Source: Stenotrophomonas sp. 704A1 (GTDB taxonomy: Bacteria; Pseudomonadota; Gammaproteobacteria; Xanthomonadales; Xanthomonadaceae). Taken from it: a DNA stretch of 64,000 bases. The stretch's first letter is position 1; the number at the start of each line of letters is the position of its first letter. The notes under the pieces were generated by a model. That model saw nothing but the letters and a program-made list of their open reading frames with translations, ran no database searches and was not told the origin of the DNA. Both the position numbers and the translations under genes were made by a program. The stretch covers positions 3,249,501 to 3,313,500 of the forward strand of contig NZ_CP130831.1 of assembly GCF_030549525.1 (NCBI RefSeq), given 5' to 3'. Below, in pieces: positions 1 to 64,000 of this stretch.

Positions 1-382
1 CGGGCACCAGGTCCACGAACGGATCGTGCCGGGGCGGCAGCGCTTCGTGCACCGCTTCCATCACGCTCTGGTAATCCTGCGGGCCGGACACCGCCAGCAC
101 GTTCGGGTAGGCCTCGCGGATCTGCTCCGGGCGCTTGCCCAGGCAGCCGGTCACGATGACCTTGCCGTTCTGGTTCATCGCCTCGCCGATGGCATCCAGC
201 GACTCGGTCACCGCCGAATCGATGAAGCCACAGGTATTGACCACCACCACGTCGGCCGAATCGTAGGACGGGACGATGTCGTAGCCCTCGGACCGCAGCT
301 GGGTGAGGATGCGCTCGGAATCGACGAGGGCCTTCGGGCAGCCAAGGCTGACGAAGCCGACTTTGGGGTTCAGCTGGGACAT
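1..382 (-). CDS. rimO: Ribosomal protein S12 methylthiotransferase RimO (partial, N-terminal 127 residues)
   Basis: Radical-SAM methylthiotransferase that modifies a conserved aspartate of ribosomal protein S12. Only the N-terminal MTTase (UPF0004) domain is inside the window; the radical-SAM and TRAM domains lie beyond the left edge. The protein begins [20 protein letters not shown] and shows the three domain cysteines at about residues 15 (LGCPK), 51 (NTCGF) and 80 (TGCLGK), which bind the auxiliary Fe-S cluster in this family. The [12 protein letters not shown] stretch favours RimO over MiaB. The gene is divergent from the dienelactone hydrolase operon. The 5' end is visible and the 3' end is missing. 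Confidence 0.93.
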
Positions 383-409
383 GGAATCGCGGGACTCTGG
401 GGGCCTGGG

Positions 410-430
410 CCCCTGCCGTCTTGGCAGGGG
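410..430. other. Perfect 8-bp stem-loop in the rimO leader
   Basis: CCCCTGCC, a five-base loop (GTCTT), then GGCAGGGG form a perfect hairpin 28 bases upstream of the rimO start, in the divergent region between rimO and the hydrolase operon. There is no T-run on either side, so it is not a simple terminator. It could structure the rimO leader mRNA. The rest of the 383-586 interval shows nothing else I can support. Confidence 0.4.
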
Positions 431-586
431 TTCCTGGGGGCCGGGGCCTGAAAGGGCGCCAGTATACCGGGGTTGGCGGCCTCGCTCTGAACGGCCAGCC
501 GCCTGATCGCGCACAGCCACTGACACCGCGCTAACCCGCGCAGCGCCGACAATGCAGCTCTGTTCCCAGCAACGAGGAAGAAGACG

Positions 587-1258
587 ATGGCCGAGTGGAT
601 CACCCTGGATACGCACCACGGCGCGGTACGGGCCTGGCAGGCACTGCCCGAAGGCACCCCGCGCGGCGGGCTGGTGGTGGTGCAGGAAATCTTCGGCGCC
701 AATCCGCACATCCGCAGCGTGGCCGAGCGCTTCGCGGCCGAAGGCTATGCGGTGCTGGCGCCGTCGTTCTTCGACCTGCTGGACGGCCTCGACGCCGACC
801 CGGACGCCCTGGCCTACGACGCCGAGGGCGTCAAGCAGGGCCTGGAACGCGTCGGCGCGCTGGGCATGGAGCGGGCACTGGAGGTGGTCCGGGCCGCGGC
901 GACCCGGCTCGCGCCGCACGGCAAGGTCGGCACGGTCGGCTACTGCTGGGGCGGCACCGTGGCGATGCTGTCAGCCCTGCGCCTGGGCCTGCCCTCGGCC
1001 AGCTACTACGGCGCGCGCAACGTGCAGTTCCTGGATGAACCGGCCAAGGCCCCGGTGATCTTCCACTTCGGCGCCCAGGACAGGAGCATCCCGCCGGAGG
1101 CCGTGCAGGCGCACCGCGAGAAGCTGCCGCAGATGGCCACCTACGTCTATCCGGCCGACCATGCCTTCAACCGCGAGGTCGGACATGCGTATGATCCAGA
1201 CAGCGCCACCCTGGCGCTGCAACGCACCCTGGACTTCTTCTCGGAGCATCTTGGATGA
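587..1258 (+). CDS. Dienelactone hydrolase family protein
   Basis: Alpha/beta hydrolase of 223 residues, the usual length for the dienelactone hydrolase family. The Cys-His-Asp triad is visible: nucleophile Cys120 in GYCWGG, Asp165 in FGAQDRS and His192 in DHAFN, with the family Glu near residue 34 (VVQEIFG). A GAGGAAGA ribosome-binding site precedes the ATG. The stop overlaps the start of the HIT gene (ATGA), so the two are translationally coupled. No aromatic-degradation genes are nearby, so the substrate is unknown; a general cytoplasmic ester or lactone hydrolase is more likely than a dedicated catabolic enzyme. Confidence 0.85.
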
Positions 1259-1677
1259 GCGATTTCGAACTCGATTCACGTCTGGCCACCGACAGCGTAC
1301 TGGTGGCCGAAGGCCCGTTGTCGCAAGTGCGACTGATGAACGACGAACGATTCCCCTGGCTGGTGCTGGTACCGCGCCTGCGCGGGGTGACCGAATGGAT
1401 CGAACTGGACGGCGAGCAGCAGGACAAACTGCGCACCGAGCTCAACCGCGCCTGCAAGGCGCTCAAGGGCGCCGACGGGGTCGAAAAGATCAACATCGGT
1501 GCGCTGGGCAACATCGTGCGCCAGCTGCATTTCCACGTGATCGGCCGCCACGATGGCGATCCGGCGTGGCCCGGACCGGTCTGGGGCAGCGGCCCGGCAC
1601 ACCGCTATGAACCGGCGGCGCTGGACCAGCATGTCGCCTACTGGAAGGAACGGCTAGGATATCCGGCCCATTCCTGA
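1255..1677 (+). CDS. HIT domain protein
   Basis: A 140-residue protein of the histidine-triad superfamily (nucleotide hydrolases/transferases). The core is LHFHVIGRH at residues 91-99: His92 and the putative nucleophile His94 are present, but the usual third His of HxHxH is Ile, as in the proteobacterial HIT-like subgroup. It overlaps the upstream hydrolase by four bases and is followed after 15 bases by a small membrane-protein gene, indicating a three-gene operon. The substrate is unknown. Confidence 0.82.
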   Translation: MSDFELDSRLATDSVLVAEGPLSQVRLMNDERFPWLVLVPRLRGVTEWIELDGEQQDKLRTELNRACKALKGADGVEKINIGALGNIVRQLHFHVIGRHDGDPAWPGPVWGSGPAHRYEPAALDQHVAYWKERLGYPAHS

Positions 1678-1692
1678 GCCAGTGCCGACCCG

Positions 1693-1860
1693 ATGCGATT
1701 CAATATCGTCGCCGCCATCCTGCTGATCCTGATCGGCCTGTTCATGCTGGCCAGCAATCTCGGCTGGACCAACCTGAACCTGTCCCGCCTGCTGCTGACC
1801 TGGTGGCCGCTGGGCCTGGTGGCCGTAGGCATCGCGATCCTGTTCGGTCGCGGCAAATAA
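1693..1860 (+). CDS. Small two-helix membrane protein (DUF5668/LiaI-LiaF-like)
   Basis: A 55-residue protein starting MRFNIVAAILLILIGLFMLA. It has two hydrophobic helices (about residues 4-21 and 33-51) around a short polar turn (SNLGWTNLNLS), and ends in FGRGK. The layout matches the small LiaI/LiaF-like transmembrane family annotated as DUF5668. It starts 15 bases after the HIT stop. No function can be assigned beyond an inner-membrane location. It is immediately followed by a SMAG repeat. Confidence 0.75.
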   Translation: MRFNIVAAILLILIGLFMLASNLGWTNLNLSRLLLTWWPLGLVAVGIAILFGRGK

Positions 1861-1935
1861 GGTAGCGCCGGGCCATGCCCGGCGAGCGCGACACGCGGCC
1901 CCTATGAAAACGCCGGGCATGGCCCGGCGCTGCCG
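1861..1935. repeat. SMAG (GTAG-type REP) inverted pair
   Basis: Begins GGTAGCGCCGGGCCATGCC directly after the preceding stop and is followed, about 30 bases on, by the inverted copy ending GGCCCGGCGCTGCC. Each half folds into a CGCCGGGC-AT-GCCCGGCG type hairpin, and together the halves form a larger stem. The GTAG head followed by a GC-rich hairpin is the signature of Stenotrophomonas REP elements; in the inverted copy the head has drifted to GCAG. It lies between convergent genes and may protect both 3' ends. Confidence 0.85.
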
Positions 1936-1944
1936 ATAGGTTGC

Positions 1945-2511
<567 letters not shown>

Positions 2512-2600
2512 GCTCTGTCCTGGGTGCGAGGGGGTGCGAGGGCGCGCGAGGATTCTAGCAGGGCCCCCGGCGTTGCCGCCGCAGCCCGGCCGCCGTGGCC

Positions 2601-3497
2601 TTACAGCAGGGAGGACAGGATCGGGATGGAGGCACGCGGGCGCTTGCCGACTTCCTCGACCAGGCGCTGGGCGGCACGGTGGTAGGCCTGCGCCGCCGCC
2701 GAATCCGGCTGCGCGGCGGTGATCGGGGTGCCGGCATCGCCCTGCTCGCGGATGCCGATCTGCAGCGGCAGCGAGCCCAGCAGCGGCACGCCGTACTGGG
2801 CGGCCATGCGCTCGCCGCCGCCTTCGCCGAACAGGTGCTCGACGTGGCCGCAGTTGCTGCAGGTGTGCACCGCCATGTTCTCGACGATGCCGAGCACCGG
2901 CACCTCCACCTTCTCGAACATCTTCAGCGCCTTCTTCGCATCCAGCGTGGCGATGTCCTGCGGGGTGGTGACGATCACCGCGCCGGCCAGCGGGATCTTC
3001 TGCACCAGGGTCAGCTGGATGTCGCCGGTGCCCGGCGGCAGGTCGATCAGCAGGTAGTCCAGGTCATCCCACAACGTGTCCTCGAACAGCTGGGTCAGTG
3101 CGGCGGTGGCCCTCGGCGCACGCATGATCAGCGGCGTCTCGTCTTCCACCAGATACCCGATCGACATCGTGTCCACGCCGAACGCGCGCATCGGTTCGAT
3201 GCTCTTGTTGTCCGGGCTTTCCGGACGGCCGGACAAGCCCAGCATCGCCGGTACGCTCGGGCCGTAGATGTCGGCGTCCAGCACGCCCACGCGCGCGCCC
3301 AGCGCCTGCAGCGCCACCGCCAGGTTGACCGACGTGGTCGACTTGCCCACGCCGCCCTTGCCCGATCCCACCGCGATCACGTTGCGGATGCGCGCATGCG
3401 GCGCCAGTCCCTTCTGGACCTGGCTGGCATGCGGACGACGTGCGGGACTGTTCACTGCGGGCTCCGGGGCAAATCGAAAAGTTGAACCCGACATCAT
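2601..3497 (-). CDS. apbC: Iron-sulfur cluster carrier protein ApbC/Mrp
   Basis: P-loop NTPase of the Mrp/NBP35 family that carries Fe-S clusters to apoproteins. The 298-residue protein has the deviant Walker A motif GKGGVGKST at about 46-54, the family [11 protein letters not shown] motif, and the cluster-binding CSNC motif. Its N-terminus is a short basic, proline-containing extension; the start codon used is the first of two adjacent ATGs, and a shorter form beginning near the P-loop cannot be excluded. The gene is divergent from the first TonB-dependent receptor. Confidence 0.93.
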
Positions 3498-3671
3498 ACA
3501 AGCTGGACGTACGCTGACTGAAATTCAGGATTGCTACAGATTCGTGCACAGATTGTTAAGTTCATGTTACGTTCGCAGAGCACTGGTTTTGGGCTCCGCG
3601 GCTGGATCCGCAGCACGCACGATGGCGCATGCGCAGTGCCGTACTCGTTTTTGCTCTCTGAACGGAACTAC

Positions 3672-6470
3672 ATGAAAGACCTTCGCAATTTCGCACGTCG
3701 CAACACCCTCGCTGTCGCCTTGATCTCCGCTCTGGTCGCCGCCTCGCCGGCAATGGCCCAGGACAAGGCCACCAACCTCGACAAGATCACCGTCACCGGT
3801 TCGCTGATCCCGCAGACCCAGGTCGAGACCCAGACCCCGGTCATGACCATCAGCGCCGAAGCCATCCAGTCGCGCGGCTTCAACAGCGTTGCCGAAGTGC
3901 TGCAGCAGTCCTCGCTGACCACCGGCGGCATCCAGGGCGGCCAGACCTCCGCTTCGTTCACCCAGGGCGCTGAAGCCGCTGGCATGTTCGGCCTGAATCC
4001 GGGGTACACCAAGTACCTGATCAACGGCCGCCCGATGATGTCCTACCCGGCGCTGTACAACGGCGGCGACGCGTTCAACAACATCAGCGGCATTCCGATC
4101 GACATCGTCGAACGCATCGAAGTCCTGCCGGGCGGCCAGTCCTCCCTGTACGGCTCGGACGCGATCGCCGGCGTGGTCAACATCATCCTGAAGGACCACA
4201 TGGAAGGCGGCAGCCTGTCCGTGCGCGGCGGCACCAGCACCGAAGGCGGCGGCAGCAGCTTCCGCGTCAGCGGTGCGCATGGCTTCTCGGCGCTGGACAA
4301 CCGCTTCAATGCCCTGGTCAACGTGCAGGTTGAAAGCAGCAACCCGATCTGGGGTTACCAGCGCGACCTGACCAAGCAGAACAACCCGAACGGCTACACC
4401 GCGCAGCTGCCGTCGAACGACTTCGCCGTCATCGACGCCAAGACCAACGCGCTGTACATGATGGACCCGAGCAACTGCGCCAATGTCGCAGGCCAGTTCG
4501 GTGGCACCACTGTGCTGGGCAACCGTCCGACCGGCCAGTCCTGCGGCTCGGTGTACGGCGCCGGCTACAAGACCCTGAAGAACGGCAAGGACAGCGGCCA
4601 GTTCTACTCGTCGATGACCTTCGACGTGAACGACAACTTCCAGCTGTTCGCCGACGTGCTCTACAGCAAGGAAAAGACCGAATACACCTCGGGCTCGAAC
4701 TACCTGTGGTGGGGCACCAAGAGCGGCATGGGCGGCTTCTACGACCAGGCCTCGGGCAAGCTGATCAACCTGCAGCGCGCGTTCGCTCCGGAAGACATCG
4801 GCGGTGAAGGCTACAAGGGCATCCTGAACAACGACAAGAGCCGCGCCTACCAGGTCACCCTGGGTGGCAAGGGCGCCGTCGGCAACTGGGATTACAGCCT
4901 GAGCTTCACCCGTGGCGAGTACCGCCTGGACGAAAGCAAGTTCCAGCGCTTCGGCAACGCCATCAACAGCTACTTCGCCGACAAGGTGCTGGGCCCGCAG
5001 CTGGGCACCGCCGCCGATGGCTTCGGCATCTACAACACCAACTGGGCCGCGTTCTACGCCCCGATCTCGCCGGAAGACTTCGCTGGCTTCACCGGCTACA
5101 CCACCAACCACAGCCGCACCTGGCAGAACCTGGCCCGCGCCCAGGTCACCAATGGTTCGCTGTTCTCGCTGCCGGGCGGCGATGCCGGCCTGGCCGTGGT
5201 GGTCGAAGGTGGCAGCGAAGGTTGGGACTACAGCCCCGACCAGCGCCTGCTGGACGGTGACGTGTGGGGTTCGTCGGCCGTGGCCGGCAATGGCCATCGC
5301 AGCAACTATGCGGTGACCAGCGAACTGCGCATGCCGCTGCTGGAATCGCTGACCGTGACCGCTTCGGGTCGCTACGACGCGTTCAAGATCGCCGACAACA
5401 CCGTCGACAAGGCCACCTACAGCGTCGGCGTCGAGTTCCGCCCGATCGAAAGCCTGCTGTTCCGCGGCAAGTACGGCACCGCGTTCCGCGCCCCGACCCT
5501 GCCTGACGCCTTCCAGGGCCGCAGCGGCTACTACGCTGCCAACTCGACCGACTACTACCGTTGCGGCGAGCTGGGCTACGTGCCGGGCAACACCGACGCC
5601 TGCCGCTACGCCGACAGCGTCTCGGTCTACTCCGAGCGCGCCGGCAACCCGGACCTGGAGCCGATCACCGCCGACGTGTGGAACGCGGGCATCGTCTGGG
5701 CGCCGATGGCGAACCTGTCGATCTCGGCCGACTACTACAACTGGAAGATCGAGAACGAAGTCGACACCGCCAGCACCGACCAGCTGCTGCTGGCCGAGTA
5801 CTACTGCCGCAACGGCCTGCCGAACGGTTCCTCGGCCACCTGCCAGAACGTGGCTGACTGGGTCACCCGTGACAGCGCCGGCAATCTGAGCGCGCTGTAC
5901 ACCCCGAAGATGAACGTCGCCCGCCAGAACCTGCAGGCCGTCACCGTCGGCTTCAAGTACCTGCAGGAGATCGGCCGCTTCGGTTCGCTGCAGTTCTCGG
6001 GCAACTACACCAACATGCTCAAGCGCGAGGTGCAGGCGCAGCCGGGTGAGGAGTTCCAGGACCTGCTGGGCAACCCGAAGTCGATGTGGAACTACGACAG
6101 CTACGCCAAGGTGCGTTCCGACGCCTCGGTGGCCTGGTCCCTGGACAAGTGGACCACCACCCTGTACGCGAACTACATCGGCCACACCCCGAACTACCTG
6201 GCTGGCCTGAACGGCTACGAGTACACCCACGCGGCATCGGGTTACAAGGCAGGCAAGTGGGCGTCGTACACCACCTACAACCTGAGCGTGAACTACCGCG
6301 TGCAGGATGACCTGACCCTGTCGCTGATGGTCAACAACGTGTTCAACAAGATGCCCGAGCAGCAGGCGCACAGCTACCAGGGCACGTCCGGCACGCCGTT
6401 CAACAACTACCTGTACAACGTCTACGGCCGCACCGTGTACGTGCAGGCCAAGTACGACTTCGGCAAGTAA
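3672..6470 (+). CDS. TonB-dependent receptor 1 of a tandem pair
   Basis: Outer-membrane beta-barrel importer powered by TonB. The 932-residue protein has a signal peptide (MKDLRNFARRNTLAVALISA, cleaved near SPAMA-Q) and a TonB-box-like segment DKITVTGSLI. The plug includes INGRPM, IDIVERIEVLPGG and LYGSDAIAGVVNII. The barrel ends in an aromatic strand with penultimate Gly-Lys (VQAKYDFGK). The ATG at 3672 was chosen because it opens directly onto the signal peptide, although the frame is open upstream. Two cysteine pairs in the barrel loops are shared with the downstream paralogue. The ligand is unknown; neighbouring peptidases hint at peptides. Confidence 0.92.
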   Translation: MKDLRNFARRNTLAVALISALVAASPAMAQDKATNLDKITVTGSLIPQTQVETQTPVMTISAEAIQSRGFNSVAEVLQQSSLTTGGIQGGQTSASFTQGAEAAGMFGLNPGYTKYLINGRPMMSYPALYNGGDAFNNISGIPIDIVERIEVLPGGQSSLYGSDAIAGVVNIILKDHMEGGSLSVRGGTSTEGGGSSFRVSGAHGFSALDNRFNALVNVQVESSNPIWGYQRDLTKQNNPNGYTAQLPSNDFAVIDAKTNALYMMDPSNCANVAGQFGGTTVLGNRPTGQSCGSVYGAGYKTLKNGKDSGQFYSSMTFDVNDNFQLFADVLYSKEKTEYTSGSNYLWWGTKSGMGGFYDQASGKLINLQRAFAPEDIGGEGYKGILNNDKSRAYQVTLGGKGAVGNWDYSLSFTRGEYRLDESKFQRFGNAINSYFADKVLGPQLGTAADGFGIYNTNWAAFYAPISPEDFAGFTGYTTNHSRTWQNLARAQVTNGSLFSLPGGDAGLAVVVEGGSEGWDYSPDQRLLDGDVWGSSAVAGNGHRSNYAVTSELRMPLLESLTVTASGRYDAFKIADNTVDKATYSVGVEFRPIESLLFRGKYGTAFRAPTLPDAFQGRSGYYAANSTDYYRCGELGYVPGNTDACRYADSVSVYSERAGNPDLEPITADVWNAGIVWAPMANLSISADYYNWKIENEVDTASTDQLLLAEYYCRNGLPNGSSATCQNVADWVTRDSAGNLSALYTPKMNVARQNLQAVTVGFKYLQEIGRFGSLQFSGNYTNMLKREVQAQPGEEFQDLLGNPKSMWNYDSYAKVRSDASVAWSLDKWTTTLYANYIGHTPNYLAGLNGYEYTHAASGYKAGKWASYTTYNLSVNYRVQDDLTLSLMVNNVFNKMPEQQAHSYQGTSGTPFNNYLYNVYGRTVYVQAKYDFGK

Positions 6471-6501
6471 TCCCGTCGTTTTCCGGGTGTGATTCCGGAC
6501 C

Positions 6502-6530
6502 AGGCCCCGCTTCGGCGGGGCCTTTTTTTT
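6502..6530 (+). terminator. Rho-independent terminator of receptor 1
   Basis: AGGCCCCGC, a TTCG tetraloop, then GCGGGGCCT and a run of seven further T. This is a textbook intrinsic terminator 32 bases after the stop. Confidence 0.95.
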
Positions 6531-6915
6531 GCATCGGGTCTGCTGCTGCGCTTCCTCTGCGTCGGCAGGGTCGCTTCACCTGCAGGAAGGATGAGACGGA
6601 CCAACGGACCCGGTCTCATTGATTAATGCCTCTTGCATGCCACCAGGGAAAACTCAAGCACTTGATGCAGAACGAAAAAATCACCCAGGACAAACAGCAT
6701 TGCGTAACGCAACACTTTGAAACATTCCTAAATATTCAACTTTTGTCATTGATTCCAAACCATTTTTCATCACAGACCCAGCACTGTTACATGACGAACC
6801 CGTGTTGATTGCGTTAACCGCGTGTTACGGTCCAGCTGAATGGAATGCAACTGAACGAACCATGACGCCGTCACGGAAGACGGCAGCCAAGACATCGCTA
6901 ACACGGGGATCCACC
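6531..6915 (+). promoter_or_regulatory. AT-rich leader of receptor 2 with operator-like palindrome
   Basis: A 385-base stretch without a supported gene. Positions about 6650-6800 are strikingly AT-rich for this genome, as expected for a promoter region. At 6700-6712 there is a perfect 13-base palindrome, TTGCGTAACGCAA, and a related half-preserved TTGCGTTAAC at 6809-6818. These look like a repressor or activator site controlling receptor 2, but no adjacent regulator gene points to its identity. A convincing -10/-35 pair could not be fixed by eye. Confidence 0.4.
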
Positions 6916-9720
6916 ATGTCTCGCCAACGCTCTTCGCTCCCGCGTCACCCGCTTACGCTCGCCCTGCTGGGCACCCTGCTCGCCTCCGGCGCAGCCTTCG
7001 CCCAGGACAACGCGCCCACCCAGCTCGACCGTGTCACCGTGACCGGCTCGCTGATTCCGCAGACCGAGATCGAGAACCACACGCCGGTCCTGACCGTGAC
7101 CGCCGAGGACATCCAGACCCGCGGTTTCACCAGCATCGCCGACGTGCTGCAGCAGTCTTCGCTGACCACCGGCGGCCTGCAGGGCGGCCAGACCTCGGCA
7201 TCGTTCACCCAGGGTGCCGAAGCCGCCGGCATGTTCGGCCTCAGCCCCGGCTACACCAAGTACCTGATCAACGGCCGCCCGATGCTTTCGTATCCGGCGC
7301 TGTACAACGGCAGCGACACCTTCAACAACATCAGCGGCATTCCGATCGACATCGTCGAGCGCATCGAGATCCTGCCCGGCGGGCAGTCCTCGCTGTACGG
7401 CTCGGATGCGATCGCCGGCGTGGTCAACATCATCCTCAAGGACCGCATGGATGGCGGTGTGCTGAACATCCGTGGCGGCGCCTACACCGAGGGCGGCGGC
7501 AACAGCACGCGCATCAGCGGCGCCAAGGGCTTCAACGGCTTCGACGACCGCTTGCACGCGCTGGTCAACGTGCAGTACGAGAAGACCAGCCCGATCTGGG
7601 GCTACCAGCGTGACCTGACCAAGGTCAACAACCCCGACGGCTACACCCCGCAGTACGTCTCCAACGACTTCCTGGTGCTGCTGCCGGCGGCCAACAACGC
7701 CTACGCGATGATGGACCCGAACCTGTGCGCCAACGTAGCCGGCCAGTTCGACGGCACAACCGTGCTCGGCACCCGCCCGACCGGACAGGCCTGCGGCTCG
7801 CTGTACGGAACCGGTTACAAGACCATCAAGAACGGCAAGGAAAGCGGCCAGATCTACAGCTCGGCCACCTTCGACGTGAATGACAACTTCCAGCTGTTCG
7901 GCGATGCGCTGTACAGCCTGGAGGAAGTGAAGTACGCCACCGGTTCGAACTACACCTGGTGGGGCACCTCGTCCGGCTGGGGCCGCTTCTACGACCAGGG
8001 CAGCAACCGGTACATGAACCTGCAGCGCGTGTTCGCGCCGGAGGACATCGGTGCCGGCGGCTACCGCGACATCCTCAACACCGACCGCAACAAGGCCTAC
8101 CAGGTCACCCTGGGCGGCAAGGGCTCGGCGGGCAACTGGGACTACAGCCTGAGCTTCACCCGTGGCGAGTACAAGCTGACCGAGCGCAGCTTCGTGCGCT
8201 GGAACGATCCGATCAACGACTACTTCGAGCAGCGCGTGCTCGGCCCGGTCCTGGGCACCACCAGCGCCGGCTACAACATCTACAGCCCGGACTGGGAAGC
8301 GTTCTATTCGCCGCTGCCCAGTGGCGATTTCCAGACCTTCACCGGCTTTGCCTACAACGAAAGCCGCACCTGGCAGAACCTGACCCGCGCGCAGGTGACC
8401 AACGCGTCGCTGTTCAAGCTGCCGGGCGGTGACGCCGGCTTCGCCGTGGTGGTGGAAGGCGGCAGCGAAGGCTGGGACTACAGCCCCGACCAGCGCCTGA
8501 TCGACGGTGACGTGTGGGGCACCACCGCGGTTTCCGGCGCCGGCCACCGCAGCAACTACGCTGTCACCAGCGAACTGCGCATGCCGCTGCTGAACTCGCT
8601 GACCGTGACCGCGTCGGGTCGCTACGACGCGTTCAAGATCGCCGACAACACCGTCGACAAGGCCACCTACAGCGTCGGCGTCGAGTTCCGTCCGATCGAA
8701 AGCCTGCTGTTCCGCGGCAAGTACGGCACTGCGTTCCGTGCCCCGACCCTGTCCGATGCCTTCCAGGGCGAAAGCGGGTTCTACGCCAACGGCTCCACCG
8801 ACTACTACCGCTGCGGTGAGCTCGGCTACGATCCGGCCGATACCACCGGCTGCCCGTACGACAGCGTGTCGGTGTTCGGCACCCAGTCCGGCAACCCGGA
8901 GCTGGAGCCGATCACCGCCGATGTCTGGAACGCCGGCGTGGTCTGGGCACCGATCAACAACCTGTCGGTGTCGGTCGACTACTACAACTGGAAGATCAAG
9001 AACGAGGTCAACACGCTCAGCTCCGACCAGCTGCTGCTGGCCGAGTACTACTGCCGCAACGGCGTGGCCAACAACACCTCGGCCAGCTGCCAGAACGTGA
9101 CCGACTGGATCACCCGCGATGCTTCCGGCGTGCTCGATGAGATCTACACGCCGAAGATGAACGTGGCCAGCCAGAACCTGGAAGCCCTGACCGCCAGCTT
9201 CAAGTACGTGCAGGACATCGGCCGCTTCGGTTCGCTGCAGTTCTCGGCCAACTACACCGACATGCTCAAGCGTGAGCTGCAGCCGCAGCCGGGCGACGAG
9301 TACCTGGACCTGCTGCGCGACCCGTACGCCATGTGGATCTACGACTCCTATGCCAAGGTGCGTGCCGACGGTTCGGTGGGCTGGGCCAAGAACAAGTGGA
9401 CCACGACCCTGTATGCCAACTACATCGGCAAGACGCCGAACTACATGGCCTACGTGGGCAATGGCTACGACTACGTGCACAGCTCCGGCTACAAGGCGGG
9501 CAAGTGGGGTTCCTACACCACCTACAACCTGAGCGTGAACTACCGCGCGATGGACAACCTGACCCTGTCGCTGATGGTCAACAACGTCTTCAACAAGATG
9601 CCTGACAACCAGCGCTTCAGCTTCGGCGGCACCAGCGGCCAGCCGTACAACAACTATCTGTACAACGCCTACGGGCGCGCCATCTACGTGCAGGCCAAGT
9701 ACGAGTTCGGCGGCCAGTAA
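6916..9720 (+). CDS. TonB-dependent receptor 2 of a tandem pair
   Basis: A 934-residue outer-membrane receptor and close paralogue of receptor 1 with the same layout: signal peptide (MSRQRSSLPRHPLTLALLGT, cleaved near GAAFA-Q), TonB-box-like DRVTVTGSLI, plug with INGRPM and LYGSDAIAGVVNII, and a terminal strand ending YEFGGQ. The ATG at 6916 follows GGGGAT. An in-frame ATG at 6862 is possible but would place 18 polar residues before the signal peptide. One segment is almost identical to receptor 1 at DNA level, implying recombination between the copies. The ligand is unknown. Confidence 0.92.
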   Translation: MSRQRSSLPRHPLTLALLGTLLASGAAFAQDNAPTQLDRVTVTGSLIPQTEIENHTPVLTVTAEDIQTRGFTSIADVLQQSSLTTGGLQGGQTSASFTQGAEAAGMFGLSPGYTKYLINGRPMLSYPALYNGSDTFNNISGIPIDIVERIEILPGGQSSLYGSDAIAGVVNIILKDRMDGGVLNIRGGAYTEGGGNSTRISGAKGFNGFDDRLHALVNVQYEKTSPIWGYQRDLTKVNNPDGYTPQYVSNDFLVLLPAANNAYAMMDPNLCANVAGQFDGTTVLGTRPTGQACGSLYGTGYKTIKNGKESGQIYSSATFDVNDNFQLFGDALYSLEEVKYATGSNYTWWGTSSGWGRFYDQGSNRYMNLQRVFAPEDIGAGGYRDILNTDRNKAYQVTLGGKGSAGNWDYSLSFTRGEYKLTERSFVRWNDPINDYFEQRVLGPVLGTTSAGYNIYSPDWEAFYSPLPSGDFQTFTGFAYNESRTWQNLTRAQVTNASLFKLPGGDAGFAVVVEGGSEGWDYSPDQRLIDGDVWGTTAVSGAGHRSNYAVTSELRMPLLNSLTVTASGRYDAFKIADNTVDKATYSVGVEFRPIESLLFRGKYGTAFRAPTLSDAFQGESGFYANGSTDYYRCGELGYDPADTTGCPYDSVSVFGTQSGNPELEPITADVWNAGVVWAPINNLSVSVDYYNWKIKNEVNTLSSDQLLLAEYYCRNGVANNTSASCQNVTDWITRDASGVLDEIYTPKMNVASQNLEALTASFKYVQDIGRFGSLQFSANYTDMLKRELQPQPGDEYLDLLRDPYAMWIYDSYAKVRADGSVGWAKNKWTTTLYANYIGKTPNYMAYVGNGYDYVHSSGYKAGKWGSYTTYNLSVNYRAMDNLTLSLMVNNVFNKMPDNQRFSFGGTSGQPYNNYLYNAYGRAIYVQAKYEFGGQ

Positions 9721-9741
9721 GCGCCGCGGCTCGGTGTTCGG

Positions 9742-9772
9742 GAGACCCCGCTTCGGCGGGGTCTCTTCGTTT
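9742..9772 (+). terminator. Rho-independent terminator of receptor 2
   Basis: GAGACCCCGC, TTCG loop, GCGGGGTCTC, then TTCGTTT. A strong ten-base stem with an interrupted T-tail, 21 bases after the stop. Confidence 0.85.
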
Positions 9773-9873
9773 ACGGATCCGGACATCGCGCTTTTCACGC
9801 CGAGTTGACGATAACCGGGCCTTCGTTCATCTTCGGCTCATCTTCCAGCACAGCAGCCAAGGATTGCCTGAAC

Positions 9874-11904
9874 ATGAGACGTGCCCGTCCGGCCCGCGTG
9901 GGCCTCGCCACCACCCTGCTCGCCCTCGCCACCGGCCAGGCCCTGGCCACCCCGTTGCCGGTGGACGACTTCGCCAGGATTCCTGCCATCCAGTCGGTCA
10001 CGATGAGCCCCGACGGCAAGCAGCTGGTGGCGATCATCGCCGCCCCCGGCAGTGACAACGGCGATACCGCCCTGGCCAACTGGAACCTCGACAACCTGGG
10101 TGCGGGCCCGGTGGCCATCACCCCGTCCGGGGACCGCATGAAGTTCATTGCGGCCAGTGCGCTCAAGGCCGGGCGCAGCCTGGTGATCGGCCGCCAGGAA
10201 CTGACCGCGCAGCTGGCCGGCTGCGGTGAAGGCAATGCCGTGGGCTCCACCAAGACCTTTCTCGCCAAGGCCTACCTGACCGATACCTCGCAGACCACGT
10301 TCGACGAGGCGTTCGCGGACAATTCGCGCAAGCTCGGCATCAGCGAGCAGACCCAGCGCTGCCTGGAACTTGCCGGGTCGGCGTCGCTGGTGCATTCGCT
10401 GCCGCTGGACCCCGACCGGGTGATCATTTCCCAGATCAACCAGTCGACGTTCTCGGCAAGCTACTACCTGTTCAACCTCAAGACCGGGCAGACCGAACTG
10501 CTGTTCCGCGGCGATGCGCGCTCGACGCCCGGACTCTTCCACCCGCGCAACGGCGAGCTCCTTACCCGTACCCAGATCGAGCCGGCCGGTACCAACGAGT
10601 ACGAGCAGCAGATCCTGATCAAGGACAGGTCGAGCGGAAAGTTCGAAAAGCACGATCCGCTGACCACCAGGCTCAGCGAACGCTACACGATGGACGTGGC
10701 GGGCATCGACGACCAGACCGGCAAGCTCTACATCCTCACCGACAGGTTTTCCGAACAGGTGCAGGCACGGCTGTACGATCCAGCCACCCGCACCTTCGAC
10801 AACGAACCGCTGGCCGCGCACCCGCTGTACCCGATCGGCGGACTGATCCTCGGCACCAAGCCAGGCAACTTCAACCAGGTGCTGGGGTTCTACGTGGATG
10901 GGCCACGACGTGAGGCCGTGTATGTCGACCCGCAGATGAAGGCGCTCTACGAGGGCCTGAAACAGGCCTACCCGGGCAAGTACGTCGCCATCTCCGGTTA
11001 CAACGACGACCTTTCGCGCGTGCTGTTCTCCACCAACAGCGCAAGCTCGCCGACCACCTATTACGTGCTGGGCGACCGCTCCAAGGTCACCACGCTGGGA
11101 AGCGAGCGACCGTGGATCGACGGCAAGCAGATCGGCGAGCAGCGCTGGGTCACGTACACCGCGCGCGATGGCCGCAGGATTCCGGCCCTGCTTGACCTGC
11201 CGGCCGGCTGGAAGGACGGCGACCCGGCGCTGCCCGCACTGGTCCATCCGCATGGCGGCCCATGGTCCCGCGATCATGCCGGCTGGGACGTGTCCGGCTG
11301 GGTGCCCTACTTCACCTCGCGCGGTTACGCGGTGATACGCCCGCAGTACCGTGGCTCGACCGGGTTCGGCCGTGACCACTGGATCGCGGGCGACCGGCAG
11401 TGGGGCCTGAGCATGCAGGACGACAACGACGATGCTGCGGCCTGGCTGGTCCAGCAGGGCATTGCCGGCAAGGATCGCGTTGCGATCTTCGGCTATTCCT
11501 ATGGCGGCTTTGCAGCGGCGGCGGCCACGGTGCGCGGCCCATCGCCGTTCCAGTGCGCCATTGCCGGCGCTCCGGTCACCGACCTGGGCCGGGTCGGCAT
11601 GACCTGGAGCGAGAATCGGCTGCAGCGCATCCTGCAGGGGCAGACGGTCAAGGGCATGGATCCCATCCAGAACACCGACAAGGCCAACATCCCGGTGCTG
11701 CTCTATGTGGGCGACCGCGACGTGCGCACGCCCGCGTTCCATGCCCGATCGTTCTACAACGCGGTGCAGGGCAAGGTCCCCGCCAGGTTCGCGCTGATTC
11801 CGGACATGCCCCACAGCATGCCCTGGTACCCCTCCCATATCCGTACCACGCTTCCCCTGATGTCCGACTTCCTGGCCAAGGAGTGCGGACCCGGCGGCCT
11901 CTGA
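9874..11904 (+). CDS. Exported S9-family (prolyl oligopeptidase-like) peptidase
   Basis: A 676-residue serine peptidase with a signal peptide (MRRARPARVGLATTLLALAT, cleaved near ALA-TP), an N-terminal beta-propeller-like region (about 30-430) and a C-terminal alpha/beta-hydrolase domain. The nucleophile is in GYSYGG; the aspartate is probably in VGDRDVRTP and the histidine in DMPHSMPW. The start at 9874 follows AAGGA by ten bases and opens on the signal peptide. It sits between two TonB-dependent receptor genes, which suggests periplasmic cleavage of imported peptides; that link is inferred from position only. Confidence 0.88.
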   Translation: MRRARPARVGLATTLLALATGQALATPLPVDDFARIPAIQSVTMSPDGKQLVAIIAAPGSDNGDTALANWNLDNLGAGPVAITPSGDRMKFIAASALKAGRSLVIGRQELTAQLAGCGEGNAVGSTKTFLAKAYLTDTSQTTFDEAFADNSRKLGISEQTQRCLELAGSASLVHSLPLDPDRVIISQINQSTFSASYYLFNLKTGQTELLFRGDARSTPGLFHPRNGELLTRTQIEPAGTNEYEQQILIKDRSSGKFEKHDPLTTRLSERYTMDVAGIDDQTGKLYILTDRFSEQVQARLYDPATRTFDNEPLAAHPLYPIGGLILGTKPGNFNQVLGFYVDGPRREAVYVDPQMKALYEGLKQAYPGKYVAISGYNDDLSRVLFSTNSASSPTTYYVLGDRSKVTTLGSERPWIDGKQIGEQRWVTYTARDGRRIPALLDLPAGWKDGDPALPALVHPHGGPWSRDHAGWDVSGWVPYFTSRGYAVIRPQYRGSTGFGRDHWIAGDRQWGLSMQDDNDDAAAWLVQQGIAGKDRVAIFGYSYGGFAAAAATVRGPSPFQCAIAGAPVTDLGRVGMTWSENRLQRILQGQTVKGMDPIQNTDKANIPVLLYVGDRDVRTPAFHARSFYNAVQGKVPARFALIPDMPHSMPWYPSHIRTTLPLMSDFLAKECGPGGL

Positions 11905-11933
11905 CCTGCCATTTCCGACTCGCTCACCCCCAG

Positions 11934-11961
11934 AACCGCCGGCCTGCCGGCGGTTTTTTTT
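11934..11961 (+). terminator. Rho-independent terminator of the S9 peptidase gene
   Basis: AACCGCCG and CGGCGGTT pair around GCCTGC, followed by six more T. Located 30 bases after the stop. Confidence 0.9.
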
Positions 11962-12019
11962 CGCCCAGAACCTGAATTTTCTATTAGCAACATACAGTTA
12001 CAGAACGACATCATTCATG

Positions 12020-12048
12020 TTGCATTAAATTTACTCCACCCATACACT
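12020..12048 (+). promoter_or_regulatory. Candidate sigma-70-type promoter of receptor 3
   Basis: TTGCAT, a 17-base spacer, then TACACT, in an AT-rich stretch 38 bases before the receptor start. The -10 matches four of six consensus bases and the -35 three of six, with ideal spacing. This is a plausible but unproven promoter. Confidence 0.35.
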
Positions 12049-12085
12049 CCATTAACCAACGCATAACAAATGGGGGATCTGCACG

Positions 12086-14947
12086 ATGCGCAACTCAATT
12101 CGCCACATTTCGCCAAGCCGCCTGCCGCTCGCTCTGGCAGTCATTGCCTGCCTGCAGGCAGCACCGGTGCTGGCACAGGAATCCACTCGCCAGGAAGCGG
12201 CGGCGTCAAGCGCCTCGAGCAGCGAGAAAAAGGCCACCGATCTTGACAAGGTCACCGTCACCGGCTCCCTGATCCGTCGCGCCGACTACGAGACCACCTC
12301 GCCGGTGTTCACCATCGACACCGAACGCAACGCGGCCCAGGGCCAGACCAGCGTCAGCGAGTTCCTGCAGAAGTCGGCCATCGGTGCCGCCGAAACGCAG
12401 ATCACCAACCAGTTCGGCGGCTTCACCACCAACGGTGGTACCGGCGTGCAGACCTTCTCGCTGCGCGGCCTGGGTGCGAACCGCACGCTGATCCTGCTCG
12501 ATGGCCAGCGTCCGGGCCCGGCCGGTACCCGCGGCGCGGTCGGTGCATTCGACCTGAACGTGCTGCCCACCGCAGTCCTGCAGCGCGCGGAGATCGTGAA
12601 GGACGGCTCGTCCTCGATCTACGGCTCCGACGCTGTGGCCGGTGTGGTCAACCTGATCACCAAGAAGAACTTCGAACGTCCCGAGCTGACCGTCAGCGGG
12701 CGTGTCCCCACCGAGGGCGGCGGCGAGGTGTTCTCCGCGTCGCTGGCCAACGGCTGGAACTTCGACAACGGCAGCATCGTCGCGGCCGTGGAGTGGTATC
12801 GCCAGAACGAGCTGACCCGCGGCGACCGCGATTTCTTCAAGTGCGCCGAAGACATCGTCTGGGATGACCAGGGCAACCGCATCGACCGCGTTGACCGTTC
12901 GATCCTGGCCGGCACCAATCTGGCCAACTGCCAGAACATGCTGCACAACGTCATCGACGTCGGCGCCGTCCGTTACGTGCCCAGCGCCGATGGCAGCACG
13001 GTGGGGCCGTTCCCGGGCTACCGTCCGCGCGTGAACCAGACCTATGCCAACGGCAACCCGCTGGCGACCTACCAGGAACCGTACAACTTCCCGGCCTATG
13101 GCAAGAGCCAGATCATCAACCGCCAGGAGCGCAAGACGGTCTACTTCGCCACTGATTTCGGCTTCGATGCGTTCAACTGGAAGACCCAGTTCCTGTACAA
13201 CAACCGCACCACCGACAACTTCGCCTGGCGCCAGTTCTTCCCGACCGTGCTGATCCCGGGCACCACCACCCGCGCCCAGCCGGTGCTGCCGTTCAAGTCT
13301 GCGTCCGAGACCGAAGTGGATTACTACTACTTAGCCAACAAGTTCGATGGTGGCTTCGGCAGCAGCACCTGGGGCTGGGAAGTCAACGCCAACTACAGCC
13401 ACTCCAGCGGCAAGTACAGCAACCTCGGCATCCGCAACTCGATCAGCGGCGACATCGGCCGCCCGGGCACCGGCACTGCGGCGGCGAACTACTTCGATCC
13501 GGGCTATCTGAATGGCTCGAAGGTCGACGAGCTGGTCTCGATCCTCGGCGTCTGGGCCAAGGGCAAGACCACCTACGATCAGACCACGGTCAATGCCGTG
13601 TTCAGCGGTGAGCTGTTCGATCTTCCGGCCGGTGCCGTGGCTTCCGCCGTCGGTGTCGAGTACCGCAACTACAAGATCGACGACCAGCCGGGTGCCGATT
13701 TTGCCGACATCTGGGGTTCGACCACCGCGGGTCGCACCAAGGGCGATGAGAAGGTGAAGGAAGCCTTCGTCGAGCTGGACGTGCCGCTCATCAAGGGCGT
13801 TCCGGGCTTCGAATCGCTGTCGCTGAACGGTTCGGGCCGCATCTTCAAGTACGACACCGTGTCCGGGTCGGACAAGGTGTGGAAGTTCGGCGTCAACTGG
13901 CAGATCATCCCGTCGCTGCGTCTGCGCGGCACCATCGGCACCTCCTACCGTGCCCCGGGCCTGTACGAGCTGTATCTGGGCAACCAGACCGGCTTCCAGG
14001 CGCAGACCGCCATCGATCCGTGCATCCGCTGGGCGGAAGGCAACAACAGCAATGCTGCTGCCAACTGCGCCGCTGCCGGCATTCCGGGCGACTACACCGC
14101 GGCAGGCAACAGCAGCGCCACCGTGTTCACCCGTGGCGGCGCCGGCGGTGATCTGAAGCCGGAAACCTCGCGTGCGCGCAGCGTGGGCCTGGTGTTCACT
14201 CCGGAGTTCGCCGACCTGAGCATCGCCATCGACTACTTCGATTACGAAGTCAGCGACCAGATCACCGCGCTGAGTGCGGCCTCCATCCTGGAAGGCTGCT
14301 ACGAGTCGACGACCTACCCGAACCGGTACTGCGACCTGATGCGCCGCAACCCGAATTCGGGCACCAACGCGAACATGATCACCGAGGTGTACGCGCAGTA
14401 CCTGAACATCAATCGCCAGCGTACCCGCGGTTGGGACCTGACCCTGAACTGGGAACACGAGTTCAGCTTCGGCAAGTTCTCGCTGGATTCGCAGGTCACC
14501 TACACCGTCGAAGACACCGCCGAACTGTTCGACAGCGCAGCGGCCAGCGGCCTGTCCTCGTCCGATCAGCTGGGTGATTTCGGTCGCCCGGACCTGGTCG
14601 GCAACCTGGGCCTGAGCCTGGAGCGCGGCGACTGGACCTACAACTGGATGACCCAGTACATCGCGTCGACCCAGGATCCGGACCTGCTGGAAACCTTCAC
14701 CTACCAGGGCCGTTCGAACTCGTACCGCGACATCACCGCAGGCAGCCGCTGGTATCACACTGCTTCGCTGAGCTACGAGCAGGCAGACTGGCAGATCCTG
14801 GTCGGTGTCTCCAACGTGTTCGACGCCAAGCCGCCGCTGATCTCCAGCAGCGTCTACTCCTCGCGCTACGGCAACACCCACCCGTTCGCCACCCAGTACG
14901 ACTACTACGGCCGCACCCCGTTCGTGCGCCTGAAGTACAAGTTCTGA
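12086..14947 (+). CDS. TonB-dependent receptor 3
   Basis: A 953-residue outer-membrane receptor with signal peptide MRNSIRHISPSRLPLALAVI (cleaved near PVLA-Q), a Ser/Ala-rich linker, a TonB-box-like DKVTVTGSLI, and a plug with SLRGLGANRTLILLDGQR and IYGSDAVAGVVNLIT. It ends in the aromatic strand FVRLKYKF. A GGGGGAT ribosome-binding site precedes the ATG. It is clearly more distant from receptors 1 and 2 than they are from each other. The ligand is unknown. Confidence 0.92.
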   Translation: MRNSIRHISPSRLPLALAVIACLQAAPVLAQESTRQEAAASSASSSEKKATDLDKVTVTGSLIRRADYETTSPVFTIDTERNAAQGQTSVSEFLQKSAIGAAETQITNQFGGFTTNGGTGVQTFSLRGLGANRTLILLDGQRPGPAGTRGAVGAFDLNVLPTAVLQRAEIVKDGSSSIYGSDAVAGVVNLITKKNFERPELTVSGRVPTEGGGEVFSASLANGWNFDNGSIVAAVEWYRQNELTRGDRDFFKCAEDIVWDDQGNRIDRVDRSILAGTNLANCQNMLHNVIDVGAVRYVPSADGSTVGPFPGYRPRVNQTYANGNPLATYQEPYNFPAYGKSQIINRQERKTVYFATDFGFDAFNWKTQFLYNNRTTDNFAWRQFFPTVLIPGTTTRAQPVLPFKSASETEVDYYYLANKFDGGFGSSTWGWEVNANYSHSSGKYSNLGIRNSISGDIGRPGTGTAAANYFDPGYLNGSKVDELVSILGVWAKGKTTYDQTTVNAVFSGELFDLPAGAVASAVGVEYRNYKIDDQPGADFADIWGSTTAGRTKGDEKVKEAFVELDVPLIKGVPGFESLSLNGSGRIFKYDTVSGSDKVWKFGVNWQIIPSLRLRGTIGTSYRAPGLYELYLGNQTGFQAQTAIDPCIRWAEGNNSNAAANCAAAGIPGDYTAAGNSSATVFTRGGAGGDLKPETSRARSVGLVFTPEFADLSIAIDYFDYEVSDQITALSAASILEGCYESTTYPNRYCDLMRRNPNSGTNANMITEVYAQYLNINRQRTRGWDLTLNWEHEFSFGKFSLDSQVTYTVEDTAELFDSAAASGLSSSDQLGDFGRPDLVGNLGLSLERGDWTYNWMTQYIASTQDPDLLETFTYQGRSNSYRDITAGSRWYHTASLSYEQADWQILVGVSNVFDAKPPLISSSVYSSRYGNTHPFATQYDYYGRTPFVRLKYKF

Positions 14948-14970
14948 TCCGGTAGCAACCGCAGCACCCC

Positions 14971-15002
14971 GACAGACCCGGCTTTTGCCGGGTCTGTCTT
15001 TT
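14971..15002 (+). terminator. Rho-independent terminator of receptor 3
   Basis: GACAGACCCGGC, TTTT loop, GCCGGGTCTGTC, then TTTT: a perfect twelve-base stem 24 bases after the stop. Confidence 0.92.
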
Positions 15003-15134
15003 CCGGCGCCGGGCCGTGCCCTTGCGTCCGGCCATGACCTTCGACACCCTTGCAGTCCGGGCCAGCGGCGTATTGTTCGGCCCACGGCCGTCCCCCGGCC
15101 CTTCCCTGACTCACTCGGCCTGGAGGCCATTCAA

Positions 15135-17234
15135 GTGACCCGTACTCCCAAGATCGTGCTGCTGACCCTGGCCGTTTCGGCCGCGCTGGTCGGTTGCGGC
15201 AAGAACGAAACCCCGGCAAAGGATGCCACCGCCTCCACGCCGGCCGCGGCCGCCACCACCTATTCGCTGGACGAGAGCAAGCTGCCGGCCTACAACGCCT
15301 TCCACGCCAACGATCTGGACGCCAGCAAGGACGCCTGCACCGCCTTCGGTGACTACGTCAACGGCAAGTGGCTGGCCGCCAACGAAATTCCGGGCGACCG
15401 CACCAGCTGGGGCGCGTTCACCATCCTCGACGAGCGTTCGGTGGCCGTGCAGCACCAGCTGGTCGAGCAGGTGGCAAAGGTGAAGAGCCCGGACCACATT
15501 GAAAAGGTGGTCGGCGACCTGTGGGCCACCGGCATGGACGAAGCCAGGATCAATGCCCAGGGCATCGAGCCGCTGAAGGCCGACCTGGCCGCCATCGATG
15601 GCCTGCAGGACAAGGCCGCCATCGCCAACTACCTGCGCAGCAGCGCAGCCAAGGGCGAGAACGTGCTGTTCGGCTTCGGCGCCGAAGCCGACTTCAAGAA
15701 CTCGGCCATGAACATGGCCTACGCCAGCCAGGGCGGCCTGGGCCTGCCCGATACCACCTACTACACCGACGCCAAGAACGCCGACAAGCTGAAGGCCTAC
15801 CAGGCCCACGTGGCCAAGGTGCTGGAGCTGTCCGGCGTGGCCGCGGCCGATGCGGCCAAGCAGGCCGAGGACGTGGTCAAGTTCGAAACCCGCCTGGCCA
15901 AGGCGTCCAAGTCGAGCGAAGAACTGTCGCGCGATGTCTCGCTGTTCTACCACCCGGTCACCCTGGCCGAGGCCGATGCGCTGACCCCGAACTTCAGCTG
16001 GAGCGAGTTCTTCAAGTCGCAGAACGTCGCCGCGCCGGAGAAGTTCTCGCTGGCCATCCCGACCTTCCACCAGGAAGTGAGCAAGGCCCTGGCCGATACC
16101 GATCCGTCGATCTGGCGCGCCTATCTGCGCTTCCACACCGTCGATGGTGCCTCGCCCTACCTGGCCGATGCCTTCGTGCAGGAGAACTACGAGTTCTACG
16201 GCAAGACCCTGAACGGCCAGAAGGAACAGAAGCCGCGCTGGAAGCGCGTGCTGGGCACCATCGAAAGCGATGCCGGCGAAGCCTTCGGCCAGCTGTACGT
16301 GAAGGTGGCCTTCTCGCCGGAAGCCAAGGCGAAGATGGAAGACCTGGTGAAGAACCTGGCCGCATCGCTGAAGGAACGCATCCAGGGGCTGACCTGGATG
16401 AGCGATGAAACCAAGGCCAAGGCCATCGCCAAGTGGGAAACCTTCACCCCGAAGATCGGCTACCCGGACAAGTGGCGCGACTGGTCGGGCCTGCAGACCA
16501 ACCGTGACAGCTACCTGGGCAACGTGCGCGCGGCCACCGCGTTCAATTACCAGTACAACCTGTCCAAGATCGGCAAGCCGGTGGACAAGTCCGAGTGGGG
16601 CATGACCCCGCAGACGGTCAACGCCTATTACAACCCGCTGCAGAACGAGATCGTGTTCCCGGCCGCCATCCTGCAGCCGCCGTTCTTCGACCCGAAGGCC
16701 GACGACGCACTGAACTACGGCGGCATCGGCGCGGTCATCGGCCACGAAATGACCCACGGTTACGACGACCAGGGCAGCCGCTTCGGGCCGACCGGCAACT
16801 TCGAGAACTGGTGGACCGAAGCCGATTCGAAGAACTTCGCAGGGCTGACCGGCAAGCTGGTCAAGCAGTTCGACCAGTACAAGGTGGACGGCCAGGCGGT
16901 GAACGGCAAGCTGACCCTGGGCGAGAACATCGCCGACCTGGGTGGCCTGGCCACCGCCTACGACGCGCTGCAGAAGGCCTCGGCCGGCAAGGAAGACGCG
17001 AAGATCGACGGCCTCACCCGCGACCAGCGCTTCTTCTTCAACTGGGCCACCGTGTGGCGCACCAAGTACACCCCGGAAAACGCCAAGGTCCGCCTGGCCA
17101 CCGACCCGCATGCACCGGCGCAGTTCCGTGCCATGGGCGCGCCGTCGAACCTGCCGACCTTCGCCGCCGCGTTCCAGTGCAAGGCCGGTTCGCCGATGGC
17201 CCGCAGCGGCGATCAGCAGGTCGTGATCTGGTAA
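15135..17234 (+). CDS. M13 (neprilysin-like) zinc metallopeptidase, lipoprotein
   Basis: Peptidase of 699 residues that cleaves short peptides. A GTG start is preferred because GGAGG lies eight bases before it and it opens on a lipoprotein signal (MTRTPKIVLLTLAVSAALVG then Cys21, lipobox LVGC). The catalytic zinc site is intact: HEMTH at 537-541 and ENIADLGG downstream. The substrate-binding NAYYN motif precedes it, and the family C-terminal Cys is present (FQCKAGSPM). It is probably anchored in the periplasm. It begins a tandem pair with the degenerate M13 gene downstream. Confidence 0.92.
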   Translation: MTRTPKIVLLTLAVSAALVGCGKNETPAKDATASTPAAAATTYSLDESKLPAYNAFHANDLDASKDACTAFGDYVNGKWLAANEIPGDRTSWGAFTILDERSVAVQHQLVEQVAKVKSPDHIEKVVGDLWATGMDEARINAQGIEPLKADLAAIDGLQDKAAIANYLRSSAAKGENVLFGFGAEADFKNSAMNMAYASQGGLGLPDTTYYTDAKNADKLKAYQAHVAKVLELSGVAAADAAKQAEDVVKFETRLAKASKSSEELSRDVSLFYHPVTLAEADALTPNFSWSEFFKSQNVAAPEKFSLAIPTFHQEVSKALADTDPSIWRAYLRFHTVDGASPYLADAFVQENYEFYGKTLNGQKEQKPRWKRVLGTIESDAGEAFGQLYVKVAFSPEAKAKMEDLVKNLAASLKERIQGLTWMSDETKAKAIAKWETFTPKIGYPDKWRDWSGLQTNRDSYLGNVRAATAFNYQYNLSKIGKPVDKSEWGMTPQTVNAYYNPLQNEIVFPAAILQPPFFDPKADDALNYGGIGAVIGHEMTHGYDDQGSRFGPTGNFENWWTEADSKNFAGLTGKLVKQFDQYKVDGQAVNGKLTLGENIADLGGLATAYDALQKASAGKEDAKIDGLTRDQRFFFNWATVWRTKYTPENAKVRLATDPHAPAQFRAMGAPSNLPTFAAAFQCKAGSPMARSGDQQVVIW

Positions 17235-17260
17235 GTCCTGCCTGAACTACCGTTTCACCA

Positions 17261-17289
17261 GCGAAGGCCCGGGAATCCCGGGCCTTCGC
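17261..17289. terminator. 13-bp perfect hairpin after the M13 gene
   Basis: GCGAAGGCCCGGG, AAT, then CCCGGGCCTTCGC. It lacks a T-run, so it may stop or merely protect the transcript end. It lies 26 bases after the stop and just before the SMAG array. Confidence 0.55.
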
Positions 17290-17304
17290 GCTTGCAGCGC
17301 CCAC

Positions 17305-17589
17305 GCCGTCATCCCCGGTAGCGCCGGGCCATGCCCGGCGGATCCCACGTGATGCATGCATGCCGTCATTCCCGGTAGCGCCGGGCCATGCCCGGCGGAT
17401 CCCGCGTGATGCATGCATGCCGTCATCCCCGGTAGCGCCGGGCCATGCCCGGCGGATCCCACACGATGCATGCATGCCGTCATTCCCGGTAGCGCCGGGC
17501 CATGCCCGGCGGATCCCACGCGATGCACGCACGCCGTCATCCCCGGTAGCGCCGGGCCATGCCCGGCGGATCCCGCGTGATGCATGCAT
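17305..17589. repeat. Five-unit tandem array of SMAG elements, 57-bp period
   Basis: Five consecutive units of exactly 57 bases start at 17305, 17362, 17419, 17476 and 17533. Each unit carries GCCGTCAT(T/C)CCCGGTAG, then a CGCCGGGC-AT-GCCCGGCG hairpin, GGATCCC and a GATGCATGCATGC-like palindromic tail. Units differ at only a few positions in the tail. This occupies nearly all of the 418-base gap between the two M13 genes. Because 57 is divisible by three, the array is open in several frames and would read as a 19-residue repeat, but there is no sign that it is translated. Confidence 0.93.
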
Positions 17590-17652
17590 GCCGCGCCCAT
17601 GCACGGCTTGCTATAGTTCGCCCGCCCTCAATCCATCACGGATTCGTTCCAC

Positions 17653-19659
17653 ATGCCCAACTTCCGTCCGCTTGCCGTCGCCCTGGGCATCAGCCTGGCG
17701 ACCCTGGTCCCGACCCACGATGCGTTTGCCGCCAAGAAGAAGGCCGCGCGCGCCCCGGCCGTCAGCGCCCAGTGCAGCGACTTCTACGACGCCACCAACG
17801 CCGGCTGGCTGAAGGCCAATCCGGTGCCGCAGACCGGCGCCGCCACCGCGCTGGGCCAGCTGGTCGAGCGCAGCCGCCAGCAGCAGCGCGAACTGCTGGA
17901 TGCCTCGATGAAGGCCCCGCAGGGCAACGTGCAGAAGCTGCTGGGCGACTTCTGGGCCAGCGGCCTGGACGAAGCGGCAGTGGAGGCCGATGGCTCCAAT
18001 CCGATCGCGCCGCTGCTGACCCGCATCAATGCGATCAAGAAGGCCAAGGATGTGCCGGCCTCGATCGCCGCGCTGCACCAGGTCGGCATCCCGGTCGCCT
18101 TCAACTTCGGTCCGGATGTCGACCTGAAGGCACTCGACCGCCATATCGGCTACTTCATGCAGGGCGGCATGGGCCTGCCCGATCCGGCCTTCTACACCCG
18201 CACCGATGCCGACACCGTTGCGCTGATGGGTCGCTACCGCAACTACGTCAAGCAGATCCTGGCACTGACCGGCACCCCGGCGGCCAAGCTGGATGCCGAA
18301 TCGCAGGCGGTGATCGCGCTGGAGACCGAGCTGGCCCGCAATGCGCAGTCGCTGGCCGGCATCAACAACCCGTTCAACAACTACGCCCCGATCTCCACCA
18401 AGGACCTCAACAGCCGCTATCGCAACCTGCAGCTGGATGCGTTCCTGAAGGCACAGGGTGTCAACGACGACCTGGTCTCGCTGGCCGATCCGGCGCTGTT
18501 CAAGCAGCTCGATGGCATGGTCACCAAGCTCAAGCCCGACCAGTGGAAGGCGTACCTGCGCTGGCGGGTGGGTGACTCGATGGCGCCGTACCTGTCCAAG
18601 GCCTACCGCGACGCCGAGTTCGAGTTCCGCGGCCGTGTGCTGCGCGGTGAAACCCTGCCGCCGCCGCGTTGGGAAAGCGTGCTGGATGCCATCAACGTGG
18701 CCGCTGGCCCGATGGTCGGCCGCGAGTACGCCGCCCGTCACCTGTCGGCCGAAGACCGCCGCCAGGCGGCGTGGATCGTCGACAAGGTGCGCGAAGTGCA
18801 GATCGAGGCGGTCAAGAACAGCAGCTGGATGAGCGCAGAGGCCAAGACCGAAGCGCAGGCCAAGCTGGCCGCGCTGAAGATCGAGATCGGCACGCCGCTG
18901 CGCGACCTGGATTACAGCGTGCAGCCGATGGGCCGTGGCTCGTTCGGCGGCAACATGCTGATCGCCTCGACCTGGCGCCACCGCGAGGAAATGAAGCGCA
19001 TCGGCAAGGGCAATGCCGATCGTCGCTGGGACGTGCTGCCGCAGCAGCCGTCGCTGGCCTACGACCTGGCGCAGAACCGGCTGATCGTCACTGCAGCAAT
19101 CCTGCAGGGCCCGGTGTTCAACGCCAAGGCCGACGCCGCTGACAAGTTCGGCAGCTTCGGTGGCCTGGTCGGCCATGAACTGACCCGCGCGATCGATGCC
19201 AAGGGCGCGCTGGTGGATGCCAAGGGCGAACTGCGCAGCTGGTGGACGCCGGCCGACAAGACCGCCTGGACCCTGCTGGGCACCCGCGTGGCCACCCAGT
19301 ACGGCGCCTACGAGTTCCCGGGGGTCAAGGGCGCCAAGGTCAACGGCACGCTCACCCAGGAAGAGAACCTGGCCGACATCGCCGGCCTGGAACTGGCCTG
19401 GGCCGCTTACACCGCGCAGGAACCGAAGGCGAAGCCGGCGCAGCAGCAGGGCTTCTTCCGCGCCTGGGCCGCGCTGTGGCCGCAGCAGCTGTCGCCGAAC
19501 GAGGCCGCACGCCGGCTGACCGCCGACATCCGTGCTCCGGGTCGCTGGCGCACCAACGGCCCGCTGTCGAATCTGCCGTCCTTCGGCGCCAGCTTCAGCT
19601 GCAAGCCGGGCCAGCCGATGCAGCGCACCGACGCGGAACAGATCAAGGTCTGGCGCTGA
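17653..19659 (+). CDS. M13-family metallopeptidase homologue with degenerate zinc motif
   Basis: A 668-residue exported protein (signal peptide MPNFRPLAVALGISLATLVP, cleaved near AFA-AK) with the full M13 layout, including the C-terminal SNLPSFGASFSCKPGQPM region. The zinc motif reads HELTR at 508-512: Arg512 replaces the second zinc-binding His (codon CGC; the neighbour has CAC in HEMTH). The substrate motif NAYYNP of the neighbour is LAYDLA here. The third ligand region, ENLADIAG, is kept. The reading frame is intact over its whole length, so it is a maintained, probably non-catalytic paralogue rather than a decaying pseudogene. It may bind peptides or chaperone. Confidence 0.88.
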   Translation: MPNFRPLAVALGISLATLVPTHDAFAAKKKAARAPAVSAQCSDFYDATNAGWLKANPVPQTGAATALGQLVERSRQQQRELLDASMKAPQGNVQKLLGDFWASGLDEAAVEADGSNPIAPLLTRINAIKKAKDVPASIAALHQVGIPVAFNFGPDVDLKALDRHIGYFMQGGMGLPDPAFYTRTDADTVALMGRYRNYVKQILALTGTPAAKLDAESQAVIALETELARNAQSLAGINNPFNNYAPISTKDLNSRYRNLQLDAFLKAQGVNDDLVSLADPALFKQLDGMVTKLKPDQWKAYLRWRVGDSMAPYLSKAYRDAEFEFRGRVLRGETLPPPRWESVLDAINVAAGPMVGREYAARHLSAEDRRQAAWIVDKVREVQIEAVKNSSWMSAEAKTEAQAKLAALKIEIGTPLRDLDYSVQPMGRGSFGGNMLIASTWRHREEMKRIGKGNADRRWDVLPQQPSLAYDLAQNRLIVTAAILQGPVFNAKADAADKFGSFGGLVGHELTRAIDAKGALVDAKGELRSWWTPADKTAWTLLGTRVATQYGAYEFPGVKGAKVNGTLTQEENLADIAGLELAWAAYTAQEPKAKPAQQQGFFRAWAALWPQQLSPNEAARRLTADIRAPGRWRTNGPLSNLPSFGASFSCKPGQPMQRTDAEQIKVWR

Positions 19660-19682
19660 GGTTCACGCCGGAGCGGTCATGG

Positions 19683-19710
19683 AAAGGGCGCCTTCATGGC
19701 GCCCTTTTCT
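19683..19710 (+). terminator. Rho-independent terminator of the second M13 gene
   Basis: AAAGGGCGCC, TTCAT loop, GGCGCCCTTTTCT. Located 23 bases after the stop. Confidence 0.85.
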
Positions 19711-19780
19711 GTTGGCGTCGCATCCACGCTTGGCGTGGATCCACCCCGGCACATCGCTCCAGGCCATCCCGCGGCAGCGC

Positions 19781-21436
19781 TCATTCCGGCCGCAACCTCC
19801 CCCGGTAGTGCACGATCCGCCCCACCAGCGGCGCACCGATCTCCACGTCGAACACGAACTGCCCGTCCACCTCGCTCTCGAAACTGTTGTCTCCCGGCAG
19901 CAGGCAACGCGGCAACGGAATGCCCAGCAGTGACCAGCGCCGCGGTACCAGCTGCAGACGCCCGCCTTCGACCAGCAGCGCCAACGCCACCGACACCCTG
20001 CCAAAGCGCTCGACCAGCAGCGCCTCGTTGCGGCCCGTCCCTTCGGTCTGCAGCGACGAGAACCGGCGGCCGGCGAACGTGCGCGTCCAGCGTTCGCCCC
20101 CGGCTTCCGGCGCGAACTCGACGCTGACCGGCACGTCCTCGCCCGCTGCCGGAAAACCGAACACCTTCCCCAGCAGCCGCGACAGCAACCCGCTACCACG
20201 TTCAACCGATGCAATGCCGCTCCAGCGCTGGGCTGCAGACGGCGCGTGCAGCGCCTGCACGCAGGCCGGCAATCGTGCGTAGGCATCGCCCAGCACGCGC
20301 TGGTACAGGCTGGCGCCGGGCATGTCGCGGCGGAACCCGGTGACGATGGTGCGGCCTTCGAACAGCCGGTCGTAGTCGCGCAACTCCAGCGCATGGGTCG
20401 CCGCGCGCGCGCCCGGCGCCGGGCGATCCCCGGCCAGCTGCCTGCGGATCACCGCTTCGATCGCCATCGACGGAATGTAGGGGCCGTCATCGGCTTCGGC
20501 CAGCAGATGCCAGCTCTGCTGCATCGGAACGCCATCGCGCACCCCGGTTGCGCGTACGATCATGCCGCCGCGATGCTCGCCGAATTTCATCAGGTTCAGC
20601 ACCAGGTAGAACAGGCGCGAACAGGGCTCAAGCGACGGCAGCTTCAGATGCAGGCGTGCCTTGGCCAGCAGGTTCAGCACGCGATGCAGCACTTCCGGCA
20701 CCGGCCCTGCCCCCATCCAGATATCGGTCATCGTGGGATGTTCGGGGGGCAGTACCTGCAGGTCCGGCACCTCCACCAGCGAGAAATGCAGATTGCGCAG
20801 CGGCAACCGGCCGGGCACTGCGACGGTGAAGCGGCGGCTCTCGGCCAGGCCGATGCCATGCCCATCGCGACCGCCACGACGCAGCTTCACCGGCGAGCCG
20901 GCATAGCCCACCACCGCACGCATGACGTTCAGGCCGATGCCTGCATACGGCGACGGTGCAATGCCCCCTTCCACGCTGACGATGTCCATGTGCACGGCCA
21001 TCTGCCGTAGCACGGCGGCGGTCAGCACCGGAAAACTGCTGACCCCGGACAGCACGTAGATGCCGGCTGCCCGGGCCTGGGCGTCATACCGGGATACCCC
21101 GGACACGAAGTCCGCCGCGTCGGCGAAATCCAGATAGTCGATGCCGGCCGCGATGCAGGCTTCGATTGCGCCATAGCGATGCGCTCCGTACGCCTGGAAG
21201 GGACCGGACGCTTCCACCACCAGATCCGGCCGCTCGGCCTGCAGGACCGGCGCCAGGCGCTGCCGGTCGACCTGCAACGGACGCAGCCTCGACGCCCCCT
21301 CGTAGCGGCTGCAGAAGGCCTGCGCGGCCGGCAGATGACGGCCTGCCACCAGCAGCTCCAGCTCGGCCAGATCGGCCAGCAGGTGCACCAGGCGCCCGCC
21401 GAACACACCATATCCCCCCAGCACCAGGATCTTCAC
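19781..21436 (-). CDS. Saccharopine dehydrogenase-like NAD(P)-binding protein with DUF4166 domain
   Basis: About 551 residues from the chosen GTG start. The N-terminus is a Rossmann fold opening KILVLGGYGVFGGRLVHLLA, as in saccharopine dehydrogenase-like reductases, followed by VVEASGPFQAYG. The C-terminal half (from about FRRDMPGASLYQRVLGD) matches DUF4166. The GTG at 21436 is preferred because AGGGA precedes it and the fold starts at residue 1; ATG codons at 21511 and 21547 are in frame. Reaction and substrate are unknown. It is divergent from the VOC gene. Confidence 0.82.
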   Translation of the reverse strand: MKILVLGGYGVFGGRLVHLLADLAELELLVAGRHLPAAQAFCSRYEGASRLRPLQVDRQRLAPVLQAERPDLVVEASGPFQAYGAHRYGAIEACIAAGIDYLDFADAADFVSGVSRYDAQARAAGIYVLSGVSSFPVLTAAVLRQMAVHMDIVSVEGGIAPSPYAGIGLNVMRAVVGYAGSPVKLRRGGRDGHGIGLAESRRFTVAVPGRLPLRNLHFSLVEVPDLQVLPPEHPTMTDIWMGAGPVPEVLHRVLNLLAKARLHLKLPSLEPCSRLFYLVLNLMKFGEHRGGMIVRATGVRDGVPMQQSWHLLAEADDGPYIPSMAIEAVIRRQLAGDRPAPGARAATHALELRDYDRLFEGRTIVTGFRRDMPGASLYQRVLGDAYARLPACVQALHAPSAAQRWSGIASVERGSGLLSRLLGKVFGFPAAGEDVPVSVEFAPEAGGERWTRTFAGRRFSSLQTEGTGRNEALLVERFGRVSVALALLVEGGRLQLVPRRWSLLGIPLPRCLLPGDNSFESEVDGQFVFDVEIGAPLVGRIVHYRGRLRPE

Positions 21437-21561
21437 GCCGCGTCCCTGTCGTGTCGTTGCCTGATGGTAGCGCGGCGCCGCCAGCTTCTGCAGTGCAGCA
21501 CGATCCGGCATTAACACGCCCCATGCTATCGCTGCCGCTTCGTCCACTGCGGAGCGCTGCG

Positions 21562-22044
21562 ATGGCTCACAAGAACACCATCTGCGTCTGGTACGACAAC
21601 GGTGCGCTGGAGGCCGCCACGTTCTATGCCAAGACGTTCCCCGACAGCGAAGTAAGCGCAGTGCATCACGCGCCCGGCGACTACCCCGATGGCAAGCAGG
21701 GGGACGTGCTGACGGTCGAGTTCACCGTCTGCGGTATTCCCTGCGTCGGTCTCAACGGCGGTCCGGCGTTCACGCACAGCGAAGCGTTTTCGTTCCAGAT
21801 CTCCACCGAAGACCAGGCCGAGACCGACCGCCTGTGGAATGCGATCGTCGACAACGGTGGGCAGGAAAGCCAATGCGGCTGGTGCAGGGATCGCTGGGGC
21901 GTGTCCTGGCAGATCACCCCACGCGTGCTGCTGGATGCGGTGACCGGCGCCGACAAGGCCGCGGCCAAGCGCGCCTTCACCGCGATGATGCCGATGAAGA
22001 AGATCGACATCGCCACCATCGAAGCGGCCATCCGCAACGGATGA
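21562..22044 (+). CDS. VOC (PhnB/3-demethylubiquinone methyltransferase-like) family protein
   Basis: A 160-residue protein of the glyoxalase/bleomycin-resistance (vicinal oxygen chelate) superfamily, PhnB-like branch: CVWYDNGALEAATFYAKTFP, SEAFSFQIS, QCGWCRDRWGVSWQITP. The branch is widespread and rarely characterised; the metal-binding residues are only partly recognisable by eye. The stop overlaps the start of the FAD oxidoreductase (ATGA), indicating an operon. Confidence 0.85.
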   Translation: MAHKNTICVWYDNGALEAATFYAKTFPDSEVSAVHHAPGDYPDGKQGDVLTVEFTVCGIPCVGLNGGPAFTHSEAFSFQISTEDQAETDRLWNAIVDNGGQESQCGWCRDRWGVSWQITPRVLLDAVTGADKAAAKRAFTAMMPMKKIDIATIEAAIRNG

Positions 22045-23627
22045 GCCGCTGGGACGCGATCATCGTCGGCGGCGGCCACAACGGCCTGGTCTGTGCGGCC
22101 TACCTGGCCCGCGCCGGGAAGAAGGTACTGGTGCTGGAGCGCCGCGGCGTGCTCGGCGGTGCCGCGGTCACAGAGGAATTCCATCCGGGCTTCCGCAATT
22201 CGGTGGCCTCGTACACCGTGTCGCTGCTGCAGCCGAAAGTGATCGAGGACCTGCAACTGCATGCGCACGGGCTGCGCATCGTTGCGCGGCCGGTCAACAA
22301 CTTCCTGCCCTTGCCTGACGACCGCTATCTGCTGGCGGCCCCGGGCCGCACCCAGGCCGAAGTGGCGAAGTTCTCCGCGCGCGATGCGCAGAGGCTGCCC
22401 GCCTATGAAGCCCGTCTTGAGATCTTCGCCGACGTGCTGCGCGCCTGGGCGCTGCGGGCGCCGCCCGATCTCGGCGTGGGCGGCGGCTGGCGTGCGCTGC
22501 CGGCGCTGTGGCAGATGGGCCGGCTGGGTCGCGAACTGGCTGTGCTTGACCCTGCATTGCGGCAGGAACTGCTGGACCTCTTCACCCTGTCGGCCGCCGA
22601 ATACCTGGACCGCTGGTTCGAGAGCGAGCCGATCAAGGCCCTGTTTGGCTTCGACGGCATTGTCGGCAACTACGCCAGCCCGTACACACCCGGCAGCGCG
22701 TACGTGCTGCTGCACCACGTGTTCGGCCAGTGCAACGGGGTCAAGGGCGCGTGGGGCCACGCCATCGGTGGCATGGGTGCGATCAGCCAGGCCATTGCCG
22801 CATCCGCGCGCGAGGCCGGTGCCGAGCTGCGGGTGGATGCCGGCGTGCAGCGCCTGCAGGTTGAACAGGATCGCGTCGTGGGTGTGCAGCTTGCCGGCGG
22901 CGAGACGCTGCACGCGCGCAGCGTGGTCGCCAACGTCAATCCCAGGCTGCTCTACCAGCAGCTGCTGGAACCGGCACAGGTGCCGCAGCCAACGCGCGAG
23001 CGGATGGCGAACTGGCGCTGCGGCTCGGGCACGTTCCGGATGAACGTGGCACTGTCGCGGCTGCCGGATTTCCGCGCGCTGCCCGGTCCGGGTGACCACC
23101 TGGCTGCCGGCATCATCATGGCGCCCAGCCTGGACTACATGGACCGCGCCTGGCTGGATGCGCGCCGCGAGGGCTGGTCGCGCGAACCGATCGTGGAAAT
23201 GCTGATCCCGAGCATGCTGGACGACTCGCTGGCGCCGCCCGGGCAGCATGTGGCCAGCCTGTTCTGCCAGCACGTGGCGCCGGTGCTGTCCGGCGGACGG
23301 CACTGGGATGATCACCGGGATGAGGTGGCCGACCTGATGATCGCCACCGTCGAACGCCATGCGCCCGGCTTCACCGACAGCGTGCTTGGCCGGCAGGTGC
23401 TGTCACCGCTGGACCTGGAGCGCACCTTCGGCCTGATCGGCGGCGATATCTTCCATGGCGCGCTCAGTGCCAACCAGCTGTTCTCGGCACGGCCGATGGT
23501 CGGCCAGGCCGGCTATCGCGGTGCCCTGCCCGGCCTGTACCTGTGCGGCTCGGGCACCCATCCCGGCGGCGGCGTCACCGGCGCGCCGGGCCACAATGCG
23601 GCGCAGGTGGTGCTGCAGGATCTGTAG
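22041..23627 (+). CDS. FAD-dependent oxidoreductase, phytoene desaturase/PYROXD2-like
   Basis: A 528-residue protein with an N-terminal dinucleotide-binding motif DAIIVGGGHNGLVCAAYLAR and a C-terminal FAD signature (LYLCGSGTHPGGGVTGAPGH) typical of the phytoene dehydrogenase-like/PYROXD2 group. No carotenoid genes are nearby, so it should not be called a carotenoid desaturase; the substrate is unknown. The start overlaps the VOC stop by four bases. The stop codon TAG lies within the GTAG head of a REP-like repeat. Confidence 0.87.
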   Translation: MSRWDAIIVGGGHNGLVCAAYLARAGKKVLVLERRGVLGGAAVTEEFHPGFRNSVASYTVSLLQPKVIEDLQLHAHGLRIVARPVNNFLPLPDDRYLLAAPGRTQAEVAKFSARDAQRLPAYEARLEIFADVLRAWALRAPPDLGVGGGWRALPALWQMGRLGRELAVLDPALRQELLDLFTLSAAEYLDRWFESEPIKALFGFDGIVGNYASPYTPGSAYVLLHHVFGQCNGVKGAWGHAIGGMGAISQAIAASAREAGAELRVDAGVQRLQVEQDRVVGVQLAGGETLHARSVVANVNPRLLYQQLLEPAQVPQPTRERMANWRCGSGTFRMNVALSRLPDFRALPGPGDHLAAGIIMAPSLDYMDRAWLDARREGWSREPIVEMLIPSMLDDSLAPPGQHVASLFCQHVAPVLSGGRHWDDHRDEVADLMIATVERHAPGFTDSVLGRQVLSPLDLERTFGLIGGDIFHGALSANQLFSARPMVGQAGYRGALPGLYLCGSGTHPGGGVTGAPGHNAAQVVLQDL

Positions 23628-23654
23628 AGGTGTGCCGGCCAACGGTCGGCACCT
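23624..23654. repeat. SMAG-type REP element overlapping a stop codon
   Basis: GTAGAGGTGTGCCGGCC followed by AAC and GGTCGGCACCTGCC: a GTAG head and a hairpin of the SMAG type. The head GTAG supplies the TAG stop of the oxidoreductase gene. It lies between that gene and the convergent rhomboid gene. Confidence 0.75.
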
Positions 23655-23677
23655 GCCGCGTCACAGATTCCCTCGGA

Positions 23678-24352
23678 TCATTTGACGCTGCGCAGAGGGT
23701 TCGGGCGCTTCGGCGGGCCGGGCGGGCGACGCTTGTTGAACGGAGGCTGCCCACGCCAGTAGCGGATCAGCAACCAGCCGAACAGCATGCCGCCCAGATG
23801 GGCGAAGTGGGCCACGCCCGGCTGCCAGCCGGTCATGCCCAGCACCAGCTCGCCCACGCCGAACAGGATCACGAAGGTCCGCGCCTTCATCGGAATCGGC
23901 GGGAACAGCAGCATCACCCGCTGGTTCGGGAACAGCATGCCGTAGGCCAGCAGCAGGCCGAACACACCACCGGAGGCGCCCAGCACCGTGGCCGGATTCT
24001 CCAGCAGCGTGCCCACCAGCAGCTGGCAGACACCGGCACCGGCCACGCACACCAGGTAGTACAGCAGGAAGCGCTTCTCGCCCCAGGTCTGCTCCAGCGG
24101 CGCGCCGAACATGAAGACCGCCAGCATGTTGAAGAACAGGTGGCCGAAGCTGCCATGCAGGAAGCCATAGGTCAGCAGCTGCCACGGCTGGAAGTTGCCG
24201 CCGGGCGAGAACGCATCGAAGCCCTGCTGCAGCGGTTGCAGCATGAACGGCTCGAAGGTCTGCATGCCCAGCAGGAACGGCTGCTGCAGCAGGAACAGGA
24301 TCGCGTTGGCGATCAGCAGGGCCTTGGTGACGGTTGGCAGTCGCGGGAACAT
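23678..24352 (-). CDS. Rhomboid-family intramembrane serine protease
   Basis: A 224-residue, six-helix membrane protein. Rhomboid motifs are clear: HLFFNM (His71, Asn75), GASGGVFG with catalytic Ser127, and AHFAHLGG with catalytic His185. The tail is basic and Pro-rich (KRRPPGPPKRPNP) and probably cytoplasmic. Substrates cannot be inferred; it stands alone between convergent and same-strand neighbours. Confidence 0.93.
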   Translation of the reverse strand: MFPRLPTVTKALLIANAILFLLQQPFLLGMQTFEPFMLQPLQQGFDAFSPGGNFQPWQLLTYGFLHGSFGHLFFNMLAVFMFGAPLEQTWGEKRFLLYYLVCVAGAGVCQLLVGTLLENPATVLGASGGVFGLLLAYGMLFPNQRVMLLFPPIPMKARTFVILFGVGELVLGMTGWQPGVAHFAHLGGMLFGWLLIRYWRGQPPFNKRRPPGPPKRPNPLRSVK

Positions 24353-24445
24353 GGGGACACCGGCATGGATCGGCCTCCATCATAGCCGCAGCACCATGTC
24401 TTGTTGGCGACCGGCCGCCGCAGCGCGTTCAGTCGCCGGCGGTGC

Positions 24446-24784
24446 TCAGCCCGGTCCCCACACCGCGGCATCCAGCGCCGCCTGCGGGTCCGCCGCCGGC
24501 ATGCGTACCCGGCCGTTCTCCACCACCACGCCTTCGGCACGCAGCCGCTGCGACTGCTCACGCCAGCCGGCTGAGCCTTCCGCCATGGCGATGCGCCCGT
24601 CCGAGCGCAGCACGCGGTGCCAGGGCAAGGCGGGGTCGTCGTTCTGGCCGAGAATGCGCGCCGTCAGCCGTGCACGCCCCGGCAGGCCGGCGCGCATCGC
24701 CACCTGGCCATAGCCCATCACCTGCCCGGCTGGAATCGCGTGGATCACCGCCAGGATGCGTGCACGCGCCTGCTCCGGCGTCAG
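24446..24784 (-). CDS. Alkyltransferase-like protein (MGMT family, Cys replaced by Trp)
   Basis: About 112 residues: an MGMT DNA-binding domain (RARILAVIHAIPAGQVMGYG, GLPGRARLTARILGQ) whose active-site Pro-Cys-His-Arg is PWHRV. Replacing the acceptor Cys with Trp is the hallmark of alkyltransferase-like proteins, which bind O6-alkylguanine and hand it to nucleotide excision repair without removing the alkyl group. No ATG, GTG or TTG is in frame before the first conserved residues. The best start by alignment is a CTG at 24784, overlapping the transporter stop as CTGA; the next usable codon is GTG at 24748, which would remove part of the first helix. Confidence 0.8.
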   Translation of the reverse strand: MTPEQARARILAVIHAIPAGQVMGYGQVAMRAGLPGRARLTARILGQNDDPALPWHRVLRSDGRIAMAEGSAGWREQSQRLRAEGVVVENGRVRMPAADPQAALDAAVWGPG

Positions 24785-25701
24785 CGCCGCAGGCGCGTCA
24801 CCAGCAGCACGCCGAGCAGGACCAGCACGGTGCCGGCGATCTGCGCCGGCCCCATCGGTTCGTCGAGCAGCCATAGGCTCATCACGATGGTGGAAACAGG
24901 CCCCAGCATACCGACCTGCGCGGCCAGCGACGAACCCACGCGCTGCACTGCCAGCATGATCGCCAGCACCGGCAGCACCGTGCACACCGTGGCGTTGGCC
25001 AGCGACAGCCACTGCACCGCAGCCGGCGCCTGCCACAACAGCGGCAGCGGATGGGTCACGGCGAAGTGCAGCAGCACCAGCACGCCGGCCACGCAGCTGG
25101 CGTAGGCGGTCAGCCGCACCGCACCGATGCGCGCGACCACCTGGCCGCTGCCGAACAGGTACAGCGCGTAGCTGAGCGCACTGCCCAGCACCAGCAGGCT
25201 GCCCAGGATGATCTGCCCGCCCTCGCGCTGCAGATCGTGGCCGAAGGCCAGCAGCACGCCCAGATAGCTCAGCAGCAGCGCGGCGATCTGCCAGCGTCCC
25301 GGGCGCTGGCGCGCCAGCAGTACATTGATCAGCAGCACCAGGGTCGGGTTCAGGTACAGGATCAACCGTTCCAGGGTCACGCTGATGTACTGCAGGCCCT
25401 GGAAGTCGAGCAGGCTGGACAGGTAGTAGCCGGTGAACCCCAGCCACACCACGCGGGCCCGGTCCGCCCAGCTCAGCGGTCCGGCACGGCGTGCGGCCCA
25501 CAGCGCCATCAGGACGAACAGCGGCAGCGCCATCAGCATGCGCAGCGCGAGCAGCGTGGTGGCATCGACGCCGTGGCGCAGGCCGAGCTTGACGATGATC
25601 GCCTTGCCCGACGCGGCGACGGCGCCGATCGCGGCCAGGCCGATACCCCCCAGCGCAATGCGCGGGGAGGCGGTGGCGATACGGGGGACAGGGCTGGACA
25701 T
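24781..25701 (-). CDS. EamA/DMT-family transporter
   Basis: A 306-residue inner-membrane protein of ten predicted helices in two EamA repeats, e.g. AIGAVAASGKAIIVKLGLRH near the N-terminus and AQIAGTVLVLLGVLLVTRLR at the C-terminus. Members export metabolites or drugs; specificity is unknown. The start MSSPVPRI is chosen because the frame upstream runs into a REP dimer. The stop overlaps the putative CTG start of the alkyltransferase-like gene. Confidence 0.87.
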   Translation of the reverse strand: MSSPVPRIATASPRIALGGIGLAAIGAVAASGKAIIVKLGLRHGVDATTLLALRMLMALPLFVLMALWAARRAGPLSWADRARVVWLGFTGYYLSSLLDFQGLQYISVTLERLILYLNPTLVLLINVLLARQRPGRWQIAALLLSYLGVLLAFGHDLQREGGQIILGSLLVLGSALSYALYLFGSGQVVARIGAVRLTAYASCVAGVLVLLHFAVTHPLPLLWQAPAAVQWLSLANATVCTVLPVLAIMLAVQRVGSSLAAQVGMLGPVSTIVMSLWLLDEPMGPAQIAGTVLVLLGVLLVTRLRR

Positions 25702-25794
25702 CAGGACGACGGCAGGCCGCACCGGGCGGCCCGGAAACGCATGGGGGGCGCCCATTGTCGCATGGGCACGCACGGTGCCCGACTTCCGCCTTCT

Positions 25795-25853
25795 GTAGCG
25801 TCGAGCCATGCTCGACTGCTTTCGCACGGCAGTCGAGCATGGCTCGACCCTAC
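25795..25853. repeat. Near-perfect inverted SMAG dimer
   Basis: GTAGCGTCGAGCCATGCTCG at the left and its inverted copy ending CATGGCTCGACCCTAC at the right, spaced 11 bases. The 24-base arms differ at a single position. Each arm also forms its own TCGAGC-CAT-GCTCGA hairpin. It lies upstream of the transporter and downstream of glutathione reductase. Confidence 0.88.
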
Positions 25854-25862
25854 AACCGCAGG

Positions 25863-27221
25863 TCAGCGCATCAGCACCACTTCTTCGGCCGAGGTCGGGT
25901 GGATGGCAACGGTATCGTCGAACTGGGCCTTGGTCGCACCCATTTTCACCGCCACCGCGAAGCCCTGCAGGATCTCATCGGCCGCTTCACCCAGCAGATG
26001 GATGCCGACCACGCGCTCTTCGGGACCGGCGCAGACCATCTTGAACAGGCTGCGCTGGCTGCCGTTGGCCAGCGCCTGCAGCATCGGACGGAACCGGCTG
26101 TGGTAGACGCTCACCTGGTCGAAGCGTGCACGCGCCTCTTCTTCGCTCAGGCCCACCGCCCCCAGCGGCGGGTGCGAGAACACCACGCTGGCCACGTTCT
26201 CATAATCCATCTTCGACTGCGGGCGGCCACCGAACAGGCGGTCCATCAGCCGCCGCGATGCGGCCACCGCCACCGGGGTCAGGCCGACCTTGCCGGCAAT
26301 GTCACCCACCGCATGCACGCTCGGCACGCTGGTGGTCTGCCATTCGTCCACCTGCACCTGCTGGTGCTCGCCGATGCCGATACCCAGCGCTTCCAGGCCC
26401 AGGTCACGGCTGTTGCCGCGGCGTCCGGTAGCGAAGAACACCGCATCGAACACGCTGTCGGCCGGGCCGTCATGGCCGAACGCACGCACGCGCTCGCCGT
26501 CGCGCTGCAGTTCGCGCAGCCGGTAGTCGAAATGGATCCGCACGCCCTGTTGCCTGAGATTCTCCGCCAGCCGGTCCGTGAGTTCGTAGTCGAAGCGCTC
26601 CAGCAGCCGCTGGCCGCGCACCAGCAGGCTCACCCTGCTGCCCAGCGCCTGCAGCAGGCCGGCCAGCTCCACCGCGATGTAGCCGCCGCCGATGATGGCG
26701 ACGTCGGCCGGCGCGGCGCGCAGGTCGAAGAAATCGTCGGAGACCAGTCCCAGCTCCGCACCGGGGATATCCGGCCGCAACGGATGCGCACCGGTGGCGA
26801 TCAGGATGTGCCCGGCGCTGTAGTGCACGCCATCGCTGCAGGCCACGGTGTGCGCGTCCAGCAGATGGCCACGCGCCGGAATGCGGACCACGCCGGTTTC
26901 ATCCAGGCGCTTGTTGTAACTGCTGTGGATGTTGCTGATGTACGCCTGGCGGTGGATCACCAGTTCCTTCCACGACAGCGCCGGGCGCGCGGGCACATCG
27001 AACCCCATCGCGCTGGCCAGGCCGATGCGCTCATGCAGGTCGGCTGCCAGCCACATCGCCTTCTTCGGCACGCAGCCCACGTTGACACAGGTGCCCCCCA
27101 GTTCGCCGGGTTCGAGCAGCGCCACGCGCTTGCCGTACTGCGCGGCGCGGATGGCGCCCGCCAGGCCGGCGGAGCCGCCGCCGAGGACGATCAGGTCGTA
27201 GTCATGGGTCGCAGGAGTCAT
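25863..27221 (-). CDS. gor: Glutathione-disulfide reductase
   Basis: NADPH-dependent flavoenzyme that regenerates reduced glutathione. The 452-residue protein has the FAD motif LIVLGGGSAGLAGAIRAA, the redox-active disulfide GGTCVNVGCVPKK, a second dinucleotide fold (VAIIGGGYIAVELAG) and the C-terminal HPTSAEE with the catalytic His-Glu. The cytosolic start MTPATHDYD at 27221 fits the family; further ATGs upstream would only add unconserved residues. The 212-base gap upstream, before the DUF418 gene, shows nothing recognisable. Confidence 0.95.
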   Translation of the reverse strand: MTPATHDYDLIVLGGGSAGLAGAIRAAQYGKRVALLEPGELGGTCVNVGCVPKKAMWLAADLHERIGLASAMGFDVPARPALSWKELVIHRQAYISNIHSSYNKRLDETGVVRIPARGHLLDAHTVACSDGVHYSAGHILIATGAHPLRPDIPGAELGLVSDDFFDLRAAPADVAIIGGGYIAVELAGLLQALGSRVSLLVRGQRLLERFDYELTDRLAENLRQQGVRIHFDYRLRELQRDGERVRAFGHDGPADSVFDAVFFATGRRGNSRDLGLEALGIGIGEHQQVQVDEWQTTSVPSVHAVGDIAGKVGLTPVAVAASRRLMDRLFGGRPQSKMDYENVASVVFSHPPLGAVGLSEEEARARFDQVSVYHSRFRPMLQALANGSQRSLFKMVCAGPEERVVGIHLLGEAADEILQGFAVAVKMGATKAQFDDTVAIHPTSAEEVVLMR

Positions 27222-27433
27222 CGGAATCGCTCGGGTCGAAAAGGAAACAGGGTCGATCACGGGCATGCGGGCGCCGGACCACAAGACCGGCCAGCGGCGG
27301 AATCGCTCCATGCCGATGCCGAGCATGGCACGGTGCCGTGCAGGCCAGACGTGAACTGCCGCTGCCGGCAGCGCATCGCGACCGCGCCGAGTCGGTGGCG
27401 TTCACGGTCGACGGCGCGCCTGGCAGGCATCGA

Positions 27434-28678
27434 TCAGGCCTGCCCGGGGTCGCGACGCAGCGTTGGCCACTGCCGGTAGGTCATCGCCCGCCACAGCCAT
27501 TCCATCGGGCCGAAACGGAAGCGGCGCAGCCACAGATGGCTGACCCCCACCTGCACGGCGAACAACAGCACGGCGAACACCAGCTGCGCGGCGCGCGGCA
27601 TCACATCGAACCCGCCCAGCCCGTAGTGGTAGAACAGCAGCGTACAGACCAGCGACTGCGCCAGGTAATGGGTCAGCGCCATCCGCCCGACCGGCGCCAG
27701 CCATGCCAGGCGTGCGCGCCAGTGCACGATCCAGGCCAGGTAGCCCAGGCACATCGGCAGCGCCCCCACCGCCACCAGCGCCATCGCCGAGGTGGTGGCC
27801 AGGTCATACACACCGGGGGCCAGGTAGGGCTTCCACAGCACACCGGCCAGCGTGACCAGAAGCCCGACCGGCAGCGCGATCCAGCGCAGCCCGGCATACA
27901 GCCGTGGGAAACGCTCCGGTGTGGTCAATGCACCGCTGGCGGCGAAGCCGCTGCCCAGCAGGAACATGCCCAGCACTTCCGGGCCGGAAATGAACATGCC
28001 GCCCAGGGCCGCGCCGAATTCGCGCAGGCGCTGCACGGTGGCCTGCGTCCAGTCGCCCTGGCTGTACACCAGGCGCTGCTGCTCGATGCCCTGCTGTGCG
28101 CCGGCCAGCATCTTCTGCAGGTCCTGCGGCGCGGCCATCGACACCATCGCCCCCACCAGCAGCATCAGCGCGATACCCAGCCCGTACACCAGCAGCCCCA
28201 TCCACGGCAGCCAGCTGCGTGGCGCTTCGCGGCAGGCCAGCAACGGTACCGACGCCAATGCATACAGCACCAGGATGTCGCCGGACCAGACCAGCAGCGC
28301 ATGGCACAGGCCGATCAGCAGCAGTCCTGCACTGCGCCGCAGGTAGAACGGCGTGAACGCACGGCCGGCGGCCTCGGCGCGCTGCGCCATGAACGCAAAG
28401 CCGGCACCGAACAGCAGCGAGAACAGGGTGAAGAACTTGCCCTGCACGAATACGTAGACGAACGCATCGGCCCAGTAGTCGATGCCATGCCAGCGCGCGT
28501 CGATGCCGGTGAAGGCCAGGTCCAGCGGACCGCTGAGCGCCTCGATGTTCATCAGCAGGATGCCGAACAGGGCGACCCCGCGCAGCACATCAAGCACCGC
28601 GATGCGTTCGCCGGAGGCCACCGGCTGCAGGGAAAGGGGCGTGGCGTTCACGGCGTATCCGGCGGGCAGGTCCGCCAT
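27434..28678 (-). CDS. DUF418 (YeiB-like) membrane protein
   Basis: A 414-residue inner-membrane protein with about ten helices. The N-terminal RIAVLDVLRGVALFGILLMN and the C-terminal DUF418 region with RMALTHYLAQSLVCTLLFYH and FGPMEWLWRAMTY are signature segments of the YeiB family. The biochemical role of the family is not settled; some resemblance to acyltransferase-3 membrane proteins is noted for it. It is transcribed in the same direction as slyD upstream. Confidence 0.88.
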   Translation of the reverse strand: MADLPAGYAVNATPLSLQPVASGERIAVLDVLRGVALFGILLMNIEALSGPLDLAFTGIDARWHGIDYWADAFVYVFVQGKFFTLFSLLFGAGFAFMAQRAEAAGRAFTPFYLRRSAGLLLIGLCHALLVWSGDILVLYALASVPLLACREAPRSWLPWMGLLVYGLGIALMLLVGAMVSMAAPQDLQKMLAGAQQGIEQQRLVYSQGDWTQATVQRLREFGAALGGMFISGPEVLGMFLLGSGFAASGALTTPERFPRLYAGLRWIALPVGLLVTLAGVLWKPYLAPGVYDLATTSAMALVAVGALPMCLGYLAWIVHWRARLAWLAPVGRMALTHYLAQSLVCTLLFYHYGLGGFDVMPRAAQLVFAVLLFAVQVGVSHLWLRRFRFGPMEWLWRAMTYRQWPTLRRDPGQA

Positions 28679-28777
28679 TATGCCGCCGCCCGGCAGGACG
28701 TGGATGGTCGCGCCCTGCTGCAGAAACGCAACGACCCGCCGAAGCGGGCCGTCGCAGCCATCACGATCGCGGTGCGA

Positions 28778-29260
28778 TCAGTGGTGGTGACCACCGTCGC
28801 CGTGGACGTGGCCGTGCTCGATCTCTTCCTTGACGGCTTCGCGCACCTCGACGATCTCGACATCGAAGTGCAGGTCCTTGCCGGCCATCGGATGATTCAG
28901 GTCGACATCGACCACGCTCATGCCGACCTTCTGCACGGTGACCGCACGCGGGCCGAAGTTGGTCTGCAGCACGACCTGCTGTCCCGGGACCAGCTTGGCG
29001 GTGCCGAAATGCTTCTTTGGCACGCGCTGGGACAGACCGTCACGGCGCTCGCCGTAGGCATCGGCCGCGGTGACGTCGACGCTGAAGGTCGCGCCGGCTT
29101 CCTTGTCCATCATGGCGTTTTCCAGGCCCGGAATGATGTTGCCGTGGCCGATCAGGATCGCCAGCGGCTCGCCGCGGTCCTTGGACGATTCGATCGGCGC
29201 CTGGCCGGCCTCGGAGACGGTGTAGTGGAAGCGGACAACGCGGTCTTTTTCGATCTTCAT
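28778..29260 (-). CDS. slyD: FKBP-type peptidyl-prolyl isomerase, SlyD-like
   Basis: A 160-residue folding helper: FKBP domain starting MKIEKDRVVRFHYTV, with an inserted IF (chaperone) domain (about 70-125, including AYGERRDGLSQRVPKKHF) and the family NHPMAGKDLHFDVEIVEVRE. The C-terminus HGHVHGDGGHHH is a short His-rich, likely metal-binding tail, much shorter than in E. coli SlyD. It is divergent from the lipoprotein NlpC/P60 gene. Confidence 0.92.
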   Translation of the reverse strand: MKIEKDRVVRFHYTVSEAGQAPIESSKDRGEPLAILIGHGNIIPGLENAMMDKEAGATFSVDVTAADAYGERRDGLSQRVPKKHFGTAKLVPGQQVVLQTNFGPRAVTVQKVGMSVVDVDLNHPMAGKDLHFDVEIVEVREAVKEEIEHGHVHGDGGHHH

Positions 29261-29371
29261 GCGCAACTCTGTCTGGATCTGCCGGAGGCAGGCGGGTTGG
29301 GGCGGGTTGTCGCCCGGCGGGGACGCCGCCATCATGACGGCCTATCCAAGGTGGCGCATTATCCGGAGATC

Positions 29372-29911
29372 ATGCTCATCACGCCAGTTTCGTCCGGCCC
29401 GCGCCGGCTCCTCGCGCCCGCCCTGCTGCTGGCCCTGCCCCTGCTGATCACCGCCTGCGGTGGCGGCAAGGCCGTGCGCCCGTCGGCTCCGCCGCCCACT
29501 GCCAGCTGGCCCAGCACCGTGCCGGACAACCCCGAAGCGGCCAATTCGGTGCTCATGCGCGCCATCAGCCTGGTCGGCACACCCTATCGCTATGGCGGCA
29601 ACACCCCCGAGTCCGGCTTCGACTGCAGCGGCCTGGTGGCCTATGTGTATCGGGAAATGCTGGACCTGAAGCTGCCGCGCACCTCGCGCGACCTGGCCGC
29701 GGTACAGGGGCCGAAGATCGACCCGAAGCGTCTGGCGACCGGCGATCTGGTGTTCTTCGGCAGCCGCGGCAGCGTCAGCCACGTCGGCATCTACGTCGGC
29801 GAAGGACGCTTCGTGCATGCCCCAAGCACCGGTGGCACGGTCCGCCTGGATTCGCTCAGCGGTCCCTACTGGAAAGATCACTACACGGGCGCGAAACGTG
29901 TTCTTCGCTAA
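29372..29911 (+). CDS. NlpC/P60 (C40) cell-wall hydrolase, lipoprotein
   Basis: A 179-residue protein with a lipoprotein signal (MLITPVSSGPRRLLAPALLL, then LLITAC), a Pro-rich linker and a C40 domain: nucleophile in GFDCSGLVAYVY, His in VSHVGIYVG, and HAPSTGG near the end. Such Spr/MepS-like enzymes cut peptide cross-links in peptidoglycan. A GGAG ribosome-binding site precedes the ATG by four bases. It is followed by a second C40 gene, so the two form a tandem pair. Confidence 0.9.
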   Translation: MLITPVSSGPRRLLAPALLLALPLLITACGGGKAVRPSAPPPTASWPSTVPDNPEAANSVLMRAISLVGTPYRYGGNTPESGFDCSGLVAYVYREMLDLKLPRTSRDLAAVQGPKIDPKRLATGDLVFFGSRGSVSHVGIYVGEGRFVHAPSTGGTVRLDSLSGPYWKDHYTGAKRVLR

Positions 29912-30042
29912 GCTGAACAGGCGATATGTTCAAAACTGTGACAGTCATCACTGCCAAACTAACGAATTACTAACGGAATTTTTAACTTATCCCTGCTTTT
30001 ACAGGGCATGATGCCCCATCGTTTTTTTCCTGTGACCGACGC
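29912..30042 (+). promoter_or_regulatory. Leader region of the second C40 gene with palindrome and mini-reading frame
   Basis: An AT-rich 131-base gap containing a perfect 11-base palindrome ACTGTGACAGT (29935-29945). Farther on, an ATG at 30008 opens a 12-codon frame (MMPHRFFPVTDA) whose TGA overlaps the GTG start of the next gene (GTGA, 30043-30046). This could give translational coupling. Short alternative hairpins (CCCTG/CAGGG at 29991-30006 and GGGC/GCCC at 30004-30016) precede a run of seven T at 30022. Confidence 0.35.
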
Positions 30043-30792
30043 GTGACGACCGACGACCCGACGTGCCAAGGCCAGACCGCCGCTTCTTCGCGTAGTGTCC
30101 GCCCGCTTCTCCTGGGCCTGGCGCTGTGTCTGACCAGCCTCCCCGCCTGGTCGCAATCCGCTCCCGCCCGCACCGATGCCGAGGTGGCCCCGGCCGCCAG
30201 GGCCGACACTGCGGCCCCGCAGCGCAGCCGCGCCGATGCCGCTGCCAGTGCCACGCTGGCGGCCCTGCTGCCGCATCTGGCCGCCAACGACACCATTCCG
30301 CTGATGGACCGCTCGGCCATGGTGGCCGGCGATCTCAGCCGCCTGTTGGCCAACTACGACACCAGCAGCGCCGCCAATGGCAGCGTTGTCGGCACCGCCG
30401 CCGACAACGGCAAGGTGCAGTCGCTGCTGCGCCGGGCCATGACCCTGCTTGGCACCCCGTACCGCTGGGGCGGCAGCAATCCCGACAGTGGCTTCGACTG
30501 CAGCGGCCTGGTCGGCTACGTGTTCCGTTCCGCGCTGGGCATCGAGCTGCCGCGCGTCTCGCGCGAGATGGCCCACGACGCCAACGCCGAACTGATCAAT
30601 GACCGCGCCGCGCTGGCCGCAGGCGACCTGGTGTTCTTCGGCCGCAAGGGCCGGGTCGACCATGTCGGCATCTATGTGGGCGATGGCCGCTTCCTGCACG
30701 CCCCGAGCACCGGCAAGGATGTCCGCGTCGACACCCTGCTCAGCGGCTACTGGGGCAACAAGTTCATGCAGGCCCGCCGCGTCGACCTCTGA
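30043..30792 (+). CDS. NlpC/P60 (C40) cell-wall hydrolase with N-terminal extension
   Basis: A 249-residue exported paralogue of the preceding gene. The signal peptide covers about residues 18-38 (RSVRPLLLGLALCLTSLPAW then SQS). A low-complexity Ala/Asp/Arg region and an unassigned segment (about 70-120) follow, then the C40 domain from 125: GFDCSGLVGYVF with the nucleophile Cys, VDHVGIYVGDG and HAPSTGKDV. The GTG start lies after a 12-codon frame whose stop overlaps it. A role in peptidoglycan remodelling is expected from the family. Confidence 0.88.
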   Translation: MTTDDPTCQGQTAASSRSVRPLLLGLALCLTSLPAWSQSAPARTDAEVAPAARADTAAPQRSRADAAASATLAALLPHLAANDTIPLMDRSAMVAGDLSRLLANYDTSSAANGSVVGTAADNGKVQSLLRRAMTLLGTPYRWGGSNPDSGFDCSGLVGYVFRSALGIELPRVSREMAHDANAELINDRAALAAGDLVFFGRKGRVDHVGIYVGDGRFLHAPSTGKDVRVDTLLSGYWGNKFMQARRVDL

Positions 30793-30818
30793 CCGGGGTC
30801 TCCTGCGCATTGCCTGAC

Positions 30819-30845
30819 AAGCCGCTGCTCCGCAGCGGCTTTTTT
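30819..30845 (+). terminator. Rho-independent terminator of the second C40 gene
   Basis: AAGCCGCTGC, TCC loop, GCAGCGGCTT followed by further T. Located 27 bases after the stop. Confidence 0.92.
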
Positions 30846-31051
30846 GTTGGGCGGGACGCCGACGGGCCTGACGTCCTTGTCGCAACTGCCCCGATGGTGG
30901 CCGCTGATCGTCGCCGGCTGCGTTGGTCCTTCATGTCACGGTCCCAAGGGTCGCGACCGGCTGCCCCGTGCGGCCACGGCAATCCGGCGCGGGGCGGCGC
31001 GCCGGTTCGCCCGACCAGGCCGCCCGTGGTGCCCGGATGCTGGGGGAAGGC

Positions 31052-32404
31052 ATGGCGGCAAGCCTGGAGATTCCATCACGCTGCGTGATCTGGTTCGGAC
31101 AGCCGCAGGCGGCCGAACGCACCGCGCTGGCCGCCGCCGGCTGGCAGCTGCGCAGCGTCAGCCCCACTCCCGGCATGGCGGTGGGTCTGCGCGGCCGCGA
31201 TCACCTGGTGGCCGTGGTGGACCTGCGCCACCTCGATGCCGACGCCCTGCAGCTGCTGCTGCCCTGGATCGAACGACATCACCACCTGCCCTGGCTGGCG
31301 GTACTGCCGCCCGGGCTGGGGAGTCCGCCACCGGCGTGGGGCGCCATCCTGCGCGCCTGCCTGGAGCAGTTCTCGCTGCCACTGGATCTGCAGGACCTGC
31401 TGGGCGCGATGCAGCGGCGATCCGACGACGACGGCCCGCCGCGCGCGTCGGTCTGCGCTGGCGCCGGGCTCCCCGCGCTGATTGGCGACAGCACCGCGCT
31501 GCTGGCGGTGCGCGCGGCCCTGCACAAGTTCGCGCCGGTCGAACTGCCGGTGCTGGTGACCGGCGAAACCGGCACCGGCAAGGAACTGGCGGCACAGGCG
31601 CTGCACGCGCTTTCCGGCCGTGCGGCGCGCCCGTTCCTGGCGGTGAACTGCGGTGCGATTCCCGCCAACCTGGTCCAGTCCGAACTGTTCGGCCACGAGC
31701 GCGGCGCCTTCACCGGTGCCGCGCAGCGCCGCATCGGGCTGTTCGAAAGTGCCCATGGCGGCACCGTGTTTCTCGATGAAGTCGGCGACCTGCCTGCCGA
31801 TGCACAGACCAGCCTGCTGCGGGTGCTGCAGGAAGGCACCCTGGAGCGGGTGGGCAGCAACCAGCCGCTGCGGGTCGATGTGCGTGTGCTGGCCGCGACC
31901 CATGTCGAACTGGAACAGGCGGTGGCCCAGGGCCGCTTCCGCCGCGATCTCTACTATCGCCTCAACGTGCTGCGCCTGCCGATGCCGCCGCTGCGTGACC
32001 GCGGCAACGACGTGCTGCTGCTGGCCGAGCATTTCCTGCGCAGCTTCCGCCAGCGTCACCCCGGCCGCGCACGCGGTTTCGACCCCGGCGCACGCCAGGC
32101 GATGCGCGGCTTCGACTGGCCCGGCAACGTGCGCGAACTGTTGAACCGGGTGCAGCGTGCCGCGATCGTGGCAGAAGGCGAACTGATCGGTGCCGCCGAC
32201 CTCGACCTGGCCGGTGCCGATGCGCCGGCACGGCGCGCCCCGCTGCAGGATGCGCGGGGACAGGTCGAACGCGATGTGCTGCTGCAGGCCCTGCGGCAAC
32301 ACGGCTACAACGTGTCGGCGTGCGCACGGCACATGCAGGTGTCGCGGGTGACGGTCTACCGGCTGTGCCGCAAGCACCAGCTGCAGCTGCCGCCCGAACG
32401 CTAG
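31052..32404 (+). CDS. Sigma-54-dependent enhancer-binding regulator next to the fap-like operon
   Basis: A 450-residue activator with three parts. Residues 1-135 form an unconserved regulatory domain with the look of a degenerate receiver (CVIWFGQPQAAERTALAAAG, VVDLRHLD). The AAA+ domain has Walker A GETGTGKE (171-178), the sigma-54 contact loop GAFTGA (218-223), Walker B GGTVFLDE (236-243) and FRRDLYYRLN (297-306). A Fis-type helix-turn-helix (about 415-440) ends the protein. The ATG at 31052 follows GGGGGAAGG. The layout resembles FleQ/VpsR-type regulators. It is convergent with fapF, and the fapA promoter is a sigma-54 type, so the operon is its likely target by inference. Confidence 0.9.
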   Translation: MAASLEIPSRCVIWFGQPQAAERTALAAAGWQLRSVSPTPGMAVGLRGRDHLVAVVDLRHLDADALQLLLPWIERHHHLPWLAVLPPGLGSPPPAWGAILRACLEQFSLPLDLQDLLGAMQRRSDDDGPPRASVCAGAGLPALIGDSTALLAVRAALHKFAPVELPVLVTGETGTGKELAAQALHALSGRAARPFLAVNCGAIPANLVQSELFGHERGAFTGAAQRRIGLFESAHGGTVFLDEVGDLPADAQTSLLRVLQEGTLERVGSNQPLRVDVRVLAATHVELEQAVAQGRFRRDLYYRLNVLRLPMPPLRDRGNDVLLLAEHFLRSFRQRHPGRARGFDPGARQAMRGFDWPGNVRELLNRVQRAAIVAEGELIGAADLDLAGADAPARRAPLQDARGQVERDVLLQALRQHGYNVSACARHMQVSRVTVYRLCRKHQLQLPPER

Positions 32405-32410
32405 CGGTGA

Positions 32411-32429
32411 CGCCGGGCGGTGCCCGGCG
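32411..32429. repeat. GC-rich hairpin between convergent regulator and fapF
   Basis: CGCCGGGC, GGT, GCCCGGCG: a perfect eight-base stem in the 51-base gap between the two convergent genes, resembling a SMAG hairpin without the GTAG head. There is no T-run. It may act as a bidirectional end for both transcripts. Confidence 0.5.
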
Positions 32430-32455
32430 GCGGTGTCTGCATGGCCCGTTGGCCG

Positions 32456-33745
32456 CTACAGCATGTAGGGCACCTTGAAGGCCAGGGTGAAGTCCGGCGC
32501 GTCCGGCGTCAGGCCGATGCCCAGCAGCGTGACCAGCGTGGTGTGCTGGTTCAATGCATAGGTCACCCCCAGGTTCAGCGACGCGGCATTGGCATCACTG
32601 CCGATCACCTTCACCCATTGCCCGCCCTTGAAGCGGGTCGAGGCGCGGGTACTGATCTTGTCGCTGAAGGAAATGCTCAGGCTGGTACGTTCGTTGAACG
32701 CGAAGGCGACACCGGCCCCGAAGTACACCGACCCGCCCAGCTTGACGTCGCCGGGGTTGACCGTATCGGGGTTGCTGTCGATATCACTGAAGCCGCGCGG
32801 GAACGAATGCACATAGCCGGCATTGGCGAACAGGATCGCCGGATCGGCGGTCTTCACCATCGACACGCCGAGGTTGGCCTGCCACACGCCGTTGCCGGTC
32901 GGCTGCTCGCGCGGCACCGCGAAGCGGATGTAGTCATCGTCGTCGCGTTCGATCACCTTCCAGTCCAGGCCATACGGGGCACGCCCGGTCGGTGCGGTGA
33001 AGCCACCGGTCAGTACCGTCTCCGGGCGCCAGCCGCGCTCGCCGAACAGCCGGTAGTTGGCACTCATGCTGACATCGCCGATACCGCTGCCGTTGGTCTC
33101 CTCCTGCGCGATGGCCGCAGCGGCGCCGCCGGCGCCCCCCTTCTGGTAGACCGTGCGACGCGCCAGATAGGGCACGTCCATGTTCAAGGTCAGGTTGGGG
33201 CTGACCCCCCAGCGGGCGGCGAGGTTGTAGGTCAGCGAATCGGATTCGACATTCTCCACCGCGATGTTGCCGAGGAAGATCGCATCCAGTGCCAGAAAGC
33301 CGTTGAGGGTCAGCTGCTTGCGGTCGTAGCGGGCGTAGGTGAGGCTGTTTTCCAGCGTGAAGCGGCGCGAGAACAGCGCGGCCTGCTGCTGCTTGACGTC
33401 GTCGACGCTGCGCCGCGCTTCCTGCTTGGCCTGCTGCGCCTCGGCGGCACTGCTGGCGTAGCCTTCGCTGCTGGGTGGCACCGCAGCCGCCGCGGCGGGC
33501 GCCAACGCGGCAGCCGGCGCGGTGCCGGACCCCGCACGACCGCTCAGCCGTGCCTGCATCGCCTGCACCTGCATGTCCAGTTCGCGCAGGCGACGTACCT
33601 CCTGCGCGTAGTTGGCTTTCAGTTGTTCCAGTTGCGCGATCAGGGCCTGCATGTCGGCGCCATCGGTGGCCGCGGGCTGCTGGGCGAAGGCGGTCGCCGC
33701 CAGCGCCGCCAGCGCCAGCGGGGTAAGCCGGATGAATGTATGCAT
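32456..33745 (-). CDS. fapF: FapF-like outer-membrane pore for amyloid export
   Basis: A 429-residue protein with signal peptide MHTFIRLTPLALAALAATAF. A coiled-coil follows (about 32-68, MQALIAQLEQLKANYAQEVR and onward), then an Ala/Pro linker (about 75-95), a second helical segment rich in Gln/Lys (about 98-125), and a beta-barrel of amphipathic strands ending LAFKVPYML. Pseudomonas FapF is a trimeric barrel with an N-terminal coiled-coil that exports FapC, and the arrangement here is the same. It is last in the six-gene operon, 45 bases after fapE. The identification rests on layout and synteny. Confidence 0.82.
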   Translation of the reverse strand: MHTFIRLTPLALAALAATAFAQQPAATDGADMQALIAQLEQLKANYAQEVRRLRELDMQVQAMQARLSGRAGSGTAPAAALAPAAAAAVPPSSEGYASSAAEAQQAKQEARRSVDDVKQQQAALFSRRFTLENSLTYARYDRKQLTLNGFLALDAIFLGNIAVENVESDSLTYNLAARWGVSPNLTLNMDVPYLARRTVYQKGGAGGAAAAIAQEETNGSGIGDVSMSANYRLFGERGWRPETVLTGGFTAPTGRAPYGLDWKVIERDDDDYIRFAVPREQPTGNGVWQANLGVSMVKTADPAILFANAGYVHSFPRGFSDIDSNPDTVNPGDVKLGGSVYFGAGVAFAFNERTSLSISFSDKISTRASTRFKGGQWVKVIGSDANAASLNLGVTYALNQHTTLVTLLGIGLTPDAPDFTLAFKVPYML

Positions 33746-33790
33746 GTCGGTGACCTGCGTTGTGCCTCGATTCCCCCCGACCGGGCCGTG

Positions 33791-34543
33791 CTACTGGCCC
33801 GGACCCATGCCGCGGTTCAACCCGATCGCCTGCGCCACGTTCTGGCTCAACGGCAGGTTGCTCGCCACGGTGTTGCGCACCAGTTCCAGCTGCAGCCGGT
33901 TGCTGGCGGTCTGTCCATCGCCGGCCAGGGCAATGCCCTGCCCCACGCTGCCATTGCGGATCCACTGCTGGACCAGGCCCTGTCCATCGACCTGCAGCAT
34001 CAGCCGGGCCTGGTTGCCATCGAGCACGGCCGTTGCACTGGCCCCGCCCTGCTGCATCTGTGCCACGCGCACGCCGTCGTCGGCCGCCGCGCCGGGCGCC
34101 ACGCCGTCACGCACGGTCAGCGTGGTCACGTTGCGCGCGGTGTTGCCATCGCCGGCCACCTGCACGCTCTGCACCAGGCCGCTGGCATTGGCCAGGCCGG
34201 TGCTGTCGATGCTGCGTCCGGTGGTGGTCGGCAACGGCGCATCGGCCGCGGTGACCTGGACGCTGGGCTGGAACGTCAGCTTCGGGGTTGCGCCGGTGCG
34301 GAAGTCCATGCCCAGGGTGAGCGCGCCCTGTACGGTTGCGCCATTGGCGCCCTGCCACTGCGACACCATGGTCACGCCGAACCAGGCCACGTTGTTGCCC
34401 CCCACGGTGTAGCGGCCACGCATCAGGTTCAGTTCGGGATCGGGAATTTCCTTCAGGCCGCGCCCCGGTGCCCCTTCGGCCGCCAGCAACGGCGATACCG
34501 ACAGCATCAGCAGCAGGGCCAGCAGTACACGTTGGCGTTGCAT
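33791..34543 (-). CDS. fapE: FapE-like exported protein
   Basis: A 250-residue exported protein: signal peptide MQRQRVLLALLLMLSVSPLL (cleaved near AA-EG), then a region rich in Gln, Asn, Gly and Thr with beta-type periodicity (e.g. GLVQSVQVAGDGNTARNVTT, GQGIALAGDGQTASNRLQLE). A very strong GAAGGAGG ribosome-binding site overlaps the end of fapD, so the two are tightly coupled. In Pseudomonas, FapE is a minor component found with the fibres; here the name is based mainly on position between the C39 protease and the pore. Confidence 0.75.
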   Translation of the reverse strand: MQRQRVLLALLLMLSVSPLLAAEGAPGRGLKEIPDPELNLMRGRYTVGGNNVAWFGVTMVSQWQGANGATVQGALTLGMDFRTGATPKLTFQPSVQVTAADAPLPTTTGRSIDSTGLANASGLVQSVQVAGDGNTARNVTTLTVRDGVAPGAAADDGVRVAQMQQGGASATAVLDGNQARLMLQVDGQGLVQQWIRNGSVGQGIALAGDGQTASNRLQLELVRNTVASNLPLSQNVAQAIGLNRGMGPGQ

Positions 34544-34556
34544 GATCGTGCCTCCT

Positions 34557-35261
34557 TCAGAACAGGTCGGCGTGGCTGAAGCCGAAGTCGACCAGTTCGG
34601 CATCGGTGATCGGTCCCTGCCGCGCATACAGCGCCCGGGCACTGGGCCGTTCGCTGGGCTGCAGCAGCACCGTGTTGCGGTCGAAGTCGCTGCCGATCAC
34701 GACGAAAACGGCGCGTGACGGCCAGGCAGCGCTGAACTCGGACAGCGACAGGCTGCGGTTGCCGAGGATCGGATCGGCCACTTCCACCACGCCGTCGCGC
34801 ACCTGCTTGAGCACGACGAAATGACGGAAGCCACGCACATCCATCAGCACCAGGCCGGGAACCCGCAGCGTGCGCAGGCGGGTCTCGTCGATGCGGTAGC
34901 CACGTCCACGCATGCCCAGCGATTCGACATAGCGCTTGATGTCCAGCAGCGAGAAGCCGCGTTCCTTTACCAGTTGTGGATCGGATACCCCCATCATTCC
35001 CTCGATCACCGTCGCTTCGTTCGTGTCCAGGTGGTAGGCGTAACGCAGGATGGTGGCCAGTGCGGCCGCGCCGCAGCTGTAGTCGGTGTGTTGCCGCACC
35101 AGGTTGCGGTAGCGCCGCTCCTGCATGCTCTCCACCTTCTGCTGCAGCAGTGCGCCGTTGGGCAGCACGCCACTGAACACCACTTCGCCCGCCCAGCCAT
35201 GCACGCTGGCCAGCAGCAGCAGGCAGGGCAACAGACGCAGGTAGCAGCGACGACCGGCCAT
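34557..35261 (-). CDS. fapD: FapD-like C39 cysteine protease
   Basis: A 234-residue exported protein with signal peptide MAGRRCYLRLLPCLLLLASV (cleaved near GWA-GE) and a C39 peptidase domain: Cys63 in DYSCGAAALATIL, His147 in GFRHFVVLKQV and Asp163 in VADPILGNRSLS. FapD of the Pseudomonas amyloid system is a C39-type protease, the same family as bacteriocin-exporter leader peptidases. The ATG at 35261 follows GGAGAAC; the frame is open further upstream through the hairpin-rich spacer. The putative catalytic residues are all present. Confidence 0.87.
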   Translation of the reverse strand: MAGRRCYLRLLPCLLLLASVHGWAGEVVFSGVLPNGALLQQKVESMQERRYRNLVRQHTDYSCGAAALATILRYAYHLDTNEATVIEGMMGVSDPQLVKERGFSLLDIKRYVESLGMRGRGYRIDETRLRTLRVPGLVLMDVRGFRHFVVLKQVRDGVVEVADPILGNRSLSLSEFSAAWPSRAVFVVIGSDFDRNTVLLQPSERPSARALYARQGPITDAELVDFGFSHADLF

Positions 35262-35282
35262 GATGTTCTCCAGCAGAAGGAA

Positions 35283-35321
35283 GGAGCCCCTGGCCCAAGG
35301 GGGAGGAGGGACAGGGGCTCC
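35283..35321 (-). other. Intercistronic stem-loop, fapC-fapD spacer (fapD-proximal)
   Basis: A ten-base inverted repeat: GGAGCCCCTG at 35283-35292 and CAGGGGCTCC at 35312-35321, with a 19-base loop. Lies 22 bases before the fapD start. It has no T-run, so it is more likely to stabilise the upstream fapABC message or slow fapD translation than to end transcription. Confidence 0.6.
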
Positions 35322-35327
35322 CGGGGA

Positions 35328-35351
35328 CCCGGCCATTGGCGGATGGCCGGG
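35328..35351 (-). other. Intercistronic stem-loop, fapC-fapD spacer (fapC-proximal)
   Basis: A nine-base inverted repeat, CCCGGCCAT and ATGGCCGGG, around a six-base loop, 49 bases after the fapC stop. It is followed in the mRNA by the second hairpin. Together they separate the fibre-subunit genes from the export genes. Confidence 0.6.
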
Positions 35352-35399
35352 CTTGTTGCGCTCAACGCAGGCTTGCTGCGAAAGCGGTCACGCTGGGGA

Positions 35400-36785
35400 T
35401 CACTCGCCGCCGCCGGTGCCGCCACCGCCGGTGCTCGGCTGTGCCACCGCCAGCGCCAGGCTGTTGGCCTGCAGATTGCCGGTGCCGGAGGCCACGTTCA
35501 CGCCGATGTTGCCGGAGGCGCCGGAGAAGGCACTGCCCGACAATGCCGAGGTGTTGGTCGCATTGACGTTCACCCAGCGGGTGGTGCTGACCGTGCCGCT
35601 GAGGCTGGCATACAGGTCGGCCACGCCCAGTTCGACGAACTGGCTGGTGCCGCTTTCACGCGTGTCGAAGCCCAGCCCACCCACGCCCGGACGATTCGGG
35701 TTCATCGTTGCGTTCTGGATCTCGTTGTCCAGGTCGATGTGGCCGGTGCTGTTGCCATCCGGATGCGGCAGGTCGCCATCCCAGGTATCGAGGTAGTAGT
35801 TCGCCATCTGGTAGGCATTGCCGGAACCGCGGTAGGTGCCGGCACCGTAGGCCAGGGTCAGGCCGCTGACGCCGCCGCGCATGCCGACCTGCACCGTATC
35901 GGTGTAGGACTGCACGAAGCCGGCGTTGGACACCGTGTTGCCGGTGGAGACCTGGTTGGAGCTGATGCTCGACTGCGCCATCGCGCTGGTGGCCACCGAG
36001 GCCGCAAGGGCGTTCTTCTGCTCGTTGTTGTTGCCCGACGCGATGTTCACGCCGATGTTGCCCGACGCGCCGCCGAAGGCATTGCCACCGAGGCCGGCCG
36101 CGTTGGTCACGCCGGTATTCATGGTGGTGTTGTTGAAGCCGGCCTGGTTGACGAACACTTCGGCGTCAGCCATGCCGAAGCTGAAGGACGCATCGGCGGC
36201 CGACAGCGATGCTGCGTTGTCCTGCGCGTTGTTGTCGCCGGCCACCACGTTGAAGCCGAGGTTGCCGGACGCGCCGGCGCCGACGTCATCGGCGATGGAG
36301 GCGGAGTTGGTCACCAGGCTGTTGGAACCGAGGTTGTTGCTGATCGACTGGCGGTTGTCGATGACCGCGATCGCGGCCGAGTCCAGGTCGATGTTGCCGG
36401 TGATGGTCGGATCGCCCGAGAAGTTGATGTCCGAGCTCAGCCGCAGGTCCTTCTCCAGGTTCACGTCGACGCCGTGGTTGTTCTTTTCCTTGCGCTCGTC
36501 GGCCTGGATGTTGCTGTTCTTCTGCACCTGCTCGTTGACGTTCACCGTGCGGGTGCGGCTGACGTTGGAGGTGTCGGTGTTGTTGCGCACCGTGGTGTTG
36601 GTGCGGGTCCAGTTGCGGACTTCGTTGTCGGTATGGTTGTGGGTGTCGTTGCGGGTCTCGGTCACGACATGGTTGTGGTTGATGTTCGCGCTGGCATTCT
36701 GGTTGTCCCAGCCATTGGCCGCCGCAGCGGTCGAGGCAGTGGCAATTGCCATGGCGAGTACGGTCTGTTTGACGGTCGCTTTCAT
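35400..36785 (-). CDS. fapC: FapC-like major amyloid fibre subunit
   Basis: A 461-residue exported protein: signal peptide MKATVKQTVLAMAIATASTA (cleaved near AAA-NG) and an Asn/His/Thr/Arg-rich polar region (about 26-120). Three imperfect amyloid-type repeats sit at about 171-197, 239-265 and 422-448, each on the pattern GASGN(L/I)G(F/V)N(V/I)-x-(A/S)G-x-x-N-x-Q. Long linkers separate them; the linker before repeat 3 is about 156 residues. The tail is TGGGGTGGGE. There is no cysteine, whereas Pseudomonas FapC ends with a CxxC motif. Position between the fapB-like and C39 protease genes supports the call. Confidence 0.83.
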   Translation of the reverse strand: MKATVKQTVLAMAIATASTAAAANGWDNQNASANINHNHVVTETRNDTHNHTDNEVRNWTRTNTTVRNNTDTSNVSRTRTVNVNEQVQKNSNIQADERKEKNNHGVDVNLEKDLRLSSDINFSGDPTITGNIDLDSAAIAVIDNRQSISNNLGSNSLVTNSASIADDVGAGASGNLGFNVVAGDNNAQDNAASLSAADASFSFGMADAEVFVNQAGFNNTTMNTGVTNAAGLGGNAFGGASGNIGVNIASGNNNEQKNALAASVATSAMAQSSISSNQVSTGNTVSNAGFVQSYTDTVQVGMRGGVSGLTLAYGAGTYRGSGNAYQMANYYLDTWDGDLPHPDGNSTGHIDLDNEIQNATMNPNRPGVGGLGFDTRESGTSQFVELGVADLYASLSGTVSTTRWVNVNATNTSALSGSAFSGASGNIGVNVASGTGNLQANSLALAVAQPSTGGGGTGGGE

Positions 36786-36828
36786 GGTGCCCTCTCTCTC
36801 ATCAGGTGATACATCGGGTGGTTGTTGC

Positions 36829-37452
36829 TCACGGGTTGCCCTGCACGGCCATGGTCAGCACGTTGGCCGTGTCATTGCGCGCTCCCGCGATCTGATTGAG
36901 TTGCAGGACACCGTCGAAGCCCCGCAGCGCCGTCGAAGCGACGCCGGCACTGCGGATACCCGCCGCAACACCGTCACCGGTGTCGCCCTGCCCCCCTGCT
37001 GACGCGATGTCCGAGGCGGCCAGCGCCGCGTCATCGGACTCGCGTATGCCTTGCCGGGCCAGCGTCGCGCTGACGACGTTGAGCGTCGTGTTGGCGATGC
37101 CGCTGGTCTGGTTGATCGATGCGATGCCACTGGCGCCGGCCAACGCCTGGCCGCCGATCTGCGCACTGGCATCCAGCGGCGCCGACAGCACCCGGTTGCC
37201 GCTGCGTTGCTGGCGCGCTGCGATCGCTGCCGCGGCCTGCGCTCCGCTGGCCATGCCATGCAGGTTGGCCTGGATGTTGAGGTCGCCGGCGGCCTGGTTG
37301 ACCGCGATGGCACCGCTGGCGCCGGCCAGTGCACGGCCGTCGATGCGGGCCACGTCCAGATACGCGAGCATGCCGCTGTACTCGTCGGCGATGGCGGCCA
37401 GCGGCGATGCCAGCGCGAACAGGCCCAGCATGGCCTGCAGTGCGCGCTTCAC
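36829..37452 (-). CDS. fapB: FapB-like minor amyloid subunit/nucleator
   Basis: A 207-residue exported protein with signal peptide MKRALQAMLGLFALASPLAA (cleaved near IA-DE). Three repeats are at about 41-67, 103-129 and 176-202, following AL(A/R)G-x-x-G-x-x-x-x-NQ-x-(A/S)G-x-x-N. These resemble, but are shorter-spaced than, the FapC repeats. In Pseudomonas FapB is a minor subunit thought to nucleate FapC. No cysteine is present. It overlaps fapA by four bases (ATGA) and precedes fapC by 43 bases. Confidence 0.8.
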   Translation of the reverse strand: MKRALQAMLGLFALASPLAAIADEYSGMLAYLDVARIDGRALAGASGAIAVNQAAGDLNIQANLHGMASGAQAAAAIAARQQRSGNRVLSAPLDASAQIGGQALAGASGIASINQTSGIANTTLNVVSATLARQGIRESDDAALAASDIASAGGQGDTGDGVAAGIRSAGVASTALRGFDGVLQLNQIAGARNDTANVLTMAVQGNP

Positions 37453-37985
37453 TTGCCACCCGCCTGTGCCGGCGCACCCAGCGGGAACTGCGACAGCGCA
37501 CCGCGCACGGTATCGCCGATGCCACGCGTGGTGTTGCCGACCGCACCCAGCGGGCCGCTCATCGCACCGCTGAGGCTGCTGCCGCTCATCATCCCTTCGC
37601 CGGAGCGGCCGAGGGTGCCGCCCAGCGCCTGCTGGGTGACCCGCTCGACGGTGGTACCGCCCGGCGCGCTCACGCTGCCGGCGTGGCCGGCGCCCAGGCC
37701 GGCGTAATCGTCATCGCTGAGTTCGTCCATGCCACTGGAGCCGCCGCTGCTGCCGAGGGCAGCGGCAATCTCGCGCTGCGGCTTGGGGTCGGCGATGAGC
37801 GCCATGCCGGGCGGTGCCATGCGGTACGCCGGGCGCGCCGCCACGTCCCGCAGCAGCACCATTTCGCCCGGCTGCGATTTCACGCCCTGGCGGGCACCCG
37901 AGGCCGCGGCCGCCAGTGGGCAGGCCAGCGCCAACAGCAGCATCAGCTGCCGCGCGGAAACCGTGAAGTGGTTGCTGCTGTCCAT
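37449..37985 (-). CDS. fapA: FapA-like exported protein, first gene of the operon
   Basis: A 178-residue exported protein with an N-terminal signal (about residues 10-28, VSARQLMLLLALACPLAAAA) and a mature part rich in Gly, Ser and Ala (SSGGSSGMDELSDDDYAGLG, SGSSLSGAMSGPLGAVG). In Pseudomonas, FapA is a periplasmic chaperone-like protein that affects the FapB/FapC balance. Sequence resemblance alone would not be enough here; the name relies on being first in the operon, directly overlapping fapB. A GGGAGAG ribosome-binding site lies just upstream and a sigma-54 promoter 34 bases before the start. Confidence 0.72.
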   Translation of the reverse strand: MDSSNHFTVSARQLMLLLALACPLAAAASGARQGVKSQPGEMVLLRDVAARPAYRMAPPGMALIADPKPQREIAAALGSSGGSSGMDELSDDDYAGLGAGHAGSVSAPGGTTVERVTQQALGGTLGRSGEGMMSGSSLSGAMSGPLGAVGNTTRGIGDTVRGALSQFPLGAPAQAGGK

Positions 37986-38018
37986 GCCGCTCTCCCGTTG
38001 CGTATGCGCAGGGACAGA

Positions 38019-38034
38019 GCAGATTCCGTGCCAA
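38019..38034 (-). promoter_or_regulatory. Sigma-54 (-24/-12) promoter of the fap-like operon
   Basis: On the minus strand the sequence reads TTGGCACGGAATCTGCT, matching the sigma-54 consensus TGGCAC-N5-TTGC at all positions but one (C for the first T of TTGC). The invariant GG and GC pairs and their spacing are intact. A start site about 12 bases downstream (near 38007) would leave a 22-base leader with a GGGAGAG ribosome-binding site before fapA. It fits the neighbouring sigma-54 activator gene. Confidence 0.82.
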
Positions 38035-38095
38035 CCGGCGAAGGTCGGCGCAGCGGGGCATTGCGCAGCGCAAGGGGCTGGCGGCTGGCGCCACG

Positions 38096-38209
38096 CTGTT
38101 ACAGCCGTGTGCGGATTGCGTTTGCCTTAACGCGCAGGAAACATCACGGCGCAAGGCCGCACGGGGGCTGTATCAACCCTGTTACAGCGGCTGATACAGC
38201 CTGTTGCAG
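38096..38209 (-). promoter_or_regulatory. Putative upstream activating sites of the fap-like operon
   Basis: Copies of a CTGTNACAG-type palindrome: CTGTTACAG at 38096-38104 and 38179-38187, CTGATACAG at 38191-38199, CTGTTGCAG at 38201-38209, and a degenerate CTGTATCAA at 38168-38176. The distal four start 11, 12 and 10 bases apart, about one helical turn each. GGCTGTATCA (38166-38175) and TGATACAGCC (38192-38201) also form a perfect inverted repeat. They lie about 60 and 135-175 bases before the -24 element, a usual distance for enhancer sites. The cluster ends just after the symporter stop codon. Confidence 0.6.
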
Positions 38210-38216
38210 CGCCGCT

Positions 38217-39551
38217 TCAGGCGCGCGGCGGACTCGGGTCGGGATCGTCCATGCCGACATTGGTGGACGGGTTGTCATACACCGCCTGGTCCAGCAGCCC
38301 GGTTTCCTTGGCCACCAGCACCGGCACAAGCATCTGCCCGGTCACATTGGTCATGGTGCGCATCATGTCCAGGATGCGATCGATCGCATACAGGTAGCCG
38401 ATGGTTTCCAGCGGCAGGTTGGCCGCACTCAGCACTACCGTCGCCATGATCACCGCCGTACCGGGAACGCCAGCCGTACCGAAACTGCCCAGCACCGATG
38501 CGATCAGCACCACCACGTACTGCTCGGGGGTCAATGGCACACCGCTGTACTGCGCGATGAACACCGCGCACAGCGCCGGGTAGATCGCACCGCAGCCATC
38601 CATCTTGATGCTCGCCCCCAGCGGCACCGCGAACGAACCGTAGTCCTTGTTCACGCCCAGGTTGTGGGTGATCGAGCGCAGCGCCACCGGCATCGCGGCG
38701 AAGCTGGACGAGCTGACGAACGCCACCTGCATGCCCGGCGCGGCGCCGCGGAAGAACTTCAGCGGATTCAGCCCGTGCGACAGCAGCAGCGCGCTGTAGA
38801 CCACCACGATGTGCAGCGCGCAGGCCACGTACAGCGCCAGCACGAAGTGACCCAGCGGCAGCAGCTTCTCGAAACCATAGCTGCCGACCAGGCCGGCGAT
38901 CAGGCCGAACGTGCCGATCGGGGTGACTTCCAGCACGAAGCGGGTCACCTGGATCATGATGTCGCTCATCTGCCCGACCAGCTTGCGCGCCTCGGTCACC
39001 TTCTCGCCCAGCTTGACGATGGCAAAGCCGACCAGGCCGGCAAAGAAGATCACCGGCAGGATCGAGCCGCGTCCGGCGGCGAGTACGGTCTCGCCTGCTG
39101 CGTTGACCTTGGTGCCGATGCCCGACAGCGCGTAGAACACGTTGGCCGGCACCACGTCCAGCAGCACCTGCACCACGCTGGGCACTTCGCGCGGCACGTA
39201 GTTGCTGGCCATCGACAGCTGCAGGCCACCGGCACCGGGCTGCAGCACGGTGCCCACCCCCAGGCCCACGCACACCGCCAGCGCAGCGGTGATCACGAAC
39301 CACAGGAAGGTGCGGCCACTGAGCGCGGCAACCGACTTCTGGCCGTGCAGCGAGGAGATCGCGTTGATGACCGCGAAGAACACCAGCGGCACCGCGATCA
39401 TCTTGATCAGGGTGACATACAGCTCACCGAGCGGGCCGAACCACGTTTCCGCGGCCGGGCCCAGCGCCCAGCCGGCCAGCGCGCCGAGCACGAAGCCACC
39501 GACCACGCGCTGCCAGAATGGAATCCGCAGCCAGGCAGAGACCAGCTTCAT
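38217..39551 (-). CDS. Dicarboxylate/amino acid:cation symporter (DAACS family)
   Basis: A 444-residue inner-membrane transporter of the GltP/DctA family. It has the re-entrant loop and helix motifs SSSSFAAMPVAL, PLGASIKMDGCGAIYPALCA, FGTAGVPGTAVIMATVVLSA and a Asp-containing segment (LYAIDRILDMMRTMTNVTGQ). It imports acidic amino acids or C4-dicarboxylates with Na+ or H+; the exact substrate is not clear. The ATG at 39551 opens on a short amphipathic stretch before helix 1. It is divergent from the phosphatase gene. Confidence 0.92.
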   Translation of the reverse strand: MKLVSAWLRIPFWQRVVGGFVLGALAGWALGPAAETWFGPLGELYVTLIKMIAVPLVFFAVINAISSLHGQKSVAALSGRTFLWFVITAALAVCVGLGVGTVLQPGAGGLQLSMASNYVPREVPSVVQVLLDVVPANVFYALSGIGTKVNAAGETVLAAGRGSILPVIFFAGLVGFAIVKLGEKVTEARKLVGQMSDIMIQVTRFVLEVTPIGTFGLIAGLVGSYGFEKLLPLGHFVLALYVACALHIVVVYSALLLSHGLNPLKFFRGAAPGMQVAFVSSSSFAAMPVALRSITHNLGVNKDYGSFAVPLGASIKMDGCGAIYPALCAVFIAQYSGVPLTPEQYVVVLIASVLGSFGTAGVPGTAVIMATVVLSAANLPLETIGYLYAIDRILDMMRTMTNVTGQMLVPVLVAKETGLLDQAVYDNPSTNVGMDDPDPSPPRA

Positions 39552-39705
39552 AGGCAATCCAGAGGGGAAGGAAGGGATGCTGGAACGATAGCCCAAGGCG
39601 GCCTGCGGAACGACCGCCCGGCTGGCAAATCAGTGTGTCATCGGCGTGCCTTGCGGCGCCGGGCATAATGAACGTCCCGTTACACTTTGTGAGATCCCTG
39701 CGTCC

Positions 39706-41412
39706 ATGCGCCGTTCCATCTCCCTGTTGGCCGCCTGCGCCACGACCCTGCTGCTCGGTGCCTGCGCCAGCACCGCCCCCGCTTCCGCCCCGGCCGGCCT
39801 GAAGGTGGCCGTTGAGCCGGTCGCCCACCCGGCCGGCGAAACGCCGCAGTGGTGGTACCGCAGCGGCGCTGCCCAGGCCGCGGCCAACGGCGCGATGTCC
39901 GGCAAGGCCAAGAACGTCATCCTGTTCCTCGGCGATGGCATGAGCCTGACCACCGTGGCGGCCTCGCGCATCTACGAGGGCCAGCAGAAGGGCAGCTCCG
40001 GCGAAGAGAACCTGCTGTCCTGGGAGCGCTTCCCGGCCACCGCGTTCAGCAAGACCTACAACACCGATTCGCAGACGCCGGATTCGGCGGGCACGATGAC
40101 CGCCATCACCACGGGCGTGAAGACCCACATGGGCGCGATCGGCGTCAGCGCCGGCACCCGCACCGACTGTGCCGACAGCCTGTCCAAGGGCCTGTTGACC
40201 TGGCTGCAGCTGGCCGACAGCGCCGGCCTGGCCACCGGCGTGGTCTCCACCGCGCGCCTGACCCATGCCACCCCGGCGGCCACCTACGCGCACTCGCCCG
40301 AGCGCAACTGGGAAAACGACACCGACCTGACCGAAGCGGCCAAGGCCGCCGGCTGCAAGGACATCGCCCAGCAGCTGCTGTCGACCTCGCGCTACGGCCG
40401 CGGCCCGCTGGTCGCCCTTGGCGGCGGCCGCGGTGAGTTCACCACGGTGGAAGAGCGCGATCCCGAGTACGACGACAAGGTCGGCCAGCGCCTGGACGGG
40501 CGCAGCCTGGTGCAGGAATGGCAGCAGGCGCACCCGCAGGGCGCCTATGTGTGGAACAGCGCGCAGTTGAAGGCGGCCGCCAACGCACCGGCCATCCTCG
40601 GCCTGTTCGAACCGGACCACATGCGCTACGAGTACGAGCGCCCGCAGGATCCGGGCGGTGAGCCGAGCCTGGCAGAACTGACCGCTGCGGCGATCAGGAA
40701 CCTGGCCAAGCACCCGGAAGGTTACGTGCTGATGATCGAGGGCGCGCGTATCGACCATGCCAACCACAGCGGCAACGCCTACCGCGCGCTGACCGAAACC
40801 GTCGCGCTGTCCGACGCGGTGCGCGTGGCCAATGAACTGACCTCGGCCGATGACACCCTGATCATCGTCACCGCCGATCATTCGCACACCCTGAACTTCG
40901 TCGGCTACCCGGCACGCGGCAACCCGATCCTGGGCAAGGTCAAGGACAAGGGCGGCGAAGACGGCGCCGGCAAGCTGGATTACGCGCTGGACGGCAATGG
41001 CCAGCCCTACACCACGCTGAGCTACGCCAACGGCCCCGGCCATACCGGCACCAGCAACCAGCAGCCTGCCGGCCCGAAGCGTTACCCGCACAACCCCAGC
41101 AGCTTCGAACCGGCCCACGGCCGCCCGGACCTGCACGGCGTCGATACCGAGCACCCCGACTACATGCAGGAAGCGCTGGTGCCGATGAAGTCCGAATCGC
41201 ACGGCGGCGAAGACGTCGGCATCTGGGCCCGCGGCCCGGGCAGCAAGGCGATCCGCGGCACCCTGGAACAGAACGCGATCTACCACATGATCGTGCAGGC
41301 CACCCCGGCCCTGCGCGAACGCCTGTGCCAGGCTGGTACCTGCGATGACAAGGGCGTACCGGTGCAGCTGCCGGCACCGGCCACCTTCGAGCGCCAGGCC
41401 GAGGCCAGGTGA
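39706..41412 (+). CDS. Alkaline phosphatase (PhoA family), lipoprotein
   Basis: A 568-residue phosphomonoesterase. The N-terminus is a lipoprotein signal (MRRSISLLAACATTLLLGAC). The catalytic core includes ILFLGDGMSLTT (metal-binding Asp), TPDSAGTMTAITTGVK with the phosphorylated Ser of DSAGT, MIEGARIDHANH and VTADHSHTLNF, all standard metal ligands of the family. It is larger than E. coli PhoA (about 450 mature residues), like other Xanthomonadaceae forms. The stop overlaps the next start (TGATG). Confidence 0.92.
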   Translation: MRRSISLLAACATTLLLGACASTAPASAPAGLKVAVEPVAHPAGETPQWWYRSGAAQAAANGAMSGKAKNVILFLGDGMSLTTVAASRIYEGQQKGSSGEENLLSWERFPATAFSKTYNTDSQTPDSAGTMTAITTGVKTHMGAIGVSAGTRTDCADSLSKGLLTWLQLADSAGLATGVVSTARLTHATPAATYAHSPERNWENDTDLTEAAKAAGCKDIAQQLLSTSRYGRGPLVALGGGRGEFTTVEERDPEYDDKVGQRLDGRSLVQEWQQAHPQGAYVWNSAQLKAAANAPAILGLFEPDHMRYEYERPQDPGGEPSLAELTAAAIRNLAKHPEGYVLMIEGARIDHANHSGNAYRALTETVALSDAVRVANELTSADDTLIIVTADHSHTLNFVGYPARGNPILGKVKDKGGEDGAGKLDYALDGNGQPYTTLSYANGPGHTGTSNQQPAGPKRYPHNPSSFEPAHGRPDLHGVDTEHPDYMQEALVPMKSESHGGEDVGIWARGPGSKAIRGTLEQNAIYHMIVQATPALRERLCQAGTCDDKGVPVQLPAPATFERQAEAR

Positions 41413-41954
41413 TGGCTCGGCCGGCACACCCTGCCACCGCCGGCGGCCGCTTCGCGCGGTCGCTGGTGCTGCTCGGCGTGCTGGCCAGTTCCAGCGCGCT
41501 GGCGCAGGCCCCGGCGTGCAGGCTGCTGACCGACGAACACGGGTTGTGGCCGCTGCCCCACTGCGAGGTGGTCGATCACCGGCCGCAGATCAGCGCGGAC
41601 ACGCTGCAGGACCTGAACTACGACGACCACGGCCTGGCCGTGGTGTATGCCGACCAGGGCTTCCACTATGTCGACCGCAACGGCCGCAGTCTGCCGGTGC
41701 TGACCTGGGACAATGGCCCGGAAACGCCGCAGGAAGGCCTGCTGCGCGGCCGCGTCGGCAACCGCGTGGGTTACTTCGACCTGCGGTTCCGCCAGGTGAT
41801 CCCGGCGCTGTTCGATTTCGCGTGGCCGTTCCAGGATGGGGTGGCCGAGGTCTGCAACGGGTGCCGGCGTGGCGCGCCTGATGGCGATGGGCATACGCCG
41901 ATGGAAGGCGGGGAGTGGTTCCGGATCGACCGCTCGGGGCGTCGGGTGAAGTAG
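41412..41954 (+). CDS. Exported WG-repeat protein
   Basis: A 180-residue exported protein (signal about residues 12-32, ARSLVLLGVLASSSALAQAP). It has WG-type repeats of the form YxDxxGxxxxxxxG: AVVYADQGFHYVDRNGRSLP, VGYFDLRFRQVIPALFDFAWPFQDGVAEVCNG, ending WFRIDRSGRRVK. The ATG overlaps the phosphatase stop, so the pair is an operon. Function unknown. Confidence 0.78.
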   Translation: MARPAHPATAGGRFARSLVLLGVLASSSALAQAPACRLLTDEHGLWPLPHCEVVDHRPQISADTLQDLNYDDHGLAVVYADQGFHYVDRNGRSLPVLTWDNGPETPQEGLLRGRVGNRVGYFDLRFRQVIPALFDFAWPFQDGVAEVCNGCRRGAPDGDGHTPMEGGEWFRIDRSGRRVK

Positions 41955-41963
41955 GCTTTTTTC

Positions 41964-42176
41964 GGCAGGGCTGCGCCCTGCACCTGCCGAAGCCAGAGCC
42001 GAAGCCAGAGCCATAGCGGCTCTGGTTTTCTGCTTGCTGGGCGGGACGGGGTGGGTCCGGTTGAGGGGGTACTTCAAGGACGGGTTCACGGTGCCCCCTC
42101 AACCAGACCCATTCCGCCATCCCACGGATCGCCTGCTGTTGCTTCGGCTTCGGCGGGTGCAGGGCGCAGCCCTGCC
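41964..42176. repeat. Large nested inverted repeat between the WG-repeat gene and tilS
   Basis: Outer arms GGCAGGGCTGCGCCCTGCAC (41964 onward) and its inverted copy ending GGTGCAGGGCGCAGCCCTGCC (to 42176) extend to about 35 bases with small gaps. Inner arms at 42052-42072 and 42091-42111 (TGGGTCCGGTTGAGGGGG and its inverse) pair over 21 bases with two mismatches around an 18-base loop. The whole 213-base segment could fold into a branched cruciform. It holds no gene. It is probably another family of dispersed repeats of this genus. Confidence 0.75.
42005..42030 (+). terminator. Rho-independent terminator of the phosphatase/WG operon
   Basis: CCAGAGCC, ATAGC loop, GGCTCTGG followed by TTTTC, 51 bases after the WG-repeat stop. 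It lies inside a larger nested inverted repeat. Confidence 0.75.
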
Positions 42177-42202
42177 AGGCCCCCCCCCTTATACTTCCCG
42201 CC

Positions 42203-43489
42203 GTGAGTACCTTCCCCACCGTGGTCGCGCTGCAATCCCCGCTGCTGGTCGCCTACAGCGGCGGGCTGGATTCGAGTGTGCTGCTGCACTGGCTGCAGCG
42301 CTGCGCGCAGGTCGGCGGCACGCGGCTGCGCGCGGTGCACGTGCACCACGGCCTGCAGGCCAGCGCCGATGCCTGGGTACGGCACTGCCAGCAGCAATGC
42401 GATGCCATGGGCATCGAACTGGCCGTGCATCGCGTGCAGGTCGACACGGCGGCCGGCCTCGGCCTGGAAGCGGCGGCGCGTCAGGCGCGGCGCGCGGCGT
42501 TCGCTGCCGAACTGCGCGAAGGCGAAACACTCGCACTGGCCCAGCACCAGGACGACCAGGCCGAGACCTTCCTGCTGCGTGCCCTGCGCAGCTCCGGCGT
42601 CGATGGGCTGGCAGCGATGGCCGCCGACAGCACCCTGCACGGCCACCGCCTGTGGCGGCCGCTCCTGCTCACCCCCCGCGACGCGCTGCGCGACTACGCG
42701 CAGACCCATGCCCTGCGCTGGATAGAAGACCCCAGCAACCAAGGCGACGAAGCCGACCGCAACTTCCTGCGCCTGCACGTCATGCCGCTGCTGCGGCAGC
42801 GCTGGCCACATGCGGCCGCGGCGCTGGCCGGCAGCGCCGGGCATTGCGCGCGGACCCGCGCGCTGCTGGACGAGGAAGATGCAGAGCTGATCGCCCACCT
42901 GGAAGTGGCGCCCCGCGTGCTGTCGCTGGAACTGCTGCGCCAGGTCCCGCCCGCGCGCGCTGCGCGCGTGCTGCGCGCCTGGGTGCGCGCGCACGGTGCC
43001 GCACCGCTGCCGGCCACGGTGCTGCAGCAGTTGCAGCAGGAACTGCTGGACGCGCCCGGCGATCGCCAGGCGCAGGTGCGCTGGCAGGATCACGCCATTC
43101 AGCAGTGGCGCGGCCACGCCTACCTGCTGCCGGCGCTGCTGCCCGCGCTGCCGGCGGACTGGCAGGCGCCGTGGGATGGCCGCGCGCCGCTGCCGCTGCC
43201 CGATGGCGGGCAGCTGCGCCTGCTCGGCGGCGCGGCCTTCGACCGCCCGCTGCTCGTGCGCGCGCGGCAGGGCGGCGAGCGCATCCTGCTGCCGGGGCGC
43301 ACGCATTCACATGCACTCAAGGACTGCCTGCAGCGCGAGCACCTGGCGCCATGGCGGCGCGCACAGCTGCCGCTGCTGTTCGAGGGCGACCAGTTACTGG
43401 CGGCCGCCGATGTGGTCATCGCGGCCCCGCTCCAGGCCTGGCTGCAGGCACGCGGCGCGCAGCTGCAGTGGCGTCCGGGCGGCTGGTGA
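42203..43489 (+). CDS. tilS: tRNA(Ile)-lysidine synthase
   Basis: Modifies C34 of the CAU-anticodon tRNA-Ile to lysidine so that it reads AUA; essential in most bacteria. The 428-residue protein has the PP-loop SGGLDSS (about 19-25), the TilS motif HQDDQAETFLLRALRSSGVDG, and the C-terminal TilS domains with ERILLPGRTHSHALKDCLQ. The GTG start is the only start near the P-loop. The start lies right after the nested inverted repeat and a C-run. Confidence 0.95.
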   Translation: MSTFPTVVALQSPLLVAYSGGLDSSVLLHWLQRCAQVGGTRLRAVHVHHGLQASADAWVRHCQQQCDAMGIELAVHRVQVDTAAGLGLEAAARQARRAAFAAELREGETLALAQHQDDQAETFLLRALRSSGVDGLAAMAADSTLHGHRLWRPLLLTPRDALRDYAQTHALRWIEDPSNQGDEADRNFLRLHVMPLLRQRWPHAAAALAGSAGHCARTRALLDEEDAELIAHLEVAPRVLSLELLRQVPPARAARVLRAWVRAHGAAPLPATVLQQLQQELLDAPGDRQAQVRWQDHAIQQWRGHAYLLPALLPALPADWQAPWDGRAPLPLPDGGQLRLLGGAAFDRPLLVRARQGGERILLPGRTHSHALKDCLQREHLAPWRRAQLPLLFEGDQLLAAADVVIAAPLQAWLQARGAQLQWRPGGW

Positions 43490-43525
43490 ATTGACCCCCG
43501 CGCGCGCGCCGTCCACACTTGTCGC

Positions 43526-43786
43526 ATGGCCAAGAAGTCCCCCGAAAACGCCTCCCCGGTCGCCCAGTTCGAGCAGTCGCTCGAATCGCTGGAGCAGCTG
43601 GTGGAGCAGATGGAAACCGGCGAGCTGAGCCTGGAAGCCTCGCTCAGCGCCTACGAACGTGGTGTCGGTCTGTACCGGCAGTGCCAGCAGGCACTGGAGC
43701 AGGCCGAGCTGCGCGTGCGCCTGCTCAGCGATCCGGCCCAGCCGGAAACCGCCGAACCGTTCGATCCGCCCGGCCATGACGGCTGA
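43526..43786 (+). CDS. xseB: Exodeoxyribonuclease VII small subunit
   Basis: An 86-residue helical protein, the XseB length, with [20 protein letters not shown] and [20 protein letters not shown], the conserved two-helix core. The partner xseA is not in the window. The 3' end overlaps ispA by 11 bases, the usual bacterial xseB-ispA arrangement. Confidence 0.96.
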
Positions 43787-44654
43787 GGCGGTGTTCGCGC
43801 GCTGGCGCGACCGCATCGAAAGCCAGCTCGACGCCGCCCTGCCCTCGCCGGCCGATGCACCGCAACGCCTGCACCAGGCCATGCGCTATTCGGTACTGGG
43901 CGGTGGCAAGCGCATGCGCCCGCTGCTGGTGTATGCCAGCGGCCAGCTGTTCGGTGCACCGCTGGATGCGCTCGATGCCGCTGCGATGGCGGTGGAACTG
44001 ATCCACGCCTATTCGCTGGTGCACGATGATCTGCCGGCAATGGACGATGACGCCCTGCGCCGTGGCAAGCCCACCACCCACATCGCGTTCGACGAAGCCA
44101 CCGCGATCCTGGCCGGCGATGCCCTGCAGACCCGCGCATTCGGCCTGCTGGCCGACGCGCCATTGCCGGCCGGCCTGCGCGTGGCCTGCCTGCAGACCCT
44201 GGCCCACGCGTCCGGTGCCGCCGGCATGTGCGGTGGCCAGGCGCTGGATATCGATGCCACCGGCCAGCAGCAGTCGCTGGACGGGCTGACCCGCATGCAC
44301 GGGCTGAAGACCGGCGCGCTGATCCGCGCCGCGGTGCGCATGGGCGCGCTGTGCGGTGAAGCGCAGGCACCGGCGCTGGCGCAGCTGGATACCTTTGCCG
44401 ATGCGCTCGGCCTAGCCTTCCAGGTGCGCGATGACATCCTTGATGTCGAAGCCAGTTCCGAACAGTTGGGCAAGACCGCGGGCAAGGACCAGGCGCAGGA
44501 AAAGAGCACCTTCCCCGCCCTGCTGGGCATGGACGGCGCGAAGGCGCAGCTGCGCGAACTTGCTGCACGCATGCAGGCTGCACTGGCCGGCTACGGCGAA
44601 GAAGCCGACGCGCTGCGCGCGCTGGCGACCCTGGCGGTGGAACGCGATCATTGA
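43776..44654 (+). CDS. ispA: Farnesyl diphosphate synthase (polyprenyl synthetase family)
   Basis: Condenses DMAPP and IPP to farnesyl diphosphate for quinones and undecaprenyl phosphate. The 292-residue protein has [12 protein letters not shown], the first Asp-rich motif DDLPAMDDD (84-92) and the second one [11 protein letters not shown]. The start overlaps the end of xseB. No dxs follows in the window; the next gene is on the opposite strand. Confidence 0.95.
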
Positions 44655-44718
44655 TCGTGGCGCTGGTGCTGCCGCACTGCGCGCTCACCGGTCATGGCCC
44701 GGCGCTACCGCCAGGCAA

Positions 44719-44750
44719 GAAAAACGCCCGGCAATGCCGGGCGTTTTCGT
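44719..44750. terminator. Bidirectional terminator between ispA and the DUF4870 gene
   Basis: AAAACGCCCGGC, AAT, GCCGGGCGTTTT. A perfect twelve-base stem with A-run on one side and T-run on the other, so it can end both convergent transcripts. Confidence 0.92.
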
Positions 44751-44768
44751 TCCAGCGTGCAGCCGGTC

Positions 44769-45137
44769 TTACTTGATCAGGCGCAGCGCGAACGGGTAGC
44801 GGTACGCTTCACCGTTGTTGGCCTTGACCGCTGCGATGATGCAGAACACCAGGTTGATGATGCCGACGATCGGGGCCAGGATGCCGCCGATGATCACGAT
44901 CATCAGGAGGATGCTGATGACCATGGCGATGGTCACGGTGATCTGGAAGTTCAGGGCTTCCTTGGCCTGGTCGGTGACGAACGACTTGGCAGCATCATCC
45001 TTGTTGATCAGCCAGATGATCAGCGCGCCGATGAAGCCGGTGAAGATGCCCAGCAGATGCGCTGCCAGGGCCATGGTGCGCTGGTCGGCCGGCACATCGG
45101 TGGTCACCGGCGGCGGGACGTTATCGAATTCGCTCAC
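44769..45137 (-). CDS. DUF4870 membrane protein
   Basis: A 122-residue membrane protein with three hydrophobic helices: LAAHLLGIFTGFIGALIIWL, the segment after NKDDAAKSFVTDQAKEALNF, and GGILAPIVGIINLVFCIIAA. This matches the DUF4870 (Tic20-like) family of unknown function. The GTG start is preferred: AAGGAG ends seven bases before it, and an in-frame ATG further upstream overlaps that ribosome-binding site. Confidence 0.88.
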   Translation of the reverse strand: MSEFDNVPPPVTTDVPADQRTMALAAHLLGIFTGFIGALIIWLINKDDAAKSFVTDQAKEALNFQITVTIAMVISILLMIVIIGGILAPIVGIINLVFCIIAAVKANNGEAYRYPFALRLIK

Positions 45138-45224
45138 GACAAAACTCCTTTTCATTGGGTGGTCTTGACCCACCAGCACCAAGCTGGCTGCGTCAGGCGC
45201 GCATAGCTTACGCCATCAATGGCA

Positions 45225-46592
45225 TCAATCATTACCGGCGATGGTCATCCGCCCGACCAGGATCGAGCCGGTGCGGATGTGCGAGCGCGGGTCGACGTCG
45301 CTGCCCACCGCCTCGATCCGGGCGAACATCTCGCGCAGGTTGCCGGCGATGGTGATGCCATCGACCGGATACTGGATCTGGCCGTTCTCGATGCGGAAAC
45401 CGCCGGCGCCGCGCGAGTAGTCGCCGGTCACCCCGTTCACGCCCTGCCCCATCAGTTCGGTCACCAGCAGGCCGTCGCCCATCTGCGCGGCGATGTCCTG
45501 CAGCGTACCGGCGTTGGCGGCCAGCTGCAGGTTGTGCACGCCGCCGGCGTTGGCGGTGGTCTGCAGGCCCAGCTTGCGCGCCGAGTAGCAGCCCAGCACA
45601 TAGCGCTGCAGCACCCCGTCGCTGACCAGGGCCGAGGCCCGGGTCGCCACGCCATCGCCATCGAATGCCGCCGAGCGCAGGCCACGGCGCAGGTGTGGCA
45701 GCTCTTCGATCTGCATCCAGTCCGGGAACAGCTGCTGGCCCACGCTGTCCAGCAGGAAGCTGGCCTGGCGGTACAGCGCACCGCCGGACACCGCCGACAG
45801 CAGGTGGCCGACCAGGCTGCGCGCCACTTCCGGGGCGAACAGGACCGGCATGCTGCCGGTCGACAGCGAGCGCGGCTGCAGGCGGGCGACCGTACGCTCG
45901 GCGGCGCGGCGGCCGACGCTGGCCGGGTCCTCCAGGTCTTCACGGGCAAGTGCGCCGGTGTACCAGCCGTCGCGCTGCATGCCATCGCCGGTCCCGGCGA
46001 TCAGCGCACAGCCGATCGAATGGTGGGTGCCGCGCTCGCGGCCGATGAAGCCATGCGAATTGGCGTAGACCGACACGCTCTGCATGCTCGATACCGAGGC
46101 GCCATCGGAATTGCGGATCTGCGCATCGGCCTCGCGGCCGGCAGACTCGCAGGCCAGCGCCAGGTCCACCGCCTCATCGGCCTGCAGCGCCCACGGGTGC
46201 CAGCCGTCCAGCTCGGGAAAGTCCCGGGCCATCAGCGCGGCGTCGGCCAGGCCGGCGGCCGGATCGTCCTCGGTGTGGCGGGCGATCGCGCAGGCCTGCT
46301 CGACCGTGGCCGCCAGGCTGGCCGGGTTCAGATCGGCGGTGCTGGCACTGCCCTTGCGCTGCCCGAAGTAGACCGTCACGGCGATGCCGCGGTCGCGGGT
46401 GGATTGCACGGTCTCGACCTCGCCCAGGCGAACGTTGACCTCCAGCCCACGGTCTTCGCTGCAGCTCACTTCGGCCTGGCTGGCGCCCAGCGCGCGGGCC
46501 TGCTCCAGCAGCTGCTGGGAGATGTCGGCCAGCCGTTCCAGCCGGGCCGGGCTGTCGTCGCCGACGGCGACTTCAGGGGCGATCACGTTCAA
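45225..46592 (-). CDS. pmbA: Metalloprotease PmbA/TldE
   Basis: A 455-residue partner of TldD; the TldD/TldE heterodimer degrades unfolded or modified peptides and matures some ribosomally made peptides. It carries the family features [37 protein letters not shown] and [20 protein letters not shown]. PmbA lacks the HExxxH zinc motif, as expected. Its partner tldD is nearby on the same strand, separated by the oppositely oriented darP. Confidence 0.95.
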
Positions 46593-46660
46593 TGCTTTAT
46601 CCTGTACAGGTTGGGCCCGGCATCACGCCGGGCGACTTTTTTAGAAATCAGGTAGGGACG

Positions 46661-47251
46661 ATGCGCGGACGCGACGAAGAAACCGGTGAATTCCACGACA
46701 AGAGCCGCAGCCAGAACCGGCGCGACGCGCTCGACGTCCTGGCCCTGGGCGAAAAGCTGGTGTCGCTCACTCCGGCCCAGCTGGCGCGCCTGCCGATCCC
46801 CGAGGACCTGCTGCCGCACATCGCCGAGTGCAAGCGGATCACGGCCCATATCGCCCACAAGCGGCAGCTGGCGTTCCTGGCCAAGCACATGCGCCGCGAA
46901 GAGGACGCCACGCTGGACGCCATCCGCGATGCGCTGGATGCCAACAGTGAAACCGGTCGCCGCGAAGTGGCGATGATGCACCGCGTCGAAGACTGGCGTG
47001 AGCGCCTGCTTGCCGAGGGCGACAAGGCGCTGGCCGCATTGCTCGACGACTACCCGCAGGCCGACCGCCAGCAGCTGCGCACGCTGGTCCGCAATGCCCA
47101 GGCCGAAAAGGCCAGGAACAAGCCGCCGCGGGCCTACCGCGAGATCTTCCAGGTGCTGCGTGCGCTGATGCTGCCGGCGGCGCTGGGCCTGAAGGCCGGC
47201 GCTGACGACGTCGAGGCCGACGACGCGGCCGACGCCAGCGACGAGGACTGA
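46661..47251 (+). CDS. darP: Ribosome biogenesis factor DarP (YjgA, DUF615)
   Basis: A 196-residue protein acting late in 50S subunit assembly. DUF615 signatures include [44 protein letters not shown] and the C-terminal [16 protein letters not shown]. It ends in an acidic tail ([15 protein letters not shown]). The ATG follows AGGTAGGGAC. It is divergent from pmbA, with 68 bases between the starts. Confidence 0.94.
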
Positions 47252-47292
47252 GTCCCCGCCGGGCGTGGCGGTGGCGGCGGCCATCGCCGTGC

Positions 47293-48738
47293 TCAGGCCT
47301 GGGTACCGCCGACGGTGATGCCCTCGATCAGCAGCGAGGGCTGGCCGACACCGACCGGCACGCTCTGCCCGTCCTTGCCGCAGATGCCAACGCCTTCGTC
47401 CAGGGCCAGGTCGTTGCCGACCATGCGCACCTTCTGCATGGTTTCCGGGCCGTTGCCGATCAGGGTGGCGCCCTTCACCGGTGCGGTGATCCGGCCATCT
47501 TCGATCAGGTAGGCCTCGGTGGCCGAGAACACGTACTTGCCGCTGGTGATGTCGACCTGGCCGCCACCGAAGTTGACGGCGTACAGGCCCTTCTTCACCG
47601 AACGGATCATTTCCTGCGGGTCGTGCTGGCCGGCGCGCATGTAGGTGTTGGTCATGCGCGGCATGGTCATGTGCGCGAACGATTCGCGACGGCCGTTGCC
47701 GGTCGGCGCCACGCCCATCAGGCGGGCGTTGAGGCTGTCCTGCATGTAACCGACCAGGATGCCGTCCTCGATCAGCGTGGTGCACTGGCTCGGGTGGCCT
47801 TCGTCATCGATGTTGAGCGAACCGCGGCGCCCGTCCAGCGTACCGTCGTCGACGATGGTCACGCCCGGCGCCGCCACGCGTTCACCGATGCGGCCGGCAT
47901 AGACGCTGGTGCCCTTGCGGTTGAAGTCGCCTTCCAGGCCATGGCCGACCGCTTCGTGCAGCAGTACGCCCGGCCAGCCCGGGCCCAGCACCACCGGCAT
48001 CACCCCGGCCGGCGCCGGCACCGCGTCCAGGTTCACCAGGGCCTGCCGCAGCGCTTCGCGGGCGAACGCTTCGGGGCGGCCGTCGGCGAACAGCTGGTCG
48101 TAGCCATAGCGGCCACCGCCACCGGCGTAACCGGATTCGCGGCGCCCGTTCTGCTCGACGATCACCTGCACGTTCAGCCGCACCAGCGGGCGCACGTCGG
48201 CACCCAGCACGCCGTCGGTGCGCGCCACCAGCACGGTGTCCACGCCACCGGACAGGCTGACCATCACCTGCTTCACGCGCGGGTCGGCCGCGCGCAGATA
48301 CCCGTCCAGGCGCTTGAGCACTTCGACCTTGGCCTCGTTGCCGATGCCGTCGATCGGATCCAGCGCCGGGTACAGCACCCGCGCATCGCCACGCAGCAGC
48401 GAGCGCCCGGACTGGGCCCCGCCTTCGCGCGAGATCGCCCGTGCCGACTGCGCGGCGGTCAGCAGCGCGTCGGCGTGGATGTCATCGGAGTAGGCGAAGC
48501 CGGTCTTCTCGCCGGCGATCGCACGCACGCCCACGCCCTGTTCGATGGAATGGGCGCCGTCCTTGACGATGCCGTCCTCCACGCTCCAGCTCTCGCGCCG
48601 GGCGTGCTGGAAGTACAGATCGCCGAAGTCCACGCCAGGGCCCAACAGCTGCCCGAAGGTGCGCTCCAGGCCAGCGGTATCGAGGCCACCAGGGCGCAAC
48701 AGGCGGTCTTGGGCAAGCGTCAGGGCGGTATCAGTCAT
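47293..48738 (-). CDS. tldD: Metalloprotease TldD
   Basis: A 481-residue catalytic partner of PmbA. The zinc motif is HEAVGHGLE (HExxxH), in [39 protein letters not shown] and [20 protein letters not shown] are further family segments. It follows yhdP by 63 bases on the same strand and ends the maf-rng-yhdP-tldD series. Confidence 0.96.
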
Positions 48739-48801
48739 GGTCTCGATCTGGGGGTGTGAAGGCGGCCAGGCAAGGCCGCCGGGAAAACCGCGGGACCACG
48801 C

Positions 48802-51800
48802 TCAGCGCGTGCGCGGCAGGTCGGTGACGGTCGGCGGCACCACCGGCGCCGGGCCGCGTGGCGCAGGGGGTGGCGCGCGCTCGCGGCTGCGTTCGATCAC
48901 TTCCACCTTGGGCTCCTTCCACGGGCCGGTCACCTTGTAGGTCCGGGCACCGATCTCGCCCAGCGGCTTGGACAATACCGCATTGGTAGCCGCCCCCAGC
49001 GCTGCGCCCACCGGACCACCGGCCACCGCGCCGACCACGGTCAGCAGGTTGCCCGCGCGCGGGTTGACGTCGATGGTCTGGTCGAACTGCTGGCGGCGCA
49101 GGTCGGCCTGGCCACGGATGGTGATGTTGGCCGCCGGGCCTTCGATAAGGACCCTGTCGGTGCGGGCCATGCCATCGCCGAACTGCACCCCGCCCTGCAC
49201 CTGGTTGAAGGCGAAGCCCTTGGAGAAGAAGTCGCGGAAGTCGAACATCAGGCGCCGCGGCAGCTGGGCCACGCTGAGCAGGCCCAGTACCCGTCCAGCG
49301 CCGGGCTCCAGTTCCAGCAGCTGGCCGTTGCGCGCGTCGACGTCCAGGTGACCCTGCAGGTTGCCCAGCTGGAAATCCGACGGGCCGCCCGGCCACGCCG
49401 CCTGCAGCTGGGCATGACCGGAACCGCCGCGCAGCTGGCCGCCGTAATCGAGGTTCTGCAGCAGCCCGCCCAGGTCCTCACTGCGGATCTGCGCGTTCAG
49501 TTCGGTGCGTGAACCCGCGCCCTTGCCCAGCCAGCGACCGCGGATGTCGATCTCCTGGTCGGGCGCGCGGAAGCGCAGTTCCTCCACGCTCAGGCCGCCC
49601 GACAGCGGGCGCGTGCGCAGCACGGCCTGGCCCAGCACGACCTTGCCGAAGGTGAGATCGGCGATGTCCAGCGCGAACGCGGGCAGCGTGGCCGGGTTCA
49701 TGTCATCGGCACCGGCCTGCACCCGTGCCGGTGCCGCGGCCGCGCCGGGAACGGTTGGCAGCGACTGCCAGTGCACCCGGTCCAGCTGGCCGCTGATGGT
49801 GCCGCCCTCGGCATTGGGCACGCTCAGGCGGCCGGCCAGCGAGGGCCCCTCCAGGCGCACGTCCAGCGCCTGCGGTCCCGGGCGCAGCTGCAGCCGGGTC
49901 TGTTCGAACACGCCGCCGATCAGCATCAGCTGCGCCACCTGCACGTCCACCGCGCGCAACGGCATCGGATCGCCATCGCCGCCGGCGCCACGGGCCAGGC
50001 CGATCCATTCCAGCGCATCCAGGGTCGGGCTGCGGCCGTTGATGGTCAGCCCGCTGGGCGGCGGATCGCGGTCGACCTGGCCGCTGCCCAGGGTCACCTG
50101 CACACCGGTCTGGTTGTTGTGGCTGCGTGCGGCCAGCGCCAGGCGCTGGCCGAAGGCCACGTCGATGCGCCCGGCGCCCATCGGCAGCTGCGCGGCCACC
50201 GTGGTCGGCAACGGTTCGGCGGCCGGCTTCCGCAGTGGTGCCGGCAGATCCAGGCGGGTCCCGACCAGATCCGAGTGCAGGCGCAGCTCGCTGGGCGGTG
50301 CCGGCGCACCCGGCGCGACCTTGGGCAGGTTGACCGCGATCGTCCACGGCGAGGTGCCGTTGATGTACGGCTTGAGCCAGGCCATTTCCGGAGCGCGGTC
50401 GATCAGCACCCCGGCGTCCAGGGTGGCCGCCAGCGTCGATTCGAAGGCCAGCTTCGGGTCGCGCACGAAGCCGCCGGCGCGCAGGCTCAGCCGGCCGTCC
50501 TGACCGAGGTGGCGTACGGCCAGGTCCTCGGCCGCGAAGCCGCCGTTGCTGTAGCGCGCCTGCCCGCGCATGCCGTCGAACTCCAGCTGGAAGCGCTTGT
50601 CGACCAGCTTCAGGCCGCCCAGGTCCACCGTGCCCTGCAGGTGCCCGCCGCCCTGGCCGTGGCGCAGCGGCTGCAGCAGGTCGAAATGCACGTTCGCCGG
50701 GCCGCTGGCAGCCAGGTTGTCCAGCGTATCGCCGTACTCCCGGTGCAGTGGGCTCTGCCGCAGCATCGCCAGCAGCTTGCCGGCATCGCCCTGGCTGTCG
50801 GCGCGCACGTACAACGGCTGCTGGCCGAAATCCTGGATGCCGGCGTCGAACCGCTGCACCGCCACCCCGGCCAGGTCGCCCCGGCCCTGCATGTGGAAGC
50901 CGGGCCCGATGAAGGCGACATCGGCGTCGACCTGTCGCATCAGCGGCCAATCGTGCTGGAACCGGATATCGCCCTGGGTGATGTGACCGGTGGCCTCGAA
51001 GCGGCCATCGTTGTCGTCGAACGGCCAGTTGTCGAGGTCGCCACTGACCAGGCCGATGCCATTGCGCACCTGGCCGCCGGCCAGCGCCATGTCCAGCCAG
51101 TCGGTGGCGCCCTTGCTCATCTTGGAATGGATCCAGAAACGCTTGGCCGCCGTCATCGGCACATCGTCCAGCTTCGCCGCCAGCTGCATCCACGGCCGCG
51201 TGCCATCGCCCTGGAACCAGAGGCCGCCGCGTACGTCGGCGGCGTAGTCGGTGCCTTCCACGCGCATCGCCGGGGTGCCGATGCGCCAGCCACCGGCTTC
51301 GTCCTTCCAGCCTACGATCTGCCCGGCCAGGTGCAGGTCGTGGCGCACGCCGAACCCGGTCGGCCAGTCGAACTGCAACTGGCGCTGCGGCTGCAGCTGC
51401 AGGCTGAACCCTTCGGCATCGCCCTCGAATCGGCCGGCCAGGCCGCGCAGGCCCGGCGCGTTGCCGACGCTGGCAAAGCCCAGCGCCTGCAGTTCGCCCT
51501 GCGCCCACAGCGGCCCGTCACGCTGGCCGCGCAGCTGCAGGCCGCCCACGTCCAGCTGTGGCCTGGCCAGGTACAGCCAGCGACGCAGGCCCGGCGCCAG
51601 GCGGTCACTCAGCGACAGCGCGCGCAGTGCGGTACCCGCCTGTGCCGCAGCGGCCTGTACCTGCAGCTGCCTGCCCAGCTGCAGGTGCAGGCCGTCCAGC
51701 TGCTGCTGGCGGCCATCGGCCTGCAGGCGCAGGCGCGGCACCTGCAGCGTCCAGCCGTCGGCCACACGCTGCCAGCGCAGGCGCGCCTGCACGCGCTGCA

Positions 51801-52662
51801 GGGTCAGGTCCGGGCGGGCAATGCCCGGCATCGGTGCGCCCTCGATGCGCAGATCGCGCAGGTCCGAATCGGTGGTCAGGGCGATCGGCGCGAAATCACG
51901 CAGCGTCAGCCACAGGTTCAGTTCACCCTTGCCCTCGCGCAGGCGTATGCCGCCGGCGGCCAGCAACGGCGCCCAGGCGTGGAAATCGATCGGATCGGCC
52001 CCCAGCCAGGCCTGGCCGTTGCCGCGCTTGCGGTCCAGGTCCAGCACGGCGGTCAGCGGCAGCGCCTGGGCCTGGGCCCAGGCGCGCACGCCCACCCGCA
52101 GGCGCTCGCCGTCCACGCGCAGGCGCAGATCGATGCGCGGCAGCGTGGCATCGATGCCCAGCTGCGGCGCGTGCACGCCCAGCCGGCCGCCGATCACCTG
52201 CAGTTCGCCCAGCCGGCGCAGCGCGTCCAGCGGATCGCCGCCGGTGCTGGAACGCGGCAGGCCACGCACCGTCCAGCGGCCATCGGCGGCCTGCTGCAGG
52301 TCCAGCGCCAGCCCGCGCAGGCGCAGCTCGGTCAGCGACCGGCCCGGCAGCAGGCCGCTGTACATCGAGACCAGCACCTCGGCATCGCCGATCGCCAGTC
52401 CCGGGCCGGCGCCGATGCGCAGCCCGGTCAACTGCAGCAGCGGGCCGCGCCGGGTCCAGGCGGTGTCCAGACGTTCAAAGCGCACCGGCTGGCCGGCGCG
52501 TTCGCTCAGCCACGCGGCGATCCGCTCCGGATGCCGCTCAGCCAGCGGCAGCAGCTGGCTGAGGGTGCCCACCAGCAGCGCCAGCCCGACCAGGCCAACC
52601 GCGCATGCGGCGATGAGATGACGGCGGATCCTTCGCAGTCGCAGGCGCGGCGGCGCGCTCAT
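48802..52662 (-). CDS. yhdP: YhdP-family AsmA-like protein
   Basis: A 1286-residue envelope protein with one N-terminal transmembrane helix (about 13-35, HLIAACAVGLVGLALLVGTL) followed by a very long beta-rich periplasmic region and a C-terminal AsmA-like part (RVLGLLSVAQLPRRLMFDFR, FSKGFAFNQVQGGVQF). In E. coli, YhdP is one of the AsmA-like proteins that carry phospholipid to the outer membrane across a hydrophobic groove. Length matches the family (about 1270). Located between rng and tldD as in many gammaproteobacteria. Confidence 0.93.
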   Translation of the reverse strand: MSAPPRLRLRRIRRHLIAACAVGLVGLALLVGTLSQLLPLAERHPERIAAWLSERAGQPVRFERLDTAWTRRGPLLQLTGLRIGAGPGLAIGDAEVLVSMYSGLLPGRSLTELRLRGLALDLQQAADGRWTVRGLPRSSTGGDPLDALRRLGELQVIGGRLGVHAPQLGIDATLPRIDLRLRVDGERLRVGVRAWAQAQALPLTAVLDLDRKRGNGQAWLGADPIDFHAWAPLLAAGGIRLREGKGELNLWLTLRDFAPIALTTDSDLRDLRIEGAPMPGIARPDLTLQRVQARLRWQRVADGWTLQVPRLRLQADGRQQQLDGLHLQLGRQLQVQAAAAQAGTALRALSLSDRLAPGLRRWLYLARPQLDVGGLQLRGQRDGPLWAQGELQALGFASVGNAPGLRGLAGRFEGDAEGFSLQLQPQRQLQFDWPTGFGVRHDLHLAGQIVGWKDEAGGWRIGTPAMRVEGTDYAADVRGGLWFQGDGTRPWMQLAAKLDDVPMTAAKRFWIHSKMSKGATDWLDMALAGGQVRNGIGLVSGDLDNWPFDDNDGRFEATGHITQGDIRFQHDWPLMRQVDADVAFIGPGFHMQGRGDLAGVAVQRFDAGIQDFGQQPLYVRADSQGDAGKLLAMLRQSPLHREYGDTLDNLAASGPANVHFDLLQPLRHGQGGGHLQGTVDLGGLKLVDKRFQLEFDGMRGQARYSNGGFAAEDLAVRHLGQDGRLSLRAGGFVRDPKLAFESTLAATLDAGVLIDRAPEMAWLKPYINGTSPWTIAVNLPKVAPGAPAPPSELRLHSDLVGTRLDLPAPLRKPAAEPLPTTVAAQLPMGAGRIDVAFGQRLALAARSHNNQTGVQVTLGSGQVDRDPPPSGLTINGRSPTLDALEWIGLARGAGGDGDPMPLRAVDVQVAQLMLIGGVFEQTRLQLRPGPQALDVRLEGPSLAGRLSVPNAEGGTISGQLDRVHWQSLPTVPGAAAAPARVQAGADDMNPATLPAFALDIADLTFGKVVLGQAVLRTRPLSGGLSVEELRFRAPDQEIDIRGRWLGKGAGSRTELNAQIRSEDLGGLLQNLDYGGQLRGGSGHAQLQAAWPGGPSDFQLGNLQGHLDVDARNGQLLELEPGAGRVLGLLSVAQLPRRLMFDFRDFFSKGFAFNQVQGGVQFGDGMARTDRVLIEGPAANITIRGQADLRRQQFDQTIDVNPRAGNLLTVVGAVAGGPVGAALGAATNAVLSKPLGEIGARTYKVTGPWKEPKVEVIERSRERAPPPAPRGPAPVVPPTVTDLPRTR

Positions 52663-52692
52663 CGCCCACCGTGCAAAGACGCCCGGCCCGGC

Positions 52693-54180
52693 TCAGAGCA
52701 GAACAACATCGAACTGCTCCTGCAGGTACTGCTCATCGGCCTGGAAGCGGATGCTCTTGCCGAGAAACTCCTCCAGCTCGGCCACCGCCGACGATTCCTC
52801 GTCGGTGATCCGCGCCACCACCTTGCTCGAGGCGATCACCAGCAGGCGCGCCGCATCGAACTGGCGCACCGCACGGGTGATCTCACGGAAGATTTCGTAG
52901 GTCACCGTCTCGGTGGTCTTGATCGTGCCGCGGCCACTGCACTGCGGGCAGGTTTCCGACAGCTGGCGCTCCAGGCTTTCCACGGTGCGCTTGCGGGTCA
53001 TCTCCACCAGGCCCAGCGGCGAGAAGTCGTACACCGTGGTCTTGGCATGGTCGCGGGCCAGCGCCTTTTCCAGCGTGCGCAGCACCTGGCGGCGGTGCTC
53101 GGCATCGTCCATGTCGATGAAGTCGATGATGATGATGCCGCCGAGGTTGCGCAGGCGCAGCTGCCTGGCCACCGCCTGCGCGGCCTCCAGGTTGGTGCGG
53201 AACACGGTCTCTTCCAGGTTGCGCTGGCCCAGGAACGACCCGGTGTTGACGTCGATGGTGGTCATCGCCTCGGTCTGGTCGATCACCAGGTAGCCGCCGG
53301 ATTTCAGCGGAACCTGCTTGTCCAGCGCGCGGCCGATCTCATCCTCCACCCCGAACATGTCGAAGATCGGGCGATCCCCCGAATACAGTTCCAGCTTCTC
53401 GGCCAGCACCGGCATGTACTTGGCCACGAAGGCCTGCAGCTGGGCGAAAGTCTCCTTCGAATCCACCTTGACCTTGTCCACGTCCTTGCGGATCAGGTCG
53501 CGCACCGACCGCAGCGGCAGGCTCAGGTCTTCGTAGATGTTGCTGCACGAGGGTGCTTCGCGGCCCCGCCGCTCGACCACGTTCCACACCCGCGACAGGT
53601 AGGCGATGTCCTCGGCGATGGCCTCGGCCGGCTGGCCTTCGGCGTTGGTGCGCACGATGTAGCCGTAGCCGCCGTGCTGGGCCGACAGTTCGGTCACCAG
53701 CGCCTTCAGCCGCGCGCGCTCGCCTTCGTCCTCGATGCGGGCCGAAACCCCCACCACCTTCGACTGCGGCAGCAGCACCATGTAGCGCGAGGGAATGCTG
53801 ATCTGCGTGGTCAGCCGCGCGCCCTTGGTACCGATCGGATCCTTCACCACCTGCACCACGATGTCCTGGCCGTCGCGCAGCAGCTCCACGATGGGAACGC
53901 TGGACGGCGGCGGCAGGGTGGTGTTCTCGGTGTCGGCACTGGCCACCGGCGCCGGCCGCACCACGTCATTGGCGTGCAGGAACGCAGCGCGCTCCAGCCC
54001 CACCTCGACGAACGCCGCCTGCATGCCCGGCATCACCCGCTGCACCTTGCCCTTGTAGATGTTGCCGACCACACCCCGGCGCCAGCCGCGCTCGATGTGC
54101 AGCTCCTGCAGCATGCCGTTCTCGATCACCGCGACCCGGGTTTCGCGCGGGGTCACATTGACCAGGATTTCCTCAGACAT
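52693..54180 (-). CDS. rng: Ribonuclease G
   Basis: A 495-residue endoribonuclease that matures the 16S rRNA 5' end. It has an S1-like RNA-binding part ([20 protein letters not shown]), the catalytic aspartate segments [15 protein letters not shown] and [12 protein letters not shown], and the Zn-link CPQCSGRG. There is no long C-terminal scaffold, so RNase G rather than RNase E. The start overlaps the end of maf by eight bases. Confidence 0.96.
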
Positions 54181-54781
54181 CGGCAGCCTCCCTGGCGGCA
54201 TCGGCAGTGGGGGCCGGCACGCCGCAGCGCGCCAGCAGACGATCGGTATGCAGCAACGGCAGCCCCATGACACCGGAGTAGCTGCCGGAAAGGTGTTCGA
54301 TCCAGCGTTCGGCACCGCCCTGGATGGCGTAGGCTCCGGCCTTGTCCAGCGGCTCACCGGTGGCGACATAGGCGGCGATGTCGGCGGCGCTGATCGCAGC
54401 GAAGGTGACCTCGGAAATGACCAGCTCGCTGTCCACCCCCTCCGGCCCGACCACCACCACCGCCGTCATCACCTGGTGGGTGCGCCCGGCCAGCCGCGTC
54501 AGCATCGCCCGCGCGTCGGCGGCATCGGCCGGCTTGCCGAAGACTTCACCGTCCAGCACCACTTCGGTATCCGAGCCCAGCACCCGCGCCTGCGGGTCCT
54601 CGGCCCGGACCCGGTGCAGGCCAGCGCGCGCCTTGTCGGCGGCGACCCGGCAGACATACTGTTCGGCGCTTTCAGCGGCCGCCTGCTGTTCGACGACCTC
54701 CAGGTCCAGGGCCTGGAAGGGGCGTCCGAGTCGGGCCAGCAGCTGGTTGCGTCGGGGGGAGCGGGAAGCAAGATAGAGCAT
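54173..54781 (-). CDS. maf: Maf-family nucleotide pyrophosphatase
   Basis: A 202-residue house-cleaning enzyme that hydrolyses non-canonical or modified NTPs. It begins [20 protein letters not shown], the Maf signature, with [37 protein letters not shown] and [12 protein letters not shown] following. The presence of the GAYAIQG segment suggests the YhdE (dTTP/UTP) branch. First gene of the maf-rng-yhdP-tldD series. Confidence 0.95.
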
Positions 54782-54911
54782 CGGCACAGCATAACCTGAG
54801 GCCGGCACCTGAATCGTCGGCAACCCCGCCTGCCACGCCTGCAACCCCGTCTGGACTCACAGCGCGTTCATCGCTACGACACCACCCTCACCGGCACAAC
54901 AAGGAGATCCC

Positions 54912-55649
54912 ATGCGCCGCACCGCCACCCCGCTGCTGCTTGCCCTGTCCCTCGCTCTTGGAGCCTCGATGACCGCCCACGCTGACCCTTCGTCGCCGTC
55001 GATCGCCGCCCCGGCCGAAGGCACCCTGCTGAACATCTCGGCCAACGCCGAAGCCACCCGCGTGCCGGACGTGGCCACCCTGTCGGCCGGCGTGGTCACC
55101 CAGGCCGCCGACGGCAACAGCGCGATGCGCCAGAACGCCCAGCAGATGGACAAGGTCCTGGCCGCGATCAAGGCCGCCGGCATCGCCGAGCGCGACGTGC
55201 AGACCAGCGGCGTCAGCCTCAACCCCCAGTACCGCTACGCCGACAACGAGGCACCGAAGATCACCGGCTACCAGGCCAGCAACACGGTCAGCCTGAAGGT
55301 GCGCGACATCGCCAAGCTGGGCAAGGTGCTCGACGCCCTGGCCGCGCAGGGGGCCAACCAGATCAATGGCCCGCAGTTCGAGATCGACCAGCCCGAGCCG
55401 GTCTATGACGAAGCCCGCCTGGCCGCGCTGAAGAAGGCGCAGGCCCGTGCCCAGACCTACGCCCGCTCGCTGGGGCTGCAGGTGCGCCGCATCGTCAGCA
55501 TCTCCGAGAACGCCGGCGGCGGCTTCCGCCCGATGCCGATGATGCGGGCGATGTCGGCTGGCGCCGCGATGGACAAGGCCACCCCGGTCGCGCCGGGCGA
55601 ATCGACGATCTCGGTCACCCTCGACGTGGTGTTCGAACTGGGCCGCTGA
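54912..55649 (+). CDS. SIMPL-domain (DUF541) periplasmic protein
   Basis: A 245-residue exported protein with signal peptide MRRTATPLLLALSLALGASM (cleaved near AHA-DP) and a SIMPL domain: ISANAEATRVPDVATLSAGV, TSGVSLNPQYRYADNEAPKI, TGYQASNTVSLKVRD and ISVTLDVVFEL. Family members form oligomeric periplasmic rings and are linked to oxidative-stress tolerance; the exact role here is unknown. AAGGAGAT precedes the ATG. Confidence 0.9.
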   Translation: MRRTATPLLLALSLALGASMTAHADPSSPSIAAPAEGTLLNISANAEATRVPDVATLSAGVVTQAADGNSAMRQNAQQMDKVLAAIKAAGIAERDVQTSGVSLNPQYRYADNEAPKITGYQASNTVSLKVRDIAKLGKVLDALAAQGANQINGPQFEIDQPEPVYDEARLAALKKAQARAQTYARSLGLQVRRIVSISENAGGGFRPMPMMRAMSAGAAMDKATPVAPGESTISVTLDVVFELGR

Positions 55650-55650
55650 C

Positions 55651-55686
55651 CGGCAGCGCGGGGCCATGCCCCGCGAGCGCAGCGGA
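55651..55686 (+). repeat. SMAG element, copy A
   Basis: CGGCAGCGCGGGGCCATGCC followed by CCGCGAGCGCAGCGG, with an internal GCGGGGC-CAT-GCCCCGC hairpin. It directly follows the SIMPL stop and is repeated almost exactly 100 bases on. Its head is GCAG rather than GTAG. Confidence 0.8.
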
Positions 55687-55696
55687 AGAACACACG

Positions 55697-55720
55697 CGGC
55701 GCCCTTCGGGGCGCCGTTTT
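55697..55720 (+). terminator. Rho-independent terminator of the SIMPL gene
   Basis: CGGCGCCC, TTCG loop, GGGCGCCG and TTTT, between the two SMAG copies. Confidence 0.85.
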
Positions 55721-55750
55721 CATTGGCGCACCGTCGATCACCTGCCGCCC

Positions 55751-55820
55751 GGGTAGCGCGGGGCCATGCCCCGCGAGCGCAGCGGCGCGCCTCTTCCGCC
55801 GGGCATGGCCTGGCGCTGCC
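55751..55820. repeat. SMAG element, copy B, with degenerate inverted partner
   Basis: GGGTAGCGCGGGGCCATGCC then CCGCGAGCGCAGCGG matches copy A at all but two bases. An inverted, diverged unit (CCGCCGGGCATGGCCTGGCG, ending CTGCC) follows at about 55797-55820. The remaining 55821-55968 stretch before tonB shows no supported feature. Confidence 0.82.
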
Positions 55821-55968
55821 GTTTCATGAAGCGCAGCCCAATGGCGCCTCCCCTGCCTCTAGGCAGTGGTGGAGGCCGCGCGCTAATGATGGGCTGCCAG
55901 CCGCGTGCGGCAACCCCACCCGCGACCCTGGTGCGTTGAGGACTTCGACACTGGCATGGAGGTGGACC

Positions 55969-56628
55969 ATGGTTCGTACGTATCCCGTAGTACCCCTGCA
56001 CTTCGATCCCGCCCGTATCGCCGCCTGGAGCGCGGCCATCGCCCTGCATCTGCTGGCATTGCTGTTGCTGTTGATCCCCGCGACCTACCAGGCCATCACC
56101 GCGCTGCCGCGCGACACCACCGAGGTCAGGCTGATTCCCAAGGAACAGCCGAAGCCGCCGGAGCCGTTGCCGGTGGAGCCGAAGCCGGAAGTCGCCAAGG
56201 TCGTGCCCAAGCCGCAGGCTGCGCCGACCGTGGTCCCGCCGCTGCCCGCCCCGACCGCCACGCTGGAAGAAGCCCAGGGCATCATCCTGCCCGCAGCCGA
56301 ACCGGCCCCCGTGCAGACGGCACCGAGCGTGGCGCCGTCCACGCCAATGGCCGGGGTGCAGCTGCAGTACCGCAATGCCCCTCCGCCGGCCTATCCGGTC
56401 CCGGCCCTGCGCAACCATGAGCAGGGCACCGTCCTGCTGCGGGTCGAGGTGGATACCAGTGGCAAGCCGGTGAACGTCAGCGTCGAGCGCAGCAGCGGCT
56501 CGCGCAGCCTGGACCAGGCCGCCCGCCAGCAGGTGCTGCGCCACTGGCGCTTCGTCCCGGCCGAGCGTGACGGGGTGGCGGTGCCCGCCATCGGCAGGGT
56601 TCCGGTGCAGTTCTCGTTGCCCGATTGA
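55969..56628 (+). CDS. TonB energy-transducer protein
   Basis: A 219-residue protein that couples the inner-membrane proton motive force to outer-membrane receptors. One N-terminal helix (about 19-37, AWSAAIALHLLALLLLLIPA) precedes a Pro/Lys/Glu-rich spacer (PKEQPKPPEPLPVEPKPEVA), and the C-terminal TonB domain has YPVPALRNHEQGTVLLRVEV and VLRHWRFVPAERDG. GGAGGTGG lies just upstream of the ATG. No exbB/exbD is adjacent, so it must use complexes encoded elsewhere. A receptor gene follows, suggesting a dedicated partner. Confidence 0.92.
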   Translation: MVRTYPVVPLHFDPARIAAWSAAIALHLLALLLLLIPATYQAITALPRDTTEVRLIPKEQPKPPEPLPVEPKPEVAKVVPKPQAAPTVVPPLPAPTATLEEAQGIILPAAEPAPVQTAPSVAPSTPMAGVQLQYRNAPPPAYPVPALRNHEQGTVLLRVEVDTSGKPVNVSVERSSGSRSLDQAARQQVLRHWRFVPAERDGVAVPAIGRVPVQFSLPD

Positions 56629-56637
56629 GCGTTCGCA

Positions 56638-56663
56638 GCCGGCCCGGCAGCCGCCGGGCCGGC
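56638..56663 (+). terminator. 11-bp hairpin after tonB
   Basis: GCCGGCCCGGC, AGCC loop, GCCGGGCCGGC, ten bases after the stop. No T-run, so it may be a weak or Rho-assisted end. Confidence 0.55.
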
Positions 56664-56706
56664 TATAACGCAGAGTGGCTGTGGACAGGGCCAATCTGCC
56701 CGCTTA

Positions 56707-56724
56707 TTCCGACCTCGTTCGGAA
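56707..56724. promoter_or_regulatory. Operator-like dyad before receptor 4
   Basis: TTCCGA and TCGGAA flank a six-base spacer in an AT-richer stretch 122 bases before the receptor start. It is suitably placed for a regulator site, but nothing identifies the regulator. Confidence 0.3.
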
Positions 56725-56845
56725 ATCGTTACGAATTAAGCAAAACTTCACAGCTTCGTCACCTGCCAGAAACCTAGATTGACGCGTCCCGGGGCACACC
56801 GGAGACAGCCCTCAATGTTCGAGTTTTCCAGTCAGGAGAGAAGCT

Positions 56846-59659
56846 GTGAAACACCCGATCCAACGGCCCGCCAGCCGCCGCCATAACCACCTGGCATCGT
56901 CCATCACCCATATCCTTACCGGCGGCGCCCTGCTGCTGGCCGGCGCCGTGGCTTCCTCTTCCGCATTCGCGCAGGAACAGGCCACCAACCTTGACCGGAT
57001 CACGGTCACCGGTTCGAACATCCCGCGCACCAACACCGAGACGCCGTCGCCGGTGCAGGTGGTGACCCGCCAGGAAATCGACCGTACCGGCAAGACCACG
57101 GTCGCCGAGTATCTGCAGACGCTGACCGCCGACGGCGCCGGCTCCATTCCCAAGACCTTCGGCAACGGCTTCGCCGGTGGCGGCGCGGGCATTTCGCTGC
57201 GCGGCCTCGGCGCCGGCTCGACCCTGGTGCTGTTGAACGGCCGCCGCATGGCGACCTACGGCCTGGCCGACGATGGCCAGAAGGTGTTCACCGACCTCAG
57301 CACCATCCCGCTCGACGCCGTCGAGCGCGTGGAAGTGCTGAAGGACGGCGCTTCGGCGATCTACGGTTCCGACGCGATCGCCGGCGTGGTCAACATCATC
57401 CTGCGCAGCGACTTCCAGGGCGCCATCCTGCGTGGCTCCTACGGCATGTCCGGCGATGGCGATGGCGATGCGAAGAAGGCCACCCTGACCGCCGGCACCG
57501 GCGACCTCGCCACCGATGGCTGGAACGCATTCTTCAGCCTGGACGTCGGCAAGTCCGACGCGATCAAGATCAGTGACCGCAAGAACCGCAAGTGGATCGG
57601 CACCGGCGATATCCGCCGCTGGGGCTACGACGCCGCCGATGCACAGTTCCTGGGCGGTGCGTACCTGTCCGGCGGTACCGCCGGCGGCACCGGGCCGAAC
57701 GGTTCGGTGTTCGACGACCGCAACGTGGACGATGAAAATCCGGCCTTCCTGGTGGCCCTGCCCGGCTGCGCCGGCCTGACCACCATTCCCGGCCAGACCG
57801 ACGCCACCGCTCAGGCACAGGGCTGCCTGTGGGATCCGGCACAGCAGTACCGCGACCTGAGCCCGGAAGAGAAGTACGTGAACGTGTTCGGCCGTGCCAG
57901 CTTCGCCTTCGGCGAGGGCGGCGAGGTCTACACCGAGATCGGCTACTCCAAGAAGGAAACCATCTTCAGCAATACGCCCTCGGGCACCTCCGGCGGCTGG
58001 GGCTACCCCGGTGGCCCGGTCAACGCCAGCAGCGGCGACGGCGCCGTGGTGCTCAGCCCGACCCATCCGGACAACCCGATTCCGGGCCAGGCCTCGCGCC
58101 TGCGCTACTCGGCCTGGGATGTCGGCCCGCGCGTGACCAACAACACCAACGAGTTCAACCGCTTCCTGGTCGGCGTAAAGGGCAACTGGGGCGAGTGGAG
58201 CTACGACACCGCCTACCTGCATTCGGGCACCGACCTGGTCAACAAGCGCACCGGCTTCCTGCGCTACAGCGCCGTGCAGTGCGCGCTGGGTGACCCGGCC
58301 TGCGCCGGCGGCGTGTGGCGCATCGGCGACAACGCCGGCCTGAATTCGCAGGCGCTGTACGACTACATCTCGCCGACCATCAGTGCCCGCGCCAAGTCCA
58401 GCCTGGACATGTTCGACTTCACCATCTCGCGCAGCCTGATGGACCTGAAGGGCGGCCCGCTGGGCCTGGCCTTCGGTACCGAGTGGCGCAAGACCAGCAA
58501 CAGCCTGACCCCGCAGACCTACACCGACCAGGGTGACATCATCGGCCTGGGCTACTCGGCCTACGACGGCACCCAGAACGTGTACGCCGGCTACGTCGAA
58601 CTGTCGGCACCGGTGCTGGAACAGCTGGAGCTGTCTGCCGCACTGCGCTATGACAAGTACGAAAGCGGCGAAGGCAAGGCCACGCCGAAGCTGGGCGTGA
58701 AGTTCACCCCGGCCGACTGGATCGCGCTGCGTGCCAGCTACGCCGAAGGTTTCCGCGCGCCCAACCCGGCCGAGAACGGCGACGGCGGCCTGGCCGCGTT
58801 CTCCAACGCCCGCGATCCGGTGCGTTGCGCCATCGATCCGGACAACGAGTGCACCGCGCGCTCGGTGGCGATCATCACACGCCCCAACTCGGGCCTGAAG
58901 CCGGAAGAGTCCAAGAGCTACTCGGTGGGCATCGTGCTGCAGCCGACCTCGACCACCTCGCTGACCGTTGACGCCTGGGAAATCAAGCGCACCAACGAGA
59001 TCGCCCAGGGCAGCACCGCTGACGCGATCGCCGCCGGCAACGTCCTGCGCGACAGCAACAACATCGGCGGCGTGGCCAACAGCGGCACCATCCTGGCGGT
59101 CAACACCCAGTACGTGAACGCCAACTCGTCGCGTGTCCGCGGTATCGACACCGATGTGCGCCAGACCTTCGACCTCGGTCCGGGCCAGCTGGAAATGGAC
59201 CTGCAGTGGAGCCACATCCTGAAGTTCGAACGTACCGAGGGTGACACCACCGTCGATTACGTTGGTACCCACGGCAACTGCGATGTGACCAACTGCATCG
59301 GTACGCCGCAGGACAAGATCAACTTCGGCACCACCTGGAAGCAGGGCCCGTGGAGCGTCAGCGGTGTGGTGAACTACATCGACAGCATGGACAACAAGGA
59401 CCGCCGCGGTGGCGACTACCTGGCCTTCTATGAAGACGGCACGCCGGTGGAGAAGATCTCGTCCTTCACCACCTTCGATCTGTCCGGTCGCTGGAACATC
59501 ACCGATGCCTTCGAGCTGAACGCCTCGGTGCAGAACGTGTTCGACCGCATCGCCCCGCTCGACCCGACCACCTACGGTGCGGTCAACTACAACCCGCTGC
59601 ACTTCAGCGGCGCGATTGGCCGCTACTTCACCGTCGGCGCCAAGTACACCTTCAAGTAA
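56846..59659 (+). CDS. TonB-dependent receptor 4
   Basis: A 937-residue outer-membrane receptor with a long signal peptide (about residues 1-43, ending SSSAFA-Q), TonB-box-like DRITVTGSNI, a plug with SLRGLGAGSTLVLLNGRR and IYGSDAIAGVVNIIL, and a barrel ending VGAKYTFK. AGGAGAGAAG precedes the ATG. It lies 217 bases downstream of tonB. It belongs to a different subgroup from receptors 1 and 2. The ligand is unknown; the following amino-acid permease might share the substrate class, but a terminator separates them. Confidence 0.92.
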   Translation: MKHPIQRPASRRHNHLASSITHILTGGALLLAGAVASSSAFAQEQATNLDRITVTGSNIPRTNTETPSPVQVVTRQEIDRTGKTTVAEYLQTLTADGAGSIPKTFGNGFAGGGAGISLRGLGAGSTLVLLNGRRMATYGLADDGQKVFTDLSTIPLDAVERVEVLKDGASAIYGSDAIAGVVNIILRSDFQGAILRGSYGMSGDGDGDAKKATLTAGTGDLATDGWNAFFSLDVGKSDAIKISDRKNRKWIGTGDIRRWGYDAADAQFLGGAYLSGGTAGGTGPNGSVFDDRNVDDENPAFLVALPGCAGLTTIPGQTDATAQAQGCLWDPAQQYRDLSPEEKYVNVFGRASFAFGEGGEVYTEIGYSKKETIFSNTPSGTSGGWGYPGGPVNASSGDGAVVLSPTHPDNPIPGQASRLRYSAWDVGPRVTNNTNEFNRFLVGVKGNWGEWSYDTAYLHSGTDLVNKRTGFLRYSAVQCALGDPACAGGVWRIGDNAGLNSQALYDYISPTISARAKSSLDMFDFTISRSLMDLKGGPLGLAFGTEWRKTSNSLTPQTYTDQGDIIGLGYSAYDGTQNVYAGYVELSAPVLEQLELSAALRYDKYESGEGKATPKLGVKFTPADWIALRASYAEGFRAPNPAENGDGGLAAFSNARDPVRCAIDPDNECTARSVAIITRPNSGLKPEESKSYSVGIVLQPTSTTSLTVDAWEIKRTNEIAQGSTADAIAAGNVLRDSNNIGGVANSGTILAVNTQYVNANSSRVRGIDTDVRQTFDLGPGQLEMDLQWSHILKFERTEGDTTVDYVGTHGNCDVTNCIGTPQDKINFGTTWKQGPWSVSGVVNYIDSMDNKDRRGGDYLAFYEDGTPVEKISSFTTFDLSGRWNITDAFELNASVQNVFDRIAPLDPTTYGAVNYNPLHFSGAIGRYFTVGAKYTFK

Positions 59660-59680
59660 TCGAAGGCGCGTCACCTGCAG

Positions 59681-59708
59681 AGGCCCGGGCTCACGCCCGG
59701 GCCTTTGT
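59681..59708 (+). terminator. Rho-independent terminator of receptor 4
   Basis: AGGCCCGGGC, TCAC loop, GCCCGGGCCT, then TTGTTG. Located 22 bases after the stop. Confidence 0.85.
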
Positions 59709-59762
59709 TGTTCCGCACACACCGCAGGGGCGAAGATGGAGGCCCCTCCGAAGGAACGGCAG

Positions 59763-61184
59763 ATGGCGGCTCGCCCGCAACGCCTTGGCCTGGCCGCCCT
59801 GACCGCCCTGGTGGTCGGGTCGATGGTCGGTGCCGGCATCTTCTCGCTGCCACAGAACGTGGCGCGCAGTGCCGGCCCGGCCGCGGCACTGATCGGCTGG
59901 GCGCTGAGCGGCGCCGGCATGCTGATGCTGGCCTTCGTGTTCCAGGCGCTGGCCAACCGCCGCCCGGACCTGGACACCGGCATCTACGCCTACGCGCGCG
60001 CCGGCTTCGGCAACTACATCGGCTTCTCCGCCGCGTGGGGCTACTGGGTTGCCTCGGTGCTGGGCAACACCAGTTTCTTCGTGCTCATCTTCAGCGGCCT
60101 CGGCCATTTCCTGCCCGCCTTCGGCGAGGACAACACGCCGGTCGCGGTAGCCGCATCGTCGCTGCTGCTGTGGACCGTGCACCTGCTGGTGCTGCGCGGG
60201 CTGCGTACCGCGGCGATCATCAACGGCCTGGTCACCGTGGCCAAGCTGGTCCCCATCGCGCTGTTCCTGGTGCTGGCCGCCGGTGCATTCCGCATGCAGG
60301 TGTTCCGCGCCGACTTCTTCGGCACGCCCGCGCTGGGCGATCTGGGCACGCAGCTGCGCGGCATGATGCTGGTGACGGTCTGGGTGTTCATCGGTATCGA
60401 AGGGGCCAGCATCTATTCACGGCGCGCGGCCCGCCGCGCCGACGTCGGCCGCGCCACCGTGATCGGTTTCGTGGGGGTGTGGCTGCTGCTGGTGCTGGTC
60501 AGCCTGCTGTCGATGGGCGTGCTGTCGCAGGCCGAACTGGCCGCCATGCCCAATCCTTCGATGGCCTATGTGCTGCGTGCCATCGTCGGCGAATGGGGCG
60601 CCACGGTGATCATCATCGGCTCGATCATCTCGGTGCTGGGCGCATTGCTGGCCTGGGTGCTGCTGTGCGGTGAAGTGCTGTATGCGGCCGCCGGCGACGG
60701 CACCATGCCGGCCTTCCTTGGCCGCGAGAACGCGCGCGGCGTGCCGGCCAATGCCTTGTGGTTGAGCAATGGCCTGATCCAGCTGTTCCTGCTGCTGGTG
60801 CTGGTCAACTCGGGCAGCTACACCAGTCTGGTCCTGCTGGCGGCCTCGATGAGCCTGGTGCCGTATTTCCTGTCCAGCGCGTTCGGCGCGAAGCTGGCCT
60901 GGCAGGGCGATGCATACCCGGGCACTCCCGGCGCACGCTGGCGCGACCTGATCGTCGCGCTGCTGGCCAGTACCTATGCGCTGTGGCTGGTCTACGCCGG
61001 TGGGCTGGACAACCTGCTGCTGTCGGCACTGCTGTACGTGCCCGGTGTCGGCCTGTTTGCGTTGACCCGGCGCCAGCAGGGCGAACGTGTGTTCACCGGC
61101 TGGGAGTGGGTCCTGTTCGGCGCGATCCTGGCGGCGGCGATCGCTACGCTGATCGCGTTGCTGCGGGGCCACCTGGCGCTGTAG
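59763..61184 (+). CDS. APC-superfamily amino-acid antiporter/permease
   Basis: A 473-residue inner-membrane transporter with about twelve helices. It opens LGLAALTALVVGSMVGAGIF, whose GSMVGAGIF substrate-binding loop is typical of the basic amino-acid/polyamine antiporter (APA) family, and has FIGIEGASIYSRRAARRADV near helix 6. Arginine/ornithine-type exchange is the likeliest activity. The ATG at 59763 follows AAGGAA; an in-frame ATG at 59736 would add nine residues. Confidence 0.88.
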   Translation: MAARPQRLGLAALTALVVGSMVGAGIFSLPQNVARSAGPAAALIGWALSGAGMLMLAFVFQALANRRPDLDTGIYAYARAGFGNYIGFSAAWGYWVASVLGNTSFFVLIFSGLGHFLPAFGEDNTPVAVAASSLLLWTVHLLVLRGLRTAAIINGLVTVAKLVPIALFLVLAAGAFRMQVFRADFFGTPALGDLGTQLRGMMLVTVWVFIGIEGASIYSRRAARRADVGRATVIGFVGVWLLLVLVSLLSMGVLSQAELAAMPNPSMAYVLRAIVGEWGATVIIIGSIISVLGALLAWVLLCGEVLYAAAGDGTMPAFLGRENARGVPANALWLSNGLIQLFLLLVLVNSGSYTSLVLLAASMSLVPYFLSSAFGAKLAWQGDAYPGTPGARWRDLIVALLASTYALWLVYAGGLDNLLLSALLYVPGVGLFALTRRQQGERVFTGWEWVLFGAILAAAIATLIALLRGHLAL

Positions 61185-61210
61185 CGCCGCGCATTGCCGC
61201 GCCGCGATCG

Positions 61211-61243
61211 AAAAAAAACCCGCATCTCGCGATGCGGGTTTTC
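61211..61243 (-). terminator. Rho-independent terminator of tRNA-Asn
   Basis: On the minus strand AAAACCCGCATC, GCGA loop, GATGCGGGTTTT followed by four more T, six bases after the tRNA end. Confidence 0.93.
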
Positions 61244-61248
61244 AAAGG

Positions 61249-61325
61249 TGGCGCCCGAAGTTGGACTCGAACCAACGACCCCCTGATTAACAGTCAAGTG
61301 CTCTAACCGGCTGAGCTATTCGGGC
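61249..61325 (-). tRNA. tRNA-Asn (GTT)
   Basis: A 77-base tRNA with encoded CCA. The minus strand reads GCCCGAATAGCTCAGCCGG at the 5' end. The seven-base acceptor stem GCCCGAA/TTCGGGC, the anticodon loop CTGTTAA with anticodon GTT, and the T-arm loop GGTTCGAGTCC are all present. The discriminator is G before CCA, as in bacterial tRNA-Asn. It has its own terminator. No integrase or att duplication is seen beside it. Confidence 0.97.
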
Positions 61326-61347
61326 AGACGAACAGTATAACCAGTCT

Positions 61348-61818
61348 TCACGCGCGATGGTAGGGGTGATTGGCAATCATCGCGGCAGCGCGATACAGCT
61401 GCTCGGCAACGACCAGGCGCACCAGCATGTGCGGCAGGGTCAGCGGCCCGATCGACCACTTCTCATCGGCCAATGCGGAGACCTCCGGCGAATGCCCTTC
61501 CGGGCCGCCGATCAGGAACGCCAGGTCCCTGCCCTGCCCGCGCCAGTGTTCCAGCCGCTGCGCCAGCTGCTCGGAACTGAGCTGGCGGCCCGGCACATCC
61601 AGCGCCACCACATAGGCATTCTTCGGCAGCGCGGCGATCACCCGCCGGCCCTCGTCCTCGGTGGCCCGGCGCGGATCGCGGCCCTTGCCGCGCAGGCCGG
61701 GTTCGATTTCCACCAGTTCGAACGGCAGCCAGTGCGACAGCCGCTTCTGGTATTCGGCGAAGCCCTGCGCGACCCAGCTGGGCGCGCGCTCACCGGTGGC
61801 GATCAGGCGGGCTTTCAT
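61348..61818 (-). CDS. rlmH: 23S rRNA (pseudouridine1915-N3)-methyltransferase RlmH
   Basis: A 156-residue SPOUT methyltransferase acting on 23S rRNA in the assembled 70S ribosome. The SAM-binding knot is visible as FLIGGPEGHSPEV and LPHMLVRLVVAEQLYRA, and the protein ends IANHPYHRA as the family does. It follows rsfS on the same strand, the normal partner. Confidence 0.97.
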   Translation of the reverse strand: MKARLIATGERAPSWVAQGFAEYQKRLSHWLPFELVEIEPGLRGKGRDPRRATEDEGRRVIAALPKNAYVVALDVPGRQLSSEQLAQRLEHWRGQGRDLAFLIGGPEGHSPEVSALADEKWSIGPLTLPHMLVRLVVAEQLYRAAAMIANHPYHRA

Positions 61819-61881
61819 CAGCGATCCTCCAAAACGTCGACGGCGCCATCGGCGCCGTCGAAGGGTGCATCAACGCGTGGC

Positions 61882-62295
61882 TCAGGCCACTTCGTCGTCG
61901 TCGCGTGACGGCGGCTGGTCGCCGACGGTCCACAGCCGCTCCAGCGCGTAGAACTCGCGCACGCGCGGCAGCATCACGTGCACGATGACGTCGCCCAGGT
62001 CGACCAGCACCCACTCCGCTTCACGCTCGCCTTCAACACCGAGCGGCATGACGTCGAGGTTCTTGGCGAAGCGCACGACTTCATCGGCGATCGACTTCAC
62101 ATGGCGGGTGGACGTACCCGAAACGACCACCATGTAATCGGCGACGCTGGACTTGCCGCGTACATCGATCTCGACCGGGTCCTTGGCCTTCAGGTCTTCG
62201 GTGGCTTGGCGGACGCTGGCCAGCAGCTCCGGCACGGACGGCGGCGGGCTGGGCAGATCGACCTTGATGGTCTGGGGCTGGGTCTGGTTGCTCAA
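61882..62295 (-). CDS. rsfS: Ribosome silencing factor RsfS
   Basis: A 137-residue RsfS/Iojap protein that binds L14 and blocks 30S-50S joining in poor nutrition. Core motifs: [50 protein letters not shown] and FYALERLW. It has a Pro-rich N-terminal extension and an acidic tail. It lies 58 bases downstream of nadD. Confidence 0.96.
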
Positions 62296-62353
62296 AGCGG
62301 ATCGACTCGATAAACGTGGGGGCGATTATACGGGCACAACGTCGCAACGGCAT

Positions 62354-63019
62354 TCACGGCGTGGCCGGGCGGTACAGGCCCTGGCCGGCAACGTAGTCGG
62401 CCACCGCCGGCGGCAGCATCGCCCGCCATGGCCCTGCAGCGGCAATCTGGGCGCGCACGGCGCTGGCCGATTCCTCGCGCAGCGGGTGGTGCAGGCGCAG
62501 GATGCGACCGGCCGGGCTGGCAAACAAGGCCTGTTCGGTGTCGGCCCAGCGCCCTTCGGTGGCCCGCCCCAGCGCGCCATCGACACTGGCCCGCAACGGG
62601 CTGCCGGGGCGCTCGGCAACGATGAAATGGGCCAGCCCGAACAGCGCCTGCCATTCATGCCAGGCCGGCAGGCCAAGCAGGCTGTCGGCCCCGACCAGCC
62701 ACGCCAGCGGCCGGCTCGGACCGAGTTCGGCGCGCAGTTCACGCAGGGTGTCCACGGTATAGGAGGGCCGGCCGGGGAAGCGAGCGGCTCGATCCAGCTC
62801 GCGCCGGTCCAGCAGCAGGCCCGGCTCGTCGCCGATGGCCAGCCGCAGCATGGTGCAGCGCTGCTCGGCATCGGCGCCAGGCGCCGGACGGTGCGGCGGG
62901 TCGGCGGCCGGCAGCATGCGCACCGCGACCTGCAGTTCGTCGCGCGCTGCCCGCGCGATCGCCAGATGGCCCAGGTGCACCGGGTCGAAGGTGCCCCCGT
63001 AGTAGATCCGCAGGCTCAT
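62354..63019 (-). CDS. nadD: Nicotinate-nucleotide adenylyltransferase
   Basis: A 221-residue enzyme that makes deamido-NAD from nicotinate mononucleotide and ATP. It starts MSLRIYYGGTFDPVHLGHLA with the nucleotidyltransferase motif GTFDPVHLGH, and has WLVGADSLLGLPAWHEWQAL and the C-terminal ESASAVRAQIA. It lies three bases downstream of holA in the usual holA-nadD-rsfS-rlmH order. Confidence 0.96.
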   Translation of the reverse strand: MSLRIYYGGTFDPVHLGHLAIARAARDELQVAVRMLPAADPPHRPAPGADAEQRCTMLRLAIGDEPGLLLDRRELDRAARFPGRPSYTVDTLRELRAELGPSRPLAWLVGADSLLGLPAWHEWQALFGLAHFIVAERPGSPLRASVDGALGRATEGRWADTEQALFASPAGRILRLHHPLREESASAVRAQIAAAGPWRAMLPPAVADYVAGQGLYRPATP

Positions 63020-63022
63020 CGA

Positions 63023-64000
63023 TCAGGCCCGGGCGAGCAGGCGCACGGCACGCGCCTCGGCCACCGCCACCAGCAGGCGTTCCAGTGCCAGCCAGGCATC
63101 GCCGTCGGCGCGGCCCTTGGCGATGCGGTCGACCAGCCCGGCTTCGGCGACGAAGCGCTCCCAGCGCTTGCCCTCCGGGTGCCGCTGCAGCGCGCGCTTG
63201 TACGGCGCCTGGCGCGATTCCCAGATGCCACGGGATTTCATTTCGGCCGCGAGGTTGCCGCCCCGCGCCTGCACCCGTGCCAGCGCGGCACCGGCCAGCA
63301 GTTCGCGGATCACGATCGGCATCAGCGCGGCGACCGCCTCGCCCTCGCCGCGCAGGCCGGCCAGCATGCGCAGCACGGCCTGCGGTTGCCCGGAGAAGGT
63401 GGCCTCCACCAGGCGGAACACGTCGTAACGGGCCGCATCGGCAACCAGCGACTCCATCCGTTCCACATCCAGGGCCTGGCCATCGGCCAGCAGCGCCAGC
63501 TTGTCGATTTCCTGCGCCGCAGCCAGCAGATTGCCCTCCACCCGTTCGGCCAGCCGCTGCACGGCGGCCGCTTCGGCGCGAAGTCCCTTGCCGCGCAGCC
63601 GGCGCTCGATCCAGTCGGGCAGTTCGTGCGGCTTGATCGCCCAGGCCACCGACAGCACGCCGACCCGGTTGACCGCCTCGGCCCACTTGCCCTGGTGGGC
63701 CTTGCTCCATTCGTTGGCGGTGATCATCAGGATCACGTCCGGCGCCGGGTTGGCGCAGAACCGGCTGATCACTTCGGCGCCGTCCTTGCCCGGCTTGCCG
63801 CTGGGCAGGCGGACTTCCACCAGCCGGCGCGCACTGAACAGGCTGGGTGCATTGAAGCTGGCGTCGAGCTGGTTCCAGTCGAAGTCGCGTCCATCGGCAT
63901 CGAACACTTCGCGCTCGTCGACACCGGCCGCCCGCGCGCGTGCGCGCACGGCGTCGGCCGCTTCCAGCACCCGCAGGGTTTCCGGGCCGGCGATCAGATA
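63023..64000 (-). CDS. holA: DNA polymerase III subunit delta (partial, N-terminus missing)
   Basis: Clamp-loader subunit that opens the beta clamp. About 326 residues are inside the window; the first roughly 20 lie beyond the right edge (visible part starts YLIAGPETLRVLEAADAVRA). Delta-family features: YLIAG, LFSARRLVEVRLPSGKPGKD, LPDWIERRLRGKGL, RVEGNLLAAAQEIDKLAL and DVFRLVEATFSGQ. It heads the holA-nadD-rsfS-rlmH series. Confidence 0.94.
   Translation of the reverse strand, partial: YLIAGPETLRVLEAADAVRARARAAGVDEREVFDADGRDFDWNQLDASFNAPSLFSARRLVEVRLPSGKPGKDGAEVISRFCANPAPDVILMITANEWSKAHQGKWAEAVNRVGVLSVAWAIKPHELPDWIERRLRGKGLRAEAAAVQRLAERVEGNLLAAAQEIDKLALLADGQALDVERMESLVADAARYDVFRLVEATFSGQPQAVLRMLAGLRGEGEAVAALMPIVIRELLAGAALARVQARGGNLAAEMKSRGIWESRQAPYKRALQRHPEGKRWERFVAEAGLVDRIAKGRADGDAWLALERLLVAVAEARAVRLLARA

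Follow-up and report, generated by a model that had tools for sequence, protein, structure and literature searches.

Organization of the fap locus

The stretch of DNA analyzed here (the window, 64,000 nucleotides from Stenotrophomonas sp. 704A1) carries six fap genes on the minus strand between positions 32456 and 37985, in the order fapA-B-C-D-E-F, as seen from the open reading frames and NCBIfam profiles. A regulatory gene and several predicted control sites flank them.

37449..37985, minus strand: fapA-like, small exported protein, putative Fap chaperone, 178 aa (NCBIfam chaperone_FapA, 2.5e-8)
36829..37452, minus strand: fapB-like, minor fibre subunit, 207 aa, GTG start (NCBIfam FapB, 3.3e-21; 3 Fap repeats)
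35400..36785, minus strand: fapC-like, major amyloid subunit, 461 aa (NCBIfam FapC, 2.4e-48; PDB 9nqd, 3.8e-12; 3 Fap repeats)
34557..35261, minus strand: fapD-like, periplasmic C39 cysteine protease, 234 aa (NCBIfam FapD, 4.8e-77; Pfam Peptidase_C39, 1.7e-19)
33791..34543, minus strand: fapE-like, exported accessory protein, 250 aa (NCBIfam FapE, 3.2e-26, residues 1-242)
32456..33745, minus strand: fapF-like, outer-membrane amyloid exporter, 429 aa (NCBIfam FapF, 8.2e-110; PDB 5o65)
30923..32404, plus strand: BrfA-like sigma-54 activator with VpsR-type N-domain, AAA+ and Fis HTH, convergent with fapF (Pfam domains, linkage, clade)
38018..38033, minus strand: predicted sigma-54 -24/-12 promoter TGGCACGGAATCTGCT (11/12 consensus positions)
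38168..38199, minus strand: three predicted activator sites, about one helical turn apart, clustered upstream of fapA
38191-38199, minus strand: predicted activator site CTGTATCAG
38179-38187, minus strand: predicted activator site CTGTAACAG, first copy
38168-38176, minus strand: predicted activator site TTGATACAG
38096..38104, minus strand: fourth predicted activator site, again CTGTAACAG

The length of FapD is counted from the ATG at 35261, the frame as scanned (P0004) being one residue longer at its front. All six ORFs are intact and match the six NCBIfam Fap models one-to-one and in order, in agreement with a sequence-only reading of this DNA, which had proposed a complete fapABCDEF-like operon of six same-strand ORFs in a single cluster; all are present on the minus strand where it had put them. 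That reading gave the overlap of the first two genes as ATGA, but the letters are GTGA, combining the stop TGA of fapA with the start GTG of fapB. Export of the products was judged by eye from their hydrophobic N-termini.

In every named related locus (59/59), the best tblastn matches cover the six genes in unchanged order and on a single strand, and fapA is always the first fap gene. These loci lean to close relatives because they were found by FapF peptide patterns; together with the window they give the 60 loci used for counts below. One of them (L059) stops within fapF and another (L060) has reading frames broken in several genes. Since six distinct profiles match in the correct order and the named loci repeat this arrangement (59/59, tblastn), chance is no serious alternative. 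More distant loci were also compared; two of them (L149 and L154) lie on the same contigs as the named L054 and L058, which leaves 18 of the 20 as additions to the named loci. FapF is found in 83 of 91 Stenotrophomonas genomes, and a search of a plasmid collection with the operon DNA gave no match; a plasmid or mobile origin was rejected on these two grounds.

Assignment to the Fap family

All six products score below the NCBIfam equivalog cut-offs, which are naming thresholds and not biological features. The fapA product, for example, reaches 34.4 bits against the 110-bit cut-off of chaperone_FapA, and the FapF cut-off was attained by none of 299 genomes of the order and none of 369 of the class. 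The names FapA and FapE had been thought to rest on gene position, but each protein matches its own NCBIfam model (2.5e-8 and 3.2e-26). The catalytic triad of FapD, proposed earlier as Cys63/His147/Asp163 of a C39 protease, lies at exactly these positions and is identical in 60/60 FapD sequences, window included. The last gene had been described as encoding a coiled coil plus a beta-barrel. Its product matches the solved FapF barrel (PDB 5o65) at 5.2e-77 over residues 109-428, while the N-terminal coiled coil was judged by eye from the sequence.

A C39 protease and a barrel are also shared by the Fil pilus of Acinetobacter (FilB, FilC), and the locus might thus encode a Fil-type pilus or another export system that secretes non-amyloid adhesins. 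FapD does match the FilB model (9.2e-35) and FapF the FilC model (3.2e-22), and the FapD and FapF models are unspecific when used alone (Dueholm 2013, PMC3792158). However, the profile searches proposed in the sequence-only reading, once run, favoured Fap for both proteins: FapD scores 258 bits with the Fap model against 120 with the Fil model (138 more), and FapF 367 against 79 (288 more). In addition, the FapA, FapB, FapC and FapE models match here and both subunits carry the Fap repeat three times, while none of the Fil models matched genes 1, 2, 3 or 5 (fapA, fapB, fapC and fapE). A Fil-type pilus and unrelated C39 export systems were rejected on these profile scores, and we regard such a system as very improbable.

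Amyloid subunits

FapB and FapC normally carry three copies each of the repeat motif G-x4-N-x3-G-x6-N (PMC3792158). The strict motif occurs three times in FapB (positions 47, 109 and 181) and three times in FapC (positions 174, 242 and 425); the earlier description had also named two repeat-bearing subunits. Shuffled sequences held on average 0.01 repeats for FapB and 0.11 for FapC, and three were never attained in 2000 shuffles of either. Across the loci, three repeats were found in 59/60 FapB and 59/60 FapC, the exception being both times L060 with its broken reading frames.

FapC matches the solved FapC fibre (PDB 9nqd) at 3.8e-12. Ahead of its repeats lies an N-terminal stretch of about 118 aa rich in Asn, Thr and Asp, and the protein has no CxxC. 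The C-terminal CxxC of FapC has been called conserved (PMC6173800); the feature was not taken here as defining for Fap membership. It is present in 0/60 FapC of our loci, window included, and in 7/21 FapC-like ORFs of more distant Fap loci. A structure model of FapC had low confidence (mean pLDDT 49.9) and was therefore given no weight as proof. In Foldseek it came closest to the FapC fibre 9u4u, though weakly (E 0.09); none of the matches is significant or attains 0.001.

The gene set and order, the FapB/FapC repeats, the C39 FapD and the FapF barrel are those of the Pseudomonas Fap system. Unlike in Pseudomonas, all six proteins are divergent, falling below the NCBIfam cut-offs, and FapC has the Asn/Thr/Asp-rich N-terminal stretch and no CxxC. 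The suggestion of a distinct Fap lineage thus stands as a matter of sequence divergence. The Fap loci of S. maltophilia and the Xanthomonadales (Dueholm 2013), the former of the same genus, likewise have these six genes in the same order.

Promoter and predicted activator sites

The -24/-12 site TGGCACGGAATCTGCT begins 48 bases ahead of the fapA ATG and is the sole match of its pattern within the 64-kb window. A site with at least 10/12 consensus positions occurs in 59/60 regions upstream of fapA, against a mean of 2.1/60 and a maximum of 5/60 in 100 Markov-shuffled sets. A consensus scan of 32000-38400 revealed no sigma-70 promoter ahead of fapA. The predicted activator sites of the window lie at about -190 to -213, plus -118. 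Such TGTWACA-type sites were found in 56/60 upstream regions against 2.2 expected, a comparison that is not a blind test because the motif was chosen after viewing the same regions.

Among the distant loci, 10/20 have a sigma-54 site with at least 10/12 positions. Three more (L135-L137) gained one in a longer scan that reached in the direction of the activator, and there the site precedes other small ORFs, not directly fapB. In two loci (L139 and L148) the 5' end lies outside the stretch scanned, and five (L138, L140-L142 and L146) have no site at this threshold. TGTWACA-type sites are mostly absent from the distant loci (present in 5/20), and therefore the site code looks lineage-specific.

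The operon might be present but silent in this strain. We consider this quite unlikely, given that the six ORFs are intact, the triad and repeats are conserved, the promoter is kept in 59/60 loci and FapF is retained in 83/91 genomes of the genus.

Linked sigma-54 activator

The control layer, activator and promoter, was absent from the sequence-only reading. The activator gene lies on the downstream side of fapF, convergent with it, and its translation may in fact begin at 31037 or 31052 instead of 30923. Its product has the Pfam domains Sigma54_activat (2e-68), VpsR (26.7 bits against a cut-off of 23.7) and HTH_8. Compared with solved structures, the N-terminal part alone matches VpsR at E 0.056 and is outranked there by an irrelevant match (0.028). 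None of the seven other strong sigma-54 activators of this genome has a VpsR domain at E <= 1e-4, and 2/10 fap-linked activators of other lineages are without a VpsR match.

The activator is linked to fap in 58/59 named loci, convergent in 39 and divergent in 19. The divergent cases are those of the S. maltophilia group, where the gene lies upstream of fapA, in contrast to its place downstream of fapF in the window. Its arrangement varies across lineages: besides convergent and divergent cases, there are some with the gene on the fap strand, either ahead of the operon or behind it. A tree was built from 14 of the 59 fap-linked activators of the window and named loci, all 19 distant ones, and paralogues, of which seven are the others of this genome and 25 come from five additional genomes (among the best 30 loci there). 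One sequence (L047) was left out by the program as too gappy and another (L142) had under half of the columns. A branch with support 98/96 separates the 32 fap-linked activators in the tree from the 32 paralogues.

In P. fluorescens PF07, fapA has a mapped -24/-12 promoter, and brfA, which lies next to fapA-F on its downstream side in reverse orientation, regulates fap (PMC9207406); BrfA senses c-di-GMP (PMC13101488). The window shares with PF07 the -24/-12 fapA promoter and a convergent Fis-family sigma-54 activator in the adjacent reverse position downstream of fapF. By this likeness of layout and domains, as distinct from a direct comparison with the BrfA sequence, the gene would encode a BrfA-type fap regulator. 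BrfA is c-di-GMP-responsive, and the VpsR domain suggests that the activator of the window probably senses c-di-GMP as well.

The activator could instead control something else, with another activator switching fap. Its changing position between lineages speaks for this, as does the presence of TGTWACA-type sites in only 5/20 of the more distant loci; but its linkage to fap is kept through these moves, it belongs to one clade apart from 32 paralogues, and fap is regulated in P. fluorescens by a gene placed in the same way (PMC9207406). We consider control of another target unlikely.

Proposed working of the system

We are confident that the locus is a Fap operon for functional amyloid, complete, of the Xanthomonadales branch and accompanied by a dedicated regulator; it is best read as an ordinary Fap operon under a BrfA-type switch that is probably c-di-GMP-responsive. 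Following work on Pseudomonas, sigma-54 RNA polymerase would wait at the -24/-12 site ahead of fapA. The BrfA-like activator, which probably senses c-di-GMP, would occupy the TGTWACA-type sites (at about -190 to -213 and at -118) and open the promoter by DNA looping. The resulting transcript would cover fapA-E and perhaps fapF; a single fapA-F transcript is not assured, because fapF of PF07 was not upregulated alongside fapA-E (PMC9207406). The products would reach the periplasm via signal peptides, where FapA may keep the subunits unfolded. FapD would act as a C39 protease working with the exporter, and a gated trimeric FapF barrel would export FapB and FapC. Fibres of FapC would then be seeded by FapB, FapE having a minor accessory part, and a biofilm matrix is the presumed outcome.

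Distribution and significance

The operon is of a known type and not new in kind. The sequence-only reading pointed to its occurrence outside Pseudomonas, but this is nothing new: Fap in Stenotrophomonas was published in 2013 (PMC3792158) and listed again in 2018 (PMC6173800), and a 2025 paper (PMC12246864) notes it in S. rhizophila and S. maltophilia. In the portions of the Fap literature available to us, no fibre experiments in Stenotrophomonas were found. Our results confirm the published distribution, and the absence of CxxC from FapC here suggests that this motif is dispensable in evolution.

We consider it somewhat more likely than not that Fap is a seven-gene module in which a dedicated VpsR-domain (c-di-GMP-sensing) sigma-54 activator travels with fapA-F across many gammaproteobacterial families while its position and orientation shift. 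The Xanthomonadales activator would read a conserved TGTWACA-type array whose sites are spaced by roughly a helical turn. In the S. maltophilia group the gene would have moved to a divergent layout beside these sites, and FapC of the lineage of the window would be without CxxC. It is predicted that Stenotrophomonas and its relatives, including an opportunistic species, have Fap biofilm amyloid under direct c-di-GMP/sigma-54 control, in which the linked activator works together with a defined enhancer array.

Identification of the fap operon

The six same-strand genes proposed by the sequence-only reading are real, intact ORFs on the minus strand. Their best NCBIfam matches run from FapA to FapF in transcript order, one per gene, and bear out the Fap order and product set it had recognized. 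A search with the Fap models matched every gene to its own model, though all six proteins (6/6) score below the curated naming cut-offs.

Best NCBIfam matches of the fap genes (32456-37985, minus strand)
Gene 1, FapA: 2.5e-8, 34 bits, cut-off 110
Gene 2, FapB: 3.3e-21, 76 bits, cut-off 190
Gene 3, FapC: 2.4e-48, 165 bits, cut-off 195
Gene 4, FapD: 4.8e-77, 258 bits, cut-off 330
Gene 5, FapE: 3.2e-26, 92 bits, cut-off 250
Gene 6, FapF: 8.2e-110, 367 bits, cut-off 700

The only Pfam matches above cut-off in these genes are the C39 peptidase (gene 4) and the Phenol_MetA_deg barrel family (gene 6, 30.3 bits). Residues 109-428 of gene 6 match the solved FapF 5o65 (5.2e-77), in agreement with a beta-barrel protein in last position, and FapC matches the solved FapC fibres 9nqd (3.8e-12) and 9u4u (5.7e-12). 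The overlap of genes 1 and 2, first read as ATGA, is GTGA. The gap between fapE and fapF is 45 bases.

Distribution of fap

The window is part of a single 4.69-Mb contig. By FapF, the nearest named relative is Stenotrophomonas cyclobalanopsidis (92%). Within the genus, 83 of 91 genomes have FapF, and the FapF family model matches 37/299 genomes of the order (E <= 1e-50) and 17/369 of the class (E <= 1e-60). All 59 named loci, which are related fap loci, carry the six genes in order. Fap was reported in Stenotrophomonas, S. maltophilia included, in 2013 (PMC3792158), Stenotrophomonas Fap was listed in 2018 (PMC6173800), and Fap was noted in S. rhizophila and S. maltophilia in 2025 (PMC12246864). 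The operon is therefore an already known kind of system; the Fap finding holds, is of an ordinary type and has already been published for the genus. A Stenotrophomonas-type fap locus also occurs in L026, a record whose title gives Bacillus subtilis strain SK7B5, and that assembly is therefore probably contaminated or mislabelled.

Subunits and protease

FapB and FapC of the window each have three strict Fap repeats, as expected of two repeat-bearing subunits, and three repeats occurred in 0/2000 shuffles of either protein. Among the 60 sequences (59 named loci and the window), three repeats are present in 59/60 FapB and 59/60 FapC, the exception both times being L060. In this Pseudoxanthomonas sp. 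NC8 record, matches to the fap genes and to the activator are spread over several frames, which reflects either sequence frameshifts or a decaying locus. The catalytic triad earlier assigned to the C39 protease is conserved in all 60 FapD sequences.

Between signal peptide and repeats, window FapC carries an Asn-, Thr- and Asp-rich stretch of about 118 residues (47 to 165, median 116, in the 59 sequences with three repeats). A FapC CxxC is termed conserved in the 2018 review (PMC6173800), whereas none was found in the 60 FapB and 60 FapC sequences of the window's lineage. In distant loci, CxxC lies near the C-terminus of 7/21 FapC-like ORFs and is found in 0/17 FapB-like ORFs. Two loci from another genus of the same family, L151 (3747-6125 and 4429-5250) and L152 (10836-13262 and 11729-12517), each have two apparently tandem FapC-like ORFs, all with CxxC near the C-terminus.

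A linked sigma-54 activator

Regulatory features of the window
30923-32404, plus strand: sigma-54 activator gene, convergent to fapF; AAA+ (2e-68), Fis-type HTH and VpsR domain
38018-38033: -24/-12 element TGGCACGGAATCTGCT before fapA, the only match of its own pattern in the window
38191-38199, 38179-38187, 38168-38176 and 38096-38104: predicted activator sites, TGTWACA-type motif

The VpsR domain scores 26.7 bits (cut-off 23.7). The genome has two sigma-54 genes and eight strong sigma-54 activators (three further matches are weak); none of the other seven has a VpsR domain at E <= 1e-4. An activator is linked to fap in 58/59 named loci, convergent downstream in 39 and divergent upstream of fapA in the 19 of the S. 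maltophilia group; the contig of the remaining locus (L059) ends inside fapF. By eye, the gap in which fapF and the activator gene converge contains a G+C-rich inverted repeat without a T run (32410-32432), perhaps a terminator used by both.

Of 20 distant stretches, drawn from further genera and families and including 18 that the named set does not contain, 19 have an activator, in various orientations. The activator is absent from the stretch taken for L138; L139, a second fap-like locus of the same genome (G631), has one. The VpsR domain is above cut-off in 8/10 fap-linked activators from other lineages, namely 7/9 from distant loci (all but L146 and L147) and that of a named Aeromonas caviae record, which is divergent upstream. 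This record is labelled plasmid, yet is 4.9 Mb long. A tree was built from 32 fap-linked activators together with 32 paralogues out of six genomes; the fap-linked ones all fall on one side of a branch (support 98/96), a separation matched by 0/500 label shuffles.

Promoter and predicted activator sites

In 59/60 loci, all but L051, the projected fapA start is preceded at a distance of 30 to 75 bases by a -24/-12 element that agrees with the consensus at 10 or more of 12 positions; in 100 Markov-shuffled sets, such an element turned up in 2.1 of 60 regions on average and in 5 at most. TGTWACA, TGTATCA or TGATACA sites occur in 56/60 upstream regions (expected 2.2), counts that are neither blind nor independent, since the motif was chosen after viewing the same regions and the loci are related. 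Distances recur at about -225, -213, -201 and -118 in many loci, and for the S. maltophilia group the recurrent values are about -198 and -115; core and positions are constant, flanks and spacers variable. Distant loci have a sigma-54 site in 13/20 (10, plus 3 in a further scan) and TGTWACA-type sites in only 5/20. In three of them, small exported-looking ORFs lie between activator and fapB (L135:11700-12906, L136:3003-4200, L137:12100-13392). One per locus has VILWDE followed by an N-T/S-Q stretch and also a short N-terminal motif that by eye resembles FapE; these small ORFs are possibly extra, undescribed Fap components.

In Pseudomonas fluorescens PF07, the fapA promoter was mapped as -24/-12 type, the next gene downstream of fapA-F is brfA, in reverse orientation, and fap transcription falls when either rpoN or brfA is deleted (PMC9207406); BrfA is described as sensing c-di-GMP (PMC13101488). 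The window shares the fapA-F layout, promoter type and adjacent reverse activator, a likeness of layout. Because PF07 fapF was not upregulated along with fapA-E (PMC9207406), the window's fapF may likewise follow an expression pattern of its own. Titles and abstracts of the matches listed in the literature on Fap and its regulation named no fap regulator outside Pseudomonas, which does not prove absence.

Proposed mechanism

In this proposal the sigma-54 promoter would be opened by activator that carries c-di-GMP and sits on the predicted upstream sites; the VpsR domain, together with the parallel to BrfA, is our ground for inferring c-di-GMP sensing. By analogy with Pseudomonas work, from which all steps after transcription are drawn, FapA would hold the subunits unfolded, FapF would export them and FapB would seed FapC. 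What is added to published Fap is the regulator, the predicted enhancer array and a CxxC-free FapC.
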